A DNA stretch of 64,000 nt, from assembly GCA_001429255.1 (NCBI GenBank), contig LMJI01000001.1, forward strand, positions 2,645,879 through 2,709,878, given 5' to 3'. Under the pieces are notes generated by a model. That model ran no database searches. It was given only the letters and a program-made list of their open reading frames with translations, and was not told where the DNA came from. The stretch comes from Cellulomonas sp. Root930 (GTDB lineage Bacteria > Actinomycetota > Actinomycetes > Actinomycetales > Cellulomonadaceae). Below, one piece after another: positions 1-64,000 of this stretch. Position 1 is the stretch's first letter. Each line of letters begins with the position of its first letter. The translations under genes and the position numbers were made by a program.

Positions 1-131
1 ACGGCTTGGCGGGCCTGGGCGGACACGCCGTGCTTGCCGTTCAGGACCCGGGACACCGTGGCCGTGCTGACGCCGGCCTGCTCGGCCAGATCCGTCAGGC
101 GGGTACGCACAGGCGGCAGCGTAGGGGACAC
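1..131 (-). CDS. LacI-family transcriptional regulator, N-terminal part only
   Basis: Only the first 43 or so codons lie inside the window and the gene runs off the left edge. The visible protein is a typical LacI N-terminal helix-turn-helix: LTDLAEQAGVSTATVSRVLN, followed by the hinge-side residues GKHGVS. These regulators usually repress sugar-use operons and are released by a sugar ligand, which cannot be judged here. I chose the GTG at 131 because AGGAGG lies 4 nt before it. An in-frame ATG at 158 would add nine residues. The gene is divergent from dgt. Confidence 0.85.
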   Translation of the reverse strand, partial: MSPTLPPVRTRLTDLAEQAGVSTATVSRVLNGKHGVSAQARQA

Positions 132-167
132 CTGACCTCCTCGTCCGTCGCCGTTCATGATGTCGCT

Positions 168-188
168 GCGAGAGCGTTGCACACTCGC
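168..188. promoter_or_regulatory. possible operator of the LacI-family gene
   Basis: GCGAG at 168-172 and CTCGC at 184-188 form an inverted repeat in the divergent gap between the LacI-family gene and dgt. The left half contains GAGAGCG, which resembles half of the GAGAGCGCTCTC-type operators bound by actinobacterial LacI proteins. The right half matches poorly, so this is a weak guess at autoregulation. Confidence 0.25.
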
Positions 189-262
189 GCGCGCCGGTGG
201 GGGACGGTCCGCCGGGCATCGGCTGAGACCACCCCGTCGGCCCCGCTCGTTACGCTGGCCCC

Positions 263-1570
263 GTGACCGCACTGGACCAGTCCCTCGACGTCGACGGCTA
301 CGTCGACGCCGACCGGGAGCGCTGGGTGCAGGAGCCGGTCAAGTCCCGTGAGCGTACGGCGTTCGAGCGCGACCGCGCACGTCTGGTGCACTCCTCGGCG
401 CTGCGGCGGCTGGGGGCCAAGACGCAGGTGCTCGGGCCGTCGTCCGACGACTTCGTGCGCACGCGGCTCACGCACACGCTCGAGGTCGCGCAGGTGGGCC
501 GGGAGATCGGCAAGGCGCTGGGGTGCGACCCCGACATCGTCGACACCGCCTGCCTCGCCCACGATCTCGGGCACCCCCCGTTCGGGCACAACGGGGAACG
601 GGCGCTCGCGCACCTGGCCAAGGACATCGGCGGGTTCGAGGGCAACGCGCAGACTCTGCGCCTGCTCACCCGGCTGGAGCCCAAGGTCGTGGCCCCCGAC
701 GGGCGTGCGGTCGGGCTCAACCTCACCCGCGCCAGCCTTGACGCCTCGGTGAAGTACCCGTGGCGGCACCTGCAGGGTCCCGTCAGCGCGGCCAGCGGGA
801 GACCGACGCACAAGTTCGGCGTCTACGAGGACGACCTGCCGGTGTTCGAGTGGCTGCGCGAGCATGCTCCGGACGGCCGCAAGTGCCTCGAGGCGCAGGT
901 CATGGACCTGGCGGACGACATCTCCTACTCCGTGCACGACGTCGAGGACGCCGTCGTCGGCGGGCGCCTGGACCTCGAGGTGCTGGCCGTCCCGGACGAG
1001 CGCGACCGGGTAGTCGAGGCCGTGCAGACCTGGTACGGCGACGGGGTGAGCGCCGACGGCCTGCAGGACGCGATGGACCGGCTCCTGGCGGCGCAGCTGT
1101 GGCGCCCGGGTTTCGACGGCTCCCGCGCCGCGCTGGCCTCGCTCAAGGACTCCACCAGCCAGCTCATCGGCCGGTTCGCCAAGGCCTCCCAGCTGGCCAC
1201 CCGGCAGGAGTACGGGCCGGGGCCGCTCACCCGGTACGCGGCGGACCTGATCGTGCCGCACGAGACCCTCGCGGAGATCCTGGTGCTCAAGGGCCTCGCG
1301 GTCGCCTACGTGATGGCCCCGCGTGAGCTCGAACCCCTCTACCACCGCCAGCGCGAGGTGCTGGTGGACCTGGTGCACGTGCTGTCCGACCGGGCGCCGA
1401 TCGCCCTCGAGCCCCCGTTCGCCGCGGACTGGGCGGAGGCGGCCGACGACGGCGCCCGCCTGCGCGTGGTGATCGACCAGGTGGCCTCGCTCACCGACGT
1501 CTCGGCGGCCGAGCTGCACGCGCGGCTGGTCCACCCGCCCCGGCACGGCGGCCCTGCGGCGCTCGTGTGA
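263..1570 (+). CDS. dgt: deoxyguanosinetriphosphate triphosphohydrolase-like protein (HD domain)
   Basis: This 435-residue protein belongs to the dGTPase family, which hydrolyses dGTP (or other dNTPs) to the nucleoside and triphosphate and so shapes the dNTP pool. The HD-domain metal ligands are visible: H71 in RLTHTLEV, H100-D101 in AHDLGHPPFGHNGE, and the later Asp in MDLADDISYSVHD (about D218). Length is normal for the actinobacterial form. A -10 box TACGCT at 251-256 ends 6 nt before the GTG, so the mRNA is probably leaderless. It sits directly upstream of dnaG, a pairing common in actinobacteria and consistent with a DNA-replication role. Confidence 0.93.
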   Translation: MTALDQSLDVDGYVDADRERWVQEPVKSRERTAFERDRARLVHSSALRRLGAKTQVLGPSSDDFVRTRLTHTLEVAQVGREIGKALGCDPDIVDTACLAHDLGHPPFGHNGERALAHLAKDIGGFEGNAQTLRLLTRLEPKVVAPDGRAVGLNLTRASLDASVKYPWRHLQGPVSAASGRPTHKFGVYEDDLPVFEWLREHAPDGRKCLEAQVMDLADDISYSVHDVEDAVVGGRLDLEVLAVPDERDRVVEAVQTWYGDGVSADGLQDAMDRLLAAQLWRPGFDGSRAALASLKDSTSQLIGRFAKASQLATRQEYGPGPLTRYAADLIVPHETLAEILVLKGLAVAYVMAPRELEPLYHRQREVLVDLVHVLSDRAPIALEPPFAADWAEAADDGARLRVVIDQVASLTDVSAAELHARLVHPPRHGGPAALV

Positions 1571-1611
1571 ACCCGGTCTTCCGGGTGGGCGCCGACGCCT
1601 AGACTCCTCGC

Positions 1612-3543
1612 GTGGCAGGACGCATCCGGCGGGAGGACGTGGAAGCGGTCCGCGAGCGTGCCCACATCGAGGAGATCGTCGGGCAGCACGTCACGCTGAG
1701 GTCCGCGGGCGTGGGCTCGATGAAGGGCCTGTGCCCGTTCCACGACGAGCGCTCACCCTCCTTCCACGTGCGCCCCCAGGTCGGCCGCTACCACTGCTTC
1801 GGCTGCGGCGAGGGCGGCGACGTCATCGACTTCGTGCAGAAGGTCGACGGCCTGGGCTTCTCCGAGGCGGTCGAGTACCTGGCCGGCAAGGTCGGGCTGC
1901 AGCTCCGGTACGAGGAGGGCGGTGCGCCGCGTCCCGGTGAGGAGCCCGGCAAGCGTCGTCGGCTCATCGAGGCGCACAAGGTCGCCGAGGAGTTCTACCG
2001 CGAGCAGCTGAGCACCCCGGCGGCCGCAGCGGGCCGTCAGTTCCTCGCCGAGCGGGGGTTCGACCGCACGGCAGCGGCCGACTTCGGCGTCGGGTTCGCG
2101 CCCCAGGGCTGGGACTCGCTCATGCGCCACCTGCGCGGTCGCGGGTTCACCGAGGCCGAGCTCACGCTCTCCGGGCTGGTCAGCCAGGGGCAGCGCGGCG
2201 TGTACGACCGGTTCCGCGGCAGGCTGGTCTGGCCCATCCGTGAGGTGACGGGGGAGACCGTCGGCTTCGGGGCGCGCCACCTGTTCGCCGAGGACCAGGG
2301 ACCCAAGTACCTGAACACCCCGGAGACCCCGCTCTACAAGAAGTCGCACGTGCTCTACGGGATCGACCTGGCCAAGCGGGACCTGCAGCGCGACAAGCGC
2401 GTCGTCGTCGTCGAGGGGTACACCGACGTCATGGCCATGCACCTGTCGGGCGTCGGCACCGCCGTCGCCACGTGCGGGACCGCGTTCGGCTCGGACCACG
2501 CCCGGATCGTGCGCCGGCTGATCGGCGACTCGGGGTCCAGCGGGGGAGTGCAGCTGGCGTCGGGGGCCTCCGTCGGCGGGGAGATCATCTTCACGTTCGA
2601 CGGTGACGCGGCCGGCCAGAAGGCGGCGCTGCGGGCGTTCGGCGAGGACCAGTCGTTCTCCGCGCAGACGTTCGTCGCCGTCGAGAAGTCGGGCATGGAC
2701 CCGTGCGAGCTCCGCCAGGCGAAGGGACCGGACGCCGTCCGCGCCCTGGTGGCCGGCCGGACCCCGCTCTACGAGTTCGTCATCCGTTCCACCCTCGCGT
2801 CGTACGACCTGCGCACCGCCGAGGGCCGGATCGGCGCGCTGCGGGCGGCGGCTCCGATCGTCGCGGGGATCCGCGACGCCGGGCTGCGCCCCGAGTACAC
2901 GAGGCTGCTGTCGGGCTGGCTGGGGATCGACGACCAGGACTCCGTGCGCCGAGCGGTGCAGGGCGCGTCCCCGTCGACCCGACCTGCCGCCCCCCGCACC
3001 GAGCGCCCGTCGTCCGAGCCGGTGCAGGTGCCGGTCGCCCGCATGCCCGTCCCCGACCGCCGGGACCCGGTCGCGCAGATCGAGCGGACCGCCCTGGAGG
3101 TCGTGCTGCAGCGCCCGGACCTCGTGGCCCCCGACTTCGACGAGCTGCCGTCCGACGCCTTCGGCGCCCCCGCGTACCGCGCCGTGCACGAGGCGATCCG
3201 CGCGGCCGGCGGACTGACCGTCGCGCGCCCGCTGCTGCAGAGCTCGGGCGGATCGACCGGCTGGGTGGGGGCCGTGATCGAGCAGGCCGCCGAGCCGGTC
3301 CGCGCTCTGGTCACCGAGCTCGCCGTCGCACCGCTGCCCGAGGACCGGCCGGAGTCGCTCGAGGGGTACGTGAAGGGCGTCGTGCTCCGCCTGGTGGAGA
3401 TCGGGTTCACGCGGCACATCGCCGATCTCCGCGGACGCCTGCAGCGGATGGACGCCGAGGCCGACCCGGCCGCCTACCAGGCCGCGTTCGCGGAGCTCGT
3501 CGAGGTCGAGGGCCGCCGCCGGAACCTGCGGGAGAGCGCCTGA
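1612..3543 (+). CDS. dnaG: DNA primase
   Basis: DnaG makes the RNA primers used at the replication fork. The 643-residue protein has the N-terminal CHC2 zinc finger (C41-P-F-H44 with C62-F-G-C65). It then has the TOPRIM catalytic core with VVVVEGYTDVMA at about 264-275 and FDGDAAG at about 329-335, and a C-terminal region for helicase contact. A glycine/serine-rich stretch of about 16 residues (307-322) sits between the two TOPRIM motifs, where mycobacterial primase has only about four. A TAGACT box at 1600-1605 ends 6 nt before the GTG start, indicating a leaderless transcript. The gene follows dgt after 41 bp. Confidence 0.97.
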   Translation: MAGRIRREDVEAVRERAHIEEIVGQHVTLRSAGVGSMKGLCPFHDERSPSFHVRPQVGRYHCFGCGEGGDVIDFVQKVDGLGFSEAVEYLAGKVGLQLRYEEGGAPRPGEEPGKRRRLIEAHKVAEEFYREQLSTPAAAAGRQFLAERGFDRTAAADFGVGFAPQGWDSLMRHLRGRGFTEAELTLSGLVSQGQRGVYDRFRGRLVWPIREVTGETVGFGARHLFAEDQGPKYLNTPETPLYKKSHVLYGIDLAKRDLQRDKRVVVVEGYTDVMAMHLSGVGTAVATCGTAFGSDHARIVRRLIGDSGSSGGVQLASGASVGGEIIFTFDGDAAGQKAALRAFGEDQSFSAQTFVAVEKSGMDPCELRQAKGPDAVRALVAGRTPLYEFVIRSTLASYDLRTAEGRIGALRAAAPIVAGIRDAGLRPEYTRLLSGWLGIDDQDSVRRAVQGASPSTRPAAPRTERPSSEPVQVPVARMPVPDRRDPVAQIERTALEVVLQRPDLVAPDFDELPSDAFGAPAYRAVHEAIRAAGGLTVARPLLQSSGGSTGWVGAVIEQAAEPVRALVTELAVAPLPEDRPESLEGYVKGVVLRLVEIGFTRHIADLRGRLQRMDAEADPAAYQAAFAELVEVEGRRRNLRESA

Positions 3544-3544
3544 C

Positions 3545-3563
3545 ATAGGTGAGGCAATCCTGC
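3545..3563. promoter_or_regulatory. candidate DtxR/IdeR iron box
   Basis: The 19 bases beginning ATAGGTGAGGCAATCC match the IdeR/DtxR consensus (TTAGGTTAGGCTAACCTAA) at about 13 of 19 positions, including both TAGG/CCT cores. The site lies 67 bp before a VIT-type iron/manganese transporter, a gene class known to be iron-regulated in mycobacteria. The match was counted by eye. Confidence 0.5.
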
Positions 3564-3629
3564 GTTACCGCAGGTCAGGGCAGGCTTTGCTTCGATGACA
3601 AGCCGCCCCGGGGTGCCTACCGTGGAGGT

Positions 3630-4202
3630 ATGACCGTCCTCCAGACGCACCGACCGGCCCCCACGCTGAGGAGCCTGAACTGGCTGCGCGCCGGTGTCCT
3701 CGGCGCCAACGACGGGATCGTCTCGGTCGCCGCGACCGTGCTCGGCGTCGCCGGCGCAGCCACGCCGGTGGGCACGATCGCACTCGCGGGCATCGCGGCG
3801 CTCGTCGCCGGAGCGTTGTCCATGGCGGCGGGGGAGTACGTGTCGGTGAGCAGCCAGCGCGACGCGGAGCGGTCCGCCGTGCGGCGCGGGCGGGTGCTGC
3901 CGACGCTGGTGGTGACGGGTCCCGAGGAGTACACGAACCCGTGGCACGCAGCCGTGGCGTCGCTCGGCGCGTTCCTGGTCGGCGGGCTCGTCCCGTTGCT
4001 CGTCGTGCTGGCCCCCTGGGGTGCCGTGCGGGCGCCGGCCACGTTCGCCGCGGTCGTCGTCGCGCTGGTCCTCACGGGACTGGTCGCGGCGCGGTTCAGC
4101 GACGCAGAGCCGCGGCGGGCCGTGGTCCGCAACGTGCTCGGGGGCTCGATCGCGATGGCCGTGACCTACGCGGTGGGCTCGCTGGTCGGGCTGTCGATCT
4201 AG
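3630..4202 (+). CDS. VIT1/CCC1-family iron or manganese transporter
   Basis: This 190-residue membrane protein carries the VIT1/CCC1 signature: an N-terminal LRAGVLGANDGIVS helix, then a glycine- and alanine-rich helix ending in MAAGEYVSVSSQ with acidic residues, and three further hydrophobic segments near the C-terminus. Relatives move Fe2+ or Mn2+ out of the cytosol. It lacks the long cytosolic metal-binding domain of plant VIT1. I took the ATG at 3630 because GGAGGT stands directly before it. A TACCGT box at 3618-3623 also allows leaderless reading from the same codon. A putative DtxR/IdeR box lies upstream, which suggests iron control. Confidence 0.85.
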   Translation: MTVLQTHRPAPTLRSLNWLRAGVLGANDGIVSVAATVLGVAGAATPVGTIALAGIAALVAGALSMAAGEYVSVSSQRDAERSAVRRGRVLPTLVVTGPEEYTNPWHAAVASLGAFLVGGLVPLLVVLAPWGAVRAPATFAAVVVALVLTGLVAARFSDAEPRRAVVRNVLGGSIAMAVTYAVGSLVGLSI

Positions 4203-4206
4203 CCGC

Positions 4207-5004
4207 TCACCGCAGCGGGACGAGCCCCGTGGCGCCGGTCGTCGGCAGGAGTGCGTGCACCGCCGCGGTGACGGTCATGGCCCGGATGGAGAGCTGGCCG
4301 CCGTAGTAGGACAGGAACGCGGTGTCGGTGGCGTCCCGGCCCGTGGCGATCCGGACCAGCGACTCGCGCGGGGCCAGCCTCGTGGCGTCGACCACGTGCC
4401 ACGCACCGTCCACGTAGGCCTCCGCGACCGCGTGGAAGTCCATGGGCTTGAGCCCGGGCGCGTAGACGGAGGCGAGGCGGGCGGGCACGTCCTTGGCCCG
4501 CAGCAGCGCGACGACGAGGTGTGCGAAGTCGCGGCACACGCCCCGGCGCTTGAGCAGGGTGTCCGTGGCGCCGTCGGTCGGCAGGCTCGAGCCCGACAGG
4601 TACGTGACGTGCCCGGTGACCCAGGCGACGACCGCGTCGAGCAGCTCGGGGCCCTCGAGGCCCTTGAACTGGTCCCGGGCGAAGGCCAGGAGCCGGTCGG
4701 AGTCCGCGTAGCGGCTGGGCCGCCGGTACTCGACCAGGTCGACGTCCTCGATGGCGGGCAGGTCGGCCTGGCCGGTGATCGTGGCCTGGTAGTCGACCAC
4801 CAGACGGCCCGCCGGAGCGAGCACGCGGTGCGTGCGACCGCCGTGGGCCATCTTGATCTCGGAGACGTCCATCGGGCCGTCCTCGTGCCGCACCGAGAGG
4901 ATCTCGGAGCGGTCGTAGGCACCGTCCGCGACGGCGACGGAGAGCAGGATCTCGAGCGGGGTGCGCACGTCCAAGGACAGGTGCGAGGTGACGGTGCGCA
5001 GCAC
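4207..5004 (-). CDS. transglutaminase-like domain protein
   Basis: The protein has about 265 residues from the GTG at 5004, which has GAAAGGA 9 nt upstream. The N-terminal half is the beta-sandwich often found before bacterial transglutaminase-like cores. The C-terminal half has the Cys-His-Asp papain-like triad: Cys in RRGVCRDFAHL, His in PMDFHAVAEAYV and Asp in WHVVDATRL. Family members cleave or cross-link peptides; the substrate cannot be predicted. No signal peptide is visible, so it is probably cytoplasmic. It converges on the VIT gene with a 4-bp gap and stands alone. Confidence 0.85.
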   Translation of the reverse strand: MLRTVTSHLSLDVRTPLEILLSVAVADGAYDRSEILSVRHEDGPMDVSEIKMAHGGRTHRVLAPAGRLVVDYQATITGQADLPAIEDVDLVEYRRPSRYADSDRLLAFARDQFKGLEGPELLDAVVAWVTGHVTYLSGSSLPTDGATDTLLKRRGVCRDFAHLVVALLRAKDVPARLASVYAPGLKPMDFHAVAEAYVDGAWHVVDATRLAPRESLVRIATGRDATDTAFLSYYGGQLSIRAMTVTAAVHALLPTTGATGLVPLR

Positions 5005-5255
5005 GGCCGGGGGTCCTTTCCCGGCCATCGGCGGCCGGACCATCCAAGGGGGCAGGCGCAAGTGTGAGGCTCGCGGGGCCATCCGTCCAGCCCGCGGACA
5101 CACCCCCGTGAAGGTGCAGGTCAGGGCGTTCTGTGACGGCGGCCGGGGGGCCGGGACGACGGCTCCGGAAGGCGGTCCCGGACCCCCTGGAATCCTTCGG
5201 CATCCTCGCTCGTTATGTCACACGAGAATGATGACGACTAGTGGTGAGGAGCACC

Positions 5256-5672
5256 ATGACGCGACGGACAGCAGGCCGTGTGGAGTTCGAGGACGAGCAG
5301 GGCCAGATGGTCCGGTACGTGCGCCACGAGAACGGCAGGGGCCCTGTCGCCCCGACGGCGCGGGTCCACGACGGGGCCTGGCTGGCGGAGACCGCGTACG
5401 TCGAGGCCGGCGCGATCATCGGCGACGGGTCGCGCGTGGGAGCGGGGAGCTGGATCGACGCGGGCGCCGTGATCGGCACCGACGTGCTGGTGGACCGGAA
5501 CGTGCACGTGGGACCCGGCACGCACGTCGGGGACGGCGCACGGATCGGCGCGGGCGCACGCCTCGGACGGGACGTCCTGGTGGAGCCGCGCGCACGCGTC
5601 GAGGCCGACCAGGTGGTCGACGACGGCGGTCGGGTGCGACGTCGCAGCTCCGGGTACGGGATGGCGGCCTAG
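5256..5672 (+). CDS. left-handed beta-helix (hexapeptide-repeat) protein
   Basis: This 138-residue protein is built largely of hexapeptide repeats (AYVEAG, AIIGDG, SRVGAG, SWIDAG and so on, about residues 45-115). They fold into a left-handed beta-helix, as in acyltransferases and gamma-carbonic anhydrases. The three zinc-binding histidines of gamma-carbonic anhydrase are not evident and no acyltransferase catalytic histidine is obvious, so the function is unknown. The ATG at 5256 was chosen for GAGGAG upstream. An endonuclease IV-like gene follows 22 bp later. Confidence 0.7.
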   Translation: MTRRTAGRVEFEDEQGQMVRYVRHENGRGPVAPTARVHDGAWLAETAYVEAGAIIGDGSRVGAGSWIDAGAVIGTDVLVDRNVHVGPGTHVGDGARIGAGARLGRDVLVEPRARVEADQVVDDGGRVRRRSSGYGMAA

Positions 5673-5694
5673 CGCGGCTGGTCTAGCCTGGCGC

Positions 5695-6480
5695 GTGGCC
5701 GACCGGAAGGAGATCGACGTGGTGCTCATCGGCGCTCACGTGCGCGGCGACGACCCGGTGGCGGCGGCCGCCGAGACGGGTGCGGACAGCGTGCAGCTGT
5801 TCCTGGCGGACCCCCAGGGCTGGAAGAAGCCGGTGCCGCGCGACGACGCCGACGCGCTGGTCGCCTCCGGCCTCGGGGTGTACGCGCACGCGCCCTACCT
5901 GGTCAACGTCGCGTCCACGAACAACCGGATCCGCATCCCGAGCCGCAACATGATCGCCCAGCACGCGGCCGCGGCGGCGAGCCTGGGCGCACGCGGGCTC
6001 GTGGTGCACGGCGGTCACGTGGGCGACGGCGACGACATCGCGGTCGGCATCGACAACTGGCGCAAGACGTTCGAGCGCGCCACGTTCCCCGTCCGCGTGC
6101 TCGTCGAGAACACGGCCGGCGGGGAGAACGCGTGCGCGCGCACCCTCGACCGGATCGCGATGCTCTGGGACGCGATCGGTCAGTACGACGTCGGCCTCTG
6201 CCTGGACACCTGCCACGCCTGGGCCGCGGGCGAGGACCTCGAGACCGTCGTGGAGCGCGTGCGCGCCATCACCGGCCGGGTCGACCTCGTGCACGCGAAC
6301 AGCTCACGGGACCCGGCGGCGTCCGCGCGGGACCGGCACGCGGGCTTCGCCTCGGGCACGATCCCGCCCGAGCTCATCGCCCACGTGGTGCGTGAGGCCG
6401 CGTGCGACGCCCTCGTGGAGACCCCGGCCGAGACCCAGGCCGAGGACATCGCGTTCCTGCGGGCGGCGCTCGCCAGCTGA
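5695..6480 (+). CDS. endonuclease IV-like (AP endonuclease family 2) protein
   Basis: The 261-residue protein has the TIM-barrel layout of Nfo-type AP endonucleases, which cut DNA at abasic sites using three zinc ions. Metal-site segments are visible: HAPYLVN, VVHGGHVGDG, LVENTAGG, CLDTCHAWAAG and VHANSSRDPAASARDRHAG, ending with LVETP. This matches family 2 well, so a DNA-repair role is likely, although the same barrel is used by xylose isomerase-like enzymes. TAGCCT at 5684-5689 ends 5 nt before the GTG, which supports a leaderless start. Confidence 0.82.
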   Translation: MADRKEIDVVLIGAHVRGDDPVAAAAETGADSVQLFLADPQGWKKPVPRDDADALVASGLGVYAHAPYLVNVASTNNRIRIPSRNMIAQHAAAAASLGARGLVVHGGHVGDGDDIAVGIDNWRKTFERATFPVRVLVENTAGGENACARTLDRIAMLWDAIGQYDVGLCLDTCHAWAAGEDLETVVERVRAITGRVDLVHANSSRDPAASARDRHAGFASGTIPPELIAHVVREAACDALVETPAETQAEDIAFLRAALAS

Positions 6481-6489
6481 GCGTCCGTC

Positions 6490-6672
6490 TCAGGCTCTCG
6501 TCCGCACCACCGTCAGGTCCGGCCCGGGGAACACGAGCGTCTCGTGCCCGTCGTCGAACCGCACGACGTACGGGCCGTCCGCGCCACGCGCCTCGATCAC
6601 CGTCCCGCCGCGGTCCGCCGTCCCCACGGTCCGGCCATGGATGACGACCTTGTCACCGACCTCTGCGTGCAT
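6490..6672 (-). CDS. DUF1918 small protein
   Basis: A 60-residue protein beginning MHAEVGDKVVIHGRTVG matches the DUF1918 family, small SH3-like barrels found across actinobacteria with no established role. The ATG at 6672 is preceded by GTGAGGACG. A TAGCCT box further upstream is a likely -10. It converges on the endonuclease IV-like gene. Confidence 0.85.
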   Translation of the reverse strand: MHAEVGDKVVIHGRTVGTADRGGTVIEARGADGPYVVRFDDGHETLVFPGPDLTVVRTRA

Positions 6673-6754
6673 CGTCCTCACCTCACTGCCCAGGCTAGGA
6701 CGACTGGCACGGACACGTCGCGTCCCGTGGCAAAGTTCGTCCAGCAAGGACGAT

Positions 6755-7273
6755 CTACGAGACCTCGTGCAGCGGAGCGACGGGCACCCGGGCGCGCGCG
6801 GCCGCGGGGCTGCGCAGATCGCTCAGGGACACGCCGATGCCGTAGGTGAGGAACTGCCCCACCGGCTGGATCTCGATGATCCGGCACTCGGCGCGGCGCT
6901 CGGGCGGGACCAGGGACGCCAGCCGCTCCGGTGCCTCCGGCATCGCTCCGGCCGGGTGCACGACCGCCGTCGCGTGGAAGCTCACCGTCGCGGGCGGGAT
7001 CGGGAGGACGAGGGACAGCAGCCCTCCGCGCCGCACCGGCACGGTCACGGCGAGCCGACCGTCGTCCGCGAGGTGTCGCGCCTTCCAGCTGTCGGGCGCC
7101 ACCGCGACGTACATCCGGCCCCCTGTCGCGACGTAGACGACGCCGCTGGACCGCGGCTCGCCCGTCGGCGTCAGATGGCTGAGCACCGCGAACGACGCCC
7201 TCTCGATCGCGCGCCACACGTCCTCGCTCGTCGGCCGGTGCGCCGGCCCGTCCTCGCGCTCCACGGTCCTCAT
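6755..7273 (-). CDS. pyridoxamine 5'-phosphate oxidase-like FMN-binding protein
   Basis: The 172-residue protein has the split-barrel flavin-binding pattern: FAVLSHLTPTGEPRSSGVVYVATGGRMYVAV, followed by KARHLADDGRLAVTVPVRRG. Relatives include F420- or FMN-dependent reductases and heme-using proteins, so the cofactor is uncertain. Hydrophobic stretches in the middle (LLSLVLPIPPATVSF) are part of the barrel rather than membrane spans. The start could be the ATG at 7273 or the GTG at 7264, which has a better-spaced GAGG. It stands alone. Confidence 0.7.
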   Translation of the reverse strand: MRTVEREDGPAHRPTSEDVWRAIERASFAVLSHLTPTGEPRSSGVVYVATGGRMYVAVAPDSWKARHLADDGRLAVTVPVRRGGLLSLVLPIPPATVSFHATAVVHPAGAMPEAPERLASLVPPERRAECRIIEIQPVGQFLTYGIGVSLSDLRSPAAARARVPVAPLHEVS

Positions 7274-7515
7274 CCCTTCGTCCTGGCGTCGTCACCTGTG
7301 CCGTCCGACCAGCGTGTCGCCGGACTGCCGCGCACGGCAGGGCCCAAGGTCCCTCGCGCGCGACGGCGGAGGCGTCGACCGAGTCGCAGGAGGCGGCGAC
7401 TCGGGTCACGACACGCCGCAGACACGGTGGGTGGCGTCCCTCGGGGGTGTGAATGGAGGGGTGAAGGCGTGGGACGTTCGTCCCATGACTGCCAGTCAGA
7501 GGCGATGCTGGGGCC

Positions 7516-7713
7516 ATGGGAAACGACGAGGCGACCTGGCGCATCGACGTCACCGACGGCGACATCCGCGCGGCGAAGCGGGCCTGGCAGGACGCCAGCG
7601 AGCGCGGCACCGACAACGACGAGATCGCCAGCCGGTATGCGACCTACCGGCAGCTCGTGGTCGGTCAGGCTCAGCAGATCGCCGACGACTTCCGCGCGCG
7701 CCGGGTGGGCTGA
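7516..7713 (+). CDS. small hypothetical protein
   Basis: This encodes 65 residues, charged and probably helical (WRIDVTDGDIRAAKRAWQDA), with no recognised domain. GATGCT at 7504-7509 ends 6 nt before the ATG, the same leaderless spacing seen throughout this region, and codon use fits its neighbours. These points support it being a real gene. The preceding 240 bp (7274-7515) show no convincing gene. Confidence 0.6.
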   Translation: MGNDEATWRIDVTDGDIRAAKRAWQDASERGTDNDEIASRYATYRQLVVGQAQQIADDFRARRVG

Positions 7714-7726
7714 CGGCAGGCGAGAG

Positions 7727-8587
7727 TCAGCCGGCTGCGGTGGTGCGCAGGTAGGCCTCCAGGCTGAGGGGCGCGGAGCCGGTGAGGTCCTGCACCGCGC
7801 TGGACACGTGCGCCATGGCGTTGCCGGCGATCGCGGTGTACGTGCTGACCCAGGCGTCGACCTGCCAGTGCGGGGCCCCGAAACCGGCACGGGACGCGTA
7901 CGCCTCGTCGAGCGTCTCGTCGTGGAAGCGCACGTCCGTGTCGCGGACCGCCGAGATCGTGGCCGCGACGTCGCGCAGGGTCAGCGCCTCCGGGCCGGTC
8001 AGGTCGTAGGACCGGTGCGCGTGCGCCGCCGGCTCGCCGAGGACGGAGGCGGCGACGCGCGCCACGTCGGCGCGCGCGACGAACGCGCAGGCGCCGTCAC
8101 CGGCGGGGCCGCGGATGACGCCGTCGGCACCGACGAGGGCCTCGGTGAAGTCGAGGTAGAAGCTGTCGCGCAGGAACGTCCAGGCCATCCCGGAGGCCGT
8201 GATGTGCTCCTCGGTGGCGAAGTGGTCGCGGGCGAGGGTGAAGGTCGCGTCGGGGGCCGCCCCGAGGAACGAGGTGTAGACGACGTGCCCGACGCCGGCC
8301 GCGGCGGCCGCGTCCACGAACGTGCGGTGCTGGGTGAGCCGGTCGGCGCTCTCCGAGGCGGAGACCATGAACAGCACCTCGACGTCGTCCAGCGCCCGTG
8401 TGGCGGCGTCCAGGTCGCCGTACTCCGCGGTCGCGACGTCGGTGACCATGGCGTGACTCGGAACCCGCGGGCTGGTCGGGTCGCGCACGACGAGCCGGTG
8501 CGGTGTGCCAGCGGCGTCGAGCAGGCGCGCGACGAGACCGCCGAGCTGGCCCGTGGCTCCGGTGACGGCGAGGGACCGGGCGGTCAT
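7727..8587 (-). CDS. NmrA-like NAD(P)-binding (atypical SDR) protein
   Basis: The 286-residue protein begins MTARSLAVTGATGQLGGLVA, a Rossmann fold with the TGATGxLG motif of atypical short-chain dehydrogenases such as NmrA and the quinone reductase QorB. The catalytic YxxxK pair is absent, as is usual for this group. It may reduce quinones or act as a redox sensor. Its ATG overlaps the stop of the upstream hydrolase gene (ATGA), so the two are co-translated. Confidence 0.85.
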   Translation of the reverse strand: MTARSLAVTGATGQLGGLVARLLDAAGTPHRLVVRDPTSPRVPSHAMVTDVATAEYGDLDAATRALDDVEVLFMVSASESADRLTQHRTFVDAAAAAGVGHVVYTSFLGAAPDATFTLARDHFATEEHITASGMAWTFLRDSFYLDFTEALVGADGVIRGPAGDGACAFVARADVARVAASVLGEPAAHAHRSYDLTGPEALTLRDVAATISAVRDTDVRFHDETLDEAYASRAGFGAPHWQVDAWVSTYTAIAGNAMAHVSSAVQDLTGSAPLSLEAYLRTTAAG

Positions 8588-9378
8588 CGGGCGAGCCCGA
8601 CGATGGCGGCCGCGGTCATCTCCGCCGCGGTGTGCTGCACGAGGTGCCGGTGACGGGGGATCTCGAGGAGCGTGCCCGCGGTCGCTGCCGATGCCAGCTG
8701 CGCACACCACGCACGGCGGGCGACGGGGTCGTCTCCGCCGCGGATCACCAGGGTGGGGGCGATGACCCTGCGCAGCGTCTGGTCCGTCCGGTACGCCAGC
8801 ATCGGGGCCAGCTCGGTCAGGTACCAGCGGGGGCCGCACCGCAGGTAGTCCAGGAACGCCAGGGCATTGCCCGAGGGGGGTTCCTTGACCGCGTCGCGCA
8901 CGAGGTCGCGGGCCTGGGAGAGCGGGCGAGCACGCGCCGGATCGGTGACGGGTCCGATGAGGACGAGGTGCGTGACGAGATCGGGGCGCTGCGCCGCGAG
9001 CTCCGTGGCGAACTGGGCGCCCATGGAGTGACCGACGAGGACCACGCGGTCGAGTCCCATCATGTCCAGCGCTCCGCCGATCAGCGCGGCACCCGCATCG
9101 ATCGTCAGCGGGCCGCCCGGCTTCGGCCTGCCGCCGAAGCCGGGCAGGTCGACGCAGTGGGTCGTCCCCGTGCGCTGCAGCTCGCGTCCGAGGCGCTCGA
9201 GGTAGCGGTGGGACATGCCCAGGCCGTGCACCAGGACGAAGACGGGTGCGTCGGTGTCGCCGTCCGAGGACAGCACCGCCAGCTCGTGCTCCCCGACCCG
9301 CACGACGTGCCGGCGAGGTCCTGAGGCCGACGCGGTGTCACGGACCGCGGCGCCGGGAACGACCGAACGTCGAGTCAT
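8584..9378 (-). CDS. alpha/beta hydrolase
   Basis: The 264-residue protein is an alpha/beta hydrolase fold enzyme. It shows the oxyanion segment VLVHGLGMSHRY, the nucleophile elbow GHSMG, an Asp in VIRGGDDPVARR and the catalytic His in RHRHLVQ. The substrate is unknown; small esters, lactones or quinone-type compounds are possible given the NmrA partner. The ATG at 9378 was chosen for the GGAG upstream. It is the first gene of a two-gene operon. Confidence 0.85.
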   Translation of the reverse strand: MTRRSVVPGAAVRDTASASGPRRHVVRVGEHELAVLSSDGDTDAPVFVLVHGLGMSHRYLERLGRELQRTGTTHCVDLPGFGGRPKPGGPLTIDAGAALIGGALDMMGLDRVVLVGHSMGAQFATELAAQRPDLVTHLVLIGPVTDPARARPLSQARDLVRDAVKEPPSGNALAFLDYLRCGPRWYLTELAPMLAYRTDQTLRRVIAPTLVIRGGDDPVARRAWCAQLASAATAGTLLEIPRHRHLVQHTAAEMTAAAIVGLAR

Positions 9379-9507
9379 GCAGGGCTCCGACCGGGAGTCT
9401 GGGAGGCAGCCGGCGAGCGCGGCGGCGGAGGGCACGGCCGCGAGCGCGGCCCGCGTCAGTATGCGGCCCCGCCGTGCACCCCGCCCGTCCCGGGTGCCAC
9501 AGCACGA

Positions 9508-9529
9508 AGGCCCCCTCGAGAGGGGGCCT
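9508..9529. terminator. hairpin terminator after tRNA-Asn
   Basis: AGGCCCCCTC and GAGGGGGCCT form a 10-bp perfect inverted repeat with almost no loop. It lies about 15 bp past the 3' end of the minus-strand tRNA-Asn and before the hydrolase operon start. There is no long U-run, as is common in high-GC actinobacteria. Confidence 0.7.
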
Positions 9530-9544
9530 CACCTGCGGACCTGC

Positions 9545-9620
<76 letters not shown>

Positions 9621-9668
9621 TCGTGCGGGAAGAAACTCTAGCAGCCGCTGCGGGGTGCCCCGGACGCG

Positions 9669-10181
9669 TCAGCGGGGCAGCCCGACGGCGTCGCGGACCT
9701 CGTTCTCCGCCGCGTCCAGGATCGCCGCCACGGCGGGATCGGACACGTCGACGGCTGCATCGCCGAGGACCTGCGTGAACAGTCCGCCGTCCTCGTCGCG
9801 GCGCAGGACGACACGGACGCGGTGGTCGCCGGGCAGTGTGACGGACGTCGCGTGCACGACGGACTGCTGCACCCTCTCGCGGAACGTCTGGGAGAACGCG
9901 TACGAGCCCGGCACCTCGGCGAAGGTCAGCTGCTCGGACTCGCCCGTCACCCAGCGCAGGGTCATGGTGCGGGTCGCGGCGTCCAGGGAGCCGTGGTCGA
10001 CGTCCGACCAGGGGCGCCGGGCGACCGGGCCGTCCGGTCCTAGGAGGTGCAGCGCGCGGCGGGTGGCGACGGCCCACCGGCCGTCGGCCAGCTCGGTGCT
10101 CACCAGGACGGTGTCACCCGGGTGCAGGTCGAGGCGACTGCGGTCGGCAGCGGGGATCCGGCGTCGGGAGAACAGGGCCAC
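9669..10181 (-). CDS. conserved hypothetical protein
   Basis: The 170-residue soluble protein starts VALFSRRRIPAADR. The N-terminal half reads as beta-strands (DTVLVSTELADGRWAVATRRALHLL). The C-terminal half holds a GDHRVRVVLRRDEDG segment and a helix rich in Asp and Ala. I do not recognise a named domain; it resembles conserved actinobacterial proteins of unknown role. TACCGT at 10193-10188 ends 6 nt before the GTG, suggesting a leaderless start. It is next to tRNA-Asn. Confidence 0.65.
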   Translation of the reverse strand: MALFSRRRIPAADRSRLDLHPGDTVLVSTELADGRWAVATRRALHLLGPDGPVARRPWSDVDHGSLDAATRTMTLRWVTGESEQLTFAEVPGSYAFSQTFRERVQQSVVHATSVTLPGDHRVRVVLRRDEDGGLFTQVLGDAAVDVSDPAVAAILDAAENEVRDAVGLPR

Positions 10182-10334
10182 GACCTCACGGTACCCGCGT
10201 GCTTACCTCTGACCGTGCCCCCGAGAGCGAGCAGAAATCAGGACGAAGTATCTGATTGCGCCCACGAGGATCTTGGAAGGTGGCGCGGCCGTTCCCGACC
10301 GCGTCCTGGGAGCGCGACGGGATCGAGGGATGAC

Positions 10335-10775
10335 ATGAAGACTGCGTATCGGGTGCTCGCCTACCTGGTGGCCACCGGGGTGTTCGTGCAGGCGGGCGCG
10401 ATCGCCTACGCCTGGTTCAGCACGCTCAACGAGCTCGACGGCGGAGCCGTCATCGACTCGGAGTGGGAGGGCAACCTCGGGCACGCGATGCACGGGATCG
10501 TGGGGACGATGGTGATCCCGCTGCTGGTGATCGCCCTGCTCATCGTGTCGTTCTTCGCCAAGTTCCCCGGCGCGGTGCGCTACGCCCTGATCATCCTGGG
10601 CCTGCTCCTGCTGCAGATCGTGCTCGCGTTCGTGGCCTTCGGTGCGCCCCTCGTCGGTGCCCTGCACGGGGCGAACGCGCTCGCGCTGCTCGGTGTGAGC
10701 ATCACGGCCGCCCAGCGAGTGCCGCGGGCGACGACGACGACGGGCTCGTCGGCGCCGGCCACCGCCGTCGCCTGA
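10335..10775 (+). CDS. four-helix membrane protein next to multicopper oxidase
   Basis: The 146-residue protein has four predicted membrane helices: residues about 6-28, 48-72, 78-96 and 100-118. Single histidines in the second helix (NLGHAMHGIVG) and the fourth (ALHGANALALLG) could bind heme or metal. That arrangement recalls small quinone- or cytochrome-like membrane proteins, but I cannot name the family. The ATG at 10335 has GAGGGATGA upstream. The multicopper oxidase gene begins 5 bp after its stop, so they form an operon and may work together in redox or copper handling. Confidence 0.65.
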   Translation: MKTAYRVLAYLVATGVFVQAGAIAYAWFSTLNELDGGAVIDSEWEGNLGHAMHGIVGTMVIPLLVIALLIVSFFAKFPGAVRYALIILGLLLLQIVLAFVAFGAPLVGALHGANALALLGVSITAAQRVPRATTTTGSSAPATAVA

Positions 10776-10779
10776 CCCG

Positions 10780-12263
10780 GTGACCGAGCGCGAGGCACTG
10801 GGCCGACGGCGGCGAGTCGTCGCCGCCGTCGTCGCCTCGCTGCTCGTCCTCGGGCCGCTCGCGTGGTTCTGGTGGACCAGCCTGGTACCGGCGAACGCGT
10901 CGGTGATGGACATGGGCTACCCGGACACGGGCGGTGCTCCTGGGGCCACCCCTGGGCACGGCCACACGCCGACGGACGGCCCCGGCGTCAGCCTCGCGAC
11001 GCTCGCCGGTCCGTCCGGCGGCGACCCCGACGTCGCGCTCACCCTCACCGCCGACACGGGCCCGATCGAGGTCGGCGGCCGCACGCTGGACGGCTACACG
11101 CTCAACGGGACGTCCCCCGGGCCCACCATCGAGGCCGAGGTGGGCGACCTCGTCGAGGTGACCCTCGTCAACCGCTCGGTGCCCGACGGCACCACGCTGC
11201 ACTGGCACGGGGTGGACGTGCCCAATGCCGAGGACGGCGTCGCGGGGGTCACGCAGGACGCCGTGCCCCCGGGCGGCTCGCACGTCTACCGGTTCGTCGT
11301 CGAGGACGCCGGCACGTACTGGTACCACTCCCACCAGGTCTCCCACGCGCAGGTGCGCGGCGGTCTGTTCGGCGCGCTCGTCGTCCACCCGCCGGGCTCG
11401 GACGAGGGTGCTCAGGCCGTCGCGGCCGTCCACACCTATGGTGCGGTGCCGACGATCAACGGCTCGGCGGAGTCCTTGCGCGTTCCCGCGAACCCGGCGA
11501 CCAGGTGCGGGTCCGCGTCGTGAACACCGGGTCGGGGGTGCTGCGCGCCTGGGTGCCGGGGGCGCAGTACCGGCTGCTCGCGCTCGACGGGCGCGACCTG
11601 CACGGCCCTGGGACGGTCACCGACGAGGCCGTGGCGATCGGCGGAGGAGGGCGCGCCGACCTCGAGGTGACCGTCCCGGACGACGGCGGCTCCGTCCGGG
11701 TCCGGCTGGGCTCGCAGTCGGTGCTCGTCGGACCCGGCGACGACGCGCCCGACGGCGACGACCCGCGCACCACGCTCGACCTGCTGACCTACGGCACGCC
11801 CACCGACGTCGGCTTCGACCCGCGCGCCGCCGACCGCCGGTTCGACTACGCGATCGGTCGCCGGCCCGGGTTCGTCGCCGGTCGGCCGGGGCTGCAGTGG
11901 ACGATCAACGGGCACACCTACCCGGATGTGCCGATGTACGTCGTCAGCGAGGGCGACGTGGTGCAGATGACGCTGCGCAACTCCAGCGGTCAGGGGCACC
12001 CGATGCACCTGCACGGCCACCATCTCCTCGTCCTGTCACGCGACGGAGAACCCTCGACGGGCAGCCCGTGGTGGACGGACTCGCTCGAGCTGGCCGCGGG
12101 GGAGTCCTACGAGGTGGCGTTCGTCGCCGACAACCCCGGCATCTGGATGGACCACTGCCACAACCTGCCGCACGCCCAGCAGGGCCTCGTCGCGCACCTG
12201 GCCTACGAGGGCGTCGACACGCCGTACCTGCTGGGCGGGGACGCGGACAACGCCCCGGAGTGA
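10780..12263 (+). pseudogene. multicopper oxidase, interrupted by a single frameshift
   Basis: The first frame (10780-11523) encodes an N-terminal membrane anchor and cupredoxin domains with copper motifs HWHG (residues 141-144) and YHSH (182-185). It then ends out of frame as RCGSAS-stop. The second frame continues without a stop to 12263 and supplies the remaining motifs HPMHLHGHH and DHCHNLPHAQQ. Restoring one G in the AACCCGG run at 11491-11497 joins the frames as ANPGDQVRVRVVNTGSG and gives 494 codons. Without it the type 1 copper site and half of the trinuclear site are lost. This could be a true inactivating deletion or a sequencing error. Intact relatives oxidise copper, manganese or phenols outside the membrane. 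Confidence 0.85.
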
Positions 12264-12289
12264 AGCCTCGATAGGGTGTGCGGTGCCTC

Positions 12290-12363
12290 GGGGCAGTAGC
12301 TCAGCCGGTCAGAGCAGCGGACTCATAATCCGTGGGTCGTGGGTTCAAGCCCCACCTGCCCCA
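12290..12363 (+). tRNA. tRNA with CAT anticodon (elongator Met or Ile2)
   Basis: Acceptor GGGGCAG pairs with CTGCCCC, the anticodon loop is CTCATAA (anticodon CAT), and the T-arm is GGGTTCAAGCCC. The discriminator is A and no CCA is encoded. It is not an initiator tRNA, because the anticodon stem lacks the three G-C pairs. The TTCAAGC T-loop is more like tRNA-Ile2, whose C34 is changed to lysidine, but Met cannot be excluded. TAGGGT at 12272-12277 is a likely -10. Confidence 0.95.
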
Positions 12364-12447
12364 CCCTTTCGCCCGAGCTCTCCGGTCGCCGGACGGCCCC
12401 CCTCCTGCCACGATCGGCCCGACGGGGGCCCGGCCGAAGGAGATGCA

Positions 12448-13254
12448 GTGGTGGCGACGAGCAGCACGGCGAACGCGCAGCGAGGATGGGAGCTCGCGGC
12501 GCGAGCGGGCTACGCGGTCAGCGGGGTCCTGCACATCCTGATCGGGGTGCTGGCGTTGCGGGTCGCGTTCGGCAGCCCCGCCCAGCAGGCGGACCAGTCC
12601 GGGGCGCTCGGCACGATCGCCGCCACCCCGTTCGGTGCCACGGTCCTGTGGTTCTCGGTGCTCGCCTTCGTCGCACTCGGCACGTGGCAGGCGGCCAAGG
12701 CGATCGCCGGCGTCTCACCGAGCGGTGCCGGTTCCGGTGGCGGTGCGGGGGAGCGCGCCAAGGCAGCCGGTCGCGCGATCGTGTACGCGGGACTCGCGCT
12801 CACCGCGCTGAGCTTCGCCCGCGGTGGCGGATCCTCGAGCTCCGCGCAGACGGCGGACATGACCGCGAAGCTCATGGGGGCGCCCGGGGGTCGACTGCTG
12901 GTGGCTGCGCTCGGGATCGCGATCCTCGCCGTGGGCGTCTACCACGTCTACAAGGGGTGGAAGAAGAAGTTCCTCGAGGACCTGCACCGACTGCCCTCCG
13001 GGTCCGCCGGCCCGGTCGTCCGTCGCCTCGGCGTGATCGGCTACGTGGCGAAGGGTGTCGCGCTGGCGATCGTCGGTGTGCTGTTCATCACGGCGGCTGC
13101 CCAGGCCGACCCGTCCAAGGCCACGGGGCTCGACGGGGCGCTCCACACCCTGCGTGACCAGCCCGCGGGCGTGGTCATGCTGGTCATCGTCGCGCTCGGG
13201 TTCATCGCGTTCGGCGCGTACTCGTTCGTGCGCGCCCGGTATGGCCGCATATAA
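12448..13254 (+). CDS. DUF1206 membrane protein
   Basis: The 268-residue protein has six predicted membrane helices in three pairs, each pair beginning with a similar motif: LAARAGYAVSGVLHILIGVLALR, AAGRAIVYAGLALTAL and RRLGVIGYVAKGVALAIVGVLF. This three-fold repeat is the DUF1206 pattern; the function is unknown. The GTG at 12448 was chosen because AAGGAG lies 5 nt upstream; the next codon is also GTG. The gene stands alone between a tRNA and the bldC unit. Confidence 0.85.
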   Translation: MVATSSTANAQRGWELAARAGYAVSGVLHILIGVLALRVAFGSPAQQADQSGALGTIAATPFGATVLWFSVLAFVALGTWQAAKAIAGVSPSGAGSGGGAGERAKAAGRAIVYAGLALTALSFARGGGSSSSAQTADMTAKLMGAPGGRLLVAALGIAILAVGVYHVYKGWKKKFLEDLHRLPSGSAGPVVRRLGVIGYVAKGVALAIVGVLFITAAAQADPSKATGLDGALHTLRDQPAGVVMLVIVALGFIAFGAYSFVRARYGRI

Positions 13255-13291
13255 ATCACCCGTTTGCGCGCGAAACGTGCGGTCGAGGTTG

Positions 13292-13320
13292 TTGCACAAG
13301 CGTCCAGTTTCGGGCATAGT
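13292..13320 (+). promoter_or_regulatory. sigma-70-type promoter of the riboswitch-bldC unit
   Basis: A -35 element TTGCAC (13292-13297) and a -10 element CATAGT (13315-13320) are separated by exactly 17 bp. Transcription would start near 13327, right at the first base of the riboswitch, so the leader is almost entirely aptamer. Confidence 0.7.
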
Positions 13321-13326
13321 TCCCTT

Positions 13327-13409
13327 TGTCAGCGACAACGGCAAACCCGCTGCAAGGCGGGGACGCAAAGCCACGGGGCCCACTGGGCCAGCCGAGCTAC
13401 CGAACGACA
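13327..13409 (+). promoter_or_regulatory. cyclic-di-GMP-I (GEMM) riboswitch upstream of bldC
   Basis: The leader carries the GEMM consensus: GGCAAACC near 13340, a hairpin CCCGC...GCGGG capped by a GCAA tetraloop, then GGGACGCAAAGCCACGGG, a second hairpin GGCCC-ACT-GGGCC, and GAGCTACCG near 13394-13402. The base corresponding to G20 of the Vc2 aptamer is G, which favours c-di-GMP over cGAMP-type ligands. Basal pairing of TGTC (13327-13330) with GACA (13406-13409) abuts the ribosome-binding AGGAG (13409-13413). Ligand binding could therefore change access to the start of bldC; on or off cannot be told. Confidence 0.88.
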
Positions 13410-13420
13410 GGAGAACCATC

Positions 13421-13636
13421 ATGGCTGTCACCACCGACGCCCCCCTCTCGCAGGGCGCTCTGCTCACGCCGGGCGAGGTCGCCGTGCTCTTCCGCGTCGA
13501 CCCGAAGACGGTCACGCGCTGGGCCCAGGCCGGCAAGCTCTCGGCCGTCCGTACCCTCGGCGGACACCGCCGCTTCCACGAGTCCGAGGTGCGTTCGCTC
13601 CTCACGGGCGTCCCCACGCAGCGCGCGGCGGAGTGA
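13421..13636 (+). CDS. bldC: BldC-like MerR-type developmental DNA-binding protein
   Basis: This 71-residue protein is a single winged-helix domain of the MerR superfamily without an effector domain. LLTPGEVAVLFRVDPKTVTRWAQAGKL and the following LGGHRRFHESEVRSLL match Streptomyces BldC closely. BldC binds direct repeats cooperatively and controls the start of development and secondary metabolism. The ATG at 13421 has AGGAG 7 nt upstream, adjoining the riboswitch. It forms a self-contained unit with its own promoter, c-di-GMP aptamer and terminator. In Streptomyces c-di-GMP acts on development through BldD; here the second messenger appears to reach BldC through RNA. Confidence 0.93.
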   Translation: MAVTTDAPLSQGALLTPGEVAVLFRVDPKTVTRWAQAGKLSAVRTLGGHRRFHESEVRSLLTGVPTQRAAE

Positions 13637-13656
13637 TCCCGACCTTCAGCTAGAAC

Positions 13657-13692
13657 AGAAGAGCCCCTCCCGACGTCGGGAGGGGCTCTTCT
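13657..13692. terminator. bidirectional terminator between bldC and arcA
   Basis: An 18-bp perfect palindrome (13657-13674 with 13675-13692; arms beginning AGAAGAGCCCC) lies between the convergent bldC and arginine deiminase genes. It touches the arginine deiminase stop codon. It can terminate both strands, with TCTTCT and its complement at the ends. Confidence 0.9.
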
Positions 13693-14942
13693 CATGTCTC
13701 GGGGAGCGGGTCCCGGACGATCGGGCAGGTCATGCAGTGCCCGCCGCCGCGTCCGCGACCGAGCTCGGCGCCGCGGATCTCGATCACCTCGACGCCCGCA
13801 GCCCGCAGCAGGGCGTTGGTCGTCGTGTTGCGGTCGTAGGTGAACACGACTCCTGGCTCCACGGCGACCGCGTTGTTGCCGCTGTCCCACTGCTGGCGCT
13901 CGGACGCGTAGGCGTCGCCGCCGGTCTCGATCACGCGCAGGCCGGGCAGGTCCAGCGCACCGGCGACGACGTCGACGAACCGCGCACTGCCCTCGTCGGT
14001 GATGTGCACGCCACCGCCGTCGCCCGGACGCAGCGTGAAGGGGTGGATCGCGTCGACGATCCTCGGGTAGAGCGTCACGACGTCCCGGTCGGCGAACGTG
14101 AAGACCGTGTCCAGGTGCATCGCCGAGCGCAGCTTGGGCATCCCGGCGACGACGACGCGCTCGGCCGCACCCTGGGCGAACAGCGCGGCGGCCAGCTGCG
14201 TGATGCCCTGGCGCGACGTCCGCTCGCTCATGCCGACCAGCACGGTCCCGTTTCCGACCGGCATGACGTCGCCGCCCTCGATCGTGGAGCGTCCCCAGTG
14301 GCGCTCGGGGTCGCCCCACCACACGGTCGACCCCGCGAAGTCCGGGTGGAACTGGTAGACCGCCTTCATCAGCAGCGTCTCGTCGTGCCGCGCCGGGAAG
14401 TAGAGCGGGTTGAGCGTGACGCCCCCGTACAGCCAGCACGTGGTGTCGCGGGTGTAGAGCGTGTTGGGGAGCGGCGGCATGACGTACTCCCGCGCGTCCG
14501 GGGAGGACTCGGCGAGCGCGAAGTGGTCGTCGTCGAACCCGCCGGTGATGTCGACGGTGGCGAGCCCGCCGATGAGGAACTCGGCGAGTCGCGCGGGCTC
14601 GAGGCGCTCCAGGAACTCGCGGGCGTCGTCCACGAGCTCCAGCCCGACGTCGTCCGGCACGATCTTGCGGTCGAGCAGCCAGTCCCGGGCGCCGGGGACG
14701 GCCATCGTCTCGGCGAGGACCCGGTGGAGCTCCAGCACCTCGACGTCCCGCGCCCGCAGCTGCGCGACGAACGCGCGGTGGTCGGCGATCGCGTTCTCCA
14801 CCCAGAGCACGTCGTCGAAGAGCAGGTCGGCCGCGTTGGTGGGAGTCAGGCGCCGGTGGGCGAGGCCCGGTTCGCAGACCAGGACCTTGCGGAGGCGCCC
14901 GACCTCGGAGTGGACGCCGTTCGGTGCTGCCTCGGTCGGCAT
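13692..14942 (-). CDS. arcA: arginine deiminase
   Basis: ArcA converts L-arginine to citrulline and ammonia, the first step of the arginine deiminase pathway. The 416-residue length is normal. Active-site motifs are present: [28 protein letters not shown] and the catalytic cysteine in [13 protein letters not shown] (about C403). No arcB, arcC or antiporter gene is adjacent, so the protein may serve arginine breakdown or ammonia production alone, or with genes elsewhere. GGAG lies before the ATG at 14942. It follows the TetR gene after 37 bp on the same strand and might be co-transcribed. Confidence 0.95.
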
Positions 14943-14979
14943 CGCAGGGCCTCCACGTCGTGTGTCGGGCGGGGAATGC

Positions 14980-15522
14980 TCAGTGCACCGTAGCGAGGAC
15001 CGCCGCCCGGACGTGCTCCAGGGTGCGCTCCGGCTGGAAGACGAGCCACTCGAGCCCCGCGAGCAGCGTCGCGCCGAACAGGGCTGCCGCGGTCAAGGAG
15101 GCGTCCCGGGAGGGCCAGGTCTCGGCGACGACGGCGGCGAACGCTCCCATCGCCTCCTCGCGGACCAGCCGGATCGAGTCCTGCCAGCTGCGTCCGGTGC
15201 GGAACGTCTCCGCGACCATGAGCTTGGCGAAGTCCGGGTGGCTGCGGACCTGGTCGAGCAGCTCGGTGACCAGGGCGTCGAGCGCGTCCCGTCCGTGCAG
15301 GCCGACGGTCGCGCCGCGCAGGGCGACGGTCAGCCGGCCCACGCCCTCCGTGATGATCGCCTCGAACAGCGCCGACTTGGAGCCGAAGTTGTAGAACACG
15401 CTGCCCTTGGCGACGCCGGCAGCTGACGCGATGTCCTCGACCGAGGTGGCGGTGAACCCGCGGTCGGCGACGAGAGCAAGAGCGGCCTCGACGATGTGCT
15501 CGCGGGTGGTCGTCGTGCGCAT
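14980..15522 (-). CDS. TetR-family repressor of the ABC/YhgE operon
   Basis: This 180-residue regulator has the TetR N-terminal helix-turn-helix ([40 protein letters not shown], about 9-48). A helical ligand-binding domain follows. It is the third gene of an operon with an ABC ATPase and a YhgE/Pip membrane protein, 13 bp after the latter. A perfect palindrome in front of the ATPase gene is its likely operator, so it probably represses its own export operon until an effector binds. Confidence 0.9.
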
Positions 15523-15535
15523 GGGCGTCAGCCTC

Positions 15536-17536
15536 TCAGATGCTCAGGACGGGGTGGAGGCGCGCGACGGTCCAGGTGCGTAGGCGCCCGGCCTTCCACG
15601 CCGTCACCGCCAGGGACGCGACCGCCAGGCCCACCAGGTAGGCCACGGCTTGCCACAGACGCGCGTCGGGCGTGCCGGTGATCAGGTCCCGGAGGCCCTC
15701 GACCGCGTACGTCATGGGCAGGATCGGGTGGATCGCCTGGAAGAACGCGGGGGTGGTCTCCACGGGATAGGTGCCGCTCGCCGACGTGATCTGCAGCATG
15801 AGCAGCGCGATCGTCGCCACCTTGCCGGCGGCCGAGCCGAGCACGGCCAGCAGCATCTGCTGGACGGCCAGGAACGTCGCGGCGACCAGCAGGAGGAACG
15901 CGATGGTGCCCACGGGGTGCCCGACGCTGAGCCCGAGCCCGAACCCGACGACGCCCAGCAGCAGGAGCACCTGGCCGGCGCCGATGACGAGCGAGGGCAG
16001 GTAGCCGGCGAGCGCGACGCGCCACCCGGACGCCGGCGTCGCGAGCGCACGCGTGGGCAGCGGCCGCAGGAGCAGCCAGGTGATCAGGCCCCCGACGAAG
16101 AGGGCAAGCGGGATGAACAGGGGAGCGAAGCCCTCACCGAGGCTGGCGGCGGGCGCGACGTCCTCGTCCTCGATCGCGACCGGGGTGGCCAGAGCGTCCG
16201 CGCGGGCGGTGCGCTGCGCGTCGCTGTCGTCGGGGATCTGCGTCGCGCCGTCGGTCAGGCCGTCCGCCAGCTGCTGGGCGCCCCCGCCCAGCTGCCCGGT
16301 GCCGTCGGCCACCCGGGCGGCTCCGTCGGCGAGCGTGCCGGTCCCGGTGGCGAGGCTGTCGGTGCCCGCGACGAGGGAGTCCGCTCCGTCGGCCGCCTGC
16401 TGTGCGCCGGTCGCGAGCGTGGAGGCGCCCCCGGCCAGATCGCTGGAGGAGTCCGCGAGCGTGCCCAGACCGGTGCTGAGCGACTGCGCTCCGCCGGCAG
16501 CGCGCTCAGCTCCGTCGTCGAGCGCGTCGAGCTGGTCCGTCATCGTCGCGACGGCGCCCGCGGAGGGGAGGTCGGTCCCGGCCAGCCCGGCCAGCAGGGC
16601 GGCCGCGTCGGCGTCCCCGGCGGACGCCCGGGCCGAGAGGTAGGCGGTGACCTGCGTGAGGCCGCCGGTCAGGGCGGGCAGCTGCCCGGCGAGGGCGTCC
16701 ACCTGCTGCACGGCGGCGTGGACGCCGTCGGCGACCTGCCGCGTGCCCGCCGCGAGCGACGTGCTCGAGGCGGCGGCCGAGCCGGCGCCGTCGGCGAGCC
16801 GCGAGGTGCCCGAGGCGAGCTGCGAGGCCCCGACGGACACCTGCGTCACGCCGGCGTCGAGCGCGGCTGCACCGGACGCGAGCTGCACCGCGCCGTCGTG
16901 GGCGTCGGTCGCCCCGTCGGCCACCTGCTGGGCGCCGGCACCGAGCTGTTCCGACGCGTCGCGCAGCGAGACCGCGCCGTCCGCCGCCCGCAGCATCCCG
17001 TCGCGCGCGGAGCCGAGGCCGACCAGCACTTGGTCCGCCGCCTCCTCGCCCGCGGTGGCGGCGACCGCGTCGCGGACGTGGTCCATCGCGGTGCGCCCGA
17101 GGGTCGTCCCGATGAACGAGTTGGCGTCGTTGTAGGTGACGTCGATCTGCGCCGCCGTCGGGTCGTCCCCGCCGGCGGAGGCCAGGTCAGCCGAGAAGTC
17201 GGTGGGGATGGTGACCGCGAAGTAGAAGTCGCCGTCGCGCACGCCGGCGGCGGCAGATGCGGCGTCCGTGACCACCCAGTCGAGGGCGGCGCCGTCGGTC
17301 AGGGTGTCGGTCAGGTCCTCGCCGGCGGTGAGGCGGGTGCCGTCCCGGTCGGCGCCCGCGTCGGCGTTCACCAGGGCGACCGGCATCGCGTCGAGGTGCG
17401 CGGTCGGGTTCCAGAACGCCCAGAGGTACAGCGCGCCGTAGAGCAGCGGGACCAGCAGCATGGCCGCGACGGCGAGCCGGGGGAGGCGTCCGCGGCGGAA
17501 GCGCTGCAGCTCGGTGCCGGAGGTGAGGGAGAGCAT
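15536..17536 (-). CDS. YhgE/Pip-type membrane protein with X-repeats
   Basis: The 666-residue protein starts with one membrane helix (about 22-42), followed by the extracytoplasmic YhgE/Pip N-terminal region (VALVNADAG). A long stretch of GA-rich heptad-like X-repeats (about 190-470, units like LASGAAALDAGV) follows, then five or six C-terminal helices of ABC-2 permease type (about 470-640). Relatives include phage-infection protein and parts of ESX-linked or MmpL-like export. With the ATPase gene 9 bp upstream it probably forms an ABC exporter for a lipid, peptide or drug. Confidence 0.88.
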   Translation of the reverse strand: MLSLTSGTELQRFRRGRLPRLAVAAMLLVPLLYGALYLWAFWNPTAHLDAMPVALVNADAGADRDGTRLTAGEDLTDTLTDGAALDWVVTDAASAAAGVRDGDFYFAVTIPTDFSADLASAGGDDPTAAQIDVTYNDANSFIGTTLGRTAMDHVRDAVAATAGEEAADQVLVGLGSARDGMLRAADGAVSLRDASEQLGAGAQQVADGATDAHDGAVQLASGAAALDAGVTQVSVGASQLASGTSRLADGAGSAAASSTSLAAGTRQVADGVHAAVQQVDALAGQLPALTGGLTQVTAYLSARASAGDADAAALLAGLAGTDLPSAGAVATMTDQLDALDDGAERAAGGAQSLSTGLGTLADSSSDLAGGASTLATGAQQAADGADSLVAGTDSLATGTGTLADGAARVADGTGQLGGGAQQLADGLTDGATQIPDDSDAQRTARADALATPVAIEDEDVAPAASLGEGFAPLFIPLALFVGGLITWLLLRPLPTRALATPASGWRVALAGYLPSLVIGAGQVLLLLGVVGFGLGLSVGHPVGTIAFLLLVAATFLAVQQMLLAVLGSAAGKVATIALLMLQITSASGTYPVETTPAFFQAIHPILPMTYAVEGLRDLITGTPDARLWQAVAYLVGLAVASLAVTAWKAGRLRTWTVARLHPVLSI

Positions 17537-17545
17537 GGCGAACCT

Positions 17546-18241
17546 TCAGTCGGTGGGGGCGTGGACGGGCAGGACGGTCCAGGCGGTGCCGGTGGCCTCG
17601 TCGGGGTCGGCGCAGGAAGCGATCACCGTGGTCCCGGACGCGGCCAGGGCCTCGAGACGCGACCAGACGAGGCGCCGTCGCGCCGGGTCGTGCACCTGGT
17701 CCACGTCGTCGACGACGAGCATCCCGGGGCGCTGCGCCATCGCCAGCGCGATGCGCAGCAGCAGCGACTCGACCTCGTCGAGGTGCCAGACGACGGTCTG
17801 CGCGTCCGGGACGGGCAGGTCACCGAAGACCGGGGCGAGCGCACGGTCGACCGCGGGCTGGTCGGCGCGGCGCGAGCGGCGGTACCAGGGCGCCAGCCAC
17901 GCCAGCCGCTCCCGCACGTGCGAGCCGACGGTCACGGAGTCGTCGAGCTCGTCGATGCCGGCGAACCCGGCCAGCGCGACCTCCCGCTGCACGAGCGACC
18001 GCTGCGCGGGGAGGCGACGGCCCAGCACGACGAGCTCGGACGACCTGTCTGGCACCATGCGGCCGGCGAGCGTGAGGAGAAGGCTCGTGCGGCCGGCGCC
18101 CTGGGGCCCTTGGACGAGCGTGAGCGCGCCGGGAGCGACGTCGAGGTCGACCGGTCCGTAGACCGTGCCGCGGTCGCCTCGGAGCTGCAGCGAGCGCGCG
18201 GTCACCGCTGGGGGCTGGGCGGGGGCTGCGATCGGGGGCAC
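17546..18241 (-). CDS. ABC transporter ATP-binding protein
   Basis: The 231-residue ATPase has Walker A QGPQGAGRTSLLL (about 40-52) and Walker B GMLVVDDVDQVHD. The usual LSGGQ signature is degenerate (WHLDEVESLLLRIALA) and the Walker B glutamate is replaced by D, features of divergent ATPases paired with YhgE proteins. The GTG at 18241 was chosen because GAAGGAG lies 7 nt upstream. It is the first gene of the TetR-controlled operon, and the operator lies within its leader. Confidence 0.85.
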   Translation of the reverse strand: MPPIAAPAQPPAVTARSLQLRGDRGTVYGPVDLDVAPGALTLVQGPQGAGRTSLLLTLAGRMVPDRSSELVVLGRRLPAQRSLVQREVALAGFAGIDELDDSVTVGSHVRERLAWLAPWYRRSRRADQPAVDRALAPVFGDLPVPDAQTVVWHLDEVESLLLRIALAMAQRPGMLVVDDVDQVHDPARRRLVWSRLEALAASGTTVIASCADPDEATGTAWTVLPVHAPTD

Positions 18242-18258
18242 GGGGCGACTCCTTCTTG

Positions 18259-18272
18259 ACTGACCGGTCAGT
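18259..18272. promoter_or_regulatory. TetR operator
   Basis: ACTGACCGGTCAGT is a perfect 14-bp palindrome of the kind bound by TetR-family repressors. It sits just downstream of a minus-strand -10 box TATCCT (18283-18278) and before the ribosome-binding site of the ABC ATPase gene. A bound repressor would therefore cover the transcription start of the ABC-YhgE-TetR operon. Confidence 0.85.
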
Positions 18273-18404
18273 ACAAAAGGATAGGTCGGGTTTCTGCGGC
18301 GGGCGAGACCGGCGGATGTCGTTCTGCTCACACGGCGCCGATCAGGAGGGTCACCAGGGCGTTGGTCCGCCTCGTGGTCGGGCTGGTCGTGCGAGGATCG
18401 GCCC

Positions 18405-18893
18405 ATGGCGATGCGAGAGATCCGGACTGTCGGAGACCCCGTCCTGCGCACCCCCTGCGACCCGATCACGACGATCGACGACCGCGTGCGCGGACTCGTC
18501 GAGGACCTGCTCGAGACCGTGGACACCGAGGGGCGCGCCGGGCTGGCCGCGAACCAGATCGGCGTCAGCCTCCGGGCGTTCTCCTGGAACATCGACGACG
18601 AGGTGGGCTACGTGCTCAACCCGGTCATCGTCGAGCTGTCCGAGGACGAGTACCAGGACGGCGACGAGGGCTGCCTGTCGGTCCCCGGCCTCTGGTACCC
18701 CACGCACCGGTCCTGGTACGCGCGGGTGGTGGGCACGGACCTGGACGGCAAGGAGGTCGTCGTCGAGGGCGTCGAGCTCATGGCCCGCTGCCTGCAGCAC
18801 GAGGTCGACCACCTCGACGGGATGCTCTACCTGGACCGCCTCGAGCGTTCCGTCCGCAAGAAGGCCATGCGGGCCATCCGCGACACGCTCTAG
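18405..18893 (+). CDS. def: peptide deformylase
   Basis: Peptide deformylase removes the N-formyl group from nascent proteins. The 162-residue protein has all three catalytic motifs: GLAANQIG (46-53), EGCLS with metal-binding Cys90, and QHEVDH (131-136). The metal is usually Fe2+. A GAGGAT box at 18393-18398 ends 6 nt before the ATG, consistent with leaderless transcription. It is divergent from the TetR-controlled operon. Confidence 0.95.
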
Positions 18894-19017
18894 TCGCTGG
18901 CGCTCGTCCCGTTCCTCCGGCATGCTGTCCCCAGCACGCCGCGAGACCGTGTGAACTCCTGAGTGGTGACTGAGGTCGTTGGGGAAGGCGAACCTCGAGC
19001 CCGTTCAGGAGGACGAC

Positions 19018-19518
19018 ATGGCAGGTGCGATCACCCGCGGTGTACTTTTCGTGCACTCTGCGCCGCGTGCGCTGTGCCCCCACGTGGAGTGGGCCGCAGG
19101 CAACCTGCTGGGCTCCCGCACCACGTTCGACTGGACCGCGCAGCCGGCCGGCCCGGGCTTCTACCGCGCCGAGCACTCCTGGCAGGGGCCGCAGGGCACC
19201 GGCGCGCGTCTGGCGTCCGCCCTGCGCGGCTGGGCGCACCTGCGCTACGAGATCACCGAGGAGGCCAGTCACGGCGTCGACGGCTCCCGGTGGAGCCACA
19301 CGCCCGAGCTCGGCATCTTCCACGCCGCGACCGACGTGCACGGCAACATCGTCGTGCCCGAGGACCGCATCCGCGCCGCCCTGGAGCACGGCGCCGACCT
19401 CGTGCGGCTGCGCACGGAGCTGGATCTCGCCCTCGGGCAGGCCTGGGACGACGAGCTCGAGCCGTTCCGCTACGCGGGCGCCGGTGCCCCGGTCCGCTGG
19501 CTGCACCGCGTCGGCTGA
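19018..19518 (+). CDS. DUF3145 protein
   Basis: The 166-residue protein begins MAGAITRGVLFVHSAPRAL and continues with CPHVEWAAGNLLG, the hallmark of DUF3145, an actinobacterial family of unknown function. It is soluble with an even mix of strands and helices. The ATG at 19018 has AGGAGG 5 nt upstream. An upstream in-frame ATG lacks a ribosome-binding site. It stands alone between def and the flavin module. Confidence 0.88.
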   Translation: MAGAITRGVLFVHSAPRALCPHVEWAAGNLLGSRTTFDWTAQPAGPGFYRAEHSWQGPQGTGARLASALRGWAHLRYEITEEASHGVDGSRWSHTPELGIFHAATDVHGNIVVPEDRIRAALEHGADLVRLRTELDLALGQAWDDELEPFRYAGAGAPVRWLHRVG

Positions 19519-19582
19519 GGGCTCACCCGAATCGCTTCGCCCGCCCACCGGACGTTCACAGCGTGCGTCCAGCCGGGGACCC

Positions 19583-19619
19583 TAGCGTCCTGACCTGTTG
19601 CGGTACGACCGCGCAGGTC
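19583..19619 (+). promoter_or_regulatory. promoter and structured 5' leader of the flavin module
   Basis: A TAGCGT -10 box (19583-19588) is followed at 19592-19619 by a hairpin in which GACCTG pairs with CAGGTC around an inner GCGGT-ACG-ACCGC stem. The leader is about 55-60 nt before the ATG at 19653. The hairpin does not match a riboswitch class that I recognise. Confidence 0.45.
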
Positions 19620-19652
19620 GGCCCAGGGGGACTCGACGAAGGGATCGCACGC

Positions 19653-20117
19653 ATGAGGACGCCTCGCAGGACCACGATCGCGCTCGTCTCGGGGGTGTCG
19701 GCCGTCGCTGCGCTGGCCTCGTGCAGCAGCAGCGGCGCCGCGACCGCCGACACCGCGGACGAGACGGTGAGCCAGCCGTCCGACGAGGCGACGGCCTCGG
19801 AGGACACCCCGGTGCAGTCCGGGCTCACGGACGGCACCTACTCCGCGACGGGCAGCTACGAGTCGCCCGCAGGGCAGGAGACCGTGGCGGTCTCGCTCAC
19901 GCTGGCGGACGGTGTGGTGACGGCGGTCGAGGTCACCCCGGAGGCCACCAACCCGACGTCGAAGCAGTTCCAGACCAAGTTCGCGTCGGGCGTCGCGGAC
20001 GTGGTGGTCGGGCAGCCGGTCGACGGCCTCTCGGTGGACGCGGTCTCGGGATCGTCGCTCACCCCGGAGGGCTTCAACGACGCGCTGGCCCAGATCGTCG
20101 CCGATGCGCAGGCCTGA
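19653..20117 (+). CDS. FMN-binding-domain lipoprotein
   Basis: The 154-residue protein has a lipoprotein signal peptide with lipobox LASC (Cys about residue 24). A Ser/Thr/Asp-rich linker and a C-terminal FMN-binding domain of the RnfG/NqrC type follow (about 56-153, DGTYSATGSYESPAG to AVSGSSLTPEGFNDAL). ApbE attaches FMN to a Thr or Ser in a [S/D]GAT-like motif. Here that motif reads SGSS, so Ser would replace the usual Thr. It is probably an extracytoplasmic electron carrier. The next gene encodes ApbE and overlaps it by 14 bp. Confidence 0.88.
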   Translation: MRTPRRTTIALVSGVSAVAALASCSSSGAATADTADETVSQPSDEATASEDTPVQSGLTDGTYSATGSYESPAGQETVAVSLTLADGVVTAVEVTPEATNPTSKQFQTKFASGVADVVVGQPVDGLSVDAVSGSSLTPEGFNDALAQIVADAQA

Positions 20118-20967
20118 GGCCTCGTTCGACGCGATCGGCACCCGCTGGTCCATCCACGTGGACGGGCCGCTCGACGTGGTGACCCTGGCACGCGTGCGGT
20201 CGCGGATCGCGGCCTACGACGCCGTCTGGTCCCGGTTCCGCGAGGACTCGCTGGTCGCGCAGATCTCGCGCGAGCCGGGCACCTACCGGTTGCCCGCCGA
20301 GGCCGGACCCCTGCTGGACCTCTACGCCACGCTCGCGCGGTGCACCGACGGCGCCGTGTCGCCCCTCGTCGGCCGCAGCCTCGTCCGGCTCGGGTACGGC
20401 GCCGACTACGCGCTGCGGGCGGCGGGGGACGCGCAGGCCGCCCCGGTCTGGGACGACGTGCTCGAGCGGGACGGCGACACGCTCGTCGTCCGTGAGCCCG
20501 TCCTGCTCGACGTGGGGGCCGCCGGCAAGGGGCAGCTGGTGGACCTCGTCGCGGCGGAGCTGCGGGACTGCGGGATCGAGCAGTTCGTGGTCGACGCGGG
20601 CGGAGACCTGGTGCATCGCGGCGAGGAGCCGTTCCGGGTCGCACTGCAGGAGCCCGGGGACCCGACGCGGGCCATCGGGGTGGTCGAGCTCGAGGCCGCG
20701 GCACTGTGCGGCTCCGCGGTGGACCGCCGGGCGTGGGGCGACGGGCTGCACCACGTGGTCGACGCCCGCACCGGGCTGCCCACGCGCGACGTGACCGCCA
20801 CGTGGGTGGTGGCCGAGAGCGCGATGCTCGCCGACGGGCTCGCCACCGCGCACTTCTTCGCTGACCCGGACCGGCTCGAGGCCGCGTTCGACCACACCTA
20901 CGTGCGGATCGCGGCGGACGGGGGCGTCCGCTACTCGCTGGGCCTGCCCGGGGAGCTGTTCTCGTGA
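20104..20967 (+). CDS. apbE: FAD:protein FMN transferase
   Basis: ApbE transfers FMN from FAD onto Thr/Ser of FMN-binding proteins. The 287-residue protein has the ApbE core: FDAIGTRWSI, VSPLVGRSL, LLDVGAAGKGQLVD, the VDAGGD motif and HHVVDARTGLPT, with a C-terminal AMLADGLATA. No signal peptide is seen, so it may act on the cytoplasmic face or on the lipoprotein before export. The gene overlaps the FMN-binding lipoprotein gene by 14 bp and the reductase gene by 4 bp, so the modifying enzyme and its likely substrate are co-translated. Confidence 0.95.
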   Translation: MRRPEASFDAIGTRWSIHVDGPLDVVTLARVRSRIAAYDAVWSRFREDSLVAQISREPGTYRLPAEAGPLLDLYATLARCTDGAVSPLVGRSLVRLGYGADYALRAAGDAQAAPVWDDVLERDGDTLVVREPVLLDVGAAGKGQLVDLVAAELRDCGIEQFVVDAGGDLVHRGEEPFRVALQEPGDPTRAIGVVELEAAALCGSAVDRRAWGDGLHHVVDARTGLPTRDVTATWVVAESAMLADGLATAHFFADPDRLEAAFDHTYVRIAADGGVRYSLGLPGELFS

Positions 20968-22484
20968 GCGCCGTCGACCGCCTGCTGGGCCGCGTCACGA
21001 TGTACCGGCTGGTCACGCTCACGCTCTCCGCGGTGCTGCTGGCGGCGGTGGCCCTGGCGGTGCTCGGTCCGGTGCAGCAGGACCCCCTGGCGATCGTCGT
21101 GACCGCTGCGGTGGCCGTCGGGACCAGCGTGCTCGCCGGGCGGGGGTGCGGCGCCCTGTGGCGGACCCGCGTGCACACCGAGTCGGCCGTGATCACCGGG
21201 CTGATCCTCGCGCTGCTGTTCTGGCCCCAGCTGACGGTCGGGAGCCTCGCGGTGGTCGCCGTGGCCGCGCTGCTGGGCGCCCTGTCGAAGTTCGTCGTCG
21301 CGGTGCGGTCCCGGCACGTGCTCAACCCGGCCGCCGCCGGCGCGCTCGTCGCGGGGCTGGTCGCCGCCCCGTTCGGGGGCTTCCCTGCGGCGTGGTGGGT
21401 CGCGACGCCGGCGCTGCTGCCCGTCGTCGCGATCGCGGCGCTGGCGGTCGTGCTCCGGACGCGCCGAGGCGCTCTCGTCCTGACCTACCTGGCGATCGCG
21501 CTCGCCCTGCTCCTGCCTCGGCTGGTGGCAGGTGGAGCCGCTCCGCTGGACGCCCTGGTCACCGCGCTGCAGTCCTACCCGCTCGTCTTCGCGGCGGGCT
21601 TCATGCTCACCGAGCCCCTCACCCTGCCGCCGCGCCGGTGGCAGCAGCTCACGGTGGCGGCCCTCGTCGGTGCGCTGACGGTCCTGCCGTTCAGCCTGGG
21701 CACAGTGCTCTACGCGTCGCCGGAGCTCGCGCTCGTCGTCGGCAACGTCCTGGCGTTCACCGTGGGCCAGCGGCGGGCGGTGCACCTGCGGGTGCGCGCG
21801 CACCGGATGGTGACGCCGGGGATCCGCGAGGTCGCGTTCGCCTCCGACGCCGCCGTCCGGTTCCGGCCCGGGCAGTGGATCGAGCTGCACGTGCCGCACA
21901 CCGCCACCGACGCCCGCGGCTCGCGGCGCGTCTTCTCGCTGGCCACACCGCCCGACCACGCGGACGGCGTCGCGGTCGCGTTCCGGCTCACCGACGCGCC
22001 CAGCTCGTTCAAGCAGGCGCTGAGCGCGCTCCCCGAGGGAGGTCTGGTGCGTGCGACCGGCGTCGGCGGCGACTTCCTGCTCCCGAAGGACGCGACCGTC
22101 CCGCTGCTGCTCGTCGCGGGGGGCATCGGGATCACGCCGTTCGTGAGCCAGCTGGCGGACCTCGCGAGGTCGGGGCAGACCCGGGACGTCGTGGTGGTCC
22201 TGCTGGTCGCACCCGGCGACGAGCCGGCGTACACCGACGTCCTCGAGGAGTCGGGCGCGCGGGTCGTCGTCGTGAGCCCGCAGCGGCCGGCGACCCTGCC
22301 GGAGGCGTGGGCGTTCGCCGAGGCCCCCACCCTCGGCGCCGCAGCGCTGCACGCGTCCGTCCCGGACGCCGCACGACGGACCGCCTACGTGTCAGGGTCG
22401 CCGGGCATGGTCGACCACACGCGCCGGGTGCTGCGCCGAGCGGGTGTCCGCCGCGTGCGGACGGACGCGTTCAGCGGCTACTGA
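20964..22484 (+). CDS. RnfD/NqrB-like membrane domain fused to FAD/NAD(P) reductase
   Basis: The 506-residue protein has two parts. Residues about 10-265 form 8-10 membrane helices resembling RnfD/NqrB, with HTESAVITGLILALLFWP, RSRHVLNPAAAGALVAG and YPLVFAAGFMLTEPLT. Residues about 275-506 form a ferredoxin-reductase module with the FAD motif RVFSLATPP and the pyridine-nucleotide motif LLVAGGIGITPFVS, ending YVSGSPGMVDH and FSGY. No 2Fe-2S domain is present. The fusion should pass electrons from NAD(P)H through FAD into the membrane and on to the FMN lipoprotein encoded two genes upstream. Confidence 0.88.
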   Translation: MSAVDRLLGRVTMYRLVTLTLSAVLLAAVALAVLGPVQQDPLAIVVTAAVAVGTSVLAGRGCGALWRTRVHTESAVITGLILALLFWPQLTVGSLAVVAVAALLGALSKFVVAVRSRHVLNPAAAGALVAGLVAAPFGGFPAAWWVATPALLPVVAIAALAVVLRTRRGALVLTYLAIALALLLPRLVAGGAAPLDALVTALQSYPLVFAAGFMLTEPLTLPPRRWQQLTVAALVGALTVLPFSLGTVLYASPELALVVGNVLAFTVGQRRAVHLRVRAHRMVTPGIREVAFASDAAVRFRPGQWIELHVPHTATDARGSRRVFSLATPPDHADGVAVAFRLTDAPSSFKQALSALPEGGLVRATGVGGDFLLPKDATVPLLLVAGGIGITPFVSQLADLARSGQTRDVVVVLLVAPGDEPAYTDVLEESGARVVVVSPQRPATLPEAWAFAEAPTLGAAALHASVPDAARRTAYVSGSPGMVDHTRRVLRRAGVRRVRTDAFSGY

Positions 22485-22500
22485 CGGTCAGGCGAGGTTC

Positions 22501-22538
22501 GAGCACGCCCTGAGCGACGCGTCACTCAGGGCGTGCTC
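22501..22538. terminator. bidirectional terminator between flavin module and fab operon
   Basis: GAGCACGCCCTGAG and CTCAGGGCGTGCTC are perfectly complementary 14-nt arms around a 10-nt loop. They lie between the converging reductase and fabF genes, and serve both strands. Confidence 0.9.
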
Positions 22539-22545
22539 ACCGCCG

Positions 22546-23790
22546 TCAGACCGACGCCACCACCAGGGCGACGTTGTGGCCGCCGAAGCCGAACGAGTTG
22601 TTCACCGCCGCGATGTCGCCGTCGCGCAGGGGACGCGGCTTGTCGCGGACCAGGTCGAGGACCAGCTCGGGGTCGGGGTTCTCCACGTTGATCGTCGGCG
22701 GAGCCTGCCGGTCGTGCAGCGCGAGGACGGTGAAGATCGTCTCCAGGGCGCCGGCGCCACCGAGCAGGTGCCCGGTCATCGACTTGGTGGCCGAGAGCGC
22801 GACGTGGTCGGCCTCGTCGCCCAGCAGGCCACGGATGGACCGCGCCTCGATGAGGTCGCCGACGACGGTCGACGTGGCGTGCGCGTTGACGTGCACGACG
22901 TCGATCCGTGCGATCTCCGACTCGTCGAGGGCGGCGCGCATGGCGCGGATCTGGCCGTCGCCCGACGGCTCGGGGGAGGTGATGTGGTAGCCGTCGGCGG
23001 ACAGCCCGACGCCGGCGATCCGGGCATAGACCCGCGCGCCGCGGGCGGCAGCGTGCGCCGCGCTCTCCAGGACGACGACACCGGCGCCCTCGCCGATGAC
23101 GAAGCCGTCCCGGTCGACGTCGTAGGGACGCGACGCGCCCTCGGGGTCGTCGTTGCGCAGCGAGAGGGTGCGGGACGCGGCGAACGCGGCGATGGGCATC
23201 GGGTGGATGGTGGCCTCGGTGCCACCGGCCACGACGATGTCGGCGCGACCCGTACGGATCATCTCCACGCCGTAGCCGATGGCCTCGGCGCCCGACGCGC
23301 AGGCGGACACCAGGGCGTGCGCGCCGGCGCGGGCACCGAGCTCGAGCGAGACGTACGCGGTCGGGGAGTTGGGCATGAGCATGGGGACGGTCATGGGCAG
23401 GATGCGGCGGGCACCCTTCTCCTTGAGCGTGTCCCAGGCGTCCAGGGTGGTCCAGATGCCACCGATGCCCGACGAGACGACGGCGCCGAGCCGGTCGCCG
23501 TCGACCTCGGGGGAGCCGGCGTCGGCCCAGGCCTCGCGCGCCGCGATGATCGCGTACTGCGCGGACGGGTCCATCTTCTTGAGCTCCGGCCGGGGGAGCA
23601 CGTCCTCGGGCTTGACCTTGATGGTCGCCGCGAAGGTGACGGGGAGGCCGTAGGTCTCCACCCAGTCGTTGTCGAAGGGCCGAGCCCCGGACTCACCGGC
23701 GAGGGCGGCGGCCCAGGTGCTGGGGATGTCCCCGCCGAGAGGCGTGGTGGCTCCCAGTCCGGTGACGACGACGTCGGGTACGTGGCTCAT
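22546..23790 (-). CDS. fabF: beta-ketoacyl-ACP synthase II
   Basis: FabF elongates acyl chains by condensing malonyl-ACP with acyl-ACP. The 414-residue thiolase-fold protein has the Cys-His-His triad: C164 in SACASGAEA, H304 in VNAHATST and H341 in SMTGHLLG, with K336 also kept. It is the last gene of fabD-fabH-acpP-fabF, the order known from Streptomyces, and begins 76 bp after acpP. Confidence 0.96.
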   Translation of the reverse strand: MSHVPDVVVTGLGATTPLGGDIPSTWAAALAGESGARPFDNDWVETYGLPVTFAATIKVKPEDVLPRPELKKMDPSAQYAIIAAREAWADAGSPEVDGDRLGAVVSSGIGGIWTTLDAWDTLKEKGARRILPMTVPMLMPNSPTAYVSLELGARAGAHALVSACASGAEAIGYGVEMIRTGRADIVVAGGTEATIHPMPIAAFAASRTLSLRNDDPEGASRPYDVDRDGFVIGEGAGVVVLESAAHAAARGARVYARIAGVGLSADGYHITSPEPSGDGQIRAMRAALDESEIARIDVVHVNAHATSTVVGDLIEARSIRGLLGDEADHVALSATKSMTGHLLGGAGALETIFTVLALHDRQAPPTINVENPDPELVLDLVRDKPRPLRDGDIAAVNNSFGFGGHNVALVVASV

Positions 23791-23866
23791 CGGTGCTCCA
23801 GGTCGGCGGTCGTGAGGGTGGTCGGTCCCGGGTGGTGCACCCGGGACCGACCCCGGCGGCGCAGGC

Positions 23867-24115
23867 TCAGGCCTGCGCGCCCGTGATGAAGGAGACGGCG
23901 TCGCCCACGGTCGCGAGGTTCTTGACCTCGTCGTCGGGGATGCGCACGTCGAACTTCTCCTCGGCGAGCGTGACGATCGTCATCATCGACAGGGAGTCGA
24001 TGTCGAGGTCGTCGGTGAAGGACTTCTCGGGCAGGACGGAGTCCGTGGGCAGACCGGTCTCCTCGCTGACGATCTCGGCCAGGCCGGCCAGGATCTCCTG
24101 CTCGCTGTACGCCAT
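23867..24115 (-). CDS. acpP: acyl carrier protein
   Basis: The 82-residue acidic protein carries growing fatty acyl chains on a phosphopantetheine arm attached to S41 in the DIDSLS motif. The start ATG at 24115 has GAGGAGA upstream. It lies between fabH and fabF in the type II fatty acid synthase operon. Confidence 0.96.
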   Translation of the reverse strand: MAYSEQEILAGLAEIVSEETGLPTDSVLPEKSFTDDLDIDSLSMMTIVTLAEEKFDVRIPDDEVKNLATVGDAVSFITGAQA

Positions 24116-24205
24116 CGGTGTCTCCTCTGTCGGGTGCTGCTGCTTCGTGGTCGAAGCACTGGGGTCGGACGAACGGTACAACCGGGGTCGTACCGAGGAT
24201 CTCTG

Positions 24206-25210
24206 CTACGGCAGGACGACGACCTGCGCCGCGTAGACCAGGCCGGCGCCGAAGCCGATCTGCAGGGCCAGCGCACCGCTCGACACCTGACCCTCGCGCA
24301 GCAGCCGCTCGGTCGCGAGCGGGATCGACGCGGCGGAGGTGTTGCCGGTGTCCGCGATGTCGCGGCCGACGACGACCGTGTCCGGGAGCTTCAGCGTCTT
24401 GATCATCTGGTCGATGATCCGCATGTTCGCCTGGTGCGGGATGAAGGCGTCGATCTCGTCGGCCGTGACTCCGGCCGCGTCCATGGCCTTCTGCGCGACG
24501 GGAGCCATCTGCCAGACCGCCCACTTGTAGACGCTGGGGCCCTCCTGACGGAGCGTCGGCCAGCCGGCGCCCTCGTCGCGGGTGGCCAGCCACGAGTGCG
24601 TCTGGCGGATCGCCTGCGCCTGGCTGCCGTCGGAGCCCCAGATGGTCGGGCCGATCCCCGGCGTGTCCGAGGGGCCGATGACGACCGCGCCGGCACCGTC
24701 GCCGAGCAGGAACGAGATGGAGCGGTCGGTCGGGTCGACGAACTCGCTCATCTTCTCGGCGCCGATCACCAGCACGTGCCGGGCGCTCCCGGCGCGGACG
24801 AGGGCGTCGGCCTGGCCGATCCCGTAGCAGTAGCCGGCGCAGGCGGCCGAGATGTCGAACGCCGCCGCCGGGGTGGCGCCGATGCGGTCCGCGATGATCG
24901 CGGCGCCCGCCGGGGTCTGGTGGAAGTAGGTGACCGTCGAGAGGATCACCACGTCGATGTCCGCGCCGGTCAGGCCCGCGTTGGCGATGGCCTGGAGCGC
25001 CGCGGCCTCGGCGAGGTCGAGCACGTCGGTGCCCGGCTCGGCGCGGCGGCGCGTGATGATGCCGGTGCGCTGGCGGATCCACTCGTCCGAGGAGTCGATG
25101 GGACCGACCAGCTCGTCGTTGGGGACCGTGCGCTCTCCGCGGACGCCGCCGAGGCCCAGGATGCGCGAGTGTGCCGGTCCGGTGGCCTGCGTGAGAGTGG
25201 GACGGGTCAC
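24206..25210 (-). CDS. fabH: beta-ketoacyl-ACP synthase III
   Basis: FabH starts fatty acid synthesis by condensing acyl-CoA (in actinobacteria often branched) with malonyl-ACP. The 334-residue protein has the Cys-His-Asn triad C124 (SAACAGYCYG), H257 (FIPHQANMRI) and N288 (DTGNTSAAS). The GTG start at 25210 overlaps the fabD stop (GTGA), so the two are co-translated. This start agrees with the known family length. Confidence 0.96.
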   Translation of the reverse strand: MTRPTLTQATGPAHSRILGLGGVRGERTVPNDELVGPIDSSDEWIRQRTGIITRRRAEPGTDVLDLAEAAALQAIANAGLTGADIDVVILSTVTYFHQTPAGAAIIADRIGATPAAAFDISAACAGYCYGIGQADALVRAGSARHVLVIGAEKMSEFVDPTDRSISFLLGDGAGAVVIGPSDTPGIGPTIWGSDGSQAQAIRQTHSWLATRDEGAGWPTLRQEGPSVYKWAVWQMAPVAQKAMDAAGVTADEIDAFIPHQANMRIIDQMIKTLKLPDTVVVGRDIADTGNTSAASIPLATERLLREGQVSSGALALQIGFGAGLVYAAQVVVLP

Positions 25211-26181
25211 GACGACTCCTGGGTGCTCTGGGGGGTTCCGGCGTGCCGACGGACCAGGTCGCGCGCGGCATCGAGGTCGGCAGGGGTCTTGACGGCGACC
25301 GTCTCGACCCCGGGCAGCGTACGCCGGGCCAGCCCGGTGAGCACGCCTCCCGGTGCCACCTCGAGCAGCCCGGTCACGCCGAGCCCGAGGAGCGTGGCCT
25401 GGCACAGGTCCCACCGGACGGGGTTGGCCACCTGCGCGACGATCAGCTCGAGCGCCCGCGCGCCGGAGGCTGCGAGGGTGCCGTCGGAGTTGGTCAGCAG
25501 CGAGATCATCGGCTCGCCGGGCGTGACGTCGTCGGCCGCGACGCGCAGCTCGGCGACCGCGGGCGCCATGTGCTCCGTGTGGAACGCGCCGGCCACCTGC
25601 AGGGCGATCACGCGTGCCTTGGCCGGGGGAGCGGCCGCGAACGCCGCGAGGGCCTCGAGCGTGCCGGCGGCGACGACCTGGCCGCCGCCGTTGACGTTCG
25701 CGGGGACCAGACCGTGCTCGGCGAGCGCGGCGAGCACCTCGTCCGGGTCGCCGCCCAGCACCGCGCTCATGCCGGTGGGGGTAGCCGCCGCGGCCCGGGC
25801 CATGGCGGAGCCGCGCACGGTCACCAGGCGCAGCGCCTCGTCGTCGGTCAGCACGCCGGCGATCGCGGCGGCCGCCAGCTCGCCGACCGAGTGGCCCGCG
25901 GTCACGCCGGCGACGCGGTGGGCGGCGATGTCGAGGGCGTCGTCGGCACCGAGCTCGAGCACCGCGCGCAGGCTCGCCAGGGCGGAGGCCACGAGGAGCG
26001 GCTGCGCCACAGCGGTGTCCCGGATGGTGTCGGCGTCCGACGTGGTGCCGTGGGCGACGAGGTCCAGCCCGGTCGTGCGGGAGGCCCGCGCGATCGAGTC
26101 GGCGACGGACGGCAGCTCGAGCCACGGGGCGAGCATGCCGGGGGACTGGGCGCCCTGACCGGGGCAGACGACAGCGAGCAC
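25207..26181 (-). CDS. fabD: malonyl-CoA:ACP transacylase
   Basis: FabD loads malonate from CoA onto ACP. The 324-residue protein has the catalytic Ser98 in GHSVGE, H201 in AGAFHTEHM and the N-terminal PGQGAQ loop. The GTG start at 26181 follows a weak -10-like CAGAGT (26193-26188) by 6 nt. It is the first gene of the fab operon, with a FasR-like motif 63-84 bp upstream. Confidence 0.95.
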   Translation of the reverse strand: MLAVVCPGQGAQSPGMLAPWLELPSVADSIARASRTTGLDLVAHGTTSDADTIRDTAVAQPLLVASALASLRAVLELGADDALDIAAHRVAGVTAGHSVGELAAAAIAGVLTDDEALRLVTVRGSAMARAAAATPTGMSAVLGGDPDEVLAALAEHGLVPANVNGGGQVVAAGTLEALAAFAAAPPAKARVIALQVAGAFHTEHMAPAVAELRVAADDVTPGEPMISLLTNSDGTLAASGARALELIVAQVANPVRWDLCQATLLGLGVTGLLEVAPGGVLTGLARRTLPGVETVAVKTPADLDAARDLVRRHAGTPQSTQESS

Positions 26182-26243
26182 GCGACCACTCTGCCTTCCC
26201 GAGGGTGCCCGTCCGGCTCACGGCGTGCACCAACCTTGTCGGA

Positions 26244-26265
26244 CGCCCTTGTGCGACTCCTACAA
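26244..26265. promoter_or_regulatory. putative FasR site in front of fabD
   Basis: The site begins CGCCCTTGTG and contains TTGT-N9-ACAA. The same ten bases with the same N9 spacing occur in the fasR promoter (27593-27620) and nowhere else that I noticed. This fits one regulator acting on both genes. Confidence 0.6.
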
Positions 26266-26270
26266 CGACG

Positions 26271-27575
26271 TCAGCGGGCGGTGCCGGCCGGTGCGCTGTC
26301 GGCGGCGTCCAGACGACCGAGCGCGAGCGCGGTCTGCAGGACGTAGGACTCGCGGGCGTCCAGCGGGTCCCACCCGGTGACGTCGGAGACCCGGCGCAGG
26401 CGGTACCGGACGGTGTTGGGGTGCACGAACAGGGTCCGCGCGGCCGCCTCGAGCGAGCGGCCCGTGCCCAGGTAGGCGGACAGGGTCTCGAGCAGAGAGC
26501 CCGGGCTGGCCGCGAGCGGTGCGTACGCCTGCGCGACGAGCGTGCGGCGAGCGGTGACGTCGCCGATCAGCACGCGCTCGGGCAGGAGCTCGTCGGCCAG
26601 CACGGGTCGGGGCGCCTGCTCCCACGCCGGGGCGGCGAGAAGACCGGAGAGCGCGGCCCGGGCGGAGCGTGCGGAGTCCGTGAGCTCGCCGACCACCGGG
26701 CCGATCACCACCGGCCCCGGTCCGAACCGCGGCAGGAGCGTGCTCGCCGCGGCGCGCAGGTCGCCCTCGCCGCCGAGGAAGACGACGAGGCGGTCGCCCT
26801 GGATGCCCACGAGGGCGTCGTCGGCGGCGCGTCGGGTGGCCCGCCGCAGCTCGGCGGCGCGCACGTCGTCCAGCGCGGACGTCGTCGTGCCCACCATGAC
26901 CAGCGTCGATCCCCGCCCGCTCCAGCCGAGCGCGGCGATCCGTGACCGCAGCGCGTCGTCCACGTCCCCGCGCACGAGGGCGTCGACCACGAGGGCCTCG
27001 AGACGGGCGTCCCAGGCGCCGCGGACCTCGGCGGCGCGCGCGTAGACCTCGGCCGCGGAGAACGCGACCTCCCGGGAGTACCGGAGCACGGCCTCGCGCA
27101 CCTCGCGCTCGTCGCCCGGGGCGGCCAGGCGGTCGCTGTGGGTCTCGACCACGTCGACCACGACCCGCACGAGCTGGAGGGTGTGCTGCAGCGAGATGGA
27201 CCGGGTGAGCTCGGGCGGGGCCGCGGCGAAGATGTCACCCACACCGTGCGGGGGTCGGGTGGGCTCGGCGAACCAGGTGACGAACGCGGTGATTCCCGCC
27301 TGGGCGACCAGCCCCACCCACGACCGGTCCTCCGCGGGCAGCGCGCGGTACCACTCGAGGTCCTCGTCGAGCCGTCGCATGGCGGCGCCCGCCAGCAGCC
27401 CTGCGCTGTCGCGCACCCGGCGCTGCGTCTCGGGGCCGCCGCGGGCCTCGAGCACGGGCGTCCGCGCGCGACCCGTCACCGGGCGGCGGGCACGGGCGCC
27501 GGCCGTGGGTGCGTCCGGCGGCGTGTCGGGTGGGGCGACGGGGGTGGAGCCCGTCCCGCGCAGAGGGCTGGACAT
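26271..27575 (-). CDS. fasR: FasR-like PucR-type regulator of fatty acid synthesis
   Basis: The 434-residue protein has a central GGDEF-like (PucR) region and a C-terminal PucR helix-turn-helix (LSAYLGTGRSLEAAARTLFVHPNTVRYRL, about 373-401). In Streptomyces, FasR lies directly upstream of fabDHPF and activates it; the same order is seen here. The ATG at 27575 has TATGCT 6 nt upstream (27587-27582), so the mRNA is leaderless. An inverted repeat overlapping its -35 region suggests autoregulation. Confidence 0.9.
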   Translation of the reverse strand: MSSPLRGTGSTPVAPPDTPPDAPTAGARARRPVTGRARTPVLEARGGPETQRRVRDSAGLLAGAAMRRLDEDLEWYRALPAEDRSWVGLVAQAGITAFVTWFAEPTRPPHGVGDIFAAAPPELTRSISLQHTLQLVRVVVDVVETHSDRLAAPGDEREVREAVLRYSREVAFSAAEVYARAAEVRGAWDARLEALVVDALVRGDVDDALRSRIAALGWSGRGSTLVMVGTTTSALDDVRAAELRRATRRAADDALVGIQGDRLVVFLGGEGDLRAAASTLLPRFGPGPVVIGPVVGELTDSARSARAALSGLLAAPAWEQAPRPVLADELLPERVLIGDVTARRTLVAQAYAPLAASPGSLLETLSAYLGTGRSLEAAARTLFVHPNTVRYRLRRVSDVTGWDPLDARESYVLQTALALGRLDAADSAPAGTAR

Positions 27576-27592
27576 GGGGCGAGCATAGGGTC

Positions 27593-27620
27593 CGCCCTTG
27601 TGGGAAGTCGACAAAGGGCG
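27593..27620. promoter_or_regulatory. putative FasR site in the fasR promoter
   Basis: CGCCCTTGT (27593-27601) and ACAAAGGGCG (27611-27620) form a near-perfect inverted repeat containing TTGT-N9-ACAA. It sits 5 bp upstream of the fasR -10 box on the minus strand, so it covers the -35 region, as expected for autoregulation. Confidence 0.65.
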
Positions 27621-27698
27621 TAGGCCTGGGGCGGTCGCCCGAGTGTGAGGTACGTCGTCGACCGGGTGTGGCTCGCCCCCAGCCGATAAGGTCGCGTC

Positions 27699-28385
27699 AT
27701 GGCTCTTCTGCCCCGTTTGCGACAGCTCATGCGACGGCCGACCTCGGCCTCGCGGGTCGGCGCGCGCCGACCGACCAAGGCGTCACGACGCGGCGACACG
27801 CTCCACGAGGACGCGCTGCGCTCCATGCTCAGCGACGACCCCAACAACGAGCGGGCGTTCGTCGCCCTCGCGGAGATCGTCCGTCGCCGGGCCGCCGAGG
27901 CGAGCACGGACCCCGATCCGCTCGCCGCCCCGGCCGACGAGACGGAGCTCCAGCGCGCCGCCGACCTGGCGGTCTGGGCGCTCGGTGAGGAGCTCGCCGG
28001 CAACCCTCGCGCGTGGTACCCGCTGATCGAGGTCGCCCGCCTGTCGGTGCACGACGACCACGAGGGCACGGTCCGTCGCCTGACCACCGCGGTGGAGCGG
28101 GACCCGTCCGGCCGGGCGCTGGTCGAGGCGCTCGGCCTGCTGCGTGAAGCCGGTCTGCCCGTGGACGCGCTCGGGCTGGGCGTCGGCCACTGGCGGCCGC
28201 GGGAGCACGACCCGGAGGCTGCCCGCCAGCTGGTGCTCGCCTCCATCGAGGCCGGCCGGCCCCTCGAGGCCAAGCAGCACATCGCGGCGCTCGACCTCTA
28301 CCCCGACCAGAACGCGGTCGCCGACCTCAAGCGCGAGCTCGCCCGCGACGTCGCGCACGCGCAGCAGACCATCCCCGGCACCTAG
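27699..28385 (+). CDS. conserved actinobacterial hypothetical protein, TPR-like helices
   Basis: The 228-residue protein has a basic N-terminus (RQLMRRPTSASRVGARR). A chain of helix pairs follows, with spacing like tetratricopeptide repeats (AFVALAEIVRRRAAEA, AADLAVWALGEELAGNPRAW, LVEALGLLREAGL, ARQLVLASIEAGRPLEAK). It probably mediates protein contacts; no enzyme motif is seen. TAAGGT at 27687-27692 ends 6 nt before the ATG, so it is leaderless. It is divergent from fasR, with which it shares a 120-bp gap. Confidence 0.75.
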   Translation: MALLPRLRQLMRRPTSASRVGARRPTKASRRGDTLHEDALRSMLSDDPNNERAFVALAEIVRRRAAEASTDPDPLAAPADETELQRAADLAVWALGEELAGNPRAWYPLIEVARLSVHDDHEGTVRRLTTAVERDPSGRALVEALGLLREAGLPVDALGLGVGHWRPREHDPEAARQLVLASIEAGRPLEAKQHIAALDLYPDQNAVADLKRELARDVAHAQQTIPGT

Positions 28386-28388
28386 CCG

Positions 28389-28434
28389 AGCACGACGAAG
28401 GCCCGGGCTCCTCGGAGCCCGGGCCTTCGTCGTG
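28389..28434. terminator. bidirectional terminator before aceE
   Basis: Perfect 21-bp arms (28389-28409 and 28414-28434, starting GCACGACGAAGG) enclose a CTCG loop between the converging TPR-like gene and aceE. It is one of the strongest hairpins in the window. Confidence 0.93.
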
Positions 28435-28444
28435 CGTGCTCAGC

Positions 28445-31189
28445 TCAGCTGTCGCCGCCCGTGTTGCCGGAGGTGCCGGCGGTCACGTCGTACAGGCGGT
28501 AGCGCTCGATCGCCTGCGCCGGCGCCTCGTGGCTCACCGCGCCCGTGCGGGCGAGCTGCTGCAGCACCCGCACGACCGTCGACGGACCGTCGATCTTGAA
28601 GTGCCGACGAGCCGCCGCCCGCGTGTCCGAGAAGCCGAAGCCGTCGGCGCCCAGCGTGGCGTAGGTGCCGGGGATCCACGCGCGCACCTGGTCGGCGACG
28701 AGGTGGTCGAAGTCCGTCGTCGCGACGAACGGCCCCTCGGCACCCTGCAGCTTCTGCGTGAGGTACGGGACCCGCTCCTCCTCGCCGGGGTGGAGGTAGG
28801 CCTGCTGGTCCGCGGCGAGACCGTCGCGGCGCAGCTCGTTCCAGCTGGTCACCGACCACACCGCAGCCTGGACGCCCCAGTCCTCGGCGAGCAGCTTCTT
28901 GGCCTCGAGCGCCCACGGCACCGCCACGCCCGACGCCAGGATCTGGGCGCGCGGCCCGTCACCCTCGGCCGGTGCGATCAGGTGGATGCCGCGCAGGATG
29001 CCCTCGACGTCGACGCCCTCGGGCTCCGCCGGCTGCTGCATGGGCTCGTTGTAGACGGTGAGGTAGTAGATGACGTCGCGGTCACGGTCGTGGCCCTCGC
29101 CGTACATCCGCTCGATGCCGTCCCGGACGATGTGCCGGATCTCGTACCCGTACGCCGGGTCGTAGTGCACGACGTGCGACATGGTGCCGGCCAGCAGCGG
29201 CGAGTGACCGTCCGCGTGCTGGAGGCCCTCGCCGGTCAGCGTGGTGCGGCCGGCCGTGGCGCCGATGAGGAACCCGCGCGTCATCTGGTCGCCGGCGGCC
29301 CAGAACTGGTCGCCGGTGCGCTGGAACCCGAACATCGAGTAGTAGAAGTAGAACGGGATCAGCGGCTCACCGTGCGTCGCGTACGACGTGCCGACGGCCT
29401 GGAACGCCGACGCCGAACCGGCCTCGTTGATCCCCGTGTGCATGATCTGGCCGGACTCGGACTCCTTGTAGGAGAGCATGAGCTCGCGGTCCACGGCCAT
29501 GTAGTTCTGGCCGTTCGTGTTGAAGATCTTGGCGCTCGGGAAGATCGAGTCGAGACCGAACGTGCGCGCCTCGTCGGGGATGATCGGCACCAGACGGTGG
29601 CCGAACTCCTTGTCCCGCACGAGGTCCTTGAACAGGCGCACGAGCGCCATCGTCGTGGCGACCTCCTGCGCCCCCGAACCCTTCGCCAGGCCGTCGTACA
29701 CCTTCGGGTCCGGCAGGGTCAGCGGCTTGTGCGTGGTGCGGCGCTCGGGCACGAACCCGCCCAGCTGGCGGCGGCGCTCCAGCATGTACTGGATGCCCTC
29801 GTCCTCGGCGCCGGGGTGGAAGTACGGCGGGACGTACGGGTTCTCGTCGATCTGCTCGTCCGTGATCGGGATGTGCAGCGAGTCGCGCAGCGTCTTGAGG
29901 TCGTCCGACTTGAGCTTCTTCATCTGGTGCGTGGCGTTGCGGCCCGCGAAGCCGGAGCCCAGGCCGTAGCCCTTGATGGTGTGCGCCAGGATGACCGTCG
30001 GCGTGCCGGTGTGCTCGCGCGCGGCCTTGTAGGCGGCGTAGATCTTGCGGTAGTCGTGCCCGCCGCGCTTGAGCGCCCAGATCTCGTCGTCGGTCATCTT
30101 CTCGACCAGCTGCTTGGTGCGCGGGTCGCGCCCGAAGAAGTTCTCCCGGATGAACGCGCCGTTCTCCGCGCGGTACGTCTGGAAGTCACCGTCGGGCGTC
30201 GTGTTCATCAGGTTGACCAGCGCGCGGTCCTTGTCGGCGTTGAGCAGCGTGTCCCACTCGCGGCCCCAGATCACCTTGATGACGTTCCAGCCGGCGCCAC
30301 GGAACTGCGCCTCGAGCTCCTGGATGATCTTGCCGTTGCCACGGACGGGGCCGTCGAGCCGCTGCAGGTTGCAGTTGACGACGAACGTGAGGTTGTCCAG
30401 GCCCTGCTGTCCGGCCAGCTGGAGCATGCCGCGGGACTCGGGCTCGTCCATCTCGCCGTCGCCCAGGAACGCCCAGACGTCCTGCTGGCTGGTGTCCTTG
30501 ATGCCCCGCAGGTGCAGGTAGCGGTTGGTCCAGGCCTGGTAGATGGCCGACGCCGGGCCGAGGCCCATCGAGACGGTCGGGAACTCCCACAGGTCGGGCG
30601 CCAGGCGGGGGTGCGGGTACGACGGCAGGCCGCCGCCGGGGTGCGACAGCTCCTGGCGGAACCCGTCCAGCTGATGGGCGGACAGGCGGCCCTCGAGGTA
30701 GGCGCGGGCGTAGACGCCGGGAGAGGCGTGACCCTGGAAGTAGACCTGGTCACCGCCGCCCGGGTGGTCCTTGCCGCGGAAGAAGTGGTTGAGGCCCACC
30801 TCGGTCAGCGTCGCGACCGACGCGTACGAGGAGATGTGCCCGCCGACTCCGATCCCGGGGCGCTGGGCGCGCGTCACCATGACGGCGGCGTTCCAGCGGA
30901 TCCACGAGCGGTAGCGGCGCTCCAGCACCTCGTCGCCGGGGAAGTACGGCTCGTCGTGCACCGCGATGGTGTTCACGTAGGGCGTGTTGAGCGAGGCCGG
31001 GATGGCCACGTTCCGCTGGCGCGCGTGCCGCAGCATGCTCAGCAGCACATAGCGCGCGCGAGGGCCGCCCTTCTCGTCGATGAGTCCGTCGAGGGACTCC
31101 ACCCACTCGCCGGTCTCGTCCGGGTCGATGTCCGGCACCTGGCTGAGCAGGCCGCCGATGAGCGGTCCCGTCTCGTCGATCGAAGCCAC
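28445..31189 (-). CDS. aceE: pyruvate dehydrogenase E1 component (homodimeric type)
   Basis: AceE decarboxylates pyruvate with thiamine diphosphate, feeding acetyl-CoA to the TCA cycle and to the nearby fatty acid genes. The 914-residue protein is the large single-chain E1 typical of actinobacteria. It shows the ThDP motif GDGEMDE...[11 protein letters not shown] and the conserved segments [29 protein letters not shown] and [12 protein letters not shown]. The GTG at 31189 has AAGGAG 5 nt upstream and gives a family-typical [11 protein letters not shown] start. The E2 and E3 genes are not in this window. Confidence 0.96.
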
Positions 31190-31533
31190 CAGCGCTCCTT
31201 GCGTCTCGTCCGCGCGCACGAGCCCGGTCGGCATCGGCGGCGCATCTGGCCCGGCCCGTGCTGGGCACGCCCTGGTAGGCGGCTCGACGGGTGCGGGTGT
31301 TCGCCCCATTCTCGGACCCCGGAGGCCCGAAAGTCACACCGAGTACCAAGAACCCCGACGTGACGTCCGTGACAGTGCGCCGCGACGTGCCCGTCGGGTC
31401 TGTCCCGCGGTGATCGACACGTGCGTCTGCGCAGGTCTTGCGTGCGCCCGTCCGGGTGCGGTGGGCTAGCGTGTGCGGCAATGAGAAGGCGGCCCCCGAC
31501 GGGACCGCCGAGACGGAAGGGAGCGGTCCGGAC
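31190..31533. other. intergenic region between aceE and DUF3052 gene
   Basis: This 344-bp divergent region holds the ribosome-binding site and leader of aceE on the minus side and a TAGCGT -10 box near 31466-31471 for the DUF3052 gene on the plus side. No coding gene, tRNA or riboswitch pattern was recognised. Confidence 0.5.
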
Positions 31534-31956
31534 GTGTCATCCACCGCGGACGAAGGCGCGTCGCAGGCGGCCGCCCGCTTGGGCTTGAGCTCGGGACAGG
31601 TGATCCAGGAGTTCGGCTACGACGACGACGTCGACGCCGACCTGCGCGCCGGGATCGAAGCTGTGACGACGACGGAGCTGGTCGACGAGGAGTACGACGA
31701 CGTCACCGACGGCGCCGTCATCTGGTTCCGCGACGGCGACGGTGACCTCACGGACCTGCTCGTGGACGCCATGACCGTGCTGGACGACGGGGGACCGATC
31801 TGGCTCCTGACGCCCAAGGCGGGTCGCGCCGGGCACGTCTCGCACAGCGACATCGAGGAGGCCGCGACGACGTCCGGCCTGCACGCGATGAGCACGTTCC
31901 CGATCGCCGCGGACTGGTCCGCCACCCGCCTCGGGACGCGCGGCCGCGGCCGCTGA
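31534..31956 (+). CDS. DUF3052 protein
   Basis: The 140-residue protein matches DUF3052: AARLGLSSGQVIQEFGYDDDVDADLR, followed by DLLVDAMTVLDDGGPIWLLTPKAGRAGHV. The family is actinobacterial, with unknown function. I chose the GTG at 31534 (VSSTADEG), which has GAAGGGAG about 10 nt upstream. An in-frame GTG near 31474 would add 20 residues. It is upstream of the peroxiredoxin gene, which has its own promoter. Confidence 0.85.
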   Translation: MSSTADEGASQAAARLGLSSGQVIQEFGYDDDVDADLRAGIEAVTTTELVDEEYDDVTDGAVIWFRDGDGDLTDLLVDAMTVLDDGGPIWLLTPKAGRAGHVSHSDIEEAATTSGLHAMSTFPIAADWSATRLGTRGRGR

Positions 31957-32015
31957 GCACCTGCCGCTGTCGGCTCCGACGGCGGGACCCGGCGCTCGTT
32001 GTTACAGTCCGCGCC

Positions 32016-32495
32016 ATGGAAGACATCGCCCGGTCCACGCCCGCGCTCGGCGCCCCGGCTCCCGACTTCTCGCTCCCGGACACGCACGGCACGCCCGTGA
32101 CCCTGAGCGGTCTGGGCGGCGGTCCGGTGGTCATCGTGTTCGTCCCCTTCGCCTTCTCCGGCACGTGCACCGGTGAGCTGTGCCAGCTGCGGGACAACAT
32201 CGCGGAGTTCGAGGAGGCCGGCGTCCACGTCCTCGTCGTCTCCTGCGACCCCGGTCACTCGCTGCGTGCGTGGGCGGCCAGCGAGGGCTTCGGGTTCGAC
32301 CTGCTCTCCGACTTCTGGCCGCACGGCGAGGTGGCGAAGGCGTACGGGGTGTTCGACGAGTCCCGGGGCTTCGCCGTCCGCGGCAGCTTCCTGGTCGACG
32401 CCGAGGGGGTGCTGCGGTGGAGCGTCGTCAACCCGCCCGGACGGGCCCGTGACTTCTCGTCCTACCGGCAGGCGCTGGCGGCCCTCGCCGCTTGA
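32016..32495 (+). CDS. AhpE-like peroxiredoxin
   Basis: The 159-residue thioredoxin-fold protein reduces peroxides through a peroxidatic cysteine in FAFSGTCTGELCQLR. A second cysteine five residues on and VVSCDPG may serve as resolving residues. It resembles mycobacterial AhpE (one-cysteine type). TACAGT at 32003-32008 ends 7 nt before the ATG, indicating leaderless transcription. A tRNA-Val gene follows. Confidence 0.9.
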   Translation: MEDIARSTPALGAPAPDFSLPDTHGTPVTLSGLGGGPVVIVFVPFAFSGTCTGELCQLRDNIAEFEEAGVHVLVVSCDPGHSLRAWAASEGFGFDLLSDFWPHGEVAKAYGVFDESRGFAVRGSFLVDAEGVLRWSVVNPPGRARDFSSYRQALAALAA

Positions 32496-32546
32496 CCGCC
32501 GGTAGGCTGTGCGCCCGACGAGCCGCCCGCAGGTCGGGGGCTCTCG

Positions 32547-32620
32547 GGGCCTGTAGCTCAGCTGGTCAGAGCGCCGCGCTTACACCGCGGAGGTCGCCGG
32601 TTCGAAACCGGCCGGGCCCA
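32547..32620 (+). tRNA. tRNA-Val (TAC anticodon)
   Basis: Acceptor GGGCCTG pairs with CGGGCCC (one G-U pair), the anticodon loop is CTTACAC (anticodon TAC), and the T-arm is CCGGTTCGAAACCGG. The discriminator is A, with no encoded CCA. TAGGCT near 32503 is a possible -10. Confidence 0.97.
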
Positions 32621-32657
32621 CCCCCTCTTCGCGGTGCACGGTTGTTAGGGTCCAGCC

Positions 32658-33530
32658 ATGCTCGCGACCACGCCGTTCGTCTCCGGGCTCACCGTGTACC
32701 CGGTGAAGTCGTTCGCGGGGACCCCCGTGGACACGATGACGCTCGACGTGGCCGGTCCGCTGGGCGACCGCCGGTGGATGGTGGTGGACCAGGACGGCGT
32801 CACGATCACCGCGCGCAAGCACCCCCGGATGCTCGCGGCCCTCGCCACGCCCGACCTCGGTGGAGTCCGGCTGTCGGCCGACGGGCTGCCGAGCCTTCGT
32901 GTCGAGCCTCCTGCGGGACCGCCCGACCTCGCCGTGCGCCTCAGCCGCCTCGACACCGCCACGCGGGCGGGCGACGCGGCGGACGCGTGGTGCTCCGAGC
33001 TCATCGGTCGTCCGGTCCGGCTCGTGTGGCTCGACGACCCCGCCCGCCGGGGCATGTCGGAGGACCACGGAGGAACGCTCGACGACCCTCTCGCCCTGAC
33101 GGACACCGGTCCGGTGCACGTCACGACGACCGCGTCCCTGCGCCGGCTCGACGCGTGGGCCGCCGAGATCCACGACGAGCGCGTGCAGCGCGCACTCGAC
33201 GCGGGGGAGCCGGCTCCGGAGCCCCGGCACCCGCTCGACATGCGCCGGTTCCGGCCGAACCTCGTGGTCGACGGCGACCTCGAGCCCTTCGCGGAGGACG
33301 GCTGGGGTCGTCTGGTCGTCGGCGACGTCGAGCTCCGGTTCGCCGACTGGTGCGGACGGTGCGTGCTCACGACGATCGACCCGGACACGCAGGTCAAGGG
33401 CAAGGAGCCGCTGCGGGCGCTCGCCCGGCACCGCCGCCGGGACGGCGAGGTGTGGTTCGGGATCCAGATGGTGCCGGTGCGCGGCGGGACCGTCCGCGTC
33501 GGCGACCGGGTCGAGACGACGGGCCGGTAG
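32658..33530 (+). CDS. MOSC-domain protein
   Basis: The 290-residue protein has an N-terminal beta-barrel (MOSC_N: VSGLTVYPVKSFAGTPVD) and a C-terminal MOSC domain (RFRPNLVVDG, FAEDGWGRLVVGD, DWCGRCVLTTIDPDTQ). MOSC proteins bind molybdenum cofactor. The conserved Cys in WCGRC is the likely Mo ligand, as in the mitochondrial amidoxime-reducing components and YcbX, which reduce N-hydroxylated compounds. No ferredoxin domain is attached. TAGGGT at 32646-32651 ends 6 nt before the ATG (leaderless). Confidence 0.9.
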   Translation: MLATTPFVSGLTVYPVKSFAGTPVDTMTLDVAGPLGDRRWMVVDQDGVTITARKHPRMLAALATPDLGGVRLSADGLPSLRVEPPAGPPDLAVRLSRLDTATRAGDAADAWCSELIGRPVRLVWLDDPARRGMSEDHGGTLDDPLALTDTGPVHVTTTASLRRLDAWAAEIHDERVQRALDAGEPAPEPRHPLDMRRFRPNLVVDGDLEPFAEDGWGRLVVGDVELRFADWCGRCVLTTIDPDTQVKGKEPLRALARHRRRDGEVWFGIQMVPVRGGTVRVGDRVETTGR

Positions 33531-33540
33531 CGTGCGGGAC

Positions 33541-34749
33541 GTGACAGCCCCCTCCCTGGCCGACGTCGTGCGGCTGCTCGAGCGCCGGTATCCACCGGGC
33601 ACCGCCGAGTCGTGGGACGCGGTCGGACTGGTCACCGGTGACCCGGAGCAGCCGGTGCGTCGGGTGCTCTTCGCGGTCGACCCCGTCGCGGTGGTCGTCG
33701 ACGAGGCCGTGGGGTGGGATGCCGACCTCGTCGTGACGCACCACCCGCTGCTGCTGCGTCCGGTGCACTCGATCGCCGCGACGACCTTCAAGGGGGCTCT
33801 GCTGCACCGGCTGGTGCGGTCCGGGACCGCGCTCTACACCGCGCACACGAACGCCGACGCTGCGGCCGGTGGAGTCAACGACGCGCTGGCGGAGGCGCTG
33901 GGTCTCGTCGGCACCGTCCCCCTGGACCCGGCACCCGCCGAGCCGCTCGACAAGCACGTGGTGTTCGTCCCGGTCGCGGAGGCGGAGCGCCTCGTCGATG
34001 CGCTCGCCGCCGCGGGCGCGGGCGCGATCGGGGAGTACACGCGCTGCGCCTGGACATCCACTGGGGAGGGGACCTTCACGCCCTCGGACGCGGCGTCGCC
34101 GGCCATCGGGTCCGCCGGGCAGGCATCGCGGGTGGTCGAGGCCCGCGTCGAGATGGTGGCTCCCCGGCGGCTGCGCGCGGCGGTCGTCGCCGCGATGCGG
34201 GGCGCGCACCCCTACGAGGAGCCCGCGTTCGACGTGCTCGAGCTGGCCTCGTGGCCGGGCGCCACCGGCACAGGCCGCGTCGGGACCCTGCGTGCACCCA
34301 CCACGCTGCGGGAGTTCGCGGCCGCGGTCGCCGCCGCGCTGCCCGCGACCGCCCAGGGGGTGCGGTTCGCCGGCGACCCCGACGGACGGGTCGAGCGCGT
34401 CGCCGTGGTCGGCGGGTCGGGCGACTCGTTCTTCGACGCCGTCCGCGCCGCGGGTGTCGATGCCTACGTGACCGCGGACCTGCGGCACCATCCGACGTCC
34501 GAGCTGCGCGAGCGGGCGGAGCACGAGGGCTCGAGCGCCCCCTACCTCGTCGACGTCGCCCACTTCGCCTCCGAGTGGCCGTGGCTCGCGCTCGCGGCGC
34601 GCACCCTCGCGCAGGATGCCGCCGCCGCGGGGACTACGGTGGAGACCCGCGTCAGCACGGTGAGCACCGACCCGTGGACGGGTCGCGTCGCGAGCCCGGA
34701 AGCGCCTGAAGCCCCAGCATTTTGTGAACCGCCGGAAGGACACCCGTGA
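33541..34749 (+). CDS. Nif3-like dinuclear metal centre protein
   Basis: The 402-residue protein belongs to the Nif3/YbgI family, whose precise reaction is unsettled. The metal-binding histidines are visible in LVVTHHPLLLRP and YTAHTNADAAAGGVN. The C-terminal GGSGDSFFDAVRAAGVDAYVTADLRHH and VDVAHFASEW complete the site. The inserted domain with RGAHPYEEPAFDVLEL is the PII/CutA-like insert typical of the longer form. I start at the GTG 33541 because TAGCGT, overlapping the upstream stop codon, ends 7 nt before it. An in-frame GTG lies at 33532. It overlaps the next gene by 4 bp. Confidence 0.9.
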   Translation: MTAPSLADVVRLLERRYPPGTAESWDAVGLVTGDPEQPVRRVLFAVDPVAVVVDEAVGWDADLVVTHHPLLLRPVHSIAATTFKGALLHRLVRSGTALYTAHTNADAAAGGVNDALAEALGLVGTVPLDPAPAEPLDKHVVFVPVAEAERLVDALAAAGAGAIGEYTRCAWTSTGEGTFTPSDAASPAIGSAGQASRVVEARVEMVAPRRLRAAVVAAMRGAHPYEEPAFDVLELASWPGATGTGRVGTLRAPTTLREFAAAVAAALPATAQGVRFAGDPDGRVERVAVVGGSGDSFFDAVRAAGVDAYVTADLRHHPTSELRERAEHEGSSAPYLVDVAHFASEWPWLALAARTLAQDAAAAGTTVETRVSTVSTDPWTGRVASPEAPEAPAFCEPPEGHP

Positions 34750-35492
34750 CGACTGCCCCCGCAGCGGACCAGCGCCGACTGCTCGACGTCCAGGCTCTCG
34801 ACACCCGCCTGGACCAGATCGCCCACAAGAAGCGCACGCTGCCGGAGCTGGCGCGGCTGGTCGAGCTCGACTCGCAGGTCACGGACCTGCACACCGCGTT
34901 GGTCACGTCCCAGACCGCGGTGAGCGACCTGCGGCGCGAGCTGCGCAAGGCCGAGGCCGACGTCGAGCAGGTGCGCGTGCGCGCGGCGCGGGACCAGTCG
35001 CGGCTGGACTCCGGGCAGGGCAGCCCGAAGGACCTGCAGGCGCTGCAGAGCGAGCTGGGCACGCTGGGGCGTCGGCAGGCCGAGCTCGAGGAGGTCGAGC
35101 TCGACGTGATGGAGCGTCTCGAGGCGCACGAGACTGCGCTCGCCGAGGTCACCACCGCCCACGAGTCGCTCGCGGAGAAGCGCGCGGCGGTCGAGGCCGA
35201 GCGCGACGCCGCGTTCGCTGCGCTGGACGTGGACGCCGAGTCGGTGCGCGCCGAGCGCGCCAAGGCGGTCGAGGGGCTCGACGCCGGGCTCGTGACGCTC
35301 TACGAGCGCCTGCGCGGCCAGCTGGGCGGCAAGGGCGCCGGGGCGCTGCGCGGCCGACGCTGCGAGAGCTGCCGGCTCGAGCTCAACCCGCTCGACGTCG
35401 AGGCGATCGTCAAGGCTCCCGAGGACCAGGTGACACGCTGCGAGGAGTGCGGACGCATCCTCGTCCGGCTGCCGGAGCCCGCCAAGGGCTGA
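34746..35492 (+). CDS. zinc-ribbon coiled-coil protein (C4-type)
   Basis: The 248-residue protein is mostly a long antiparallel coiled coil (about 10-170), followed by a C-terminal zinc ribbon with CESC and CEEC pairs (CESCRLELNPLDVEAI...RCEECGRIL). This architecture is conserved next to Nif3 in actinobacteria and proteobacteria, and is proposed to bind nucleic acid or act as a chaperone. The GTG start overlaps the Nif3 stop (GTGA), so the pair is co-translated. Confidence 0.9.
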   Translation: MTTAPAADQRRLLDVQALDTRLDQIAHKKRTLPELARLVELDSQVTDLHTALVTSQTAVSDLRRELRKAEADVEQVRVRAARDQSRLDSGQGSPKDLQALQSELGTLGRRQAELEEVELDVMERLEAHETALAEVTTAHESLAEKRAAVEAERDAAFAALDVDAESVRAERAKAVEGLDAGLVTLYERLRGQLGGKGAGALRGRRCESCRLELNPLDVEAIVKAPEDQVTRCEECGRILVRLPEPAKG

Positions 35493-35535
35493 GCCGCGGG
35501 TCGCGCGTCCGGCGCGGGAGCACCAGACTGCGAGC

Positions 35536-36267
35536 GTGAGCGACGTAGCGCAGCCGTTGGAGTCATCGACCGCTCGGGCGCCCCGGCCGTCGGGTGCCGG
35601 AGTCCGGTTCGACCAGGAGCAGCCCGTCACGGTGGTCCTCGTCCGGCACGGCCAGACGACGATGACCGTCTCGCGCGGCTACTCGGGGTCGGGCGAGCCT
35701 GGCCCACCGCTCGACGAGACGGGTCTGCGGCAGGCCCGCGACGCGGCCGACCTGGTGGACCGCGTCGGGCGGGACCTGTGGGGTGACATCCCGTACCCGA
35801 GCCAGGTCGTCGCGTCCCCGATGGTCCGGACGCAGCAGACCAGCGCGATCATCGCCGAGAGGCTGGGGCTGCCGGTCCGCACGGACGCGACGTTCCAGGA
35901 GGCGAACTTCGGCGAGTGGCAGGGGCTGACCGCCGAGGAGATCGAGGAGCGGTGGCCTGGCCAGCTGGAGCCGTGGCACACGAAGGCCGACCTGCGGCCG
36001 CCCGGCGGGGAGTCCATCGAGGACGTCGGTCGGCGGCTGCAGCGCGGGCTGGACGGGCTGCTCGCCGAGGGGGTCGACCGCACGGTCGTCGTCGTGAGCC
36101 ACGCCGTGTCGATCCGCGCGGCCCTGGGCGTCACCATGGGCGCGCAGCCGTCGTCGTGGAGCCAGCTGCGTGTGGCGCCCGCGTCGGTGAGCATCGTGCG
36201 GCTCTTCGCGGACAAGCGCGACGAGATCGCCGTGGTCGGGGTGCCGAGCGAGGGCTGGTCGGCCTGA
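35536..36267 (+). CDS. histidine phosphatase superfamily protein (CobC-like)
   Basis: The 243-residue protein has the phosphoglycerate-mutase-like RHG motif (VVLVRHGQTTM, about 35) and the second catalytic His in VVVVSHAVSIRAA. In mycobacteria a similar domain is fused to RNase HI in one protein; here the RNase H part is missing and the N-terminus is a short unstructured tail. CAGACT at 35524-35529 ends 6 nt before the GTG (leaderless). It follows the zinc-ribbon gene, which keeps the mycobacterial neighbourhood. Confidence 0.87.
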   Translation: MSDVAQPLESSTARAPRPSGAGVRFDQEQPVTVVLVRHGQTTMTVSRGYSGSGEPGPPLDETGLRQARDAADLVDRVGRDLWGDIPYPSQVVASPMVRTQQTSAIIAERLGLPVRTDATFQEANFGEWQGLTAEEIEERWPGQLEPWHTKADLRPPGGESIEDVGRRLQRGLDGLLAEGVDRTVVVVSHAVSIRAALGVTMGAQPSSWSQLRVAPASVSIVRLFADKRDEIAVVGVPSEGWSA

Positions 36268-36271
36268 CCGG

Positions 36272-37441
36272 TCAGCTCGTCGCCACGAGCGCCAGGGTGG
36301 CCGCCACGACGGCGAGCGGGGCGAGCAGCAGGCCCTGACGCACGATCGTGGCGGCGGGGACCGCGAGCATCACCGTGCGGCACCGCTGCCACCACAGCAC
36401 GGTCGCCAGCGACCCCCAGGGCGTGATCAGCGGACCGACGCCCGTGCCGATGAGCAGCGCGGCCACCCGCAGCGGGTCGGGGCCGGCGGCCGGCTCGAGC
36501 GCCAGGTACGCGGGCAGGTTGTTCAGCCCGTTCGACGCGAGCGCCCCCACCGCCGCCACGCGCACCAGCTCGCCGGCGCCGTTCCCGGTGCCCGCGGCCC
36601 GTGCGAGCGCCTCTCCGAGCCCGTGTGCGTGCGCCGTGGCGACGACGACGAACAGGCCCAGCACGACCAGGAGCGTCCGCCACGGGACGAGGTCGCCCAC
36701 CGGCACCGGGAGCTTCTGGTGCCGGAGCAGCGTGACGGCGAGGAGCACCACTGCCGCCACGACCGCCGTCGGCGCCGTCGGTGCTCCGACGACGAACGCG
36801 ACGGCGAGCGCGCCGACGGTGGCTGCGCACCACGCGAGCAACCCCCGGTCACGCACCGGGTGCGGCACCGGTGGCACGTAGCGGCCGAGCAGGGCCCGCC
36901 TGTCGCGGACCGCGAGCACGACGACGGTGACCAGGATCGCTGCGAGCGCGGGCGCCCACATCAGGCCGAGGTAGCCGACGCCCGCCGCGCGCAACGTGTG
37001 GTCCGCCAGCAGGTTGGTGAGGTTGGAGACCGGCAGGACGAGGGACGCGGTGTTGGCGAGGGCGAGCACGGCCAGGGCGAACGGCAGCGGTGGCGTGCGC
37101 GTGCGGCGGGCGAGGGCGATGACCACCGGCGTGAGCAGCACCGCGGTGGTGTCCAGCGACAGGACCGCCGTGCTCACGGTCGCCAGCACGACCACGAGCG
37201 CCCACAGGGCCCAGCGTCGGCCGCCGGCCACGCGCGACGCCAGTCCGGCCGCGGTGTCGAACAGGCCCGCCCCGGCGCACATCTCGGCGACGACCGTCAG
37301 GGCGGCGACGAAGACCAGGATCGGGAGGGTCCGCTCGGCCAGGTCACGGGCGTCCTGTGCGGGAAGCAGTCCCGTCAGCACCACGACCGCGGTCACCACG
37401 ACCGCGAGGAGCCACCACGGCACGTGCCGTCCGCGTGCCAC
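36272..37441 (-). CDS. ArsB/NhaD-type ion transporter
   Basis: The 389-residue protein has about 11 membrane helices and the ion-transporter (IT) superfamily pattern, with two inverted halves. Half one contains VVLATVSTAVLSLDTTAVLLTPV and ANTASLVLPVSNLTNLL; half two contains ALASNGLNNLPAYLAL and GVGPLITPWGSLATVLW. The closest named groups are ArsB arsenite pumps and NhaD-like or dicarboxylate carriers. No arsR or arsC is nearby, so arsenite is not assured. The GTG start directly follows the YaaA stop, making a two-gene operon. Confidence 0.85.
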   Translation of the reverse strand: MARGRHVPWWLLAVVVTAVVVLTGLLPAQDARDLAERTLPILVFVAALTVVAEMCAGAGLFDTAAGLASRVAGGRRWALWALVVVLATVSTAVLSLDTTAVLLTPVVIALARRTRTPPLPFALAVLALANTASLVLPVSNLTNLLADHTLRAAGVGYLGLMWAPALAAILVTVVVLAVRDRRALLGRYVPPVPHPVRDRGLLAWCAATVGALAVAFVVGAPTAPTAVVAAVVLLAVTLLRHQKLPVPVGDLVPWRTLLVVLGLFVVVATAHAHGLGEALARAAGTGNGAGELVRVAAVGALASNGLNNLPAYLALEPAAGPDPLRVAALLIGTGVGPLITPWGSLATVLWWQRCRTVMLAVPAATIVRQGLLLAPLAVVAATLALVATS

Positions 37442-38221
37442 TCAGGCGACGACCAGCTCGAGCGTGCGGGCGGCCCGGGTCGGAGGACCGAGCTCGACCG
37501 CGAGCAGCGCGGACCCGACGAGCTCGCCGGCCACCCGGGCCAACGACACGGCGTCGTGCGGGGTACGTCCGCGACGGGTGAGCAGGTGCCGGGTGAGCAC
37601 CCCGCGGGTGTGCTTGGCGTTGTGCGACACCACGGACCGCCTCCCGTCCAGCTCGCGCAGGACCCGCACCGACACCCAGTCGGCCGACCGTGGCGGGTGC
37701 CAGGCGGCGAGGTACGTCGCGGACCGGCAGTCCACCACCAGCTCGCCTTCGGCACGCGCCTGGAGCTCGACCCCGATCGCCTCGCGCCATGCACCGGGCA
37801 GGTGCCCGATGCCCGGCAGGTGCGTGGCCATGGAGAGGCGGTACGCGGGGATGGGGTCGTCGGGCGCGACCAGCCCCCACAGGCCGGACACGATCCGCAC
37901 GCTCTGCGCTGCTCGTGCCCGGCCGGTCGGCGTGAGCCGATCCAGTCCTGCCGCGGCGTACAGGACGCCGGAGTAGACGTTCTTGGCCGGTGCCGTCGCC
38001 GCCGTGCGCAGCCGCACGTTGCGCGCCACCTCGTCGGCCAGGCTGGCGCCGACACCGAGCACCCGCATCCCGTCAGCCGACGCGCTGACCTCGATCAGCG
38101 CGTCCAGCACCTTCTCGCGCACGGGGGTGAGCCCGGGCGCGCCGAGGGCGTCGAGGTCGAACAGGGGGCCGCGGGCGCGCGGCGGCGTCTTGCCCTCGGA
38201 GGGCGGCAGGAGCACGAGCAC
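37442..38221 (-). CDS. yaaA: YaaA-family peroxide-stress protein
   Basis: The protein begins VLVLLPPSEGKTPP, the YaaA/DUF328 hallmark, and has about 259 residues. In E. coli, YaaA binds DNA and lowers free iron during peroxide stress. I moved the start to the GTG at 38221 because TACAGT (38233-38228) ends 6 nt before it, and the family motif begins right there. The open frame extends 21 codons further without homology. It heads an operon with the ion transporter gene. Confidence 0.88.
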   Translation of the reverse strand: MLVLLPPSEGKTPPRARGPLFDLDALGAPGLTPVREKVLDALIEVSASADGMRVLGVGASLADEVARNVRLRTAATAPAKNVYSGVLYAAAGLDRLTPTGRARAAQSVRIVSGLWGLVAPDDPIPAYRLSMATHLPGIGHLPGAWREAIGVELQARAEGELVVDCRSATYLAAWHPPRSADWVSVRVLRELDGRRSVVSHNAKHTRGVLTRHLLTRRGRTPHDAVSLARVAGELVGSALLAVELGPPTRAARTLELVVA

Positions 38222-38227
38222 CCGTGA

Positions 38228-38237
38228 ACTGTAGGCT
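38228..38237. promoter_or_regulatory. overlapping divergent -10 elements
   Basis: The ten bases ACTGTAGGCT contain TACAGT read on the minus strand (-10 of yaaA) and TAGGCT read on the plus strand (-10 of the tautomerase-like gene). They share the central TA at 38232-38233. One DNA-melting site could thus serve both directions. Confidence 0.65.
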
Positions 38238-38270
38238 CCCGCGCTACGGACGACCTGCGGAGGAGGACCG

Positions 38271-38654
38271 ATGGCGCACGTCAAGATCTACGGTCGACGC
38301 GACGTGTGGCAGGACCGCCGCGGCTCGGTGTCCGACGCGGTGCACCGCGCCGTCGTCGGGACCTGGGGGCTGCCCGAGGACAAGAGGTTCCACCGCTTCC
38401 TCCTGCTGGACGCCGACGACCTGGTGGCCCCTCGCAGCAAGGAGTACCTGGTCGTCGAGATCCTCTGCTTCACGGGCCGTTCCCGTGCGGCACGACGCGC
38501 CCTGATCGCGGCGTTCTACGACGACGTCGCCCCCACGCTCGGGATCGCCGCCGACGACCTCGAGGTGATCATCATCGAGAGCCCGCCGGAGAACTGGGGG
38601 ATCCGAGGCGCCTCAGGCGACGAGCTGTCGCTGACCTACCGCGTCGACGTCTGA
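38271..38654 (+). CDS. tautomerase-family protein
   Basis: The 127-residue protein matches the Tautomerase_2 type: MAHVKIYGRRDVWQDRRGSV, then LPEDKRFHRFLLLDADDLV and a C-terminal IIIESPPENWGIRG. In classical tautomerases the catalytic base is Pro1; here residue 2 is Ala, so the usual chemistry is doubtful. The ATG at 38271 has AGGAGG 4 nt upstream. Its 3' end overlaps the convergent LuxR-type gene by 19 bp. Confidence 0.82.
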   Translation: MAHVKIYGRRDVWQDRRGSVSDAVHRAVVGTWGLPEDKRFHRFLLLDADDLVAPRSKEYLVVEILCFTGRSRAARRALIAAFYDDVAPTLGIAADDLEVIIIESPPENWGIRGASGDELSLTYRVDV

Positions 38655-38908
38655 GCCGGGACTCCGAACAGCTGGCGGCGCTGCTCGAGACCGCCCATGT
38701 CCTCCGGGACGAGGCCGCGTGCCCGACCGGCCGACAAGGCCGACTCGCGGTCGGCGACGCCGAGCTTCAGGTAGATCGAGCGCACCTGCGACTTCACCGT
38801 GTTGCGGGTGACGAAGAGTGCGGCCGCGATCTCGCTGAGCGTCAGCGGCAGGGCCAGGTGGGCGAGGACCACGCGCTCGCGGCGGGTCAGTCCGGTGATG
38901 GTCTCCAT
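38636..38908 (-). CDS. standalone LuxR/GerE-type helix-turn-helix protein
   Basis: The 90-residue protein is a lone LuxR-type helix-turn-helix: LTRRERVVLAHLALPLTLSEIAAALFVTRNTVKSQVRSIYLKLGV, with no receiver or sensor domain. The ATG at 38908 has CACGGAGC before it; an ATG at 38929 would add seven residues. Such small proteins may act as regulators, or be remnants of a larger LuxR protein, whose C-terminal half would look like this. It lies just upstream of rnpB on the opposite strand. Confidence 0.75.
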   Translation of the reverse strand: METITGLTRRERVVLAHLALPLTLSEIAAALFVTRNTVKSQVRSIYLKLGVADRESALSAGRARGLVPEDMGGLEQRRQLFGVPAQTSTR

Positions 38909-38975
38909 GCTCCGTGTTCGGTGCCGCACGCCCGGCGGATGGGTGGGGAGCTGAGACGGCTAGGCTGTGGGCGCG

Positions 38976-39357
38976 GATGAGTCAGTCAGGCGGCCGCGTC
39001 GAGCCCTCGGGCTCGCCGAGGAACGTCCGGGCTCCGCAGAGCAGGGTGGTGGGTAACACCCACCCGGGGTGACCCGCGGGACAGTGCCACAGAGAACAGA
39101 CCGCCCGACCGGTCCGCTGGTCGGGTAAGGGTGAAACGGTGGTGTAAGAGACCACCAGCGTGCCGGGCGACCGGTGCGGCTAGGTAAACCCCACCCGGAG
39201 CAAGGTCAGACAGGGAGCGTTCGAGGGCTGCTCGCCCGAGCTCCCGGGTAGGCCGCTGGAGGCGTGCGGCAACGTACGTCGTAGAGGGATGGCCGCCACT
39301 CGCGCAGTGCGGGCAACCGCGCGTGAGCACAGAACCCGGCGTATCGACTGACTCATC
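38976..39357 (+). ncRNA. rnpB: RNase P RNA, type A
   Basis: RNase P RNA is the ribozyme that trims the 5' ends of tRNAs. The ends pair as a perfect 12-bp P1 (GATGAGTCAGTC with GACTGACTCATC). The conserved core is clear: GAGGAACGTCCGGGCTCC, ACAGAGAACAGACCGCC, GGGTAAGGGTGAAACGGTGG, TAGGTAAACCCCAC and GAGCACAGAACCCGGCGTAT. Length is about 382 nt. TAGGCT at 38961-38966 fits as the -10 box, placing transcription start near the 5' end. Confidence 0.97.
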
Positions 39358-39385
39358 CGTACTTCGGCCGCTGATCAGCGGCGGA

Positions 39386-39679
39386 TCAGCGCACGTCTCG
39401 GCGTCGGACCACGATGCCAGCCGCGGCGAGGTGCCCGCTCGGCGACCACTCGGCCGGCTGTTCGGACGGCACTCCCCACGCCGCGCCCTCACTGATCCAT
39501 CGGGCGAGATAGCGGCCGGCGCGCCTCTCGTCGAGATCGTCCACACCCGCCTCGGCAGAACACGCAGAGCAGATGATGTAGGTCGGCGAGGGGTCCCACC
39601 CGGGCTCGCCGAGATCCCAGCCGCACACCCGGCACCGGCAGGGGTCCGGGTCGGCAGTCCATCCGTACGCGAGTGCCAC
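39386..39679 (-). CDS. small zinc-ribbon (cysteine-rich) hypothetical protein
   Basis: The 97-residue protein has CRCRVCGWDLG followed about 20 residues on by IICSACSAEAGVDD, a two-knuckle zinc ribbon like the CPCC-type cysteine-rich proteins. No function is known. The GTG at 39679 was chosen because TACTCT (39692-39687) ends 7 nt before it. Upstream in-frame starts would run into sequence without homology. It is convergent with rnpB, 28 bp past its 3' end. Confidence 0.72.
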   Translation of the reverse strand: MALAYGWTADPDPCRCRVCGWDLGEPGWDPSPTYIICSACSAEAGVDDLDERRAGRYLARWISEGAAWGVPSEQPAEWSPSGHLAAAGIVVRRRDVR

Positions 39680-39820
39680 GGTCCGGAGAGTACCCGCCCA
39701 GGAGGCGGCACCTCGGAGCCGTGCAACGTCCCTCGGCAGGGACATGCGAGGCGTCGACCTGGCGGGCCGCGCGGGGATTCCCGCTGCGCGCCTCCGGACA
39801 GGCAGGGCACGATGGCTCCC

Positions 39821-40270
39821 ATGAGCACCCTCGACCAGCTGACGTCCGACCTGACCACCGCTATGAAGGCCCGCGACACGGAGCGCACCGGCATCCTGCG
39901 CCAGATCATCGGTGCCGTGCGGTTCGAGGCCAAGGCGGGCAGCGTCGAGAAGGAGCTGTCGGACGACGAGGTGCTCAAGATCCTCGCCCGCGAGGTGAAG
40001 AAGCGCCGCGACTCCGCGCAGATCTACGCCGACGCCAACGCCCCCGAGCGGGCCGCCACGGAGACTGCCGAGGCGGACCTCATCGAGACGTACCTGCCCG
40101 CGCAGCTGTCCGACGACGAGCTCCAGGCGCTGGTCACCGCCGTGGTCGCGGACGTCGGCGCGACGTCGGTCCGCGACATGGGTGCGGTCATGAAGGAGGC
40201 GTCCGCGCGCGCCGGTGCGTCGGCGGACGGCAAGAAGCTGTCGACGCTGGTGCGCGCCGCGCTCAGCTGA
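39821..40270 (+). CDS. GatB/YqeY domain protein
   Basis: The 149-residue protein matches the GatB/YqeY family: STLDQLTSDLTTAMKARDTERTGILRQIIGAVR with a C-terminal KLSTLVRAALS. It resembles the tail domain of the tRNA amidotransferase subunit GatB and is thought to bind tRNA. CACGAT at 39809-39814 fits as a -10 box 6-7 nt before the ATG at 39821. Another ATG three codons upstream is less well placed. Its 3' end overlaps the convergent next gene by 8 bp. Confidence 0.9.
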   Translation: MSTLDQLTSDLTTAMKARDTERTGILRQIIGAVRFEAKAGSVEKELSDDEVLKILAREVKKRRDSAQIYADANAPERAATETAEADLIETYLPAQLSDDELQALVTAVVADVGATSVRDMGAVMKEASARAGASADGKKLSTLVRAALS

Positions 40271-41147
40271 CCGACGCGGGCAGGGACTCGTACGCGCGGC
40301 CCGACAGCATCGACGCCACGTCGGAGGTCCACGGCAGGGGCGGCTCGGGCATGACGACGAGCCACGAGCCGTCCCGGTCGAAGAACCGCAGGTCGCCGTC
40401 GAACGCGTAGGTGTCACGCACGTGCACGCCGAGGTCGGTGACGGTGAACGTCAGGTTGAACAGCCACGCGGCGGGGTCCTGGATCCGCGCGTCGCTGTCG
40501 AGGTCGCGCGACGTCCACAGCCGCATCCAGGTGACGCTTCGCGACTCCCGCGCGGGGACCACCAGGGGGTGCCCGGGCAGCAGGTCCAGCTCGCCGCCCG
40601 CGGGTTCGACGATGTTGACCTGGGCGACGCCGTCGGACACGTTCTCGAACCAGATGGTCAGGGCCGTGCGGAAGGCGTAGGTCTCGTCGCGCCCCACCTG
40701 GAGCTGTTCGGTGAGCAGGCGCCACCGGTCCTGACCGCCCGCGGTGAGCTGGCAGAACTCGAGGGCGGGCCGGCCGGGGGTGCCGGGACCCTCGGGGAAG
40801 GCCCGCGCCACGATCGTCGGGGCGAGCTCGTCGAGCCGCGCCTCCTCGAGCATCCGGCGCATGCGGTCGGCGTCCAGGCGCTGCCGATCGGCGTCCGCAC
40901 GCGCGTTCTGCGCCTCCTGCCGGGCGAGCTCGAGCGCCTCCCGCGCGATCGAGACCTGCTCGTCGAACACCTTCGTCTGCTTGTGCGTCGCCTCAGTCAG
41001 CCGCTTGGACCTGCGGGCGGCTCGGCCCGCCACGATCCAGGCGCCGAGAGCGGCGACGAGCGTCAGGGCGGAGAGAGCGAGGGGGGCCCACTGCTCCCAG
41101 TCCTCCCATGCGACGTCGCCCAGGACCGGAAGTACGGCACTGATCAT
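40263..41147 (-). CDS. hypothetical membrane-anchored coiled-coil protein
   Basis: The 294-residue protein has one membrane helix (about 20-42), a charged coiled coil (about 45-95, RSKRLTEATHKQTKVFDEQV onward) and a C-terminal beta-rich domain (about 110-290) of unknown fold. This shape occurs in several uncharacterised bacterial families. TACCTT at 41159-41154 ends 6 nt before the ATG (leaderless). It is transcribed alone. Confidence 0.7.
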   Translation of the reverse strand: MISAVLPVLGDVAWEDWEQWAPLALSALTLVAALGAWIVAGRAARRSKRLTEATHKQTKVFDEQVSIAREALELARQEAQNARADADRQRLDADRMRRMLEEARLDELAPTIVARAFPEGPGTPGRPALEFCQLTAGGQDRWRLLTEQLQVGRDETYAFRTALTIWFENVSDGVAQVNIVEPAGGELDLLPGHPLVVPARESRSVTWMRLWTSRDLDSDARIQDPAAWLFNLTFTVTDLGVHVRDTYAFDGDLRFFDRDGSWLVVMPEPPLPWTSDVASMLSGRAYESLPASVS

Positions 41148-41218
41148 CCCCGGAAGGTACCGACCGATTCGTCCGATTTCGACCCTGACACGCAACTGTC
41201 ACCCGTGCGGGGGAGCGA

Positions 41219-41629
41219 TCAGGTGCCGGACGCCTCCGCAGCGAGCGCGGCGGCCGCCTGGTCCGGGGTACCGCGCAGGAGGCAGAACTCGTTGCCCTCC
41301 GGGTCGGCGAGCACGTGCCACGGCACGTCACCCTGGCCGATGTCGACGCGGGTGGCGCCCAGACCGAGCAGCCGGTCGAGCTCGGTGGACTGGTCCGACC
41401 CGTTCGGCGGCCGCAGGTCCACGTGCAGACGGTTCTTGCCCGTCTTCACCTCGGAGACCTTGAGGAACAGCCAGTTGGTCGCGCCGCCGTCGGGCGGGGC
41501 GATCTCGATCTCGTCGTCGTCGTCCGCCGGCTGCCAGGCGTACGACCAGTCGAGCACCTCGAGCCACCAGCGGGCCAGGGCGTGCGGGTCGGCGGAGTCG
41601 ATCGTGAGCTGGGAGACCACAGGTGCCAT
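41219..41629 (-). CDS. VOC-family (glyoxalase-like) protein
   Basis: The 136-residue protein matches vicinal-oxygen-chelate proteins of the glyoxalase/bleomycin resistance type: SADPHALARWWLEVLDW at the start, RLHVDLRPP in the middle and WHVLADPEGNEFCLL at the end. Metal ligands are not obvious in both halves, so the activity is unknown. TACTCT at 41642-41637 ends 7 nt before the ATG, and the gene stands alone. Confidence 0.87.
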   Translation of the reverse strand: MAPVVSQLTIDSADPHALARWWLEVLDWSYAWQPADDDDEIEIAPPDGGATNWLFLKVSEVKTGKNRLHVDLRPPNGSDQSTELDRLLGLGATRVDIGQGDVPWHVLADPEGNEFCLLRGTPDQAAAALAAEASGT

Positions 41630-41669
41630 GCCCGGGAGAGTAGAGGGCGTCACCGACATCCCGCGAGAC

Positions 41670-41978
41670 CTAGTCGCGCCGCGGATCCGGGTCGAGGCGC
41701 ACGACGCCGGAGTCGAGGTCGAGCCGTCCGGCGGCGTCACCGGTCTGCTTGATGTCGAGCTGCTGACGGTCCTGCTCGGCCGTGAGGTACTCGCGGTTCG
41801 GCTGGAACACGTCGACCAGCGCCCCGAAGGCGCCGCTGCCCGCGACCCCGCCCGTGGTCCGGCGCTCTCGAGGTCGGCGCCGGTCGAACCAGCCGCGGGC
41901 CACCATCCGGTCGACCGCCACGAGCACGAGGGCGAGGGCGATGACGCCCCCGGCGATCAGCCACTCCATGGTGCTCAT
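41670..41978 (-). CDS. DUF6191-like small membrane protein
   Basis: The 102-residue protein has one N-terminal membrane helix (MEWLIAGGVIALALVLVAVD) and a cytoplasmic tail with GAFGALVDVFQPNREYLTAEQ, the DUF6191 pattern. The function is unknown. Its ATG overlaps the stop of the MBL-fold gene (ATGA), so it is the last gene of the map operon. Confidence 0.7.
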   Translation of the reverse strand: MSTMEWLIAGGVIALALVLVAVDRMVARGWFDRRRPRERRTTGGVAGSGAFGALVDVFQPNREYLTAEQDRQQLDIKQTGDAAGRLDLDSGVVRLDPDPRRD

Positions 41979-42748
41979 CGTCCCACCGCCGACCGCTGTG
42001 CGGCGTGGGCGGCGGCCGCCCAGGGGAGCGCGCGCCGGTCGTCGTCGGTCTCGTTGCCGTCCACCAGGGCCGACAGGTAGGCACGATCGGCCGTGAGTCG
42101 TCGTCGGAGCTCGTCGGCACCTCCGACCCTGCCGTGCCCCGGGACGACGACCTGCGCACCGAGAGACCCCAGCAGGTCGAGGGCGGCGAGGTAGTCGCCG
42201 ACCGGATCGTCCGCGGACAGGTCCAGGAGCGGGATCTCGACGTCCGAGAGCAGGTCACCGGCCATCAGCACGCCGACGTCGGGGACGAACAGGGCGGTGT
42301 GCCCGCGGGCGTGCGCACAGTGAGTGAGGACGTGGACCGTCCGGCCCGACCAGTCGAGCACTCCCGGTGACCGACGGGGGTAGGCGGTGGCCGGCGCGGC
42401 GATCGGTGCCGGCGCCTCGCCGACGCGCGCCAGCTCGTCGTCGGCGTCGCGCTCCGCGGCGAGCGTCTCGCGGTCCGTGGCTCCCGCCCCGTCCGCCCAG
42501 CGGGGCAGGTGCGCGAGGCCCTGACCGTCCAGGACGTGGTCCCAGTGCGGGTGCGTCGACCACACGGCGACCGGTGTCCAGCCGCGGGCGTGGATCGCGG
42601 CCGCGAGCCCGTCGACCTCGGGCGCGGTGACCGCGGGATCGACCACGAGGCACGTGCCGTCGTCACCGACGACGAGCGTCGAGGTCGTCGTGTAGACGGC
42701 GCTCGTCGCCACGTGGACGCCCGGTGCGACCTCGACGAGGTCGCGCAC
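41975..42748 (-). CDS. metallo-beta-lactamase-fold hydrolase
   Basis: The 257-residue protein has the MBL-fold metal site: STHPHWDHVLDG, THCAHARGHTALFVP, MAGDLLSD and VPGHGRVGG. It is shorter than RNase J or glyoxalase II and lacks their extra domains, so the substrate is unknown. The start GTG lies 2 bp after the ppgK stop, which makes it third in the map-ppgK operon. Confidence 0.87.
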   Translation of the reverse strand: MRDLVEVAPGVHVATSAVYTTTSTLVVGDDGTCLVVDPAVTAPEVDGLAAAIHARGWTPVAVWSTHPHWDHVLDGQGLAHLPRWADGAGATDRETLAAERDADDELARVGEAPAPIAAPATAYPRRSPGVLDWSGRTVHVLTHCAHARGHTALFVPDVGVLMAGDLLSDVEIPLLDLSADDPVGDYLAALDLLGSLGAQVVVPGHGRVGGADELRRRLTADRAYLSALVDGNETDDDRRALPWAAAAHAAQRSAVGR

Positions 42749-42750
42749 GG

Positions 42751-43527
42751 TCAGCCGCGCGACTCGGCCGCGAGCGCCGCCGCGCCGACGATCCCGGCCG
42801 CGTTGCGCAGCTGGGCGGGCACGATCTTGGTGCGCAGGTCGAGCAGCGGCAGGAAGTCGGAGTGGTGCTTGCTCACGCCGCCGCCGACCACGATGAGGTC
42901 GGGCCAGAACAGGTTCTCCACCACGGTGAAGTACCGCTGCAGGCGCTCCGCCCACTGCTCCCAGTCGAGGTCCTCGCGGTCGCGCACGCTCTCGGCCGCG
43001 CGGGACTCGGCGTCGAACCCGTCGATCTCCAGGTGCCCGAGCTCGGTGTTCGGCACGAGGTGGCCGTCGACGATCAGCGCGGACCCGATGCCGGTGCCGA
43101 GGGTGACGACGAGGACGACCCCGTCGACGTTCTTCGCGGCGCCGTAGAGGACCTCCGCGTAGCCGGCGGCGTCCGCGTCGTTGACCGCCAGCACCTTGCG
43201 CCCGGTGGCGTGCTGCACCGCCTTCTCGACGTTGGTGCCGATCCACGACTTGTCGACGTTCGCCGCTGACTGCGCGACGCCGTGCAGGATCACGGCCGGG
43301 AACGTCACGCCGATCGGCACGTCCTTGGCCAGGTCGAAGGAGTCGACGACCTTGGCCACCGTCGCGGCGACCGCGTCGGGGGTCGAGGGCTGCGGCGTCG
43401 GGATGCGCTTGCGGTCGGCGGCGAACTCGCCGTCCGACAGCGAGACGGGGGCGCCCTTGATCCCGCTCCCGCCGATGTCGACGCCGAACGCGGTCTCGGG
43501 GGACTTCTTGTGCTTGTGGTCGCTCAT
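42751..43527 (-). CDS. ppgK: polyphosphate glucokinase
   Basis: PpgK phosphorylates glucose using polyphosphate (and ATP), an enzyme typical of actinobacteria. The 258-residue ROK-type kinase has [16 protein letters not shown] (phosphate loop), [21 protein letters not shown] and GGGVSKH. The ATG at 43527 overlaps the map stop (ATGA). The link to methionine aminopeptidase and the MBL-fold gene is positional only. Confidence 0.94.
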
Positions 43528-44396
43528 GGCAGGGTCAGGATCTCCGCTCCGGTGTCGGTGACCAGCAGGGTGTGCTCGAACTGCGCGCTGCGCCGTCCGT
43601 CGGCCGTGAGGACGGTCCAGTCGTCGTCCCACATGACCCAGTCGGGAGTGCCGAGGTTGAGCATCGGCTCGATGGTGAACACCATGCCCGGCTCGATGAG
43701 CGTGTCGTAGGCCGGTGCGGCGTCGTAGTGCGGGACCACCAGACCGGTGTGGAACGCGGGACCGACGCCGTGGCCCGTGTAGTCACGGACCACCCCGTAC
43801 CCGAAGCGTGCCGCGTACTTCTCGATCACCCGGCCGACGACGTTGATCTCCCGGCCCGGCACCACGGCCTTGATCGCCCGCGCCAGCGCCTCCTGGGTGC
43901 GCTCGACGAGGAGCCGCGACTCCTCGTCGACGCCGCCCGCGAGGAACGTCGCGTTGTTGTCGCCGTGGACTCCGCCGATGAACGCCGTGACGTCGATGTT
44001 CACGATGTCGCCGTCCTCGACGACCGTCGAGTCGGGGATGCCGTGGCAGATGACCTCGTTGACCGAGGTGCACAGCGACTTGGGAAAGCCGCGGTAGCCC
44101 AGCGTCGACGGGTAGGCGCCGTGGTCGACGAGGAACTCGTGCCCGATCGCGTCCAGCTCGTCGGTGGTGACTCCCGGTGCCACGTGGCGGCCGACGAGCT
44201 CCAGAGCCTGCGCCGCGAGGCGTGCGGCCACCCGGACGCGCTCGATCATCTCCGGCTCCAGGACGTTGCTGCCGGTCCAGTGCGCAGGTCCGGGCCTGCC
44301 GACGTACTCGGGCCGCGCGATGGACGACGGGACGGCTCGACGTGGGCTCACCGTGCCCGGGACCAGGGCGGATCTTGGCGCGTGCACGGGCGACAT
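43524..44396 (-). CDS. map: methionine aminopeptidase, type 1c
   Basis: The 290-residue enzyme removes N-terminal Met. The five metal ligands are in [14 protein letters not shown] (two Asp), [12 protein letters not shown] (His), FTIEPM and QFEHT (two Glu), and ICHGIPD holds the substrate-side His. A 40-residue N-terminal extension rich in Pro ([23 protein letters not shown]) is typical of type 1c enzymes, which dock on the ribosome. TAGACT (44409-44404) ends 7 nt before the ATG, so it is leaderless and heads the ppgK-MBL-DUF6191 operon. Confidence 0.95.
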
Positions 44397-44472
44397 ACCT
44401 GGCAGTCTACGGACAGGAGGGCATCGGGGCCGGTCAGCGGCCGGTCCCGCCCCCGGGCGAAGGGAGAACGGC

Positions 44473-44649
44473 ATGGCGGGCAACTTCTGGTTCAACATCG
44501 ACACCCACGAGGTCGAGGAGGGCCGGCAGAGCGACTGGACCAAGCTGATGGGTCCGTACGCCACGCGGGACGAAGCCACTCATGCGCTGGAGAAGGCGCG
44601 GACGCGCACCGAGGACTGGGACCACGAGGACGAGGAGCAGCAGTCCTGA
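44473..44649 (+). CDS. small SPOR-like protein
   Basis: The 58-residue protein ([20 protein letters not shown], ending in an acidic tail) resembles small actinobacterial proteins labelled SPOR-like, probably because of the short [15 protein letters not shown] segment. Its role is unknown. The ATG has GAAGGGAG 6 nt upstream. It is divergent from map. Confidence 0.75.
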
Positions 44650-44653
44650 GCGG

Positions 44654-45625
44654 TCAGCGCGGCTCGAGGGTGGCCAGGACCGGTCGGTGATCACTGCCGC
44701 CGGTCCGCGGGAGGACGTCGAAGCCGACCACCCGCCAGGCGCGGCCGTCGACGAGCACGTGGTCGATCGGGGCGGCCAGCAGTGCCGGGACCGACGCGGG
44801 CCAGGTGCCGAGCGCCGCGGCGCCGGACGCTCGCGCGGCGTCGACGCACGGACCGAGGTCCCGCAGCCCCGGATGGTCGAGCGTCGAGTTGAGGTCACCC
44901 GCGACGATCGCGCCCGGTGTGCCGGCGCAGGTGCCCGCGATCAGGCGCGTCTCCGTGCGCCACGTCGCCATCGAGCCCCGGCTGATCGGCGCGAGCGGGT
45001 GAGCCGCGACGATCACCGGTGACCCGGCGGGCTCCCGTGGGTCGGCGCGCAGGGAGCCGAGCTGCGTCGCGAGCGGCTCGGAGGTCGGGTAGGTGCCGAC
45101 GCGGTCCGAGACCAGCAGGGCGGTGCCGGCGATCGCCGGGTGGTGCCCCTCGGCGGTCAGCACCTGCATCGGTCGGCCGGCGGCGGCCAGCTGCGTGGCG
45201 GTCGCCCGGGCGGTGTCGAGGGAGGTCTCGGGCAGCACGAGCACGTCCGCACCGTGCGCGAGCGCGAGGTCGGCGAGCAGGGTCGGCCCCACCGTGTCCA
45301 GGGTGTTGAACGCGAGCACGACCACCTGCTCGGCCGAGCCCGTCGCGGTGGCCGGGGGCGGGACCGATCGCGCGAGGAGCACGGCCCCCTGCGCGGCCGC
45401 ACCGACCAGGAACGCGAGCGCCACGGGGAGGAGCCGTCGCCGGGTCCACGGCACGGCGAGCAGGACGACGGCGACCACGACGGCCCCGAGGCAGAGCAGT
45501 GCCCGGAACGAGACCAGCTGTGCGACGACGTACGCGCCGGACGCCACGGGCACCGCGAGCGCCACGAGCACGCCGAGCACCGCGGCTGCGAAGGCCCAGA
45601 CGACGGCCCGGGCCGCCGTCGTCAC
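44654..45625 (-). CDS. membrane-anchored endonuclease/exonuclease/phosphatase-fold protein
   Basis: The 323-residue protein has three N-terminal membrane helices (about 7-30, 38-60, 67-88), followed by an EEP-domain core. The active-site residues are visible: VLAFNTLD (Asn), LVLPETSL (Glu), AGDLNSTLDHP (Asp-Leu-Asn) and GSDHRPVLA (Asp-His). The catalytic domain probably faces outside. Substrates could be phospholipids, inositol phosphates or DNA. The GTG overlaps the panB stop by 4 bp. Confidence 0.85.
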   Translation of the reverse strand: MTTAARAVVWAFAAAVLGVLVALAVPVASGAYVVAQLVSFRALLCLGAVVVAVVLLAVPWTRRRLLPVALAFLVGAAAQGAVLLARSVPPPATATGSAEQVVVLAFNTLDTVGPTLLADLALAHGADVLVLPETSLDTARATATQLAAAGRPMQVLTAEGHHPAIAGTALLVSDRVGTYPTSEPLATQLGSLRADPREPAGSPVIVAAHPLAPISRGSMATWRTETRLIAGTCAGTPGAIVAGDLNSTLDHPGLRDLGPCVDAARASGAAALGTWPASVPALLAAPIDHVLVDGRAWRVVGFDVLPRTGGSDHRPVLATLEPR

Positions 45626-46434
45626 GCGTCGAACTGGTGGTCCGCGTCCGGGAAGGTTCCGCCGCGCACCTCGTCGGCGTACGCGACCGCCGCGGCCTTG
45701 AGGGCCGCCCCGACCTCACCGAACCGCTTGGCGAAGCGCGGGGACCAGTCCGTCATGCCGGCCATGTCGACCCACACGAGCACCTGCCCGTCGCACTCCG
45801 TGCCGGCGCCGATGCCGATGGTCGGGATCTGCAGGATCTCGGTGACCCGCGCGGCCACCGGTGCCGGCACCATCTCCAGGACCACCGCGACGGCGCCGGC
45901 CTCGGCGATCGCCACCGCGTCCTCGCACAGCAGCTCGGCGGCGAGGTCGCCCCGGCCCTGCACGCGCGGTCCGCCCAGCAGGTTCTCCGACTGCGGCGTG
46001 TAGCCGAGGTGCGCGACCACCGGGATGCCGGCGTCCGTGAGGGCCTTGACCTGCGGGACGACCCGCTTGCCACCCTCGAACTTCACGGCGGCGACGCCCG
46101 TCTCCTTCATCATCCGCACGGCGGTCTCCAGCGCCTGTGCGGGTCCGGCCTCGTACGAGCCGAAGGGCAGGTCGGCGACGACGAACGCGCGCTTGGCTGC
46201 CCGCGCGACGGCGCGCGCCGGGGGGATCAGGTCGTCGACGGTCACCGGCAGGGTCGTCGTGTGGCCGTGCATGGTGTTTCCGATCGAGTCGCCGACCAGC
46301 AGCATGTCGATGCCGGCCTCGTCGAAGATGTGCGCGGTCACGGCGTCGTACGCCGTGAGCATCGTCAGCCGCTCGCCGCGCTCCTTGGCCTCGCGCAGGT
46401 GGTGCACGCGGACGCGCTTCGGGGTCTGAGTCAT
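45622..46434 (-). CDS. panB: 3-methyl-2-oxobutanoate hydroxymethyltransferase
   Basis: PanB makes ketopantoate in pantothenate and CoA synthesis. The 270-residue TIM-barrel protein has MLTAYDAVTAHIFDEAGIDMLLVGDSIGNTMHGH, KFEGG, VAHLGYTPQ and IGIGAGTECDGQVLVW. The metal-binding D in LLVGDS and the E in FEGG are kept. It lies 24 bp after nadE, so NAD and CoA cofactor genes share an operon. Confidence 0.96.
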   Translation of the reverse strand: MTQTPKRVRVHHLREAKERGERLTMLTAYDAVTAHIFDEAGIDMLLVGDSIGNTMHGHTTTLPVTVDDLIPPARAVARAAKRAFVVADLPFGSYEAGPAQALETAVRMMKETGVAAVKFEGGKRVVPQVKALTDAGIPVVAHLGYTPQSENLLGGPRVQGRGDLAAELLCEDAVAIAEAGAVAVVLEMVPAPVAARVTEILQIPTIGIGAGTECDGQVLVWVDMAGMTDWSPRFAKRFGEVGAALKAAAVAYADEVRGGTFPDADHQFDA

Positions 46435-46457
46435 TCGTGGTGCTCCTGTCGGGGTGG

Positions 46458-48143
46458 TCACGGCTCGCGCCAGCGGGTGGTGATCGGGAGGCGACGGTCG
46501 CGGCCGAACGCCAGCGCGGTCACCTTGGTGCCCGGCGGGTACTGCCGACGCTTCCACTCCGCGCGGTCCACCAGGGCGAGGACCTTGTCGACGACGGCGG
46601 GGTCGAACCCGCGGGCGAGGAGCTCCGCACGGCCCTCGGCGTTCTCCACGTACGCGTCGAGGACCTCGTCGAGGATCTCGTAGGGCGGGAGCGAGTCCTG
46701 GTCCACCTGGCCCGGACGCAGCTCGGCCGACGGCGGCTTGGTGATCGACGACTCGGGGATCGGCGGCAGCTCGTCGGGGCCGAAGACGCCGTCGCGGGCG
46801 GCGTTGTTGCGCCAGCGCGCGAGTGCCCAGACGCGCGACTTGTCGATGTCCTTGATGGGGGCGAAGCCGCCGACGGCGTCGCCGTAGATCGTCGAGTACC
46901 CGACCGCGAGCTCCGTCTTGTTGCCGGGCGCGAGCACCAGGTGGCCCTCGGAGTTCGAGAGCGCCATGAGGATCACGCCCCGGACGCGGGCCTGCAGGTT
47001 CTCGGCGGCGAGGCCGTCCAGGGACAGCTCGTTCTCGAAGGCGTCGACCATCGGGGCGATCGGCTGCACGCGGTAGTCGGCGCCGATCCGCTTGGCCAGG
47101 TCCGCCGCGTCGTCCTTGCTGTGCTCGGAGGAGTACACCGACGGCATGGAGACGCCGACCACGTTCTCGCCGCCGATCGCGTCGGCGGAGATCGCCGCGA
47201 CCAGCGCGGAGTCGATGCCGCCGGACATCCCGAAGACGACCGAGCGGAACCCGTTCTTGGTGACGTAGCCGCGCAGACCGGTGACCAGCGCGCGGTAGAC
47301 CTCCTCGTCGGGCGACAGCGGCGGTGCGACCGTGCCTCGCGACGGCGCGTCGTCGTCCCCGAGCAGGTCCCACACCAGCAGGTTCTCCACGAACTGCGGG
47401 GCGCGGGCCAGCACGGTGCCGTCGGTCGCGATGACGAACGAGCCGCCGTCGAACACGAGGTCGTCCTGCGCGCCGACGAGGTTCACGTACGCGACCGGCG
47501 CCTCGACCTCGTGGGCCCGTCGCGCGGCCAGCTCGACGCGCTGGTACCCCTTGCCCTCCTCGTACGGGGAGGCGTTGAGCACGACCAGGAGGGAGACCTC
47601 GTTCTCGTCCATCTGCGAGACGGGTCCGCCGTCCTGCCAGATGTCCTCGCAGATGACGACCCCGACCCGGCGGCCCAGCACGTCGATGACGCACACGTCG
47701 TCGCCGGACGCGAAGATCCGGTACTCGTCGAACACGCCGTAGTTGGGCAGGTGGTGCTTGTCGTAGCGGACCTGGACCTTGCCGTGCTGCAGCAGGACGG
47801 CCTGGTTGGTGGGGCGCCGGGGCCCCTCGGGCGCACCGGGCTCGTGCACCGGCGTCACCAGCTTCTCCCCGACGGTGCCGACGAGGACCGCCAGGTCACC
47901 GAGTCCCTCGTCCGCCAGCGCGGTCGCCGTGCGCTGCAGCGCCGCCTCTGCCCCGCGGCGGAACGAGGCGCGCAGCGCCAGGTCCTCGATGGGGTACCCG
48001 GTGAGCGTCATCTCGGGGAAGACGACCAGGTGGGCGCCGGCCTGCGCGGCCGTCCGGGACCAGTCGAGGACGGTCCGGGCGTTGGCGTCGACGTCCCCCA
48101 CGCGCGTGTCGATCTGCGCGAGGGCGATGCGGGGATGAGGCAT
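46458..48143 (-). CDS. nadE: NAD+ synthetase, glutamine-dependent
   Basis: NadE forms NAD+ from deamido-NAD+ using glutamine. The 561-residue protein has an N-terminal nitrilase-type glutaminase domain with E44, K129 and C165 (VVFPEMTLTG, YDKHHLPN, ICEDIW). A C-terminal synthetase domain carries the ATP loop SGGIDS (307-312). TAGGCT (48155-48150) ends 6 nt before the ATG (leaderless). It is divergent from glnA2 and heads the nadE-panB-EEP operon. Confidence 0.97.
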   Translation of the reverse strand: MPHPRIALAQIDTRVGDVDANARTVLDWSRTAAQAGAHLVVFPEMTLTGYPIEDLALRASFRRGAEAALQRTATALADEGLGDLAVLVGTVGEKLVTPVHEPGAPEGPRRPTNQAVLLQHGKVQVRYDKHHLPNYGVFDEYRIFASGDDVCVIDVLGRRVGVVICEDIWQDGGPVSQMDENEVSLLVVLNASPYEEGKGYQRVELAARRAHEVEAPVAYVNLVGAQDDLVFDGGSFVIATDGTVLARAPQFVENLLVWDLLGDDDAPSRGTVAPPLSPDEEVYRALVTGLRGYVTKNGFRSVVFGMSGGIDSALVAAISADAIGGENVVGVSMPSVYSSEHSKDDAADLAKRIGADYRVQPIAPMVDAFENELSLDGLAAENLQARVRGVILMALSNSEGHLVLAPGNKTELAVGYSTIYGDAVGGFAPIKDIDKSRVWALARWRNNAARDGVFGPDELPPIPESSITKPPSAELRPGQVDQDSLPPYEILDEVLDAYVENAEGRAELLARGFDPAVVDKVLALVDRAEWKRRQYPPGTKVTALAFGRDRRLPITTRWREP

Positions 48144-48237
48144 GGGCCGAGCCTAACCACGTGTTCCGGCACGCGGGCGCCGACCCACCCCGGACACTGA
48201 CGCTGCGCAGGGCCGTTCATCAGGCAGGATGTACCGC

Positions 48238-49575
48238 ATGGACAGGCAGCAGGAGTTCGTGCTCCGCACGGTCGAGGAGCGGGACATCCGCTTCATCCGT
48301 CTCTGGTTCACCGACGTGCTCGGGATCCTGAAGTCGGTGGCGGTAGCCCCCGCCGAGCTCGAGGCCGCCTTCTCGGAGGGGATCGGCTTCGACGGCAGCG
48401 CCATCGAGGGCCTGACCCGGGTCTACGAGGCGGACATGATCGCCAAGCCGGACCCGTCCACGTTCCAGATCCTGCCCTGGCGGGGCGAGCGGCACGGCAC
48501 CGCCCGGATGTTCTGCGACCTGCTGACGCCCGACGGCGAGCCGTCGCTGGCGGACTCCCGCACGGTGCTCAAGCGCGCGCTGTCCAAGGCGGCCGACCAG
48601 GGGTTCACCTTCTACACGCACCCCGAGGTTGAGTTCTACCTGTTCGACGCCCCCGCGGACCCGGCCCTGCCGCTGGTCCCGGTGGACCAGGGCGGCTACT
48701 TCGACCACGTGCCGCGCGGCACCGCCCACGACTTCCGGCGCGCCGCGATCACGATGCTCGAGTCGATGGGCATCTCGGTGGAGTTCTCCCACCACGAGGC
48801 CGGGCCGGGTCAGAACGAGATCGACCTGCGCTACGCCGACGCCCTGACCACCGCGGACAACATCATGACGTTCCGCACCGTGGTCAAGGAGGTGGCGCTC
48901 GAGCAGGGCGTCTTCGCCAGCTTCATGCCCAAGCCGCTGGCCGACCAGCCCGGCTCCGGCATGCACACCCACCTCTCCCTGTTCCAGGGCGACCGCAACG
49001 CGTTCCACGAGGCCGGCGGCCACCTGGAGCTGTCAAAGACGGCGCGCTCGTTCATCGCCGGCCTGCTCAAGCACGCCGCCGAGATCACCGCGGTGACCAA
49101 CCAGTTCGTGAACTCCTACAAGCGGCTCTGGGGCGGCGCCGAGGCGCCGAGCTACATCTGCTGGGGCCACAACAACCGGTCCGCGCTGGTGCGGGTGCCC
49201 ATGTACAAGCCCGGCAAGGGCAACTCGAGCCGCATCGAGTACCGCGCGGTCGACTCCGCCACCAACCCGTACCTCGCGTACGCGCTGCTCCTCACCGCCG
49301 GCCTCAAGGGTGTCGAGGAGGGCTACGAGCTTCCCGAGGGTGCCGAGGACGACGTCTGGGAGCTCACCGACGCCGAGCGTCGTGCGCTGGGCATCGAGCC
49401 GTTGCCGACCTCGCTCGACGCGGCGATCTCGATCATGGAGAAGTCCGAGCTCGTCGCGGAGACGCTGGGCGAGCACGTCTTCGACTACTTCCTGCGCAAC
49501 AAGCGCCAGGAGTGGGAGGAGTACCGCTCCCAGGTGACGCCGTACGAGCTGCGGCGGTTCCTGCCGGTCCTGTGA
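48238..49575 (+). CDS. glnA2: glutamine synthetase, GlnA2 type
   Basis: The 445-residue protein matches actinobacterial GlnA2 (MDRQQEFVLRTVEERDIRF, IGFDGSAIEG). The usual adenylylation Tyr region (KNLYDLP in GS-I beta) is replaced by a Trp-containing DDVWELTDAERR, so it should not be modified by GlnE. I start at the ATG 48238 because CAGGAT ends 7 nt before it, rather than at the ATG three codons upstream. glnE follows with a GTGA overlap. Confidence 0.95.
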   Translation: MDRQQEFVLRTVEERDIRFIRLWFTDVLGILKSVAVAPAELEAAFSEGIGFDGSAIEGLTRVYEADMIAKPDPSTFQILPWRGERHGTARMFCDLLTPDGEPSLADSRTVLKRALSKAADQGFTFYTHPEVEFYLFDAPADPALPLVPVDQGGYFDHVPRGTAHDFRRAAITMLESMGISVEFSHHEAGPGQNEIDLRYADALTTADNIMTFRTVVKEVALEQGVFASFMPKPLADQPGSGMHTHLSLFQGDRNAFHEAGGHLELSKTARSFIAGLLKHAAEITAVTNQFVNSYKRLWGGAEAPSYICWGHNNRSALVRVPMYKPGKGNSSRIEYRAVDSATNPYLAYALLLTAGLKGVEEGYELPEGAEDDVWELTDAERRALGIEPLPTSLDAAISIMEKSELVAETLGEHVFDYFLRNKRQEWEEYRSQVTPYELRRFLPVL

Positions 49576-52500
49576 GCTCGCCGGACGGACGCGGGTCGAC
49601 CCTCGCCGGCCGCCTCACGCGGGCGGGGGTGTCCGATGCCGCACGGGCGGAGCGGCTCCTGGGTGACGCGGCACTGCTGCGCGTCCTCGACGTCCCCGCG
49701 GACGTGCTCATCGCTCCGCTGGCGGACGTGGCCGACCCCGACCAGGCGCTGCTGACGCTCGCCAAGCTCGCCGGCGCGGTCGTGGGCGACCCGGACCTCC
49801 TGGGGGTGCTGCGCGCTGTCCTCGAGGGCGACGGACCGGCCCGCGCGCGGCTGCTCGCGGTCGCGGGCGCGTCGGTCGCGCTCGGGGACTCGCTGGTGGC
49901 GCACCCGGAGAACCTGCGCGTGCTCGTCGACGAGTCGCCGGGCACGGGGGTGCCCGTCGCGGAGGTGCGTGCCGAGCTGCTCGAGGCAGTGGGCGCCGAT
50001 GCCGACGCGGACGTCCCCGTGGCCACCGTGGCGGGTGCGGCGGGGACGGACGCGATGCGGCTCGCCTACCGGACGCGGCTGCTGCGGATCGCGGCGACCG
50101 ACCTCACCAGCCCGGACCCCCTGAGCCGGCTGCCCGGGGTGGCCGCCGCGCTGGCCGACCTGGCCGGAGCCGCTCTGGAGGCGGCGCTCGCGCTGGCCCG
50201 GGCCGACCTGGACGACCAGGGTCGCGGCGTCCGCCTCGCGGTCATCGGCATGGGCAAGGGCGGCGGGCGCGAGCTCAACTACGTGAGCGACGTCGACGTC
50301 ATCTACGTGGCGGAGCCCGTCGACGGGGTCGACGAGGCCGAAGCGCTGGCCGCGGGCTCCCGGCTGGCCGCCGGGCTCGCTCGCGCGTGCTCGACGCCGT
50401 CCGCCGAGCCCGCGCTCTGGCCCGTCGACGCCGCCCTGCGCCCGGAGGGCAAGGACGGGCCGCTGGTCCGCACGATCGCCAGCCACAAGGCGTACTACGA
50501 GCGCTGGGCCAAGACGTGGGAGTTCCAGGCGCTGCTCAAGGCGCGGCCGCTGGCCGGCGACGAGGCGCTCGGGCGCGAGTACGTGGAGATGACGCAGCCG
50601 TTCGTCTGGGGTGCGGTCACGCGCGAGCACTTCGTCGAGGACTCGCAGGCGATGCGGCGACGGGTGGAGAGCCACGTGCCGGCCGCGGAGGCCGACCGCC
50701 AGCTCAAGCTCGGGGTCGGCGGACTGCGTGACGTCGAGTTCACGGTCCAGCTCCTGCAGCTCGTCCACGGCCGCGCGGACGACTCGATCCGCAGCCCCAG
50801 CACCCTGACCGCGCTCGCCGCGCTGGCCGCGGGCGGGTACGTCGGCCGGTCGCACGCCGCGCAGCTGGCCGTCTGCTACCGACTGCTGCGCGTCCTGGAG
50901 CACCGGATCCAGCTCTACCGGCTGCGCCGCACGCACCTCATGCCGACCTCGGAGCCAGACCTGCGCAGGCTGGCGCGCTCGGTCGGCATGCGCGCGGAGG
51001 GCGCCGACGGCCTGCTCGAGCGGTGGCGCTCGACGCGCCGCGAGGTCCGCGGGCTGCACGAGGAGCTGTTCTACCGGCCGCTCCTGCCTGCCACCGCGCA
51101 GCTGTCGACCGCGGAGGCCAGCCTGGCCCCGGAGGCGGCCAAGGCCCGGTTGGCCGCCATCGGCTACACCGACCCGGCGGGCGCCATGCGGCACATCGCC
51201 GCGCTCACCGAGGGCGTCTCCCGGCGCGCGTCGATCCAGCGGCAGCTGCTCCCGGTCATGCTCGGCTGGTTCGCGGACGGCGCCGACCCCGACGGCGGCC
51301 TGCTGGCGTTCCGCCGCCTCTCGGACGAGCTGGGCGCCACCCACTGGTACCTCAAGCTGCTGCGGGACTCGGGCACGGCGGCCCGCCGGCTCGCGACGGT
51401 GCTGTCCACGTCCCGGTACGTCGCCGACGCCCTGACCAAGAGCCCCGAGTCGGTCACCTGGCTCGCCGACGACGCCGACCTGGTGCCGCGGACGCACACG
51501 CGGCTGACCGCCGAGGCCGACGCGATCCTCACGCGCTCCGACGAGGCGGTGCCCGCGGTGACCGCCCTGCGCGGGCTGCGTCGGCGCGAGCTGGCCCGCA
51601 CCGCCGCCGCCGACGTGCTGGGCGTGGTCACCGGGCAGCGCGCGTCGCAGAGCCTGAGCGTCGCGGCCGACGTCGTGCTGGTCGGGGCGTTGCGGGTGGC
51701 CGAGTCCGTGGTGCGCGCCGAGCGCGGCCTCGACGCGAGCCCGACCCGGCTGCTGGTGGTCGCCATGGGTCGCTGGGGTGGCGGGGAGATGGGGTACTCG
51801 TCGGATGCCGACGTCCTCTTCGTGCACGACCCGCTCGCGGGTGCTGACCCGGTCCGGGCGCAGGAGTTCGCGCTCCAGGTGGCGACGCGGCTGCGCACCC
51901 TGCTCGGCACGGTCGGGCCGGAGCCGACCCTCGAGGTCGACGCCGACCTGCGGCCGGAGGGCCGCAACGGGCCCCTGGTCCGGTCGTTCGACGCGTACGC
52001 CGAGTACTACGGCCGCTGGTCCGCCACCTGGGAGAGCCAGGCGCTGCTGCGGGCACGCCCGGTGGCCGGCGACCCCGAGCTGGGTGACCGCTTCGTGCAG
52101 CTGATCGACCCGATGCGCTACCCGGCGGGCGGGATCGATCCCGCGGCCGAGCGCGAGGTGCGCCGCATCAAGGCGCGCGTCGAGGCCGAACGGCTCCCGC
52201 GCGGGATGGAGCCTGCACGGCACCTGAAGCTGGGGCGCGGGGGCATCTCGGACGTCGAGTGGACCGCCCAGCTGCTCCAGCTCCAGCACGCGCACGAGGT
52301 GCCGACCCTGCGCACCACGGCCACCCTCGAGGCGCTCGACGCCGCGACCGCCGCAGGCCTGCTCGACGCCGAGGACGGGCGCGTGCTCGCCGAGGCGTGG
52401 CTGCTGGCCTCCCGTCTCCGGGACGCCAACGTGCTCTGGAGCGGCCGCGGGGGAGCGCACGCCGACGTGCTGCCGCACGACCGGCAGGCGCTCGCGGGGC

Positions 52501-52610
52501 TGGCGCGGGTCGTCGGCTACCCGGCAGGCTCCGGCGGCGAGCTGGAGCAGGACTACCTGCGCACCGCCCGGCGGGCGCGAGCGGTCGTGGAGCGCGTCTT
52601 CTACGGCTGA
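49572..52610 (+). CDS. glnE: glutamine synthetase adenylyltransferase/deadenylylase
   Basis: GlnE adds or removes AMP on GlnA1 in response to nitrogen status. The 1,012-residue protein has two nucleotidyltransferase domains. The first carries GKGGGRELNYVSDVDVIYV (deadenylylase side), and the second GGGEMGYSSDADVLFVHDP (adenylylase side). All catalytic Asp pairs are intact. The GTG overlaps the glnA2 stop, so they are co-translated, yet glnA2 lacks the target Tyr. The last 10 bp overlap the convergent AI-2E gene. Confidence 0.96.
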   Translation: MSSPDGRGSTLAGRLTRAGVSDAARAERLLGDAALLRVLDVPADVLIAPLADVADPDQALLTLAKLAGAVVGDPDLLGVLRAVLEGDGPARARLLAVAGASVALGDSLVAHPENLRVLVDESPGTGVPVAEVRAELLEAVGADADADVPVATVAGAAGTDAMRLAYRTRLLRIAATDLTSPDPLSRLPGVAAALADLAGAALEAALALARADLDDQGRGVRLAVIGMGKGGGRELNYVSDVDVIYVAEPVDGVDEAEALAAGSRLAAGLARACSTPSAEPALWPVDAALRPEGKDGPLVRTIASHKAYYERWAKTWEFQALLKARPLAGDEALGREYVEMTQPFVWGAVTREHFVEDSQAMRRRVESHVPAAEADRQLKLGVGGLRDVEFTVQLLQLVHGRADDSIRSPSTLTALAALAAGGYVGRSHAAQLAVCYRLLRVLEHRIQLYRLRRTHLMPTSEPDLRRLARSVGMRAEGADGLLERWRSTRREVRGLHEELFYRPLLPATAQLSTAEASLAPEAAKARLAAIGYTDPAGAMRHIAALTEGVSRRASIQRQLLPVMLGWFADGADPDGGLLAFRRLSDELGATHWYLKLLRDSGTAARRLATVLSTSRYVADALTKSPESVTWLADDADLVPRTHTRLTAEADAILTRSDEAVPAVTALRGLRRRELARTAAADVLGVVTGQRASQSLSVAADVVLVGALRVAESVVRAERGLDASPTRLLVVAMGRWGGGEMGYSSDADVLFVHDPLAGADPVRAQEFALQVATRLRTLLGTVGPEPTLEVDADLRPEGRNGPLVRSFDAYAEYYGRWSATWESQALLRARPVAGDPELGDRFVQLIDPMRYPAGGIDPAAEREVRRIKARVEAERLPRGMEPARHLKLGRGGISDVEWTAQLLQLQHAHEVPTLRTTATLEALDAATAAGLLDAEDGRVLAEAWLLASRLRDANVLWSGRGGAHADVLPHDRQALAGLARVVGYPAGSGGELEQDYLRTARRARAVVERVFYG

Positions 52611-53782
52611 TCGGCCGGCCGGTCCGCCGGCTCGTCGTTCTCGGTGTCGGGCACGTCGACCCAGCCGCGCTGCCGCCGGAGCGCCCGCTCGTCCTCCTTG
52701 AGCAGCTCGTCGTCCACCAGCTCGTGGCGCCGCAGGTAGGTGAAGGAGACGGCCTGGATCGTCGCGACGACCGGCAGGGCCAGGAACGCTCCGATCGGCC
52801 CGAACACCGCGCCGAAGCCGATGACCCCGAGGAACGACACGGCGGGGTTGATCTCGAGCGAGTGGGCCGAGACCTTGGGGGAGAAGAGCAGGTTCTCGAC
52901 CTGCTGGTACCCGACGATGAACGCCAGCGTGAGCAGACCCTTGACGGGGTCGACGGCGAGCGCGACCGCGATCGGGAGCGCGCCACCGATGTAGGTGCCG
53001 ATCGTGGGCACGAACTGCGAGACGATCCCGGTGAAGGCGGCGAGGGGCAGCGCGTACGGGATGTCGAGGATGCTCAGGAAGATGAAGGTGAACGCCGTCG
53101 AGAGCGCCGCCAGCACGATGCGCGAGTTGATGAAGTCGGCGACCTTCTCCTGCGAGACCTCCCAGATGCGCAGGATCTCGCGCTGCCTGGCGGGGGCCAG
53201 CAGCTGGCAGATGGCGGCGCGGAACCGCGGTCCTGCGCTGGCCATGTAGTACACGACCAGGAGGACGGACGTGAACGTGAACAGGCCGCCGATGATGGAG
53301 GAGCCGATGCCGAGCAGCCCGGGTGCGAGCTCCTGCCAGTGGCTCCCGAGGTTGATGAGGAGCTCGTCCACCTCCGGGAGGTCGAAGCCGAACGACTCGT
53401 CCACCCAGATGGCCAGCCGGGCGTAGTACTCGGGCAGCGACTGGACGAGCTCGACGACCTGGGTGATGAACAGGCCGCCGAACAGGGCGATCACCACGCC
53501 GGTCGCGACGAGTGCCCCGACCATGACCAGGCCGGTGGCGCGCGTGCGCCTGACGCCGTGCGCGACGAGCCAGCGGATCAGGGGCTCCATCGCCAGCGAC
53601 AGGAACCACGAGATGACGACGATGAAGATCACGTTGCCGAGCAGGCCGAGCGCCTTCCAGACCGCCACGGCGATGAACACCGCCACGGCAGTCATGACGA
53701 GTGCGCGGGGCAACCAGAGTGGCGGCTTGCGCGGGTCCGAGGGGGCCAGGACCACGGGTCCGCTGGCGGGTCGGTTCGGCAT
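52601..53782 (-). CDS. AI-2E family transporter
   Basis: The 393-residue protein has about eight membrane helices in the AI-2E/TqsA (PerM) pattern: NVIFIVVISWFLSLAMEPLI, GGLFTFTSVLLVVYYMASAG, SQFVPTIGTYIGGALPIAVAL and VGYQQVENLLFSPKVSAHSLEI. Members export signals or solutes; autoinducer-2 is not implied. The N- and C-termini are cytoplasmic and charged. It is transcribed alone towards glnE. Confidence 0.9.
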   Translation of the reverse strand: MPNRPASGPVVLAPSDPRKPPLWLPRALVMTAVAVFIAVAVWKALGLLGNVIFIVVISWFLSLAMEPLIRWLVAHGVRRTRATGLVMVGALVATGVVIALFGGLFITQVVELVQSLPEYYARLAIWVDESFGFDLPEVDELLINLGSHWQELAPGLLGIGSSIIGGLFTFTSVLLVVYYMASAGPRFRAAICQLLAPARQREILRIWEVSQEKVADFINSRIVLAALSTAFTFIFLSILDIPYALPLAAFTGIVSQFVPTIGTYIGGALPIAVALAVDPVKGLLTLAFIVGYQQVENLLFSPKVSAHSLEINPAVSFLGVIGFGAVFGPIGAFLALPVVATIQAVSFTYLRRHELVDDELLKEDERALRRQRGWVDVPDTENDEPADRPADQP

Positions 53783-53978
53783 CGGGCATCCCGGAGGGCA
53801 GGCGAGCGGGCTCGCGGGCGGCGTTGCTCTCGCGTCGCACCGTACCGGTTCCGCGGCGTGACGCTGCGCTCCCGCGCCCGCTCCCACTGTTCCCGTCGTC
53901 CGTGGCTCTCGCGCGCTGACCAGCGCACCTGCCATGCTCGACACGTCGTCGCATGTCGGATATGTCGGGGAGGGCACC

Positions 53979-55550
53979 GTGGCCGAGGACAAGTCGTCAC
54001 GCCGGACGCCGCGAGCACGAAGCGCCGGGACGTCACCGGGCACGCCGCCCGCCGACGACACACCCGACACGTCCGACGGCGAGTCGCCGGTGGGTGACAC
54101 GGCTCCGGTCGACACCGGCCCCGCCGACGCCGTGGTCGAGCCGAACGAGCCCGCCGGCTCGCAGCAGGACACCGTCGAGATCCCGGCCGGCATCGAGGTG
54201 GTCGTGCCGGCGTCGTCGCCGACGGAGGACCGGGCGGTCCTGCTCGCGCGGCTGCAGCTGCTGGAGACCGAGAACGCGCGCTTGCGTGCCGGTACGCCCA
54301 GCGAGGCGGTGCCACGCCGGCGGCGCAAGGTCGGTCGCTCGACGGCAGCCGTGATCCTCATCCTCATCGGTGCCCTGCTGGCACCCGTGGCGGTCGTCGG
54401 CAGCTGGGCACGCGGGCTGATGGTGGACACGGAGCGCTACGTCGACACGGTCGCACCCATCGCGCAGGACCCCCTGGTCCAGTCGGCCGTGTCGAACCGG
54501 ATCACCGTGGCCGTCGTCGACGCGCTGAACGTGGAAGAGCTGACCACGCAGGCCACGGACGCGGTGGCCAACCTGGACCTCCCGCCGGTCGTGTCCGGTG
54601 CGGTGCAGTCGCTCCAGGCCCCGCTGCAGGAGGCGATCACCGGGTTCATCCGCAAGAACGTCACCAAGATCGTCAGCTCCGACGCGTTCGAGAACATCTG
54701 GGCGGAGGCGAACCGGGCCGCGCACGAGCAGATCGTCGCCACCCTGCGCGGTGATCCGGACGCCCTCGCACAGATCAGTGAGAGCGGCGCCCTGACGCTG
54801 GACATCACGCCGATCATCGAGCAGGTCAAGACGTCGCTCGAGCAGGCCGGATTCACGATCGTGAGCCGTATCCCGACGATCAACGTCAGCTTCCCGATCG
54901 CCTCCAGCGCCGACCTGGTGCGGCTGCAGAGCGCGTACCGGCTGATCGACATCGTCGGCGGTCTGCTGCCCTACCTGTCGCTGGGCCTGCTCGCGGCCGG
55001 GGTGCTCGCCGCACAGCACCGGTCGCGCGCCCTCGTCGTCGCCGGTCTCTCGCTCGCCGGCGCGATGCTGCTGCTGGGGTTCGCGCTCCTGATCGGCAGG
55101 TCGCTCTATGCGAGCTCGCTCCCACCCACGGTGCAACGGGTCGACACCGCAGTCTCGATCTACGACCAGTTCGTCTCGCTGCTGCGCGTCGGGCTGCGCG
55201 TCGGCCTCGTGCTCGGGCTGCTGCTGGCGATCATCGCGTTCGTCGCGGGCGGGACGACGGCCGCTCGCCAGCTGCGCGCCTCCTCGTCGCAGGCTGCCGC
55301 GTGGCTGCGGGACGCCGGCGACCGCCGAGGCGTCAGCACCGGACCGGTCGGCGTCTGGCTGGACCAGCAGCGCACCCTCGTGCGGGTCGTGGTCGTCGCG
55401 CTCGCCGCTCTTGCGCTCGTCCTGGCCGACCGGCTCACGCCCGCCTACGTGGTCACGGTGTTCGTGGTCGCGCTCGTGGTGCTCGGTCTCGCGACCCTGG
55501 CAGCACGGCCCCGGCGTGAGGACGCCGAGCCGGACGCGCTCCTGGTCTAG
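53979..55550 (+). CDS. hypothetical multi-domain membrane protein
   Basis: The 523-residue protein starts with a long Asp/Pro/Thr-rich tail (about 1-90), then a helix (TAAVILILIGALLAPVAVVGS) and an extracytoplasmic helical region (about 150-310) typical of PdtaS-like or band-7-like actinobacterial families. Two or three further helices follow, ending with a membrane hairpin near 490-515. No enzymatic motif is seen. The GTG at 53979 has GGGGAGGG upstream. The role is unknown. Confidence 0.75.
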   Translation: MAEDKSSRRTPRARSAGTSPGTPPADDTPDTSDGESPVGDTAPVDTGPADAVVEPNEPAGSQQDTVEIPAGIEVVVPASSPTEDRAVLLARLQLLETENARLRAGTPSEAVPRRRRKVGRSTAAVILILIGALLAPVAVVGSWARGLMVDTERYVDTVAPIAQDPLVQSAVSNRITVAVVDALNVEELTTQATDAVANLDLPPVVSGAVQSLQAPLQEAITGFIRKNVTKIVSSDAFENIWAEANRAAHEQIVATLRGDPDALAQISESGALTLDITPIIEQVKTSLEQAGFTIVSRIPTINVSFPIASSADLVRLQSAYRLIDIVGGLLPYLSLGLLAAGVLAAQHRSRALVVAGLSLAGAMLLLGFALLIGRSLYASSLPPTVQRVDTAVSIYDQFVSLLRVGLRVGLVLGLLLAIIAFVAGGTTAARQLRASSSQAAAWLRDAGDRRGVSTGPVGVWLDQQRTLVRVVVVALAALALVLADRLTPAYVVTVFVVALVVLGLATLAARPRREDAEPDALLV

Positions 55551-55553
55551 GGG

Positions 55554-57074
55554 TCAGCGGTCGCAGCTCTCGTCGGCGGACGCGCTCGCGAGGACCCGTG
55601 TGGCGCGCTCGCGGCCGAGGTTCCAGTCCGCGACACCGACCGTCGGTGGCACGGCTGCCGAGGCGAGCAGGCACGCGCGCAGGTCCGGGTCGTCGACCTC
55701 GGCGTACGCGGGGACCGCGTCGGCGGACAGCCCCGCGAGGTAGTCGGCGTCGAGCGTGCCCGTGAGGTCCGCCGTCGTGTTGTGGCGGACGATCTGCGCG
55801 TCGGGGTTCACCAGGGCGAGCCCGAGCATCGCGACCGCGACCACCTGGACGACAGCCCGGGGCAGCCACCGGCCGCGCCACCGGACCCCCGCGACCAGGA
55901 CGAGCACGAAGACGGCGGCGAGGGCGATCTCGACCACGGTGACGAACACCCGCAGCCGCGTGAGCCCGAACGCCTCGACGTACAGGTCCATGCGGCGCAG
56001 CGCGGACGCGACGACCCCGAGCGTGCCGAGGCACAGGACCCCGAGCGCGATCCGGGACAGCAGCCGGTCGCGCGGGGTCGCCCGCGGTGCCCGGCGCGCA
56101 GCGACGGCCACGACGACGAGCGTGAGGGCGGTGACGACCACCAGCTGCGCGAACCCCTCCCGGGCGTACTGCGCGTAGGACAGGCCGGCGGTCTCCAGCA
56201 CGTGCCTGTGCCCCCCGAGCAGTGCGCCGACCTGCACCATCACGAACAGCAGCACCATCGCGTCCAGCGCGAGCACCGGCACGAGCCACTCACCGCGCTT
56301 CGCCGACGCACGGGGCGCAAGGCGGGCGTCGGACCAGCTGGGCGGTGCCAGGGCGAGATGCGCCAGCGCGGCCGCGACGAGGGCCACGAGGGTGCCGACG
56401 ACGACCTGACCCGGCAGCAGGTCCGCCTCGACGCGGGGCATCAGGCTGGCGAAGACGCGGTCGGCGCTCGCGAACAGCAGACCGAACACGAGCAGCAGCC
56501 CGACGGTGATCGCCCCGCTGCGCAGTGCGACCGTCAGCTGACCTCGGCGGGCACCCGCCAGGGTCTCGAGGCCCTTGGCCACCCACGGCAGCGCCCGCAC
56601 GGAGCCCGCCGCCCACGTCAGCGGGGCGAGCACCGCGGCCGGCGCCGACCCGGACGACGTCACCGCGACGACGCCGGCCCAGGCCGCCACGAGCCCGCAG
56701 AGCACGACCACCCAGCCCGCGTCGCGCACCGCCACGACCGCGACCAGCGCGACGGACAGCACCGCGGTGATGATGTCGTTCCCGTTGCGGCGCCGGACCA
56801 TGGCCGGCACGGCCGCCGCCCAGACGAGCAGCCCGACCAGCGCGGCGCCGAGGCCGGGCCGGTGGCCCACCAGCAGCACGGCGCCGACGACGCCGACCAC
56901 GCCGCACAGGACCAGGGTGCGCGTCTCGATCGGTCGTCGTCGCTCCGCCCAGAACGGCACCAGCACCTGCGCCACCCGTCCGGGCACGCGCGGGACGGGA
57001 ACAGCACGGCCCGCCACCCAGGAGGGCGGCGGGCCGGGCAGTGCGGGCGGGGTCGGGGCTCCGGAGTCGGTCAT
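55554..57074 (-). CDS. DUF4153/DUF4173-like membrane protein
   Basis: The 506-residue protein has about 12 hydrophobic helices and a C-terminal extracytoplasmic tail with conserved Cys. The motif ETAGLSYAQYAREGFAQLVVVT is typical of DUF4153/DUF4173 proteins, which have unknown function in envelope biology. TAGCGT (57087-57082) ends 7 nt before the ATG (leaderless). It is convergent with the previous gene (3-bp gap). Confidence 0.82.
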   Translation of the reverse strand: MTDSGAPTPPALPGPPPSWVAGRAVPVPRVPGRVAQVLVPFWAERRRPIETRTLVLCGVVGVVGAVLLVGHRPGLGAALVGLLVWAAAVPAMVRRRNGNDIITAVLSVALVAVVAVRDAGWVVVLCGLVAAWAGVVAVTSSGSAPAAVLAPLTWAAGSVRALPWVAKGLETLAGARRGQLTVALRSGAITVGLLLVFGLLFASADRVFASLMPRVEADLLPGQVVVGTLVALVAAALAHLALAPPSWSDARLAPRASAKRGEWLVPVLALDAMVLLFVMVQVGALLGGHRHVLETAGLSYAQYAREGFAQLVVVTALTLVVVAVAARRAPRATPRDRLLSRIALGVLCLGTLGVVASALRRMDLYVEAFGLTRLRVFVTVVEIALAAVFVLVLVAGVRWRGRWLPRAVVQVVAVAMLGLALVNPDAQIVRHNTTADLTGTLDADYLAGLSADAVPAYAEVDDPDLRACLLASAAVPPTVGVADWNLGRERATRVLASASADESCDR

Positions 57075-57186
57075 GAGCGACACGCTAGACACCGGCGTCT
57101 GCGCACGTCACAGACTTGCGCGGGGGTCCCGTGCACGTTGTGTGCAGTGGATCGGCGTGCCTGCACAACTGACGCACAGGTGGGGC

Positions 57187-59169
57187 TCAGCGGCGCACGG
57201 TGACCACCCGCTCGGCCGTCGACGTGCTGCCTGCCGCGTTGCTGAGCACGGCGACGAACGCGTAGGAGCCGGGGGCGAGCCCGGTCACGGCGGTGCGGGC
57301 GGTCTGTCGCTGCGGCGAGGCTGCCGTGAGCGACTGCTCGTCGACGAGGACCCCGTCGCGGTAGAGCGCGTAGTGCGTCGCGTTGGTGCCCCACCACAGG
57401 GTGCTGGTGACGGCGAACGACCCGTCGCCGTCGCGGTTGTCGTCGCTCAGGACCGCGCGACCCGGGGCCGCGTCGGTGACGACGACCGTGCGCGGGCGCG
57501 ACGTGCTCGTCCCGTACGGGTTGAGCAGCTCGACCACGTAGGTGTAGCTCCCGTCGACCTTGCCGGTGACCGGGAAGGCGACGGTCTGCCGGTGCGGGGT
57601 CGTCCCGGTGAGCCACTGGGCGCCCACGAGCACCCCGTTCTCGTAGAGCCGGGCGACGGTGGCGTTCTGGCCCCACCACAGGGTGGCCGTCACGGTGTAG
57701 GAGCCGTCGTGCAGGCCGGTGTCCCAGCCGTTGTCGTCGGAGAGCACGGCGACGCCCGGCGTCGCGGTGGCCACGGGTGTGCCGGAGGCGAGCACCCCGG
57801 CGCCGGCCCCGGCGCGCACGATCCCGGGCACGTCCTGCACCGGGTCGAGCGCGTAGTCGTACACGTCGGCCGGGCTCCACCGGGCCGTCGGGGCGAGCGG
57901 CACGGGTGCCGTGGCGTTGAACGCCGCGACGAGGTCGGTCACCTGCCCGTTCACGGTGGAGCCGGTCTCGAGCAGCTGCGTCCCGCCCCACCGGGTGATG
58001 ATCCGTGCGGGGTCCACGCCGGGCGCCAGCTCGAACGCGTTGTTCTCCGCGACGATGCTCGACTCGATGCCGGCGCCCCAGTAGTACTGGAACAGCCCCT
58101 CGGTCGTCTGCGTGTAGAGGTTGTCGTAGAGGTGCACGTCGCCGAATCGCACGCGCGGTGCGCGCTGGCCGATGTCGATCCAGTGGTTGTGGTGGAGCGT
58201 GACCCGGTGCTGGCCACGGTCCTGGAGCCGGGAGTCCGACGACCCGATGAGCTCGGTCTTGTCGTGGTCGTCGAGCCGGTTCCAGGAGACCGTCACCAGG
58301 TCGGACCCGTGCGTGATGTCGAGCAGCCCGTCGTGCACCTCGAACGGCCGGCCGTAGACGGTCGGCAGCGCGCTGTGCGGGTGGTCGCCGTCGTCGAACG
58401 TGTTGTGGTCCACCCAGACGCTCGTCGAGGTCCACACCGACACGTTGTCGTAGGCGGAGTTCCAGTTGCCGACAGCCGTGTCCGTGGGGTCCCAGACCGG
58501 GAAGCAGTCGTAGGCGTCGGCGAGGGTGAGGTTCCGCACGATGACGTTGTGCGCGTCGCGGATCCGCATGCTCGCGCCCACGATCTTCGCGTCCGTGCCG
58601 ACGCCGACCAGGGTGACGTTCGACCCGACGTGCTGGAGCGTCGCTGCGGCCTGGACGGCGGCTGCGGCGATGCGCGCGTCCTCGAGCGGCCCGCTGGGCT
58701 TCGCGCGTCCCCACGGGCCGGTGGGGTCGAAGTGGGCGACGTAGTCGGCCATCCGGAACGGCCGGCCGGTGTCCGACACGGTCACCTGCGCGGCGAAGCC
58801 GTCGCACGTGGCGGGGTCGAAGGCGGTGATCGTCCCGGTGACGTAGACGATGCGCGGGACGACGTTGCGGCGGGCGTCGGTCTGGCTGCCGCCGGGCTTG
58901 CCGGCGAGGGCGTCGCGCAGCTCCTGCCAGGTGTCGACGACGTAGACCTCCGACGGGGAGGCGTCGGCCCCGCCCGTGGTCCCGGTGGCCACGGCCGGCT
59001 TGCCGTCGGGCACAGTCGGTCCCTCGTAGGAGGCCCAGCCGTCCCCGGGCGGGAGGACGTCGCGGCCGAGGTCGACGGCGGGTGGCGGGGGAGCGGCGTG
59101 AGCGGTCGTCGGCGGGAGGAGGAGCGCTCCTGCGGCGAGGGTGACGACGAGGGTACGACGAGCTCTCAT
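57187..59169 (-). CDS. secreted pectate lyase (polysaccharide lyase family 1)
   Basis: The 660-residue protein has a Sec signal peptide (about 1-25, cleavage after AHA). A PL1 right-handed beta-helix (about 30-420) carries catalytic motifs VWVDHNTFDDGDH, DITHGSDLVTVSWNRLDDHDK and VTLHHNHWIDIGQRAPRVRFG. Two C-terminal repeats (about 455-560 and 570-655) resemble carbohydrate-binding or Fn3-like modules with GSYTVTATLWWGQNATVARLYENG. It degrades pectin. A LacI-type operator lies upstream. Confidence 0.93.
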   Translation of the reverse strand: MRARRTLVVTLAAGALLLPPTTAHAAPPPPAVDLGRDVLPPGDGWASYEGPTVPDGKPAVATGTTGGADASPSEVYVVDTWQELRDALAGKPGGSQTDARRNVVPRIVYVTGTITAFDPATCDGFAAQVTVSDTGRPFRMADYVAHFDPTGPWGRAKPSGPLEDARIAAAAVQAAATLQHVGSNVTLVGVGTDAKIVGASMRIRDAHNVIVRNLTLADAYDCFPVWDPTDTAVGNWNSAYDNVSVWTSTSVWVDHNTFDDGDHPHSALPTVYGRPFEVHDGLLDITHGSDLVTVSWNRLDDHDKTELIGSSDSRLQDRGQHRVTLHHNHWIDIGQRAPRVRFGDVHLYDNLYTQTTEGLFQYYWGAGIESSIVAENNAFELAPGVDPARIITRWGGTQLLETGSTVNGQVTDLVAAFNATAPVPLAPTARWSPADVYDYALDPVQDVPGIVRAGAGAGVLASGTPVATATPGVAVLSDDNGWDTGLHDGSYTVTATLWWGQNATVARLYENGVLVGAQWLTGTTPHRQTVAFPVTGKVDGSYTYVVELLNPYGTSTSRPRTVVVTDAAPGRAVLSDDNRDGDGSFAVTSTLWWGTNATHYALYRDGVLVDEQSLTAASPQRQTARTAVTGLAPGSYAFVAVLSNAAGSTSTAERVVTVRR

Positions 59170-59199
59170 GAGACGTCCTTGTCTCCGACAGGTGGGTGA

Positions 59200-59211
59200 G
59201 AAACCGGTTTC
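59200..59211. promoter_or_regulatory. LacI-type operator before pectate lyase
   Basis: GAAACCGGTTTC is a perfect 12-bp palindrome with a central CG, as in many LacI-family sites, lying 31 bp upstream of the pectate lyase ATG. The regulator is not in the adjacent sequence. The LacI protein at the left edge is about 59 kb away and cannot be assigned. Confidence 0.6.
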
Positions 59212-59274
59212 CGTACCGTGTCACAGAATGTCCGGTAAGCGCAATCCCTGTCGGCCGTCTGAGAGGCTGCGGCC

Positions 59275-59817
59275 ATGAGCCCCTGGCACACCCGCGACTC
59301 GACGACCGTCTACGAGAACCCCTGGATCCGCGTCCGGGAGGACGCCGTCGACCGCCCCGACGGCACGCCCGGCATCTACGGCGTGGTCGAGGTGCGCCAG
59401 CCCGCGGTGTTCGTCGTCCCCCTCACCGCCGACGACGAGGTGGTGCTCGTGGAGGTCGACCGGCATACGACCGGCATCTCGCTCGAGGTTCCCGCCGGCG
59501 GCTCCGACGGTGAGGACCTGGTGCTGGCCGCCCGCAGGGAGCTGCGTGAGGAGACCGGTCTCGAGGCGGACACGTGGGAGCTCGTCGGCTCGATGTTCGC
59601 GCTCAACGGGATCTGCCACGCGCCGGAGCACGTGTTCCTCGCTCGCGGCCTGCGCCCGTCGGACGAGCCGACCGAGCAGGCGGTCGAGGGGATCTCGGCC
59701 GTGCGCACCGTGGCGTGGACCCGCGTGCTGGAGCTGGTCGGCGACGGGACGATCTCGGACGGCGAGACCGTCGCGGCGCTGATGTACGCCGCGATCGCCC
59801 TGGGCCGGGTCCGCTGA
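59275..59817 (+). CDS. NUDIX hydrolase (ADP-ribose pyrophosphatase-like)
   Basis: The 180-residue protein has the Nudix box GGSDGEDLVLAARRELREETGLE (GX5EX7REXXEEXGU form) and resembles ADP-ribose pyrophosphatases. Substrate not certain. GAGGCT at 59263-59268 is a weak leaderless -10 ending 6 nt before the ATG. It is divergent from the pectate lyase gene. Confidence 0.87.
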   Translation: MSPWHTRDSTTVYENPWIRVREDAVDRPDGTPGIYGVVEVRQPAVFVVPLTADDEVVLVEVDRHTTGISLEVPAGGSDGEDLVLAARRELREETGLEADTWELVGSMFALNGICHAPEHVFLARGLRPSDEPTEQAVEGISAVRTVAWTRVLELVGDGTISDGETVAALMYAAIALGRVR

Positions 59818-59828
59818 GGGACCTGCTG

Positions 59829-60050
59829 TCAGCCGAGGAGGCCGAGCGCGCGCCCGACGATCGCGGCCATCGCCAGACCCGCGAGGGTCCAGCCGATGAT
59901 GCTGCCCGCGAGGTAGGCCGCGTACCGCGCGTGCTCGCGCGTCGAGCTGCCCCACAGGGGCGCGGGCGCCCACCGGATCGTGGTGCCCAGCTGCCGCAGA
60001 CGCTGGTCGATCGTGGCGGCGGGGTGGACTGCGGGACGGATGGCGGACAT
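59829..60050 (-). CDS. small membrane protein
   Basis: The 73-residue protein has an N-terminal soluble segment (MSAIRPAVHPAATIDQRLRQLG) and one or two C-terminal membrane helices (YAAYLAGSIIGWTLAGLAMAAIVG). No family is recognised. AAGGAG lies 6-7 nt before the ATG at 60050, which supports translation. It is convergent with the NUDIX gene. Confidence 0.65.
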   Translation of the reverse strand: MSAIRPAVHPAATIDQRLRQLGTTIRWAPAPLWGSSTREHARYAAYLAGSIIGWTLAGLAMAAIVGRALGLLG

Positions 60051-60126
60051 GAGGCGCTCCTTGTGGGTGCACGCGGACGAGGACCGGGGTGACCGGCACG
60101 ACCATCGTCCCTCGCGTGGGCTCTCT

Positions 60127-60152
60127 GCGGAGGGGTCCTTGGTCCCCTCCGC
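60127..60152. terminator. hairpin after the ATP-grasp operon
   Basis: GCGGAGGGG and CCCCTCCGC form a 9-bp stem with an 8-nt loop, 27 bp beyond the stop of the gamma-glutamylcyclotransferase-like gene on the minus strand. It is the probable end of that operon. Confidence 0.7.
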
Positions 60153-60178
60153 ACCCCGGAGGGGAGCCTGCCCAGGGG

Positions 60179-60778
60179 TCACGCAGGTCCGGTCCCGCCG
60201 CCCCCGGGGATCGTCGCCAGGTAGGACCGGATGCGTCCGGGATCCCAGCCGTGGCCCTGCCGGAGCCCGGCGGCCATGGTGGACAGGTACGCCGCGCTCG
60301 GGCGGTTCAGGGGCGCCTCGTCGCACCGCTGGGTCGTGAGCGTCAGGAGCGGGATCCCGGCGAGGCTCCCGAGACGGACGACCGTCTCGTAGCGACCAGG
60401 TCCCAGCCGCAGGTGTCCGGCACGGGCCAGCTCAGGAAGGTCGAGATCGGTGCCCGGTTCCCGCCTCATCTCCTGGGCGAGCACGTCGGCCAGCTGCCCC
60501 GGTCGGATCAGGTAGGCCATCGCGGGGACCCGTCCCGGCCCCGACGGATCGAGGACCGCGGTGCCGCCGCCCCAGGTCGACGAGGAGCCGGTGAAGTACA
60601 GGCGCCCGGGGATCACGAGAGCCGCGATGCGTTCAGGGTCCCGACGGTCCCGGCACCCGGGGTAGGTGCGACGGCTGCCCGGCGGGCGACCACCCCGCAG
60701 GTAGTGACGGAATCGGCTGGCGCTCAGGTTCGAGCCGTACGCGACGTACCAGAGCCGTTCGACGGGTACCGACGTCAT
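60179..60778 (-). CDS. gamma-glutamylcyclotransferase-like (AIG2/GGCT) protein
   Basis: The 199-residue protein begins with LWYVAYGSNLSASRFRHYLRGG, the YGSN motif of GGCT/AIG2 proteins, and keeps GGGTAVLDPS and a central Glu region. Enzymes of this fold cyclise gamma-glutamyl groups to 5-oxoproline. It overlaps the ATP-grasp gene by 4 bp (ATGA), so the ligase and a possible gamma-glutamyl-removing enzyme are co-translated. Substrate unknown. Confidence 0.85.
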   Translation of the reverse strand: MTSVPVERLWYVAYGSNLSASRFRHYLRGGRPPGSRRTYPGCRDRRDPERIAALVIPGRLYFTGSSSTWGGGTAVLDPSGPGRVPAMAYLIRPGQLADVLAQEMRREPGTDLDLPELARAGHLRLGPGRYETVVRLGSLAGIPLLTLTTQRCDEAPLNRPSAAYLSTMAAGLRQGHGWDPGRIRSYLATIPGGGGTGPA

Positions 60779-62313
60779 CCCGGGAGCTCCGGTGCGCGAG
60801 CGGCGGCCGCCGCCTCGTCCATCAGGACGTCCTCGGCGCGCCGGTAGAGGTCCATCGCCTCGTCCGCCGTGTTCCCGACCGCGGTCAGGCCGACGCGGCC
60901 CAGCTCGGTCAAGCAGCTGATCATGTGGAACACCACGCCCGACTCGCGCGACTGGTCGAAGTGCAACCCGTGCCGGGCGACGATGTCGAAGAGGTCGCCG
61001 ACCCGCAAGCCGCGCAGTGCCGGGCTCTCGAGGTGGTCCGTGGCGACGAGGTGCTTCTCGACGCCGTCCGACGTGAGGAAGCGCCCCGACGGTCCGTCGT
61101 AGCGACCGTCGGTGAGGAACTGCAGGGTCAGGAAGGGATGCGTCGTCCCGCCCTTGCGCAGGTTCAACTCGATCGCGTGCGCCTCCCACGATCCGGCGTC
61201 GTCCCGCACGACGACGAAGTCGACGGCGAAACGGCCGAGGACCCCCTCGGCGGCCAGCCGCCGGCCGATGACCTCGGCCGGCTCACTGATCAGTCGCGAG
61301 TAGGCGGGGTCCGCCGGGAACGTGCAGCCGATGTAGCGCTGGCCACTGGGACCGCCGAGCAGCTGGTCGTGGGTGGACAGGAGCTCGACGCGCCCGTCGG
61401 GCAGGACCCGGAGCTGCACGCTCGGGCTGCGCAGCGCGGTTCCCGTGACGCGTTCCTCGACGATGCCGCCGTCGCGGGCGAAGCGGTCCCAGTACTCGTC
61501 CCTCGTGAGGGTCGGCGACTCGAGCTCGAGCTCGGACACACGCGCGGTGACGAGCTCTCGACGTCCCACGCCGACACCACGCAGGTCGACCGTGGCATTG
61601 CCGTTGCCGGCCACCCCGTCGTTCAGCTTGACGATCATCGACTCCGTGCCCGGGCGCCGGGCCAGCACCGACGTGATGGCGTCGACGACCGCCTCCTGGT
61701 CGCGGAGCCCCTCGGCGCCGAGCGGGTGCCGGACGCCCTCCTCGGCGAAGAGCCGACGGCATCCGGACTTGGTGCCGAGATCGGACAACCGGGGGTCCGA
61801 GCCGTACATCGGGATGCCGAGGGTCAGGGCGAGGTCCCGCTCGCGGTCCGTCGTGCTGTAGGCGATCAGGTGGCAGCGGTCGCGGTTGGGGATGCCCGCG
61901 CCGATCGTCGAGATCAGCCTCGGCCGGTCGAGGAGCTTCTCGCTGAGCGGCCGCAGCGTCGAGTCGTCGACCGACACGAGCGTGAGGCGGGCGCGCGCGT
62001 GACTCGGGATCACCCCCGGCAGGAGCGCGAGGTAGTACTCGATGATGCCGTCCTTGATCGGCGTCGACGTCACGTAGGTCATCCGCAGCGCGGGCTGGCG
62101 CAGGAGGAGCAGGAGGAAGAGGAACCGTTCCTCGAAGGCCTGGACGAGTCCCGCGCTGGCCACCAGGGGGTCCACCGCCACCGAGGGGACGATCACGACC
62201 GACTCGTCGTCGTGGTCGTGGCGCATCACGTCCCAGACCGCCCTCATCCGCTGCTGGAGCGCCGCGAACCGCTCCCAGCGGGCCGCCGAGTCGAGCTCGT
62301 CCAGCGTGGTCAC
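60775..62313 (-). CDS. PGM1-like ATP-grasp ligase
   Basis: The 512-residue protein has a pre-ATP-grasp region (about 30-165), an ATP-grasp core (about 175-400, with MIVKLNDGVAGNGN, VEERVTG and AIELNLRKGGTTHPFLTL) and a C-terminal domain (about 410-500) like that of PGM1, the pheganomycin peptide ligase. It should form amide bonds between a carboxylate and an amine. The GTG at 62313 overlaps the cyclase stop (GTGA). Its position between signalling genes and GGCT is unusual. Confidence 0.85.
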   Translation of the reverse strand: MTTLDELDSAARWERFAALQQRMRAVWDVMRHDHDDESVVIVPSVAVDPLVASAGLVQAFEERFLFLLLLLRQPALRMTYVTSTPIKDGIIEYYLALLPGVIPSHARARLTLVSVDDSTLRPLSEKLLDRPRLISTIGAGIPNRDRCHLIAYSTTDRERDLALTLGIPMYGSDPRLSDLGTKSGCRRLFAEEGVRHPLGAEGLRDQEAVVDAITSVLARRPGTESMIVKLNDGVAGNGNATVDLRGVGVGRRELVTARVSELELESPTLTRDEYWDRFARDGGIVEERVTGTALRSPSVQLRVLPDGRVELLSTHDQLLGGPSGQRYIGCTFPADPAYSRLISEPAEVIGRRLAAEGVLGRFAVDFVVVRDDAGSWEAHAIELNLRKGGTTHPFLTLQFLTDGRYDGPSGRFLTSDGVEKHLVATDHLESPALRGLRVGDLFDIVARHGLHFDQSRESGVVFHMISCLTELGRVGLTAVGNTADEAMDLYRRAEDVLMDEAAAAARAPELPG

Positions 62314-63437
62314 GACTGACTCACCCCGGCACTCTCGATGACGTAGGTGCTCACCGGTCGGCTGAAACCGCGCAGCTCGAGGGCGCCGACCGGCTGCCCC
62401 GCGGCGCGCTCCTCGACGGCTGCGAACACGCGTTCGCTCACCAGGACCTGCCCAGCGCCCGCTGCGGCGCAGAGCCGCGCGGCGAGGTTGGTCACGCTGC
62501 CGATCGCGGCGTAGTCGGAGCGACCCTCGAAGCCGATCCGCCCCAGCGTGGCGAATCCCTGCGCGACGCCGACGCCGAAGCCGAGCTCGTGCCCGCGGCG
62601 CGCCCAGCCCTGCGCGAGCCGGGCCACCCGGTCACGCATCGCCATCGCCATCGCGACAGCGCGCCATGCCGGGTCGTCGCACGGGATCGGGTCGTTGAAG
62701 AAGACCATGAGTCCGTCCCCGGTGAAGCGCTCGAGCGTCCCCTCGAACTCGACGATCAGCTCTCCGAGCTCCCGGTGGTACTCGTTCAGGACCCACATCA
62801 CCTCCTCCGGCTCGGACCGCTCGGCGAACGGCGTGAACCCGCGCAGGTCGCAGAACACGACGACGATCTCGCGGCGGTGGCTGTCGAGGAGGGACTCGTC
62901 CCCGGAGTCGAGCACGAGGTCCGCGAGCTGAGGCGGCAGGAACCGTCTGAGCCTCTGGAGGCGCTGCAGCTCGTCCACCTGCGTGCGGACGCGCGACTCG
63001 AGCTCCCGGTTCCACTCCGCGAGCTCCGCGGCCTGCCGGGCGATGGTGTCCTGGTAGCGCTTCACCCGCGCCAGCGACGCCACCCGCGCGACGAGCTCGC
63101 CGTGGTGGAAGGGCTTCGCGACGAAGTCGTCCGCCCCGGCCTCGATGGCGTGGAGCTTCTCCTGATCGCCGCTCGCGGTGATCATCACCACGGGAAGGTA
63201 CGCGGTGCGCGGGTCGGCCCTGAGCCGGCGGCAGACCTCGTACCCGTCGATCCCGGCCATCACGATGTCGAGGAGCACGAGGTCGACCGTCTGGTCGGGT
63301 CGGGCCAGGAAGGCCAGCGCCTCCTCACCGGACGTCGCGAGCTCGAGCCGGTAGCCGCGCGGCTCGAGGACGGCCTGGAGCAGCCGCAGGTTCTGCGGCA
63401 GGTCGTCGACGGCGAGGATCGTCACCTGGTCAGGCAT
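62310..63437 (-). CDS. response regulator with class III nucleotidyl cyclase domain
   Basis: The 375-residue protein has an N-terminal receiver domain with phospho-acceptor D57 and K108. A coiled-coil linker (about 125-165) follows, then a class III cyclase domain with metal-binding D197 (FCDLRGFT) and D241 (FTGDGLMVFFND), D308 (SDYAAIG), N317 and R321. The Lys that usually contacts adenine is R237, and the selectivity pair favours ATP through D308. It likely makes cAMP on phosphorylation. It overlaps the upstream receiver gene by 8 bp. Confidence 0.92.
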   Translation of the reverse strand: MPDQVTILAVDDLPQNLRLLQAVLEPRGYRLELATSGEEALAFLARPDQTVDLVLLDIVMAGIDGYEVCRRLRADPRTAYLPVVMITASGDQEKLHAIEAGADDFVAKPFHHGELVARVASLARVKRYQDTIARQAAELAEWNRELESRVRTQVDELQRLQRLRRFLPPQLADLVLDSGDESLLDSHRREIVVVFCDLRGFTPFAERSEPEEVMWVLNEYHRELGELIVEFEGTLERFTGDGLMVFFNDPIPCDDPAWRAVAMAMAMRDRVARLAQGWARRGHELGFGVGVAQGFATLGRIGFEGRSDYAAIGSVTNLAARLCAAAGAGQVLVSERVFAAVEERAAGQPVGALELRGFSRPVSTYVIESAGVSQS

Positions 63438-63816
63438 GGGGGTGACCGCGGACCAGGAACGCGTCGACCTGGAACGGGAGCGCCCGCACGCTGATCGGCT
63501 TGGACAGGTAGCCGTCGAAGCCGTCCGCGTACGCGCGCTCGCGGTCCTCCTCCATGGCGAAGGCGGTGACGGCGACCACCGGCACGTCGCCGACGGCAGG
63601 GTCCTGGCGGATCCGGTGCAGCGCCTCGACCCCGTCGATGCCGGGGAGCTGGAGGTCCATCAGGACGAGGTCGGGGGAGCAGTCGTGCGCGAGGTCCACC
63701 CCTTCCTCGCCCGACCGTGCCTCGACGACGTCGTAGCCGCCCACCTGGAGCACGTCACGGATCAGCTTGAGGTTGAGCGCGTTGTCCTCGACCACGAGGA
63801 TCCGGCCACCGGTCAT
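63430..63816 (-). CDS. single-domain response regulator
   Basis: The 128-residue protein is one receiver domain: acidic pair E10-D11, phospho-acceptor D54 in LVLMDLQLPGIDG and K106-type Lys in YLSKPIS. Lacking an output domain, it may relay phosphate like DivK or Spo0F. Its ATG overlaps the stop of the partial upstream receiver protein (ATGA), placing it second in the operon. Confidence 0.93.
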   Translation of the reverse strand: MTGGRILVVEDNALNLKLIRDVLQVGGYDVVEARSGEEGVDLAHDCSPDLVLMDLQLPGIDGVEALHRIRQDPAVGDVPVVAVTAFAMEEDRERAYADGFDGYLSKPISVRALPFQVDAFLVRGHPHA

Positions 63817-64000
63817 CGTCTCGCTCCGTCCCTCGGCGCGGCCTCGGCGTCGGCCGGCAGAGCGTCGGCGCGTCGCAGCGCGTTCACCAGCTCGTCGCGG
63901 CCGACCGGCTTGACCAGGTACTCCGAGGCGCCCAGCGCGAGGCCGCGCGGGCGTTCGTCGAAGATCGAGGCGACGACGACGGGGATGTCCCGCGTCGTGG
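63813..64000 (-). CDS. receiver-domain protein, C-terminal part only
   Basis: The last 61 codons of a gene that runs off the right edge read as the end of a receiver domain: RDIPVVVASIFDERPRGLALGASEYLVKPVGRDELVNALRR, including the conserved Lys in YLVKPVG. A short disordered tail follows. Because the next two genes are also receivers, this may be the end of a hybrid histidine kinase that starts the phosphorelay, but only the receiver part is visible. Confidence 0.85.
   Translation of the reverse strand, partial: TTRDIPVVVASIFDERPRGLALGASEYLVKPVGRDELVNALRRADALPADAEAAPRDGARR

Follow-up and report, generated by a model that had tools for sequence, protein, structure and literature searches.

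Why a ligase of the amide-bond-forming kind should share an operon with phosphorelay proteins and a nucleotidyl cyclase is the question raised by one edge of a 64,000-nucleotide stretch of Cellulomonas sp. Root930 DNA, referred to here as the window. A first-pass annotation had claimed five overlapping minus-strand genes there, and all five reading frames were present, with neighbours overlapping by 4-8 bp:

63813..64000, minus strand: 3' end of a hybrid histidine kinase (752 aa in full), GAF-GAF-HisKA-HATPase-REC
63430..63816, minus strand: single-domain receiver, 128 aa (PF00072, 96.2 bits)
62310..63437, minus strand: receiver fused to a class III nucleotidyl cyclase, 375 aa (PF00072, 93 bits; PF00211, 63.7 bits)
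60775..62313, minus strand: BesA/PGM1-type ATP-grasp ligase, 512 aa, GTG start (PF24923, 74.7 bits; PF18105, 45.8 bits)
60179..60778, minus strand: GGCT-like protein, 199 aa, with YGSN and QEM motifs; an accessory gene

The overlaps are 4 bp between kinase and receiver (63813-63816), 8 bp between receiver and receiver-cyclase (63430-63437), and 4 bp both between receiver-cyclase and ligase (62310-62313) and between ligase and GGCT-like gene (60775-60778).

The sequence was extended to the right, and what had been called a partial receiver protein proved to be the end of the 752-aa hybrid histidine kinase, most of which is encoded beyond the window edge (L004:9692-11950, equivalent to 63813-66071 of the window). 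HisKA, HATPase and a C-terminal receiver are found in one protein, as the definition of a hybrid histidine kinase demands, and three further kinases scanned from the related loci described below have the same make-up. The H-box FLASMSHELRTPL and the motif GTGLGL are present in the window kinase, and the H-box was found in all 12 kinases of the related loci, the window's included. No Hpt phosphotransfer domain was detected among the operon proteins scanned.

Conservation of the four-gene unit

The hybrid kinase, single receiver, receiver-class III cyclase and ATP-grasp ligase were found in the same order and on the same strand in 12 genomes from four families, the window's genome included. We refer to these four genes as the module. 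Their recurrence bears out the earlier claim that a phosphorelay, a cyclase and an amide-bond ligase are joined at this locus. Conservation of the neighbours had been proposed as a test, and the outcome was divided: the core four genes are kept together, but the GGCT-like gene is not kept with them. Module junctions overlap by 4-17 bp, except that the last junction is a gap of 35-131 bp in three genomes. What gene is called upstream of the kinase varies across most of the 12 loci. Only two Cellulomonas relatives have one in common, and in the window's genome that gene sits one position further out.

In the ligase tree, a branch with 99% SH-aLRT separated the 12 module ligases and one solo ligase, from a genome without the module (G882), from the rest, so that the set is broken up once within the clade. 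Over the 61 rows, 2 changes suffice to explain the module label, vs 11.2 in shuffles. In an order-level sample, a receiver-cyclase (E <= 1e-60) was found in 9/396 genomes and the ligase adjoins it in 9/9. Pairwise distances of receiver-cyclase and ligase across the 12 genomes correlated at 0.97, and those of kinase and ligase at 0.92. In the family of G212, one of three genomes has the module; in the remaining two, the sole ligase found is a distant one.

Genome searches, in which 3 or 4 preliminary candidates were scored for each genome and absences are therefore not certain, found ligase relatives (E <= 1e-15) in 51/396 phylum genomes. Ligase surroundings were read in 40 of these 51 genomes, all but G318, G374, G447, G463, G479, G499, G517, G562, G570, G578 and G586; separately from these 51, the reading of surroundings also left out G236 and G316. 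No such cassette adjoined the ligase in 37 of the 40, a missing neighbour being weak evidence at some loci because they are short contigs (e.g. L050, L054 and L056; L082 has almost nothing upstream). These counts, the existence of ligase-free cassettes and the lone ligase of G882 would fit a widespread general ligase that came to lie behind a signalling cassette by capture and has nothing but the promoter in common with it. However, the module ligases belong to one clade in which 12 of 13 members have the cassette, across families and settings, and the 396 order genomes show no receiver-cyclase (E <= 1e-60) without a ligase. We consider such an unrelated passenger quite improbable.

A stray kinase or receiver match was found elsewhere in seven lone-ligase loci (L053, L059, L068, L074, L085, L086 and L089), none of which forms a cassette. 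The lone-ligase locus L073 gave a weak Crp-like match and has no cassette. Most recurrent partners of ligases outside the clade are confined to one family; those seen across families include a glutamine synthetase cluster and a cluster with a translation-factor-like GTPase, besides a small number of others. In a plasmid search, a ligase relative (E <= 1e-10) was found in 6 of 72,556 records, none at >= 60% identity, and tblastn detected no kinase or cyclase near the ligase in the three records whose surroundings were examined. Gene calls outside the window came from a codon-score method trained on ligase genes, which misplaces some starts, e.g. those of a 1058-aa kinase in L107 and a 594-aa ligase in L113.

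G283 and G305 also have kinase, receiver and receiver-cyclase genes side by side on a single strand, with no ligase in the stretch examined. These cassettes share 54% identity with the module in the receiver-cyclase, and HAMP but not GAF was found in the single kinase scanned, whereas the module kinase has GAF. Such ligase-free relatives make it probable that the cassette is the older part and that the ligase joined it later.

The receiver-cyclase and its messenger

The cyclase domain scored 63.7 bits against PF00211 (cut-off 21.9 bits), which, together with the alignments, places it among the class III nucleotidyl cyclases. Alignments with solved cyclases showed that the metal-binding Asp pair and the transition-state Asn/Arg are kept. 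D57, D197, D241 and D308 are all present, as had been reported, but D308 is not the base-specificity residue; we take the specificity-setting residues to be those at positions 237 and 310. At these positions the window cyclase has Arg vs Lys and Ala vs Thr, respectively, in the solved adenylyl cyclases. Across the 12 module cyclases, the base-reading Lys position is Arg in 5 and His in 7, and the Thr position is Ala in 11 and Thr in 1.

Adenylyl cyclases read the base with Lys and Asp/Thr, a pairing that the module cyclases do not have, which does not by itself exclude cAMP. Of the "cAMP-type" signalling first suggested, the class III cyclase is retained, but cAMP is not assured, as the base-reading pair differs from that of known adenylyl cyclases. 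Because the base-reading lysine is replaced by Arg or His, the nucleotide product is not predictable; judging from these residues, the module cyclase may make a nucleotide other than cAMP, or may be weak. In a self-contained version of the circuit, which we hold to be unlikely, the unusual base site would yield a nucleotide other than, or besides, cAMP, and the ligase from the same transcript would make a small amide that serves as cue or output.

A Crp-type gene (family f4) follows the ligase in 7 of the 12 modules; the other 5 have none next to them. Three of the seven proteins were scanned, and all three contain cNMP_binding and HTH_Crp_2, the make-up of Crp/Fnr regulators. The gap between ligase and Crp-type gene in the seven holds a small reading frame on the opposite strand. 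At E <= 0.001, a single Crp-like gene was found in the window's genome. The regions before the kinase genes gave no conspicuous motif resembling a Crp site. Before the seven Crp-like genes, a TGTGC-N6-like site is repeated at comparable spacing, but its score was equalled by single-locus shuffles in 4 to 89 of 200, and we do not claim it as a Crp site. A common 10-mer before the Crp-like genes falls inside a small opposite-strand frame.

Pycsar anti-phage defence also pairs a cyclase with a neighbouring effector, of membrane or TIR type, that binds cNMP. PADLOC PycC models do match the receiver-cyclase (best E=2.4e-20), and the Crp-like protein of L071 matches PycTIR over its cyclic-nucleotide part. 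The PycC models, however, probably match class III cyclases in general, and no defence model matches the ligase or the GGCT-like protein. Moreover, no effector gene is among the neighbours listed: the scanned cNMP-binding partners carry the DNA-binding HTH_Crp_2 and no effector domain. A Pycsar-like role is therefore highly improbable, and we rejected it.

The ligase and the GGCT-like gene

The description of the ligase as a PGM1-like, ATP-grasp amide-bond ligase was upheld by its Pfam domains, which place it in the broad family (PF18105, PGM1_C, 45.8 bits vs a cut-off of 22.5; PF24923, ATP-grasp, 74.7 bits vs 27), and by its nearest solved relative, BesA (PDB 8yi6, E=5.3e-31). It is not BesA itself, since it scored 129.5 bits against the BesA equivalog model NCBIfam NF042917, for which the curated cut-off is 750. 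K229, E286, E382, N384 and R386 are invariant in the 13 clade ligases, and the same residues plus D365 are found in 48/48 aligned ligases outside the clade. We take the five to be the ATP-grasp catalytic Lys, the Glu, the Mg-binding Glu/Asn and the Arg. Foldseek matched a model of the ligase to the structures 3wvq/3wvr, presumably PGM1 (the PDB entry title reads "Structure of ATP grasp protein"); the model is of low confidence (pLDDT 51, shallow alignment) and agrees with the sequence match.

In the window, the gene that comes immediately after the ligase is the GGCT-like one, and its relatives occupy the same place in G180 and G189. With the nearest characterised ligase being the L-propargylglycine-L-glutamate ligase BesA and the two window genes overlapping by 4 bp, a gamma-glutamyl cycle could be imagined, in which the ligase would add a gamma-glutamyl group and the GGCT-like protein would remove it. 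The YGSN and QEM motifs are invariant in 13 aligned GGCT-like sequences, and hhalign gave their profile an 86.6% match to AIG2_2-matching proteins, a weak match in which the placement of the catalytic Glu is not clear. However, the window protein matches no Pfam family (0/13 members at E <= 10), the profile had no match in the PDB, and a structure model from a shallow, three-sequence alignment was too poor for use (pLDDT 39.6).

Distribution also spoke against the GGCT-like protein as a core partner, the role first given to it, and we rejected that role. A module-adjacent copy was found only in three Cellulomonas-group genomes and is absent beside the other 9 of the 12 modules. In the family sample, a GGCT relative (E <= 1e-5) was found in 14/200 genomes, beside the ligase in 3 and elsewhere in 11, and the ligase and GGCT-like genes are on separate contigs in two genomes. 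A gamma-glutamyl cycle is accordingly a doubtful explanation of the operon.

Proposed circuit

Our preferred reading, to which we give about an even chance, is a cyclic-nucleotide operon that is switched by a phosphorelay and whose enzymatic output is an amino-acid ligase. It starts from what was observed: the order and overlap of the genes, their domains, the intactness of the catalytic residues, conservation in a single clade and matched divergence, the last of which is not specific because co-inheritance also yields co-divergence. The GAF-domain hybrid histidine kinase would sense a cue and send phosphate via the receiver domains to the receiver-cyclase, which, once phosphorylated, would make a cyclic nucleotide. 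A Crp-type regulator would read this messenger: in seven genomes a dedicated one encoded next to the ligase, in the window's genome probably the general cellular Crp. The co-translated ligase would, upon expression, couple a small molecule or peptide to an amino acid, which its homology suggests may be glutamate; we infer that it is coupled to the messenger.

Another possible arrangement is feedback, in which a small amide or dipeptide made by the ligase would be the cue for the GAF domains of the kinase, placing a signal-maker and its reader in one operon. GAF domains bind small molecules, and ligase and GAF kinase occur together in differing genomic settings with correlated distances (0.92), while the single kinase scanned from the ligase-free cassettes of G283/G305 lacks GAF and has HAMP. 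The range of GAF ligands is wide, however, and co-inheritance alone would also make kinase and ligase diverge together. We give such feedback a low probability.

Under the preferred reading of a signal-switched ligase operon, signalling by second messengers and the ligation of peptides or amino acids by ATP-grasp enzymes, which are usually studied apart, would be tied in one conserved actinobacterial unit, and one branch of a widespread ligase family would gain a regulatory context. The cassettes with a ligase, the cassettes without one and the one ligase minus its cassette form a natural set in which gene removals and metabolite comparison can test the link.

Comparison with known systems

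The set had been said to match no described system, and indeed none with these genes was found in the literature searched, among the matches listed. Its parts have known relatives. The module cyclase shares the catalytic domain, metal aspartates, Asn and Arg with CyaB/CyaC-type class III adenylyl cyclases (3r5g, 1wc1), but in place of their base-specificity Lys it has Arg or His, and in place of their Thr it has Ala, with Thr kept in one genome. The GGCT-like protein has the YGSN motif, an invariant Glu in QEM and the 86.6% profile match to the AIG2_2/GGCT superfamily, but no match to any Pfam GGCT model and no certain position for the catalytic Glu. With the pheganomycin peptide ligase PGM1, the module ligase has in common a PGM1_C domain, which scores over the cut-off. 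What PMC8939145 says of PGM1 concerns the pheganomycin cluster and a related one; unlike PGM1, the ligase had no natural-product genes seen adjoining it at the module. BesA, which acts in the making of beta-ethynylserine, is homologous to the module ligase over nearly its whole length (residues 54-498), with the Lys, Glu and ExNxR stretch in common in the alignment. Unlike BesA, the module ligase is part of a sensor-cyclase operon.

Conservation of the kinase, receiver, cyclase and ligase genes

The minus-strand run at 60179-64000 was found to contain five real reading frames with successive overlaps of 4, 8, 4 and 4 bp. The first gene is cut by the window edge, and the DNA to its right (locus L004) completes it. 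As the first-pass annotation had wondered, it proved to be a hybrid histidine kinase.

Genes of the run, in order
First gene, partly beyond the window's right edge (L004), minus strand: 752-aa hybrid histidine kinase, GAF-GAF-HisKA-HATPase-REC
Second gene, minus strand: single receiver
Third gene, minus strand: receiver-class III cyclase (PF00072, PF00211)
Fourth gene, minus strand: ligase with PGM1_C and ATP-grasp_IQCH domains
Fifth gene, minus strand: 199-aa protein, no Pfam match

Of the 200 genomes in the family sample, 6 have ligase relatives (E <= 1e-10); the counts are 14 of 396 in the order sample (E <= 1e-30) and 51 of 396 in the phylum sample (E <= 1e-15). The surroundings were read for every family and order genome with a relative and for 40 of the 51 in the phylum, and the module lay beside the ligase in 3 of 6, 9 of 14 and 3 of 40, respectively. 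Altogether, the order kinase, receiver, receiver-cyclase, ligase, with all four genes on one strand, was seen in 12 distinct genomes.

Genomes carrying the module
Family f1: G000 (the window's genome), G180, G189
Family f4: G284, G737, G857, G866, G874, G890, G945
Family f90: G608
Family f21 (shares the phylum only): G212

G180 and G189 are placed in the same genus as the window's genome, and their ligases are 89% identical to its own. The module junctions overlap by 4-17 bp, save for the last junction in G857, G890 and G945, which is a gap of 35-131 bp where start codons are uncertain. The called genes upstream of the kinase are unlike in most of the 12 genomes. The kinases also vary: that of G284, the one f4 kinase scanned, has two receivers, and that of G212, scanned from a self-called start, has one GAF domain. 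In G212's family, one of three genomes has the module.

The first-pass annotation had proposed a five-gene operon ending in a GGCT-like protein. The first four genes are kept together in the 12 genomes, but the GGCT arm did not hold up, since the GGCT-like gene, present in 14 of 200 family genomes (E <= 1e-5), adjoins the ligase in only 3 and lies elsewhere in 11. In G048 and G123, the two genes are present but on separate contigs. The GGCT-like gene is a local addition. G000 has no match to PF06094 or PF13772. The 13 sequences aligned, out of 14, all retain YGSN and an invariant Glu within QEM (L143, whose match contains a stop, was omitted), and a profile comparison with three AIG2_2-matching proteins gave 86.6% from very shallow alignments. 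The protein probably belongs to the GGCT superfamily. Downstream of the gene is a 73-aa frame (59829-60050) with a hydrophobic C-terminal half and no Pfam match; L014 has a similar frame at 1455-1685. A pectate lyase with a ChitinaseA_N-like part lies at 57187-59169.

Probable gain and loss of the module

In a tree of all 61 ligases, made by a quick method with long rows L017, L049 and L064 flagged, the 12 module ligases group with the solo ligase of G882 on one side of a branch whose SH-aLRT support is 99%. The module label needs 2 changes versus a shuffled mean of 11.2, so a single gain and a single loss are enough. The G882 ligase (L113) has no kinase or cyclase match near it and lacks an adjoining kinase, receiver and cyclase, probably through natural loss. 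A gene that we take to be release-factor-like lies near it, likewise in L111. Distances correlate at 0.97 between ligase and receiver-cyclase and at 0.92 between ligase and kinase, values that shared descent alone would also yield.

At E <= 1e-60, the receiver-cyclase was found in 9 of 396 order genomes, G882 not among them, and the ligase adjoins it in all 9. At E <= 1e-40, 12 of 316 phylum genomes match, 3 of them module carriers. G283 and G305 have a kinase, a receiver and a receiver-cyclase (54% identical) with no ligase within the fetched stretch. G486, G466 and G412 have kinase-linked receiver-cyclases (38-40%) without the ligase, on short contigs. In G236, G316, G444 and G216, the match covers the cyclase part alone (surroundings were read for G444 and G216). 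The ligase-free cassettes suggest that the ligase was a later addition to an existing signalling cassette.

Cyclase product and possible receivers

All 12 module cyclases retain the metal aspartates D197 and D241. CyaB and CyaC have a Lys (GTIDKF, GTVDKF) and a Thr at what we take to be the base-reading sites, whereas in the module cyclases the first is Arg in 5 and His in 7 of the 12, and the second is Ala in all 11 but G212, which has Thr. The enzyme might make cAMP or some other cyclic nucleotide.

Each of the seven f4 module genomes has a Crp-type gene after the ligase, and the three of these proteins scanned all have cNMP_binding and HTH_Crp_2. In G608, G212 and the three Cellulomonas-group genomes, no such gene adjoins the module; in G212, a frame on the other strand follows the ligase before the contig ends. 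In G000, the only Crp-like gene at E <= 0.001 (32% identical) lies away from the module. All seven f4 gaps between ligase and Crp-like gene contain a small opposite-strand frame with a conserved HHHP...W.W.C.CG.AS-like core.

Gaps with the small opposite-strand frame
L071: 7976-8355
L106: 9791-10166
L107: 8083-8492
L108: 9876-10311
L110: 7844-8218
L111: 9556-9942
L112: 8182-8574

The frame had no convincing tblastn match in the three Cellulomonas-group loci, L070, L109 or L113 (best E=0.016). A TGTGC-N6-NGACA-like site was also seen at a similar distance, ~45-65 bases before the Crp-like start, in all seven gaps; it is weak, as single-locus shuffles reach its score in 4 to 89 of 200.

The ligase and comparison with known systems

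Residues K229, E286, D365, E382, N384 and R386 do not vary across the module clade or the 48 other ligases, by which the window ligase is very probably active. A megaplasmid of Gemmatirosa (Gemmatimonadota; L193) carries a ligase 45% identical, and the ligase family is thus not confined to Actinomycetota; ~2 kb from this ligase, on the opposite strand, there is a receiver match. What is presumably a glutamine synthetase-like gene lies no more than five genes from the ligase in L004, L013, L014, L076, L077 and L078; in the Cellulomonas group it precedes the module, and in family f46 it is encoded on the strand opposite the ligase. An opposite-strand gene run faces the f46 ligases (L075, L076, L077), with frames that we take to resemble transglutaminase, proteasome-like and alpha-E proteins.

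No title or abstract among the matches listed described the kinase/receiver-cyclase/ligase set, and the literature search found no paper on Cellulomonas signalling. A 2009 survey of ATP-grasp amidoligases, reportedly by Iyer and others, may mention related arrangements. Term searches in the accessible text of PMC12123629 and PMC2447327 turned up nothing relevant to the gene set. The set is a real, conserved combination of known parts, undescribed in the literature searched, and its function is one that we infer. The main proposal of the first-pass annotation survives once its GGCT arm is dropped. The nearest solved relative of the window ligase is BesA (8yi6; E=5.3e-31 over residues 54-498), but the ligase scores 129.5 bits against the NCBI cut-off of 750 and is not BesA; by analogy, glutamate might be guessed as a substrate. 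According to excerpts of PMC8939145, PGM1 is part of pheganomycin biosynthesis, and adenylate cyclases occur with other enzymes near one graspetide branch.
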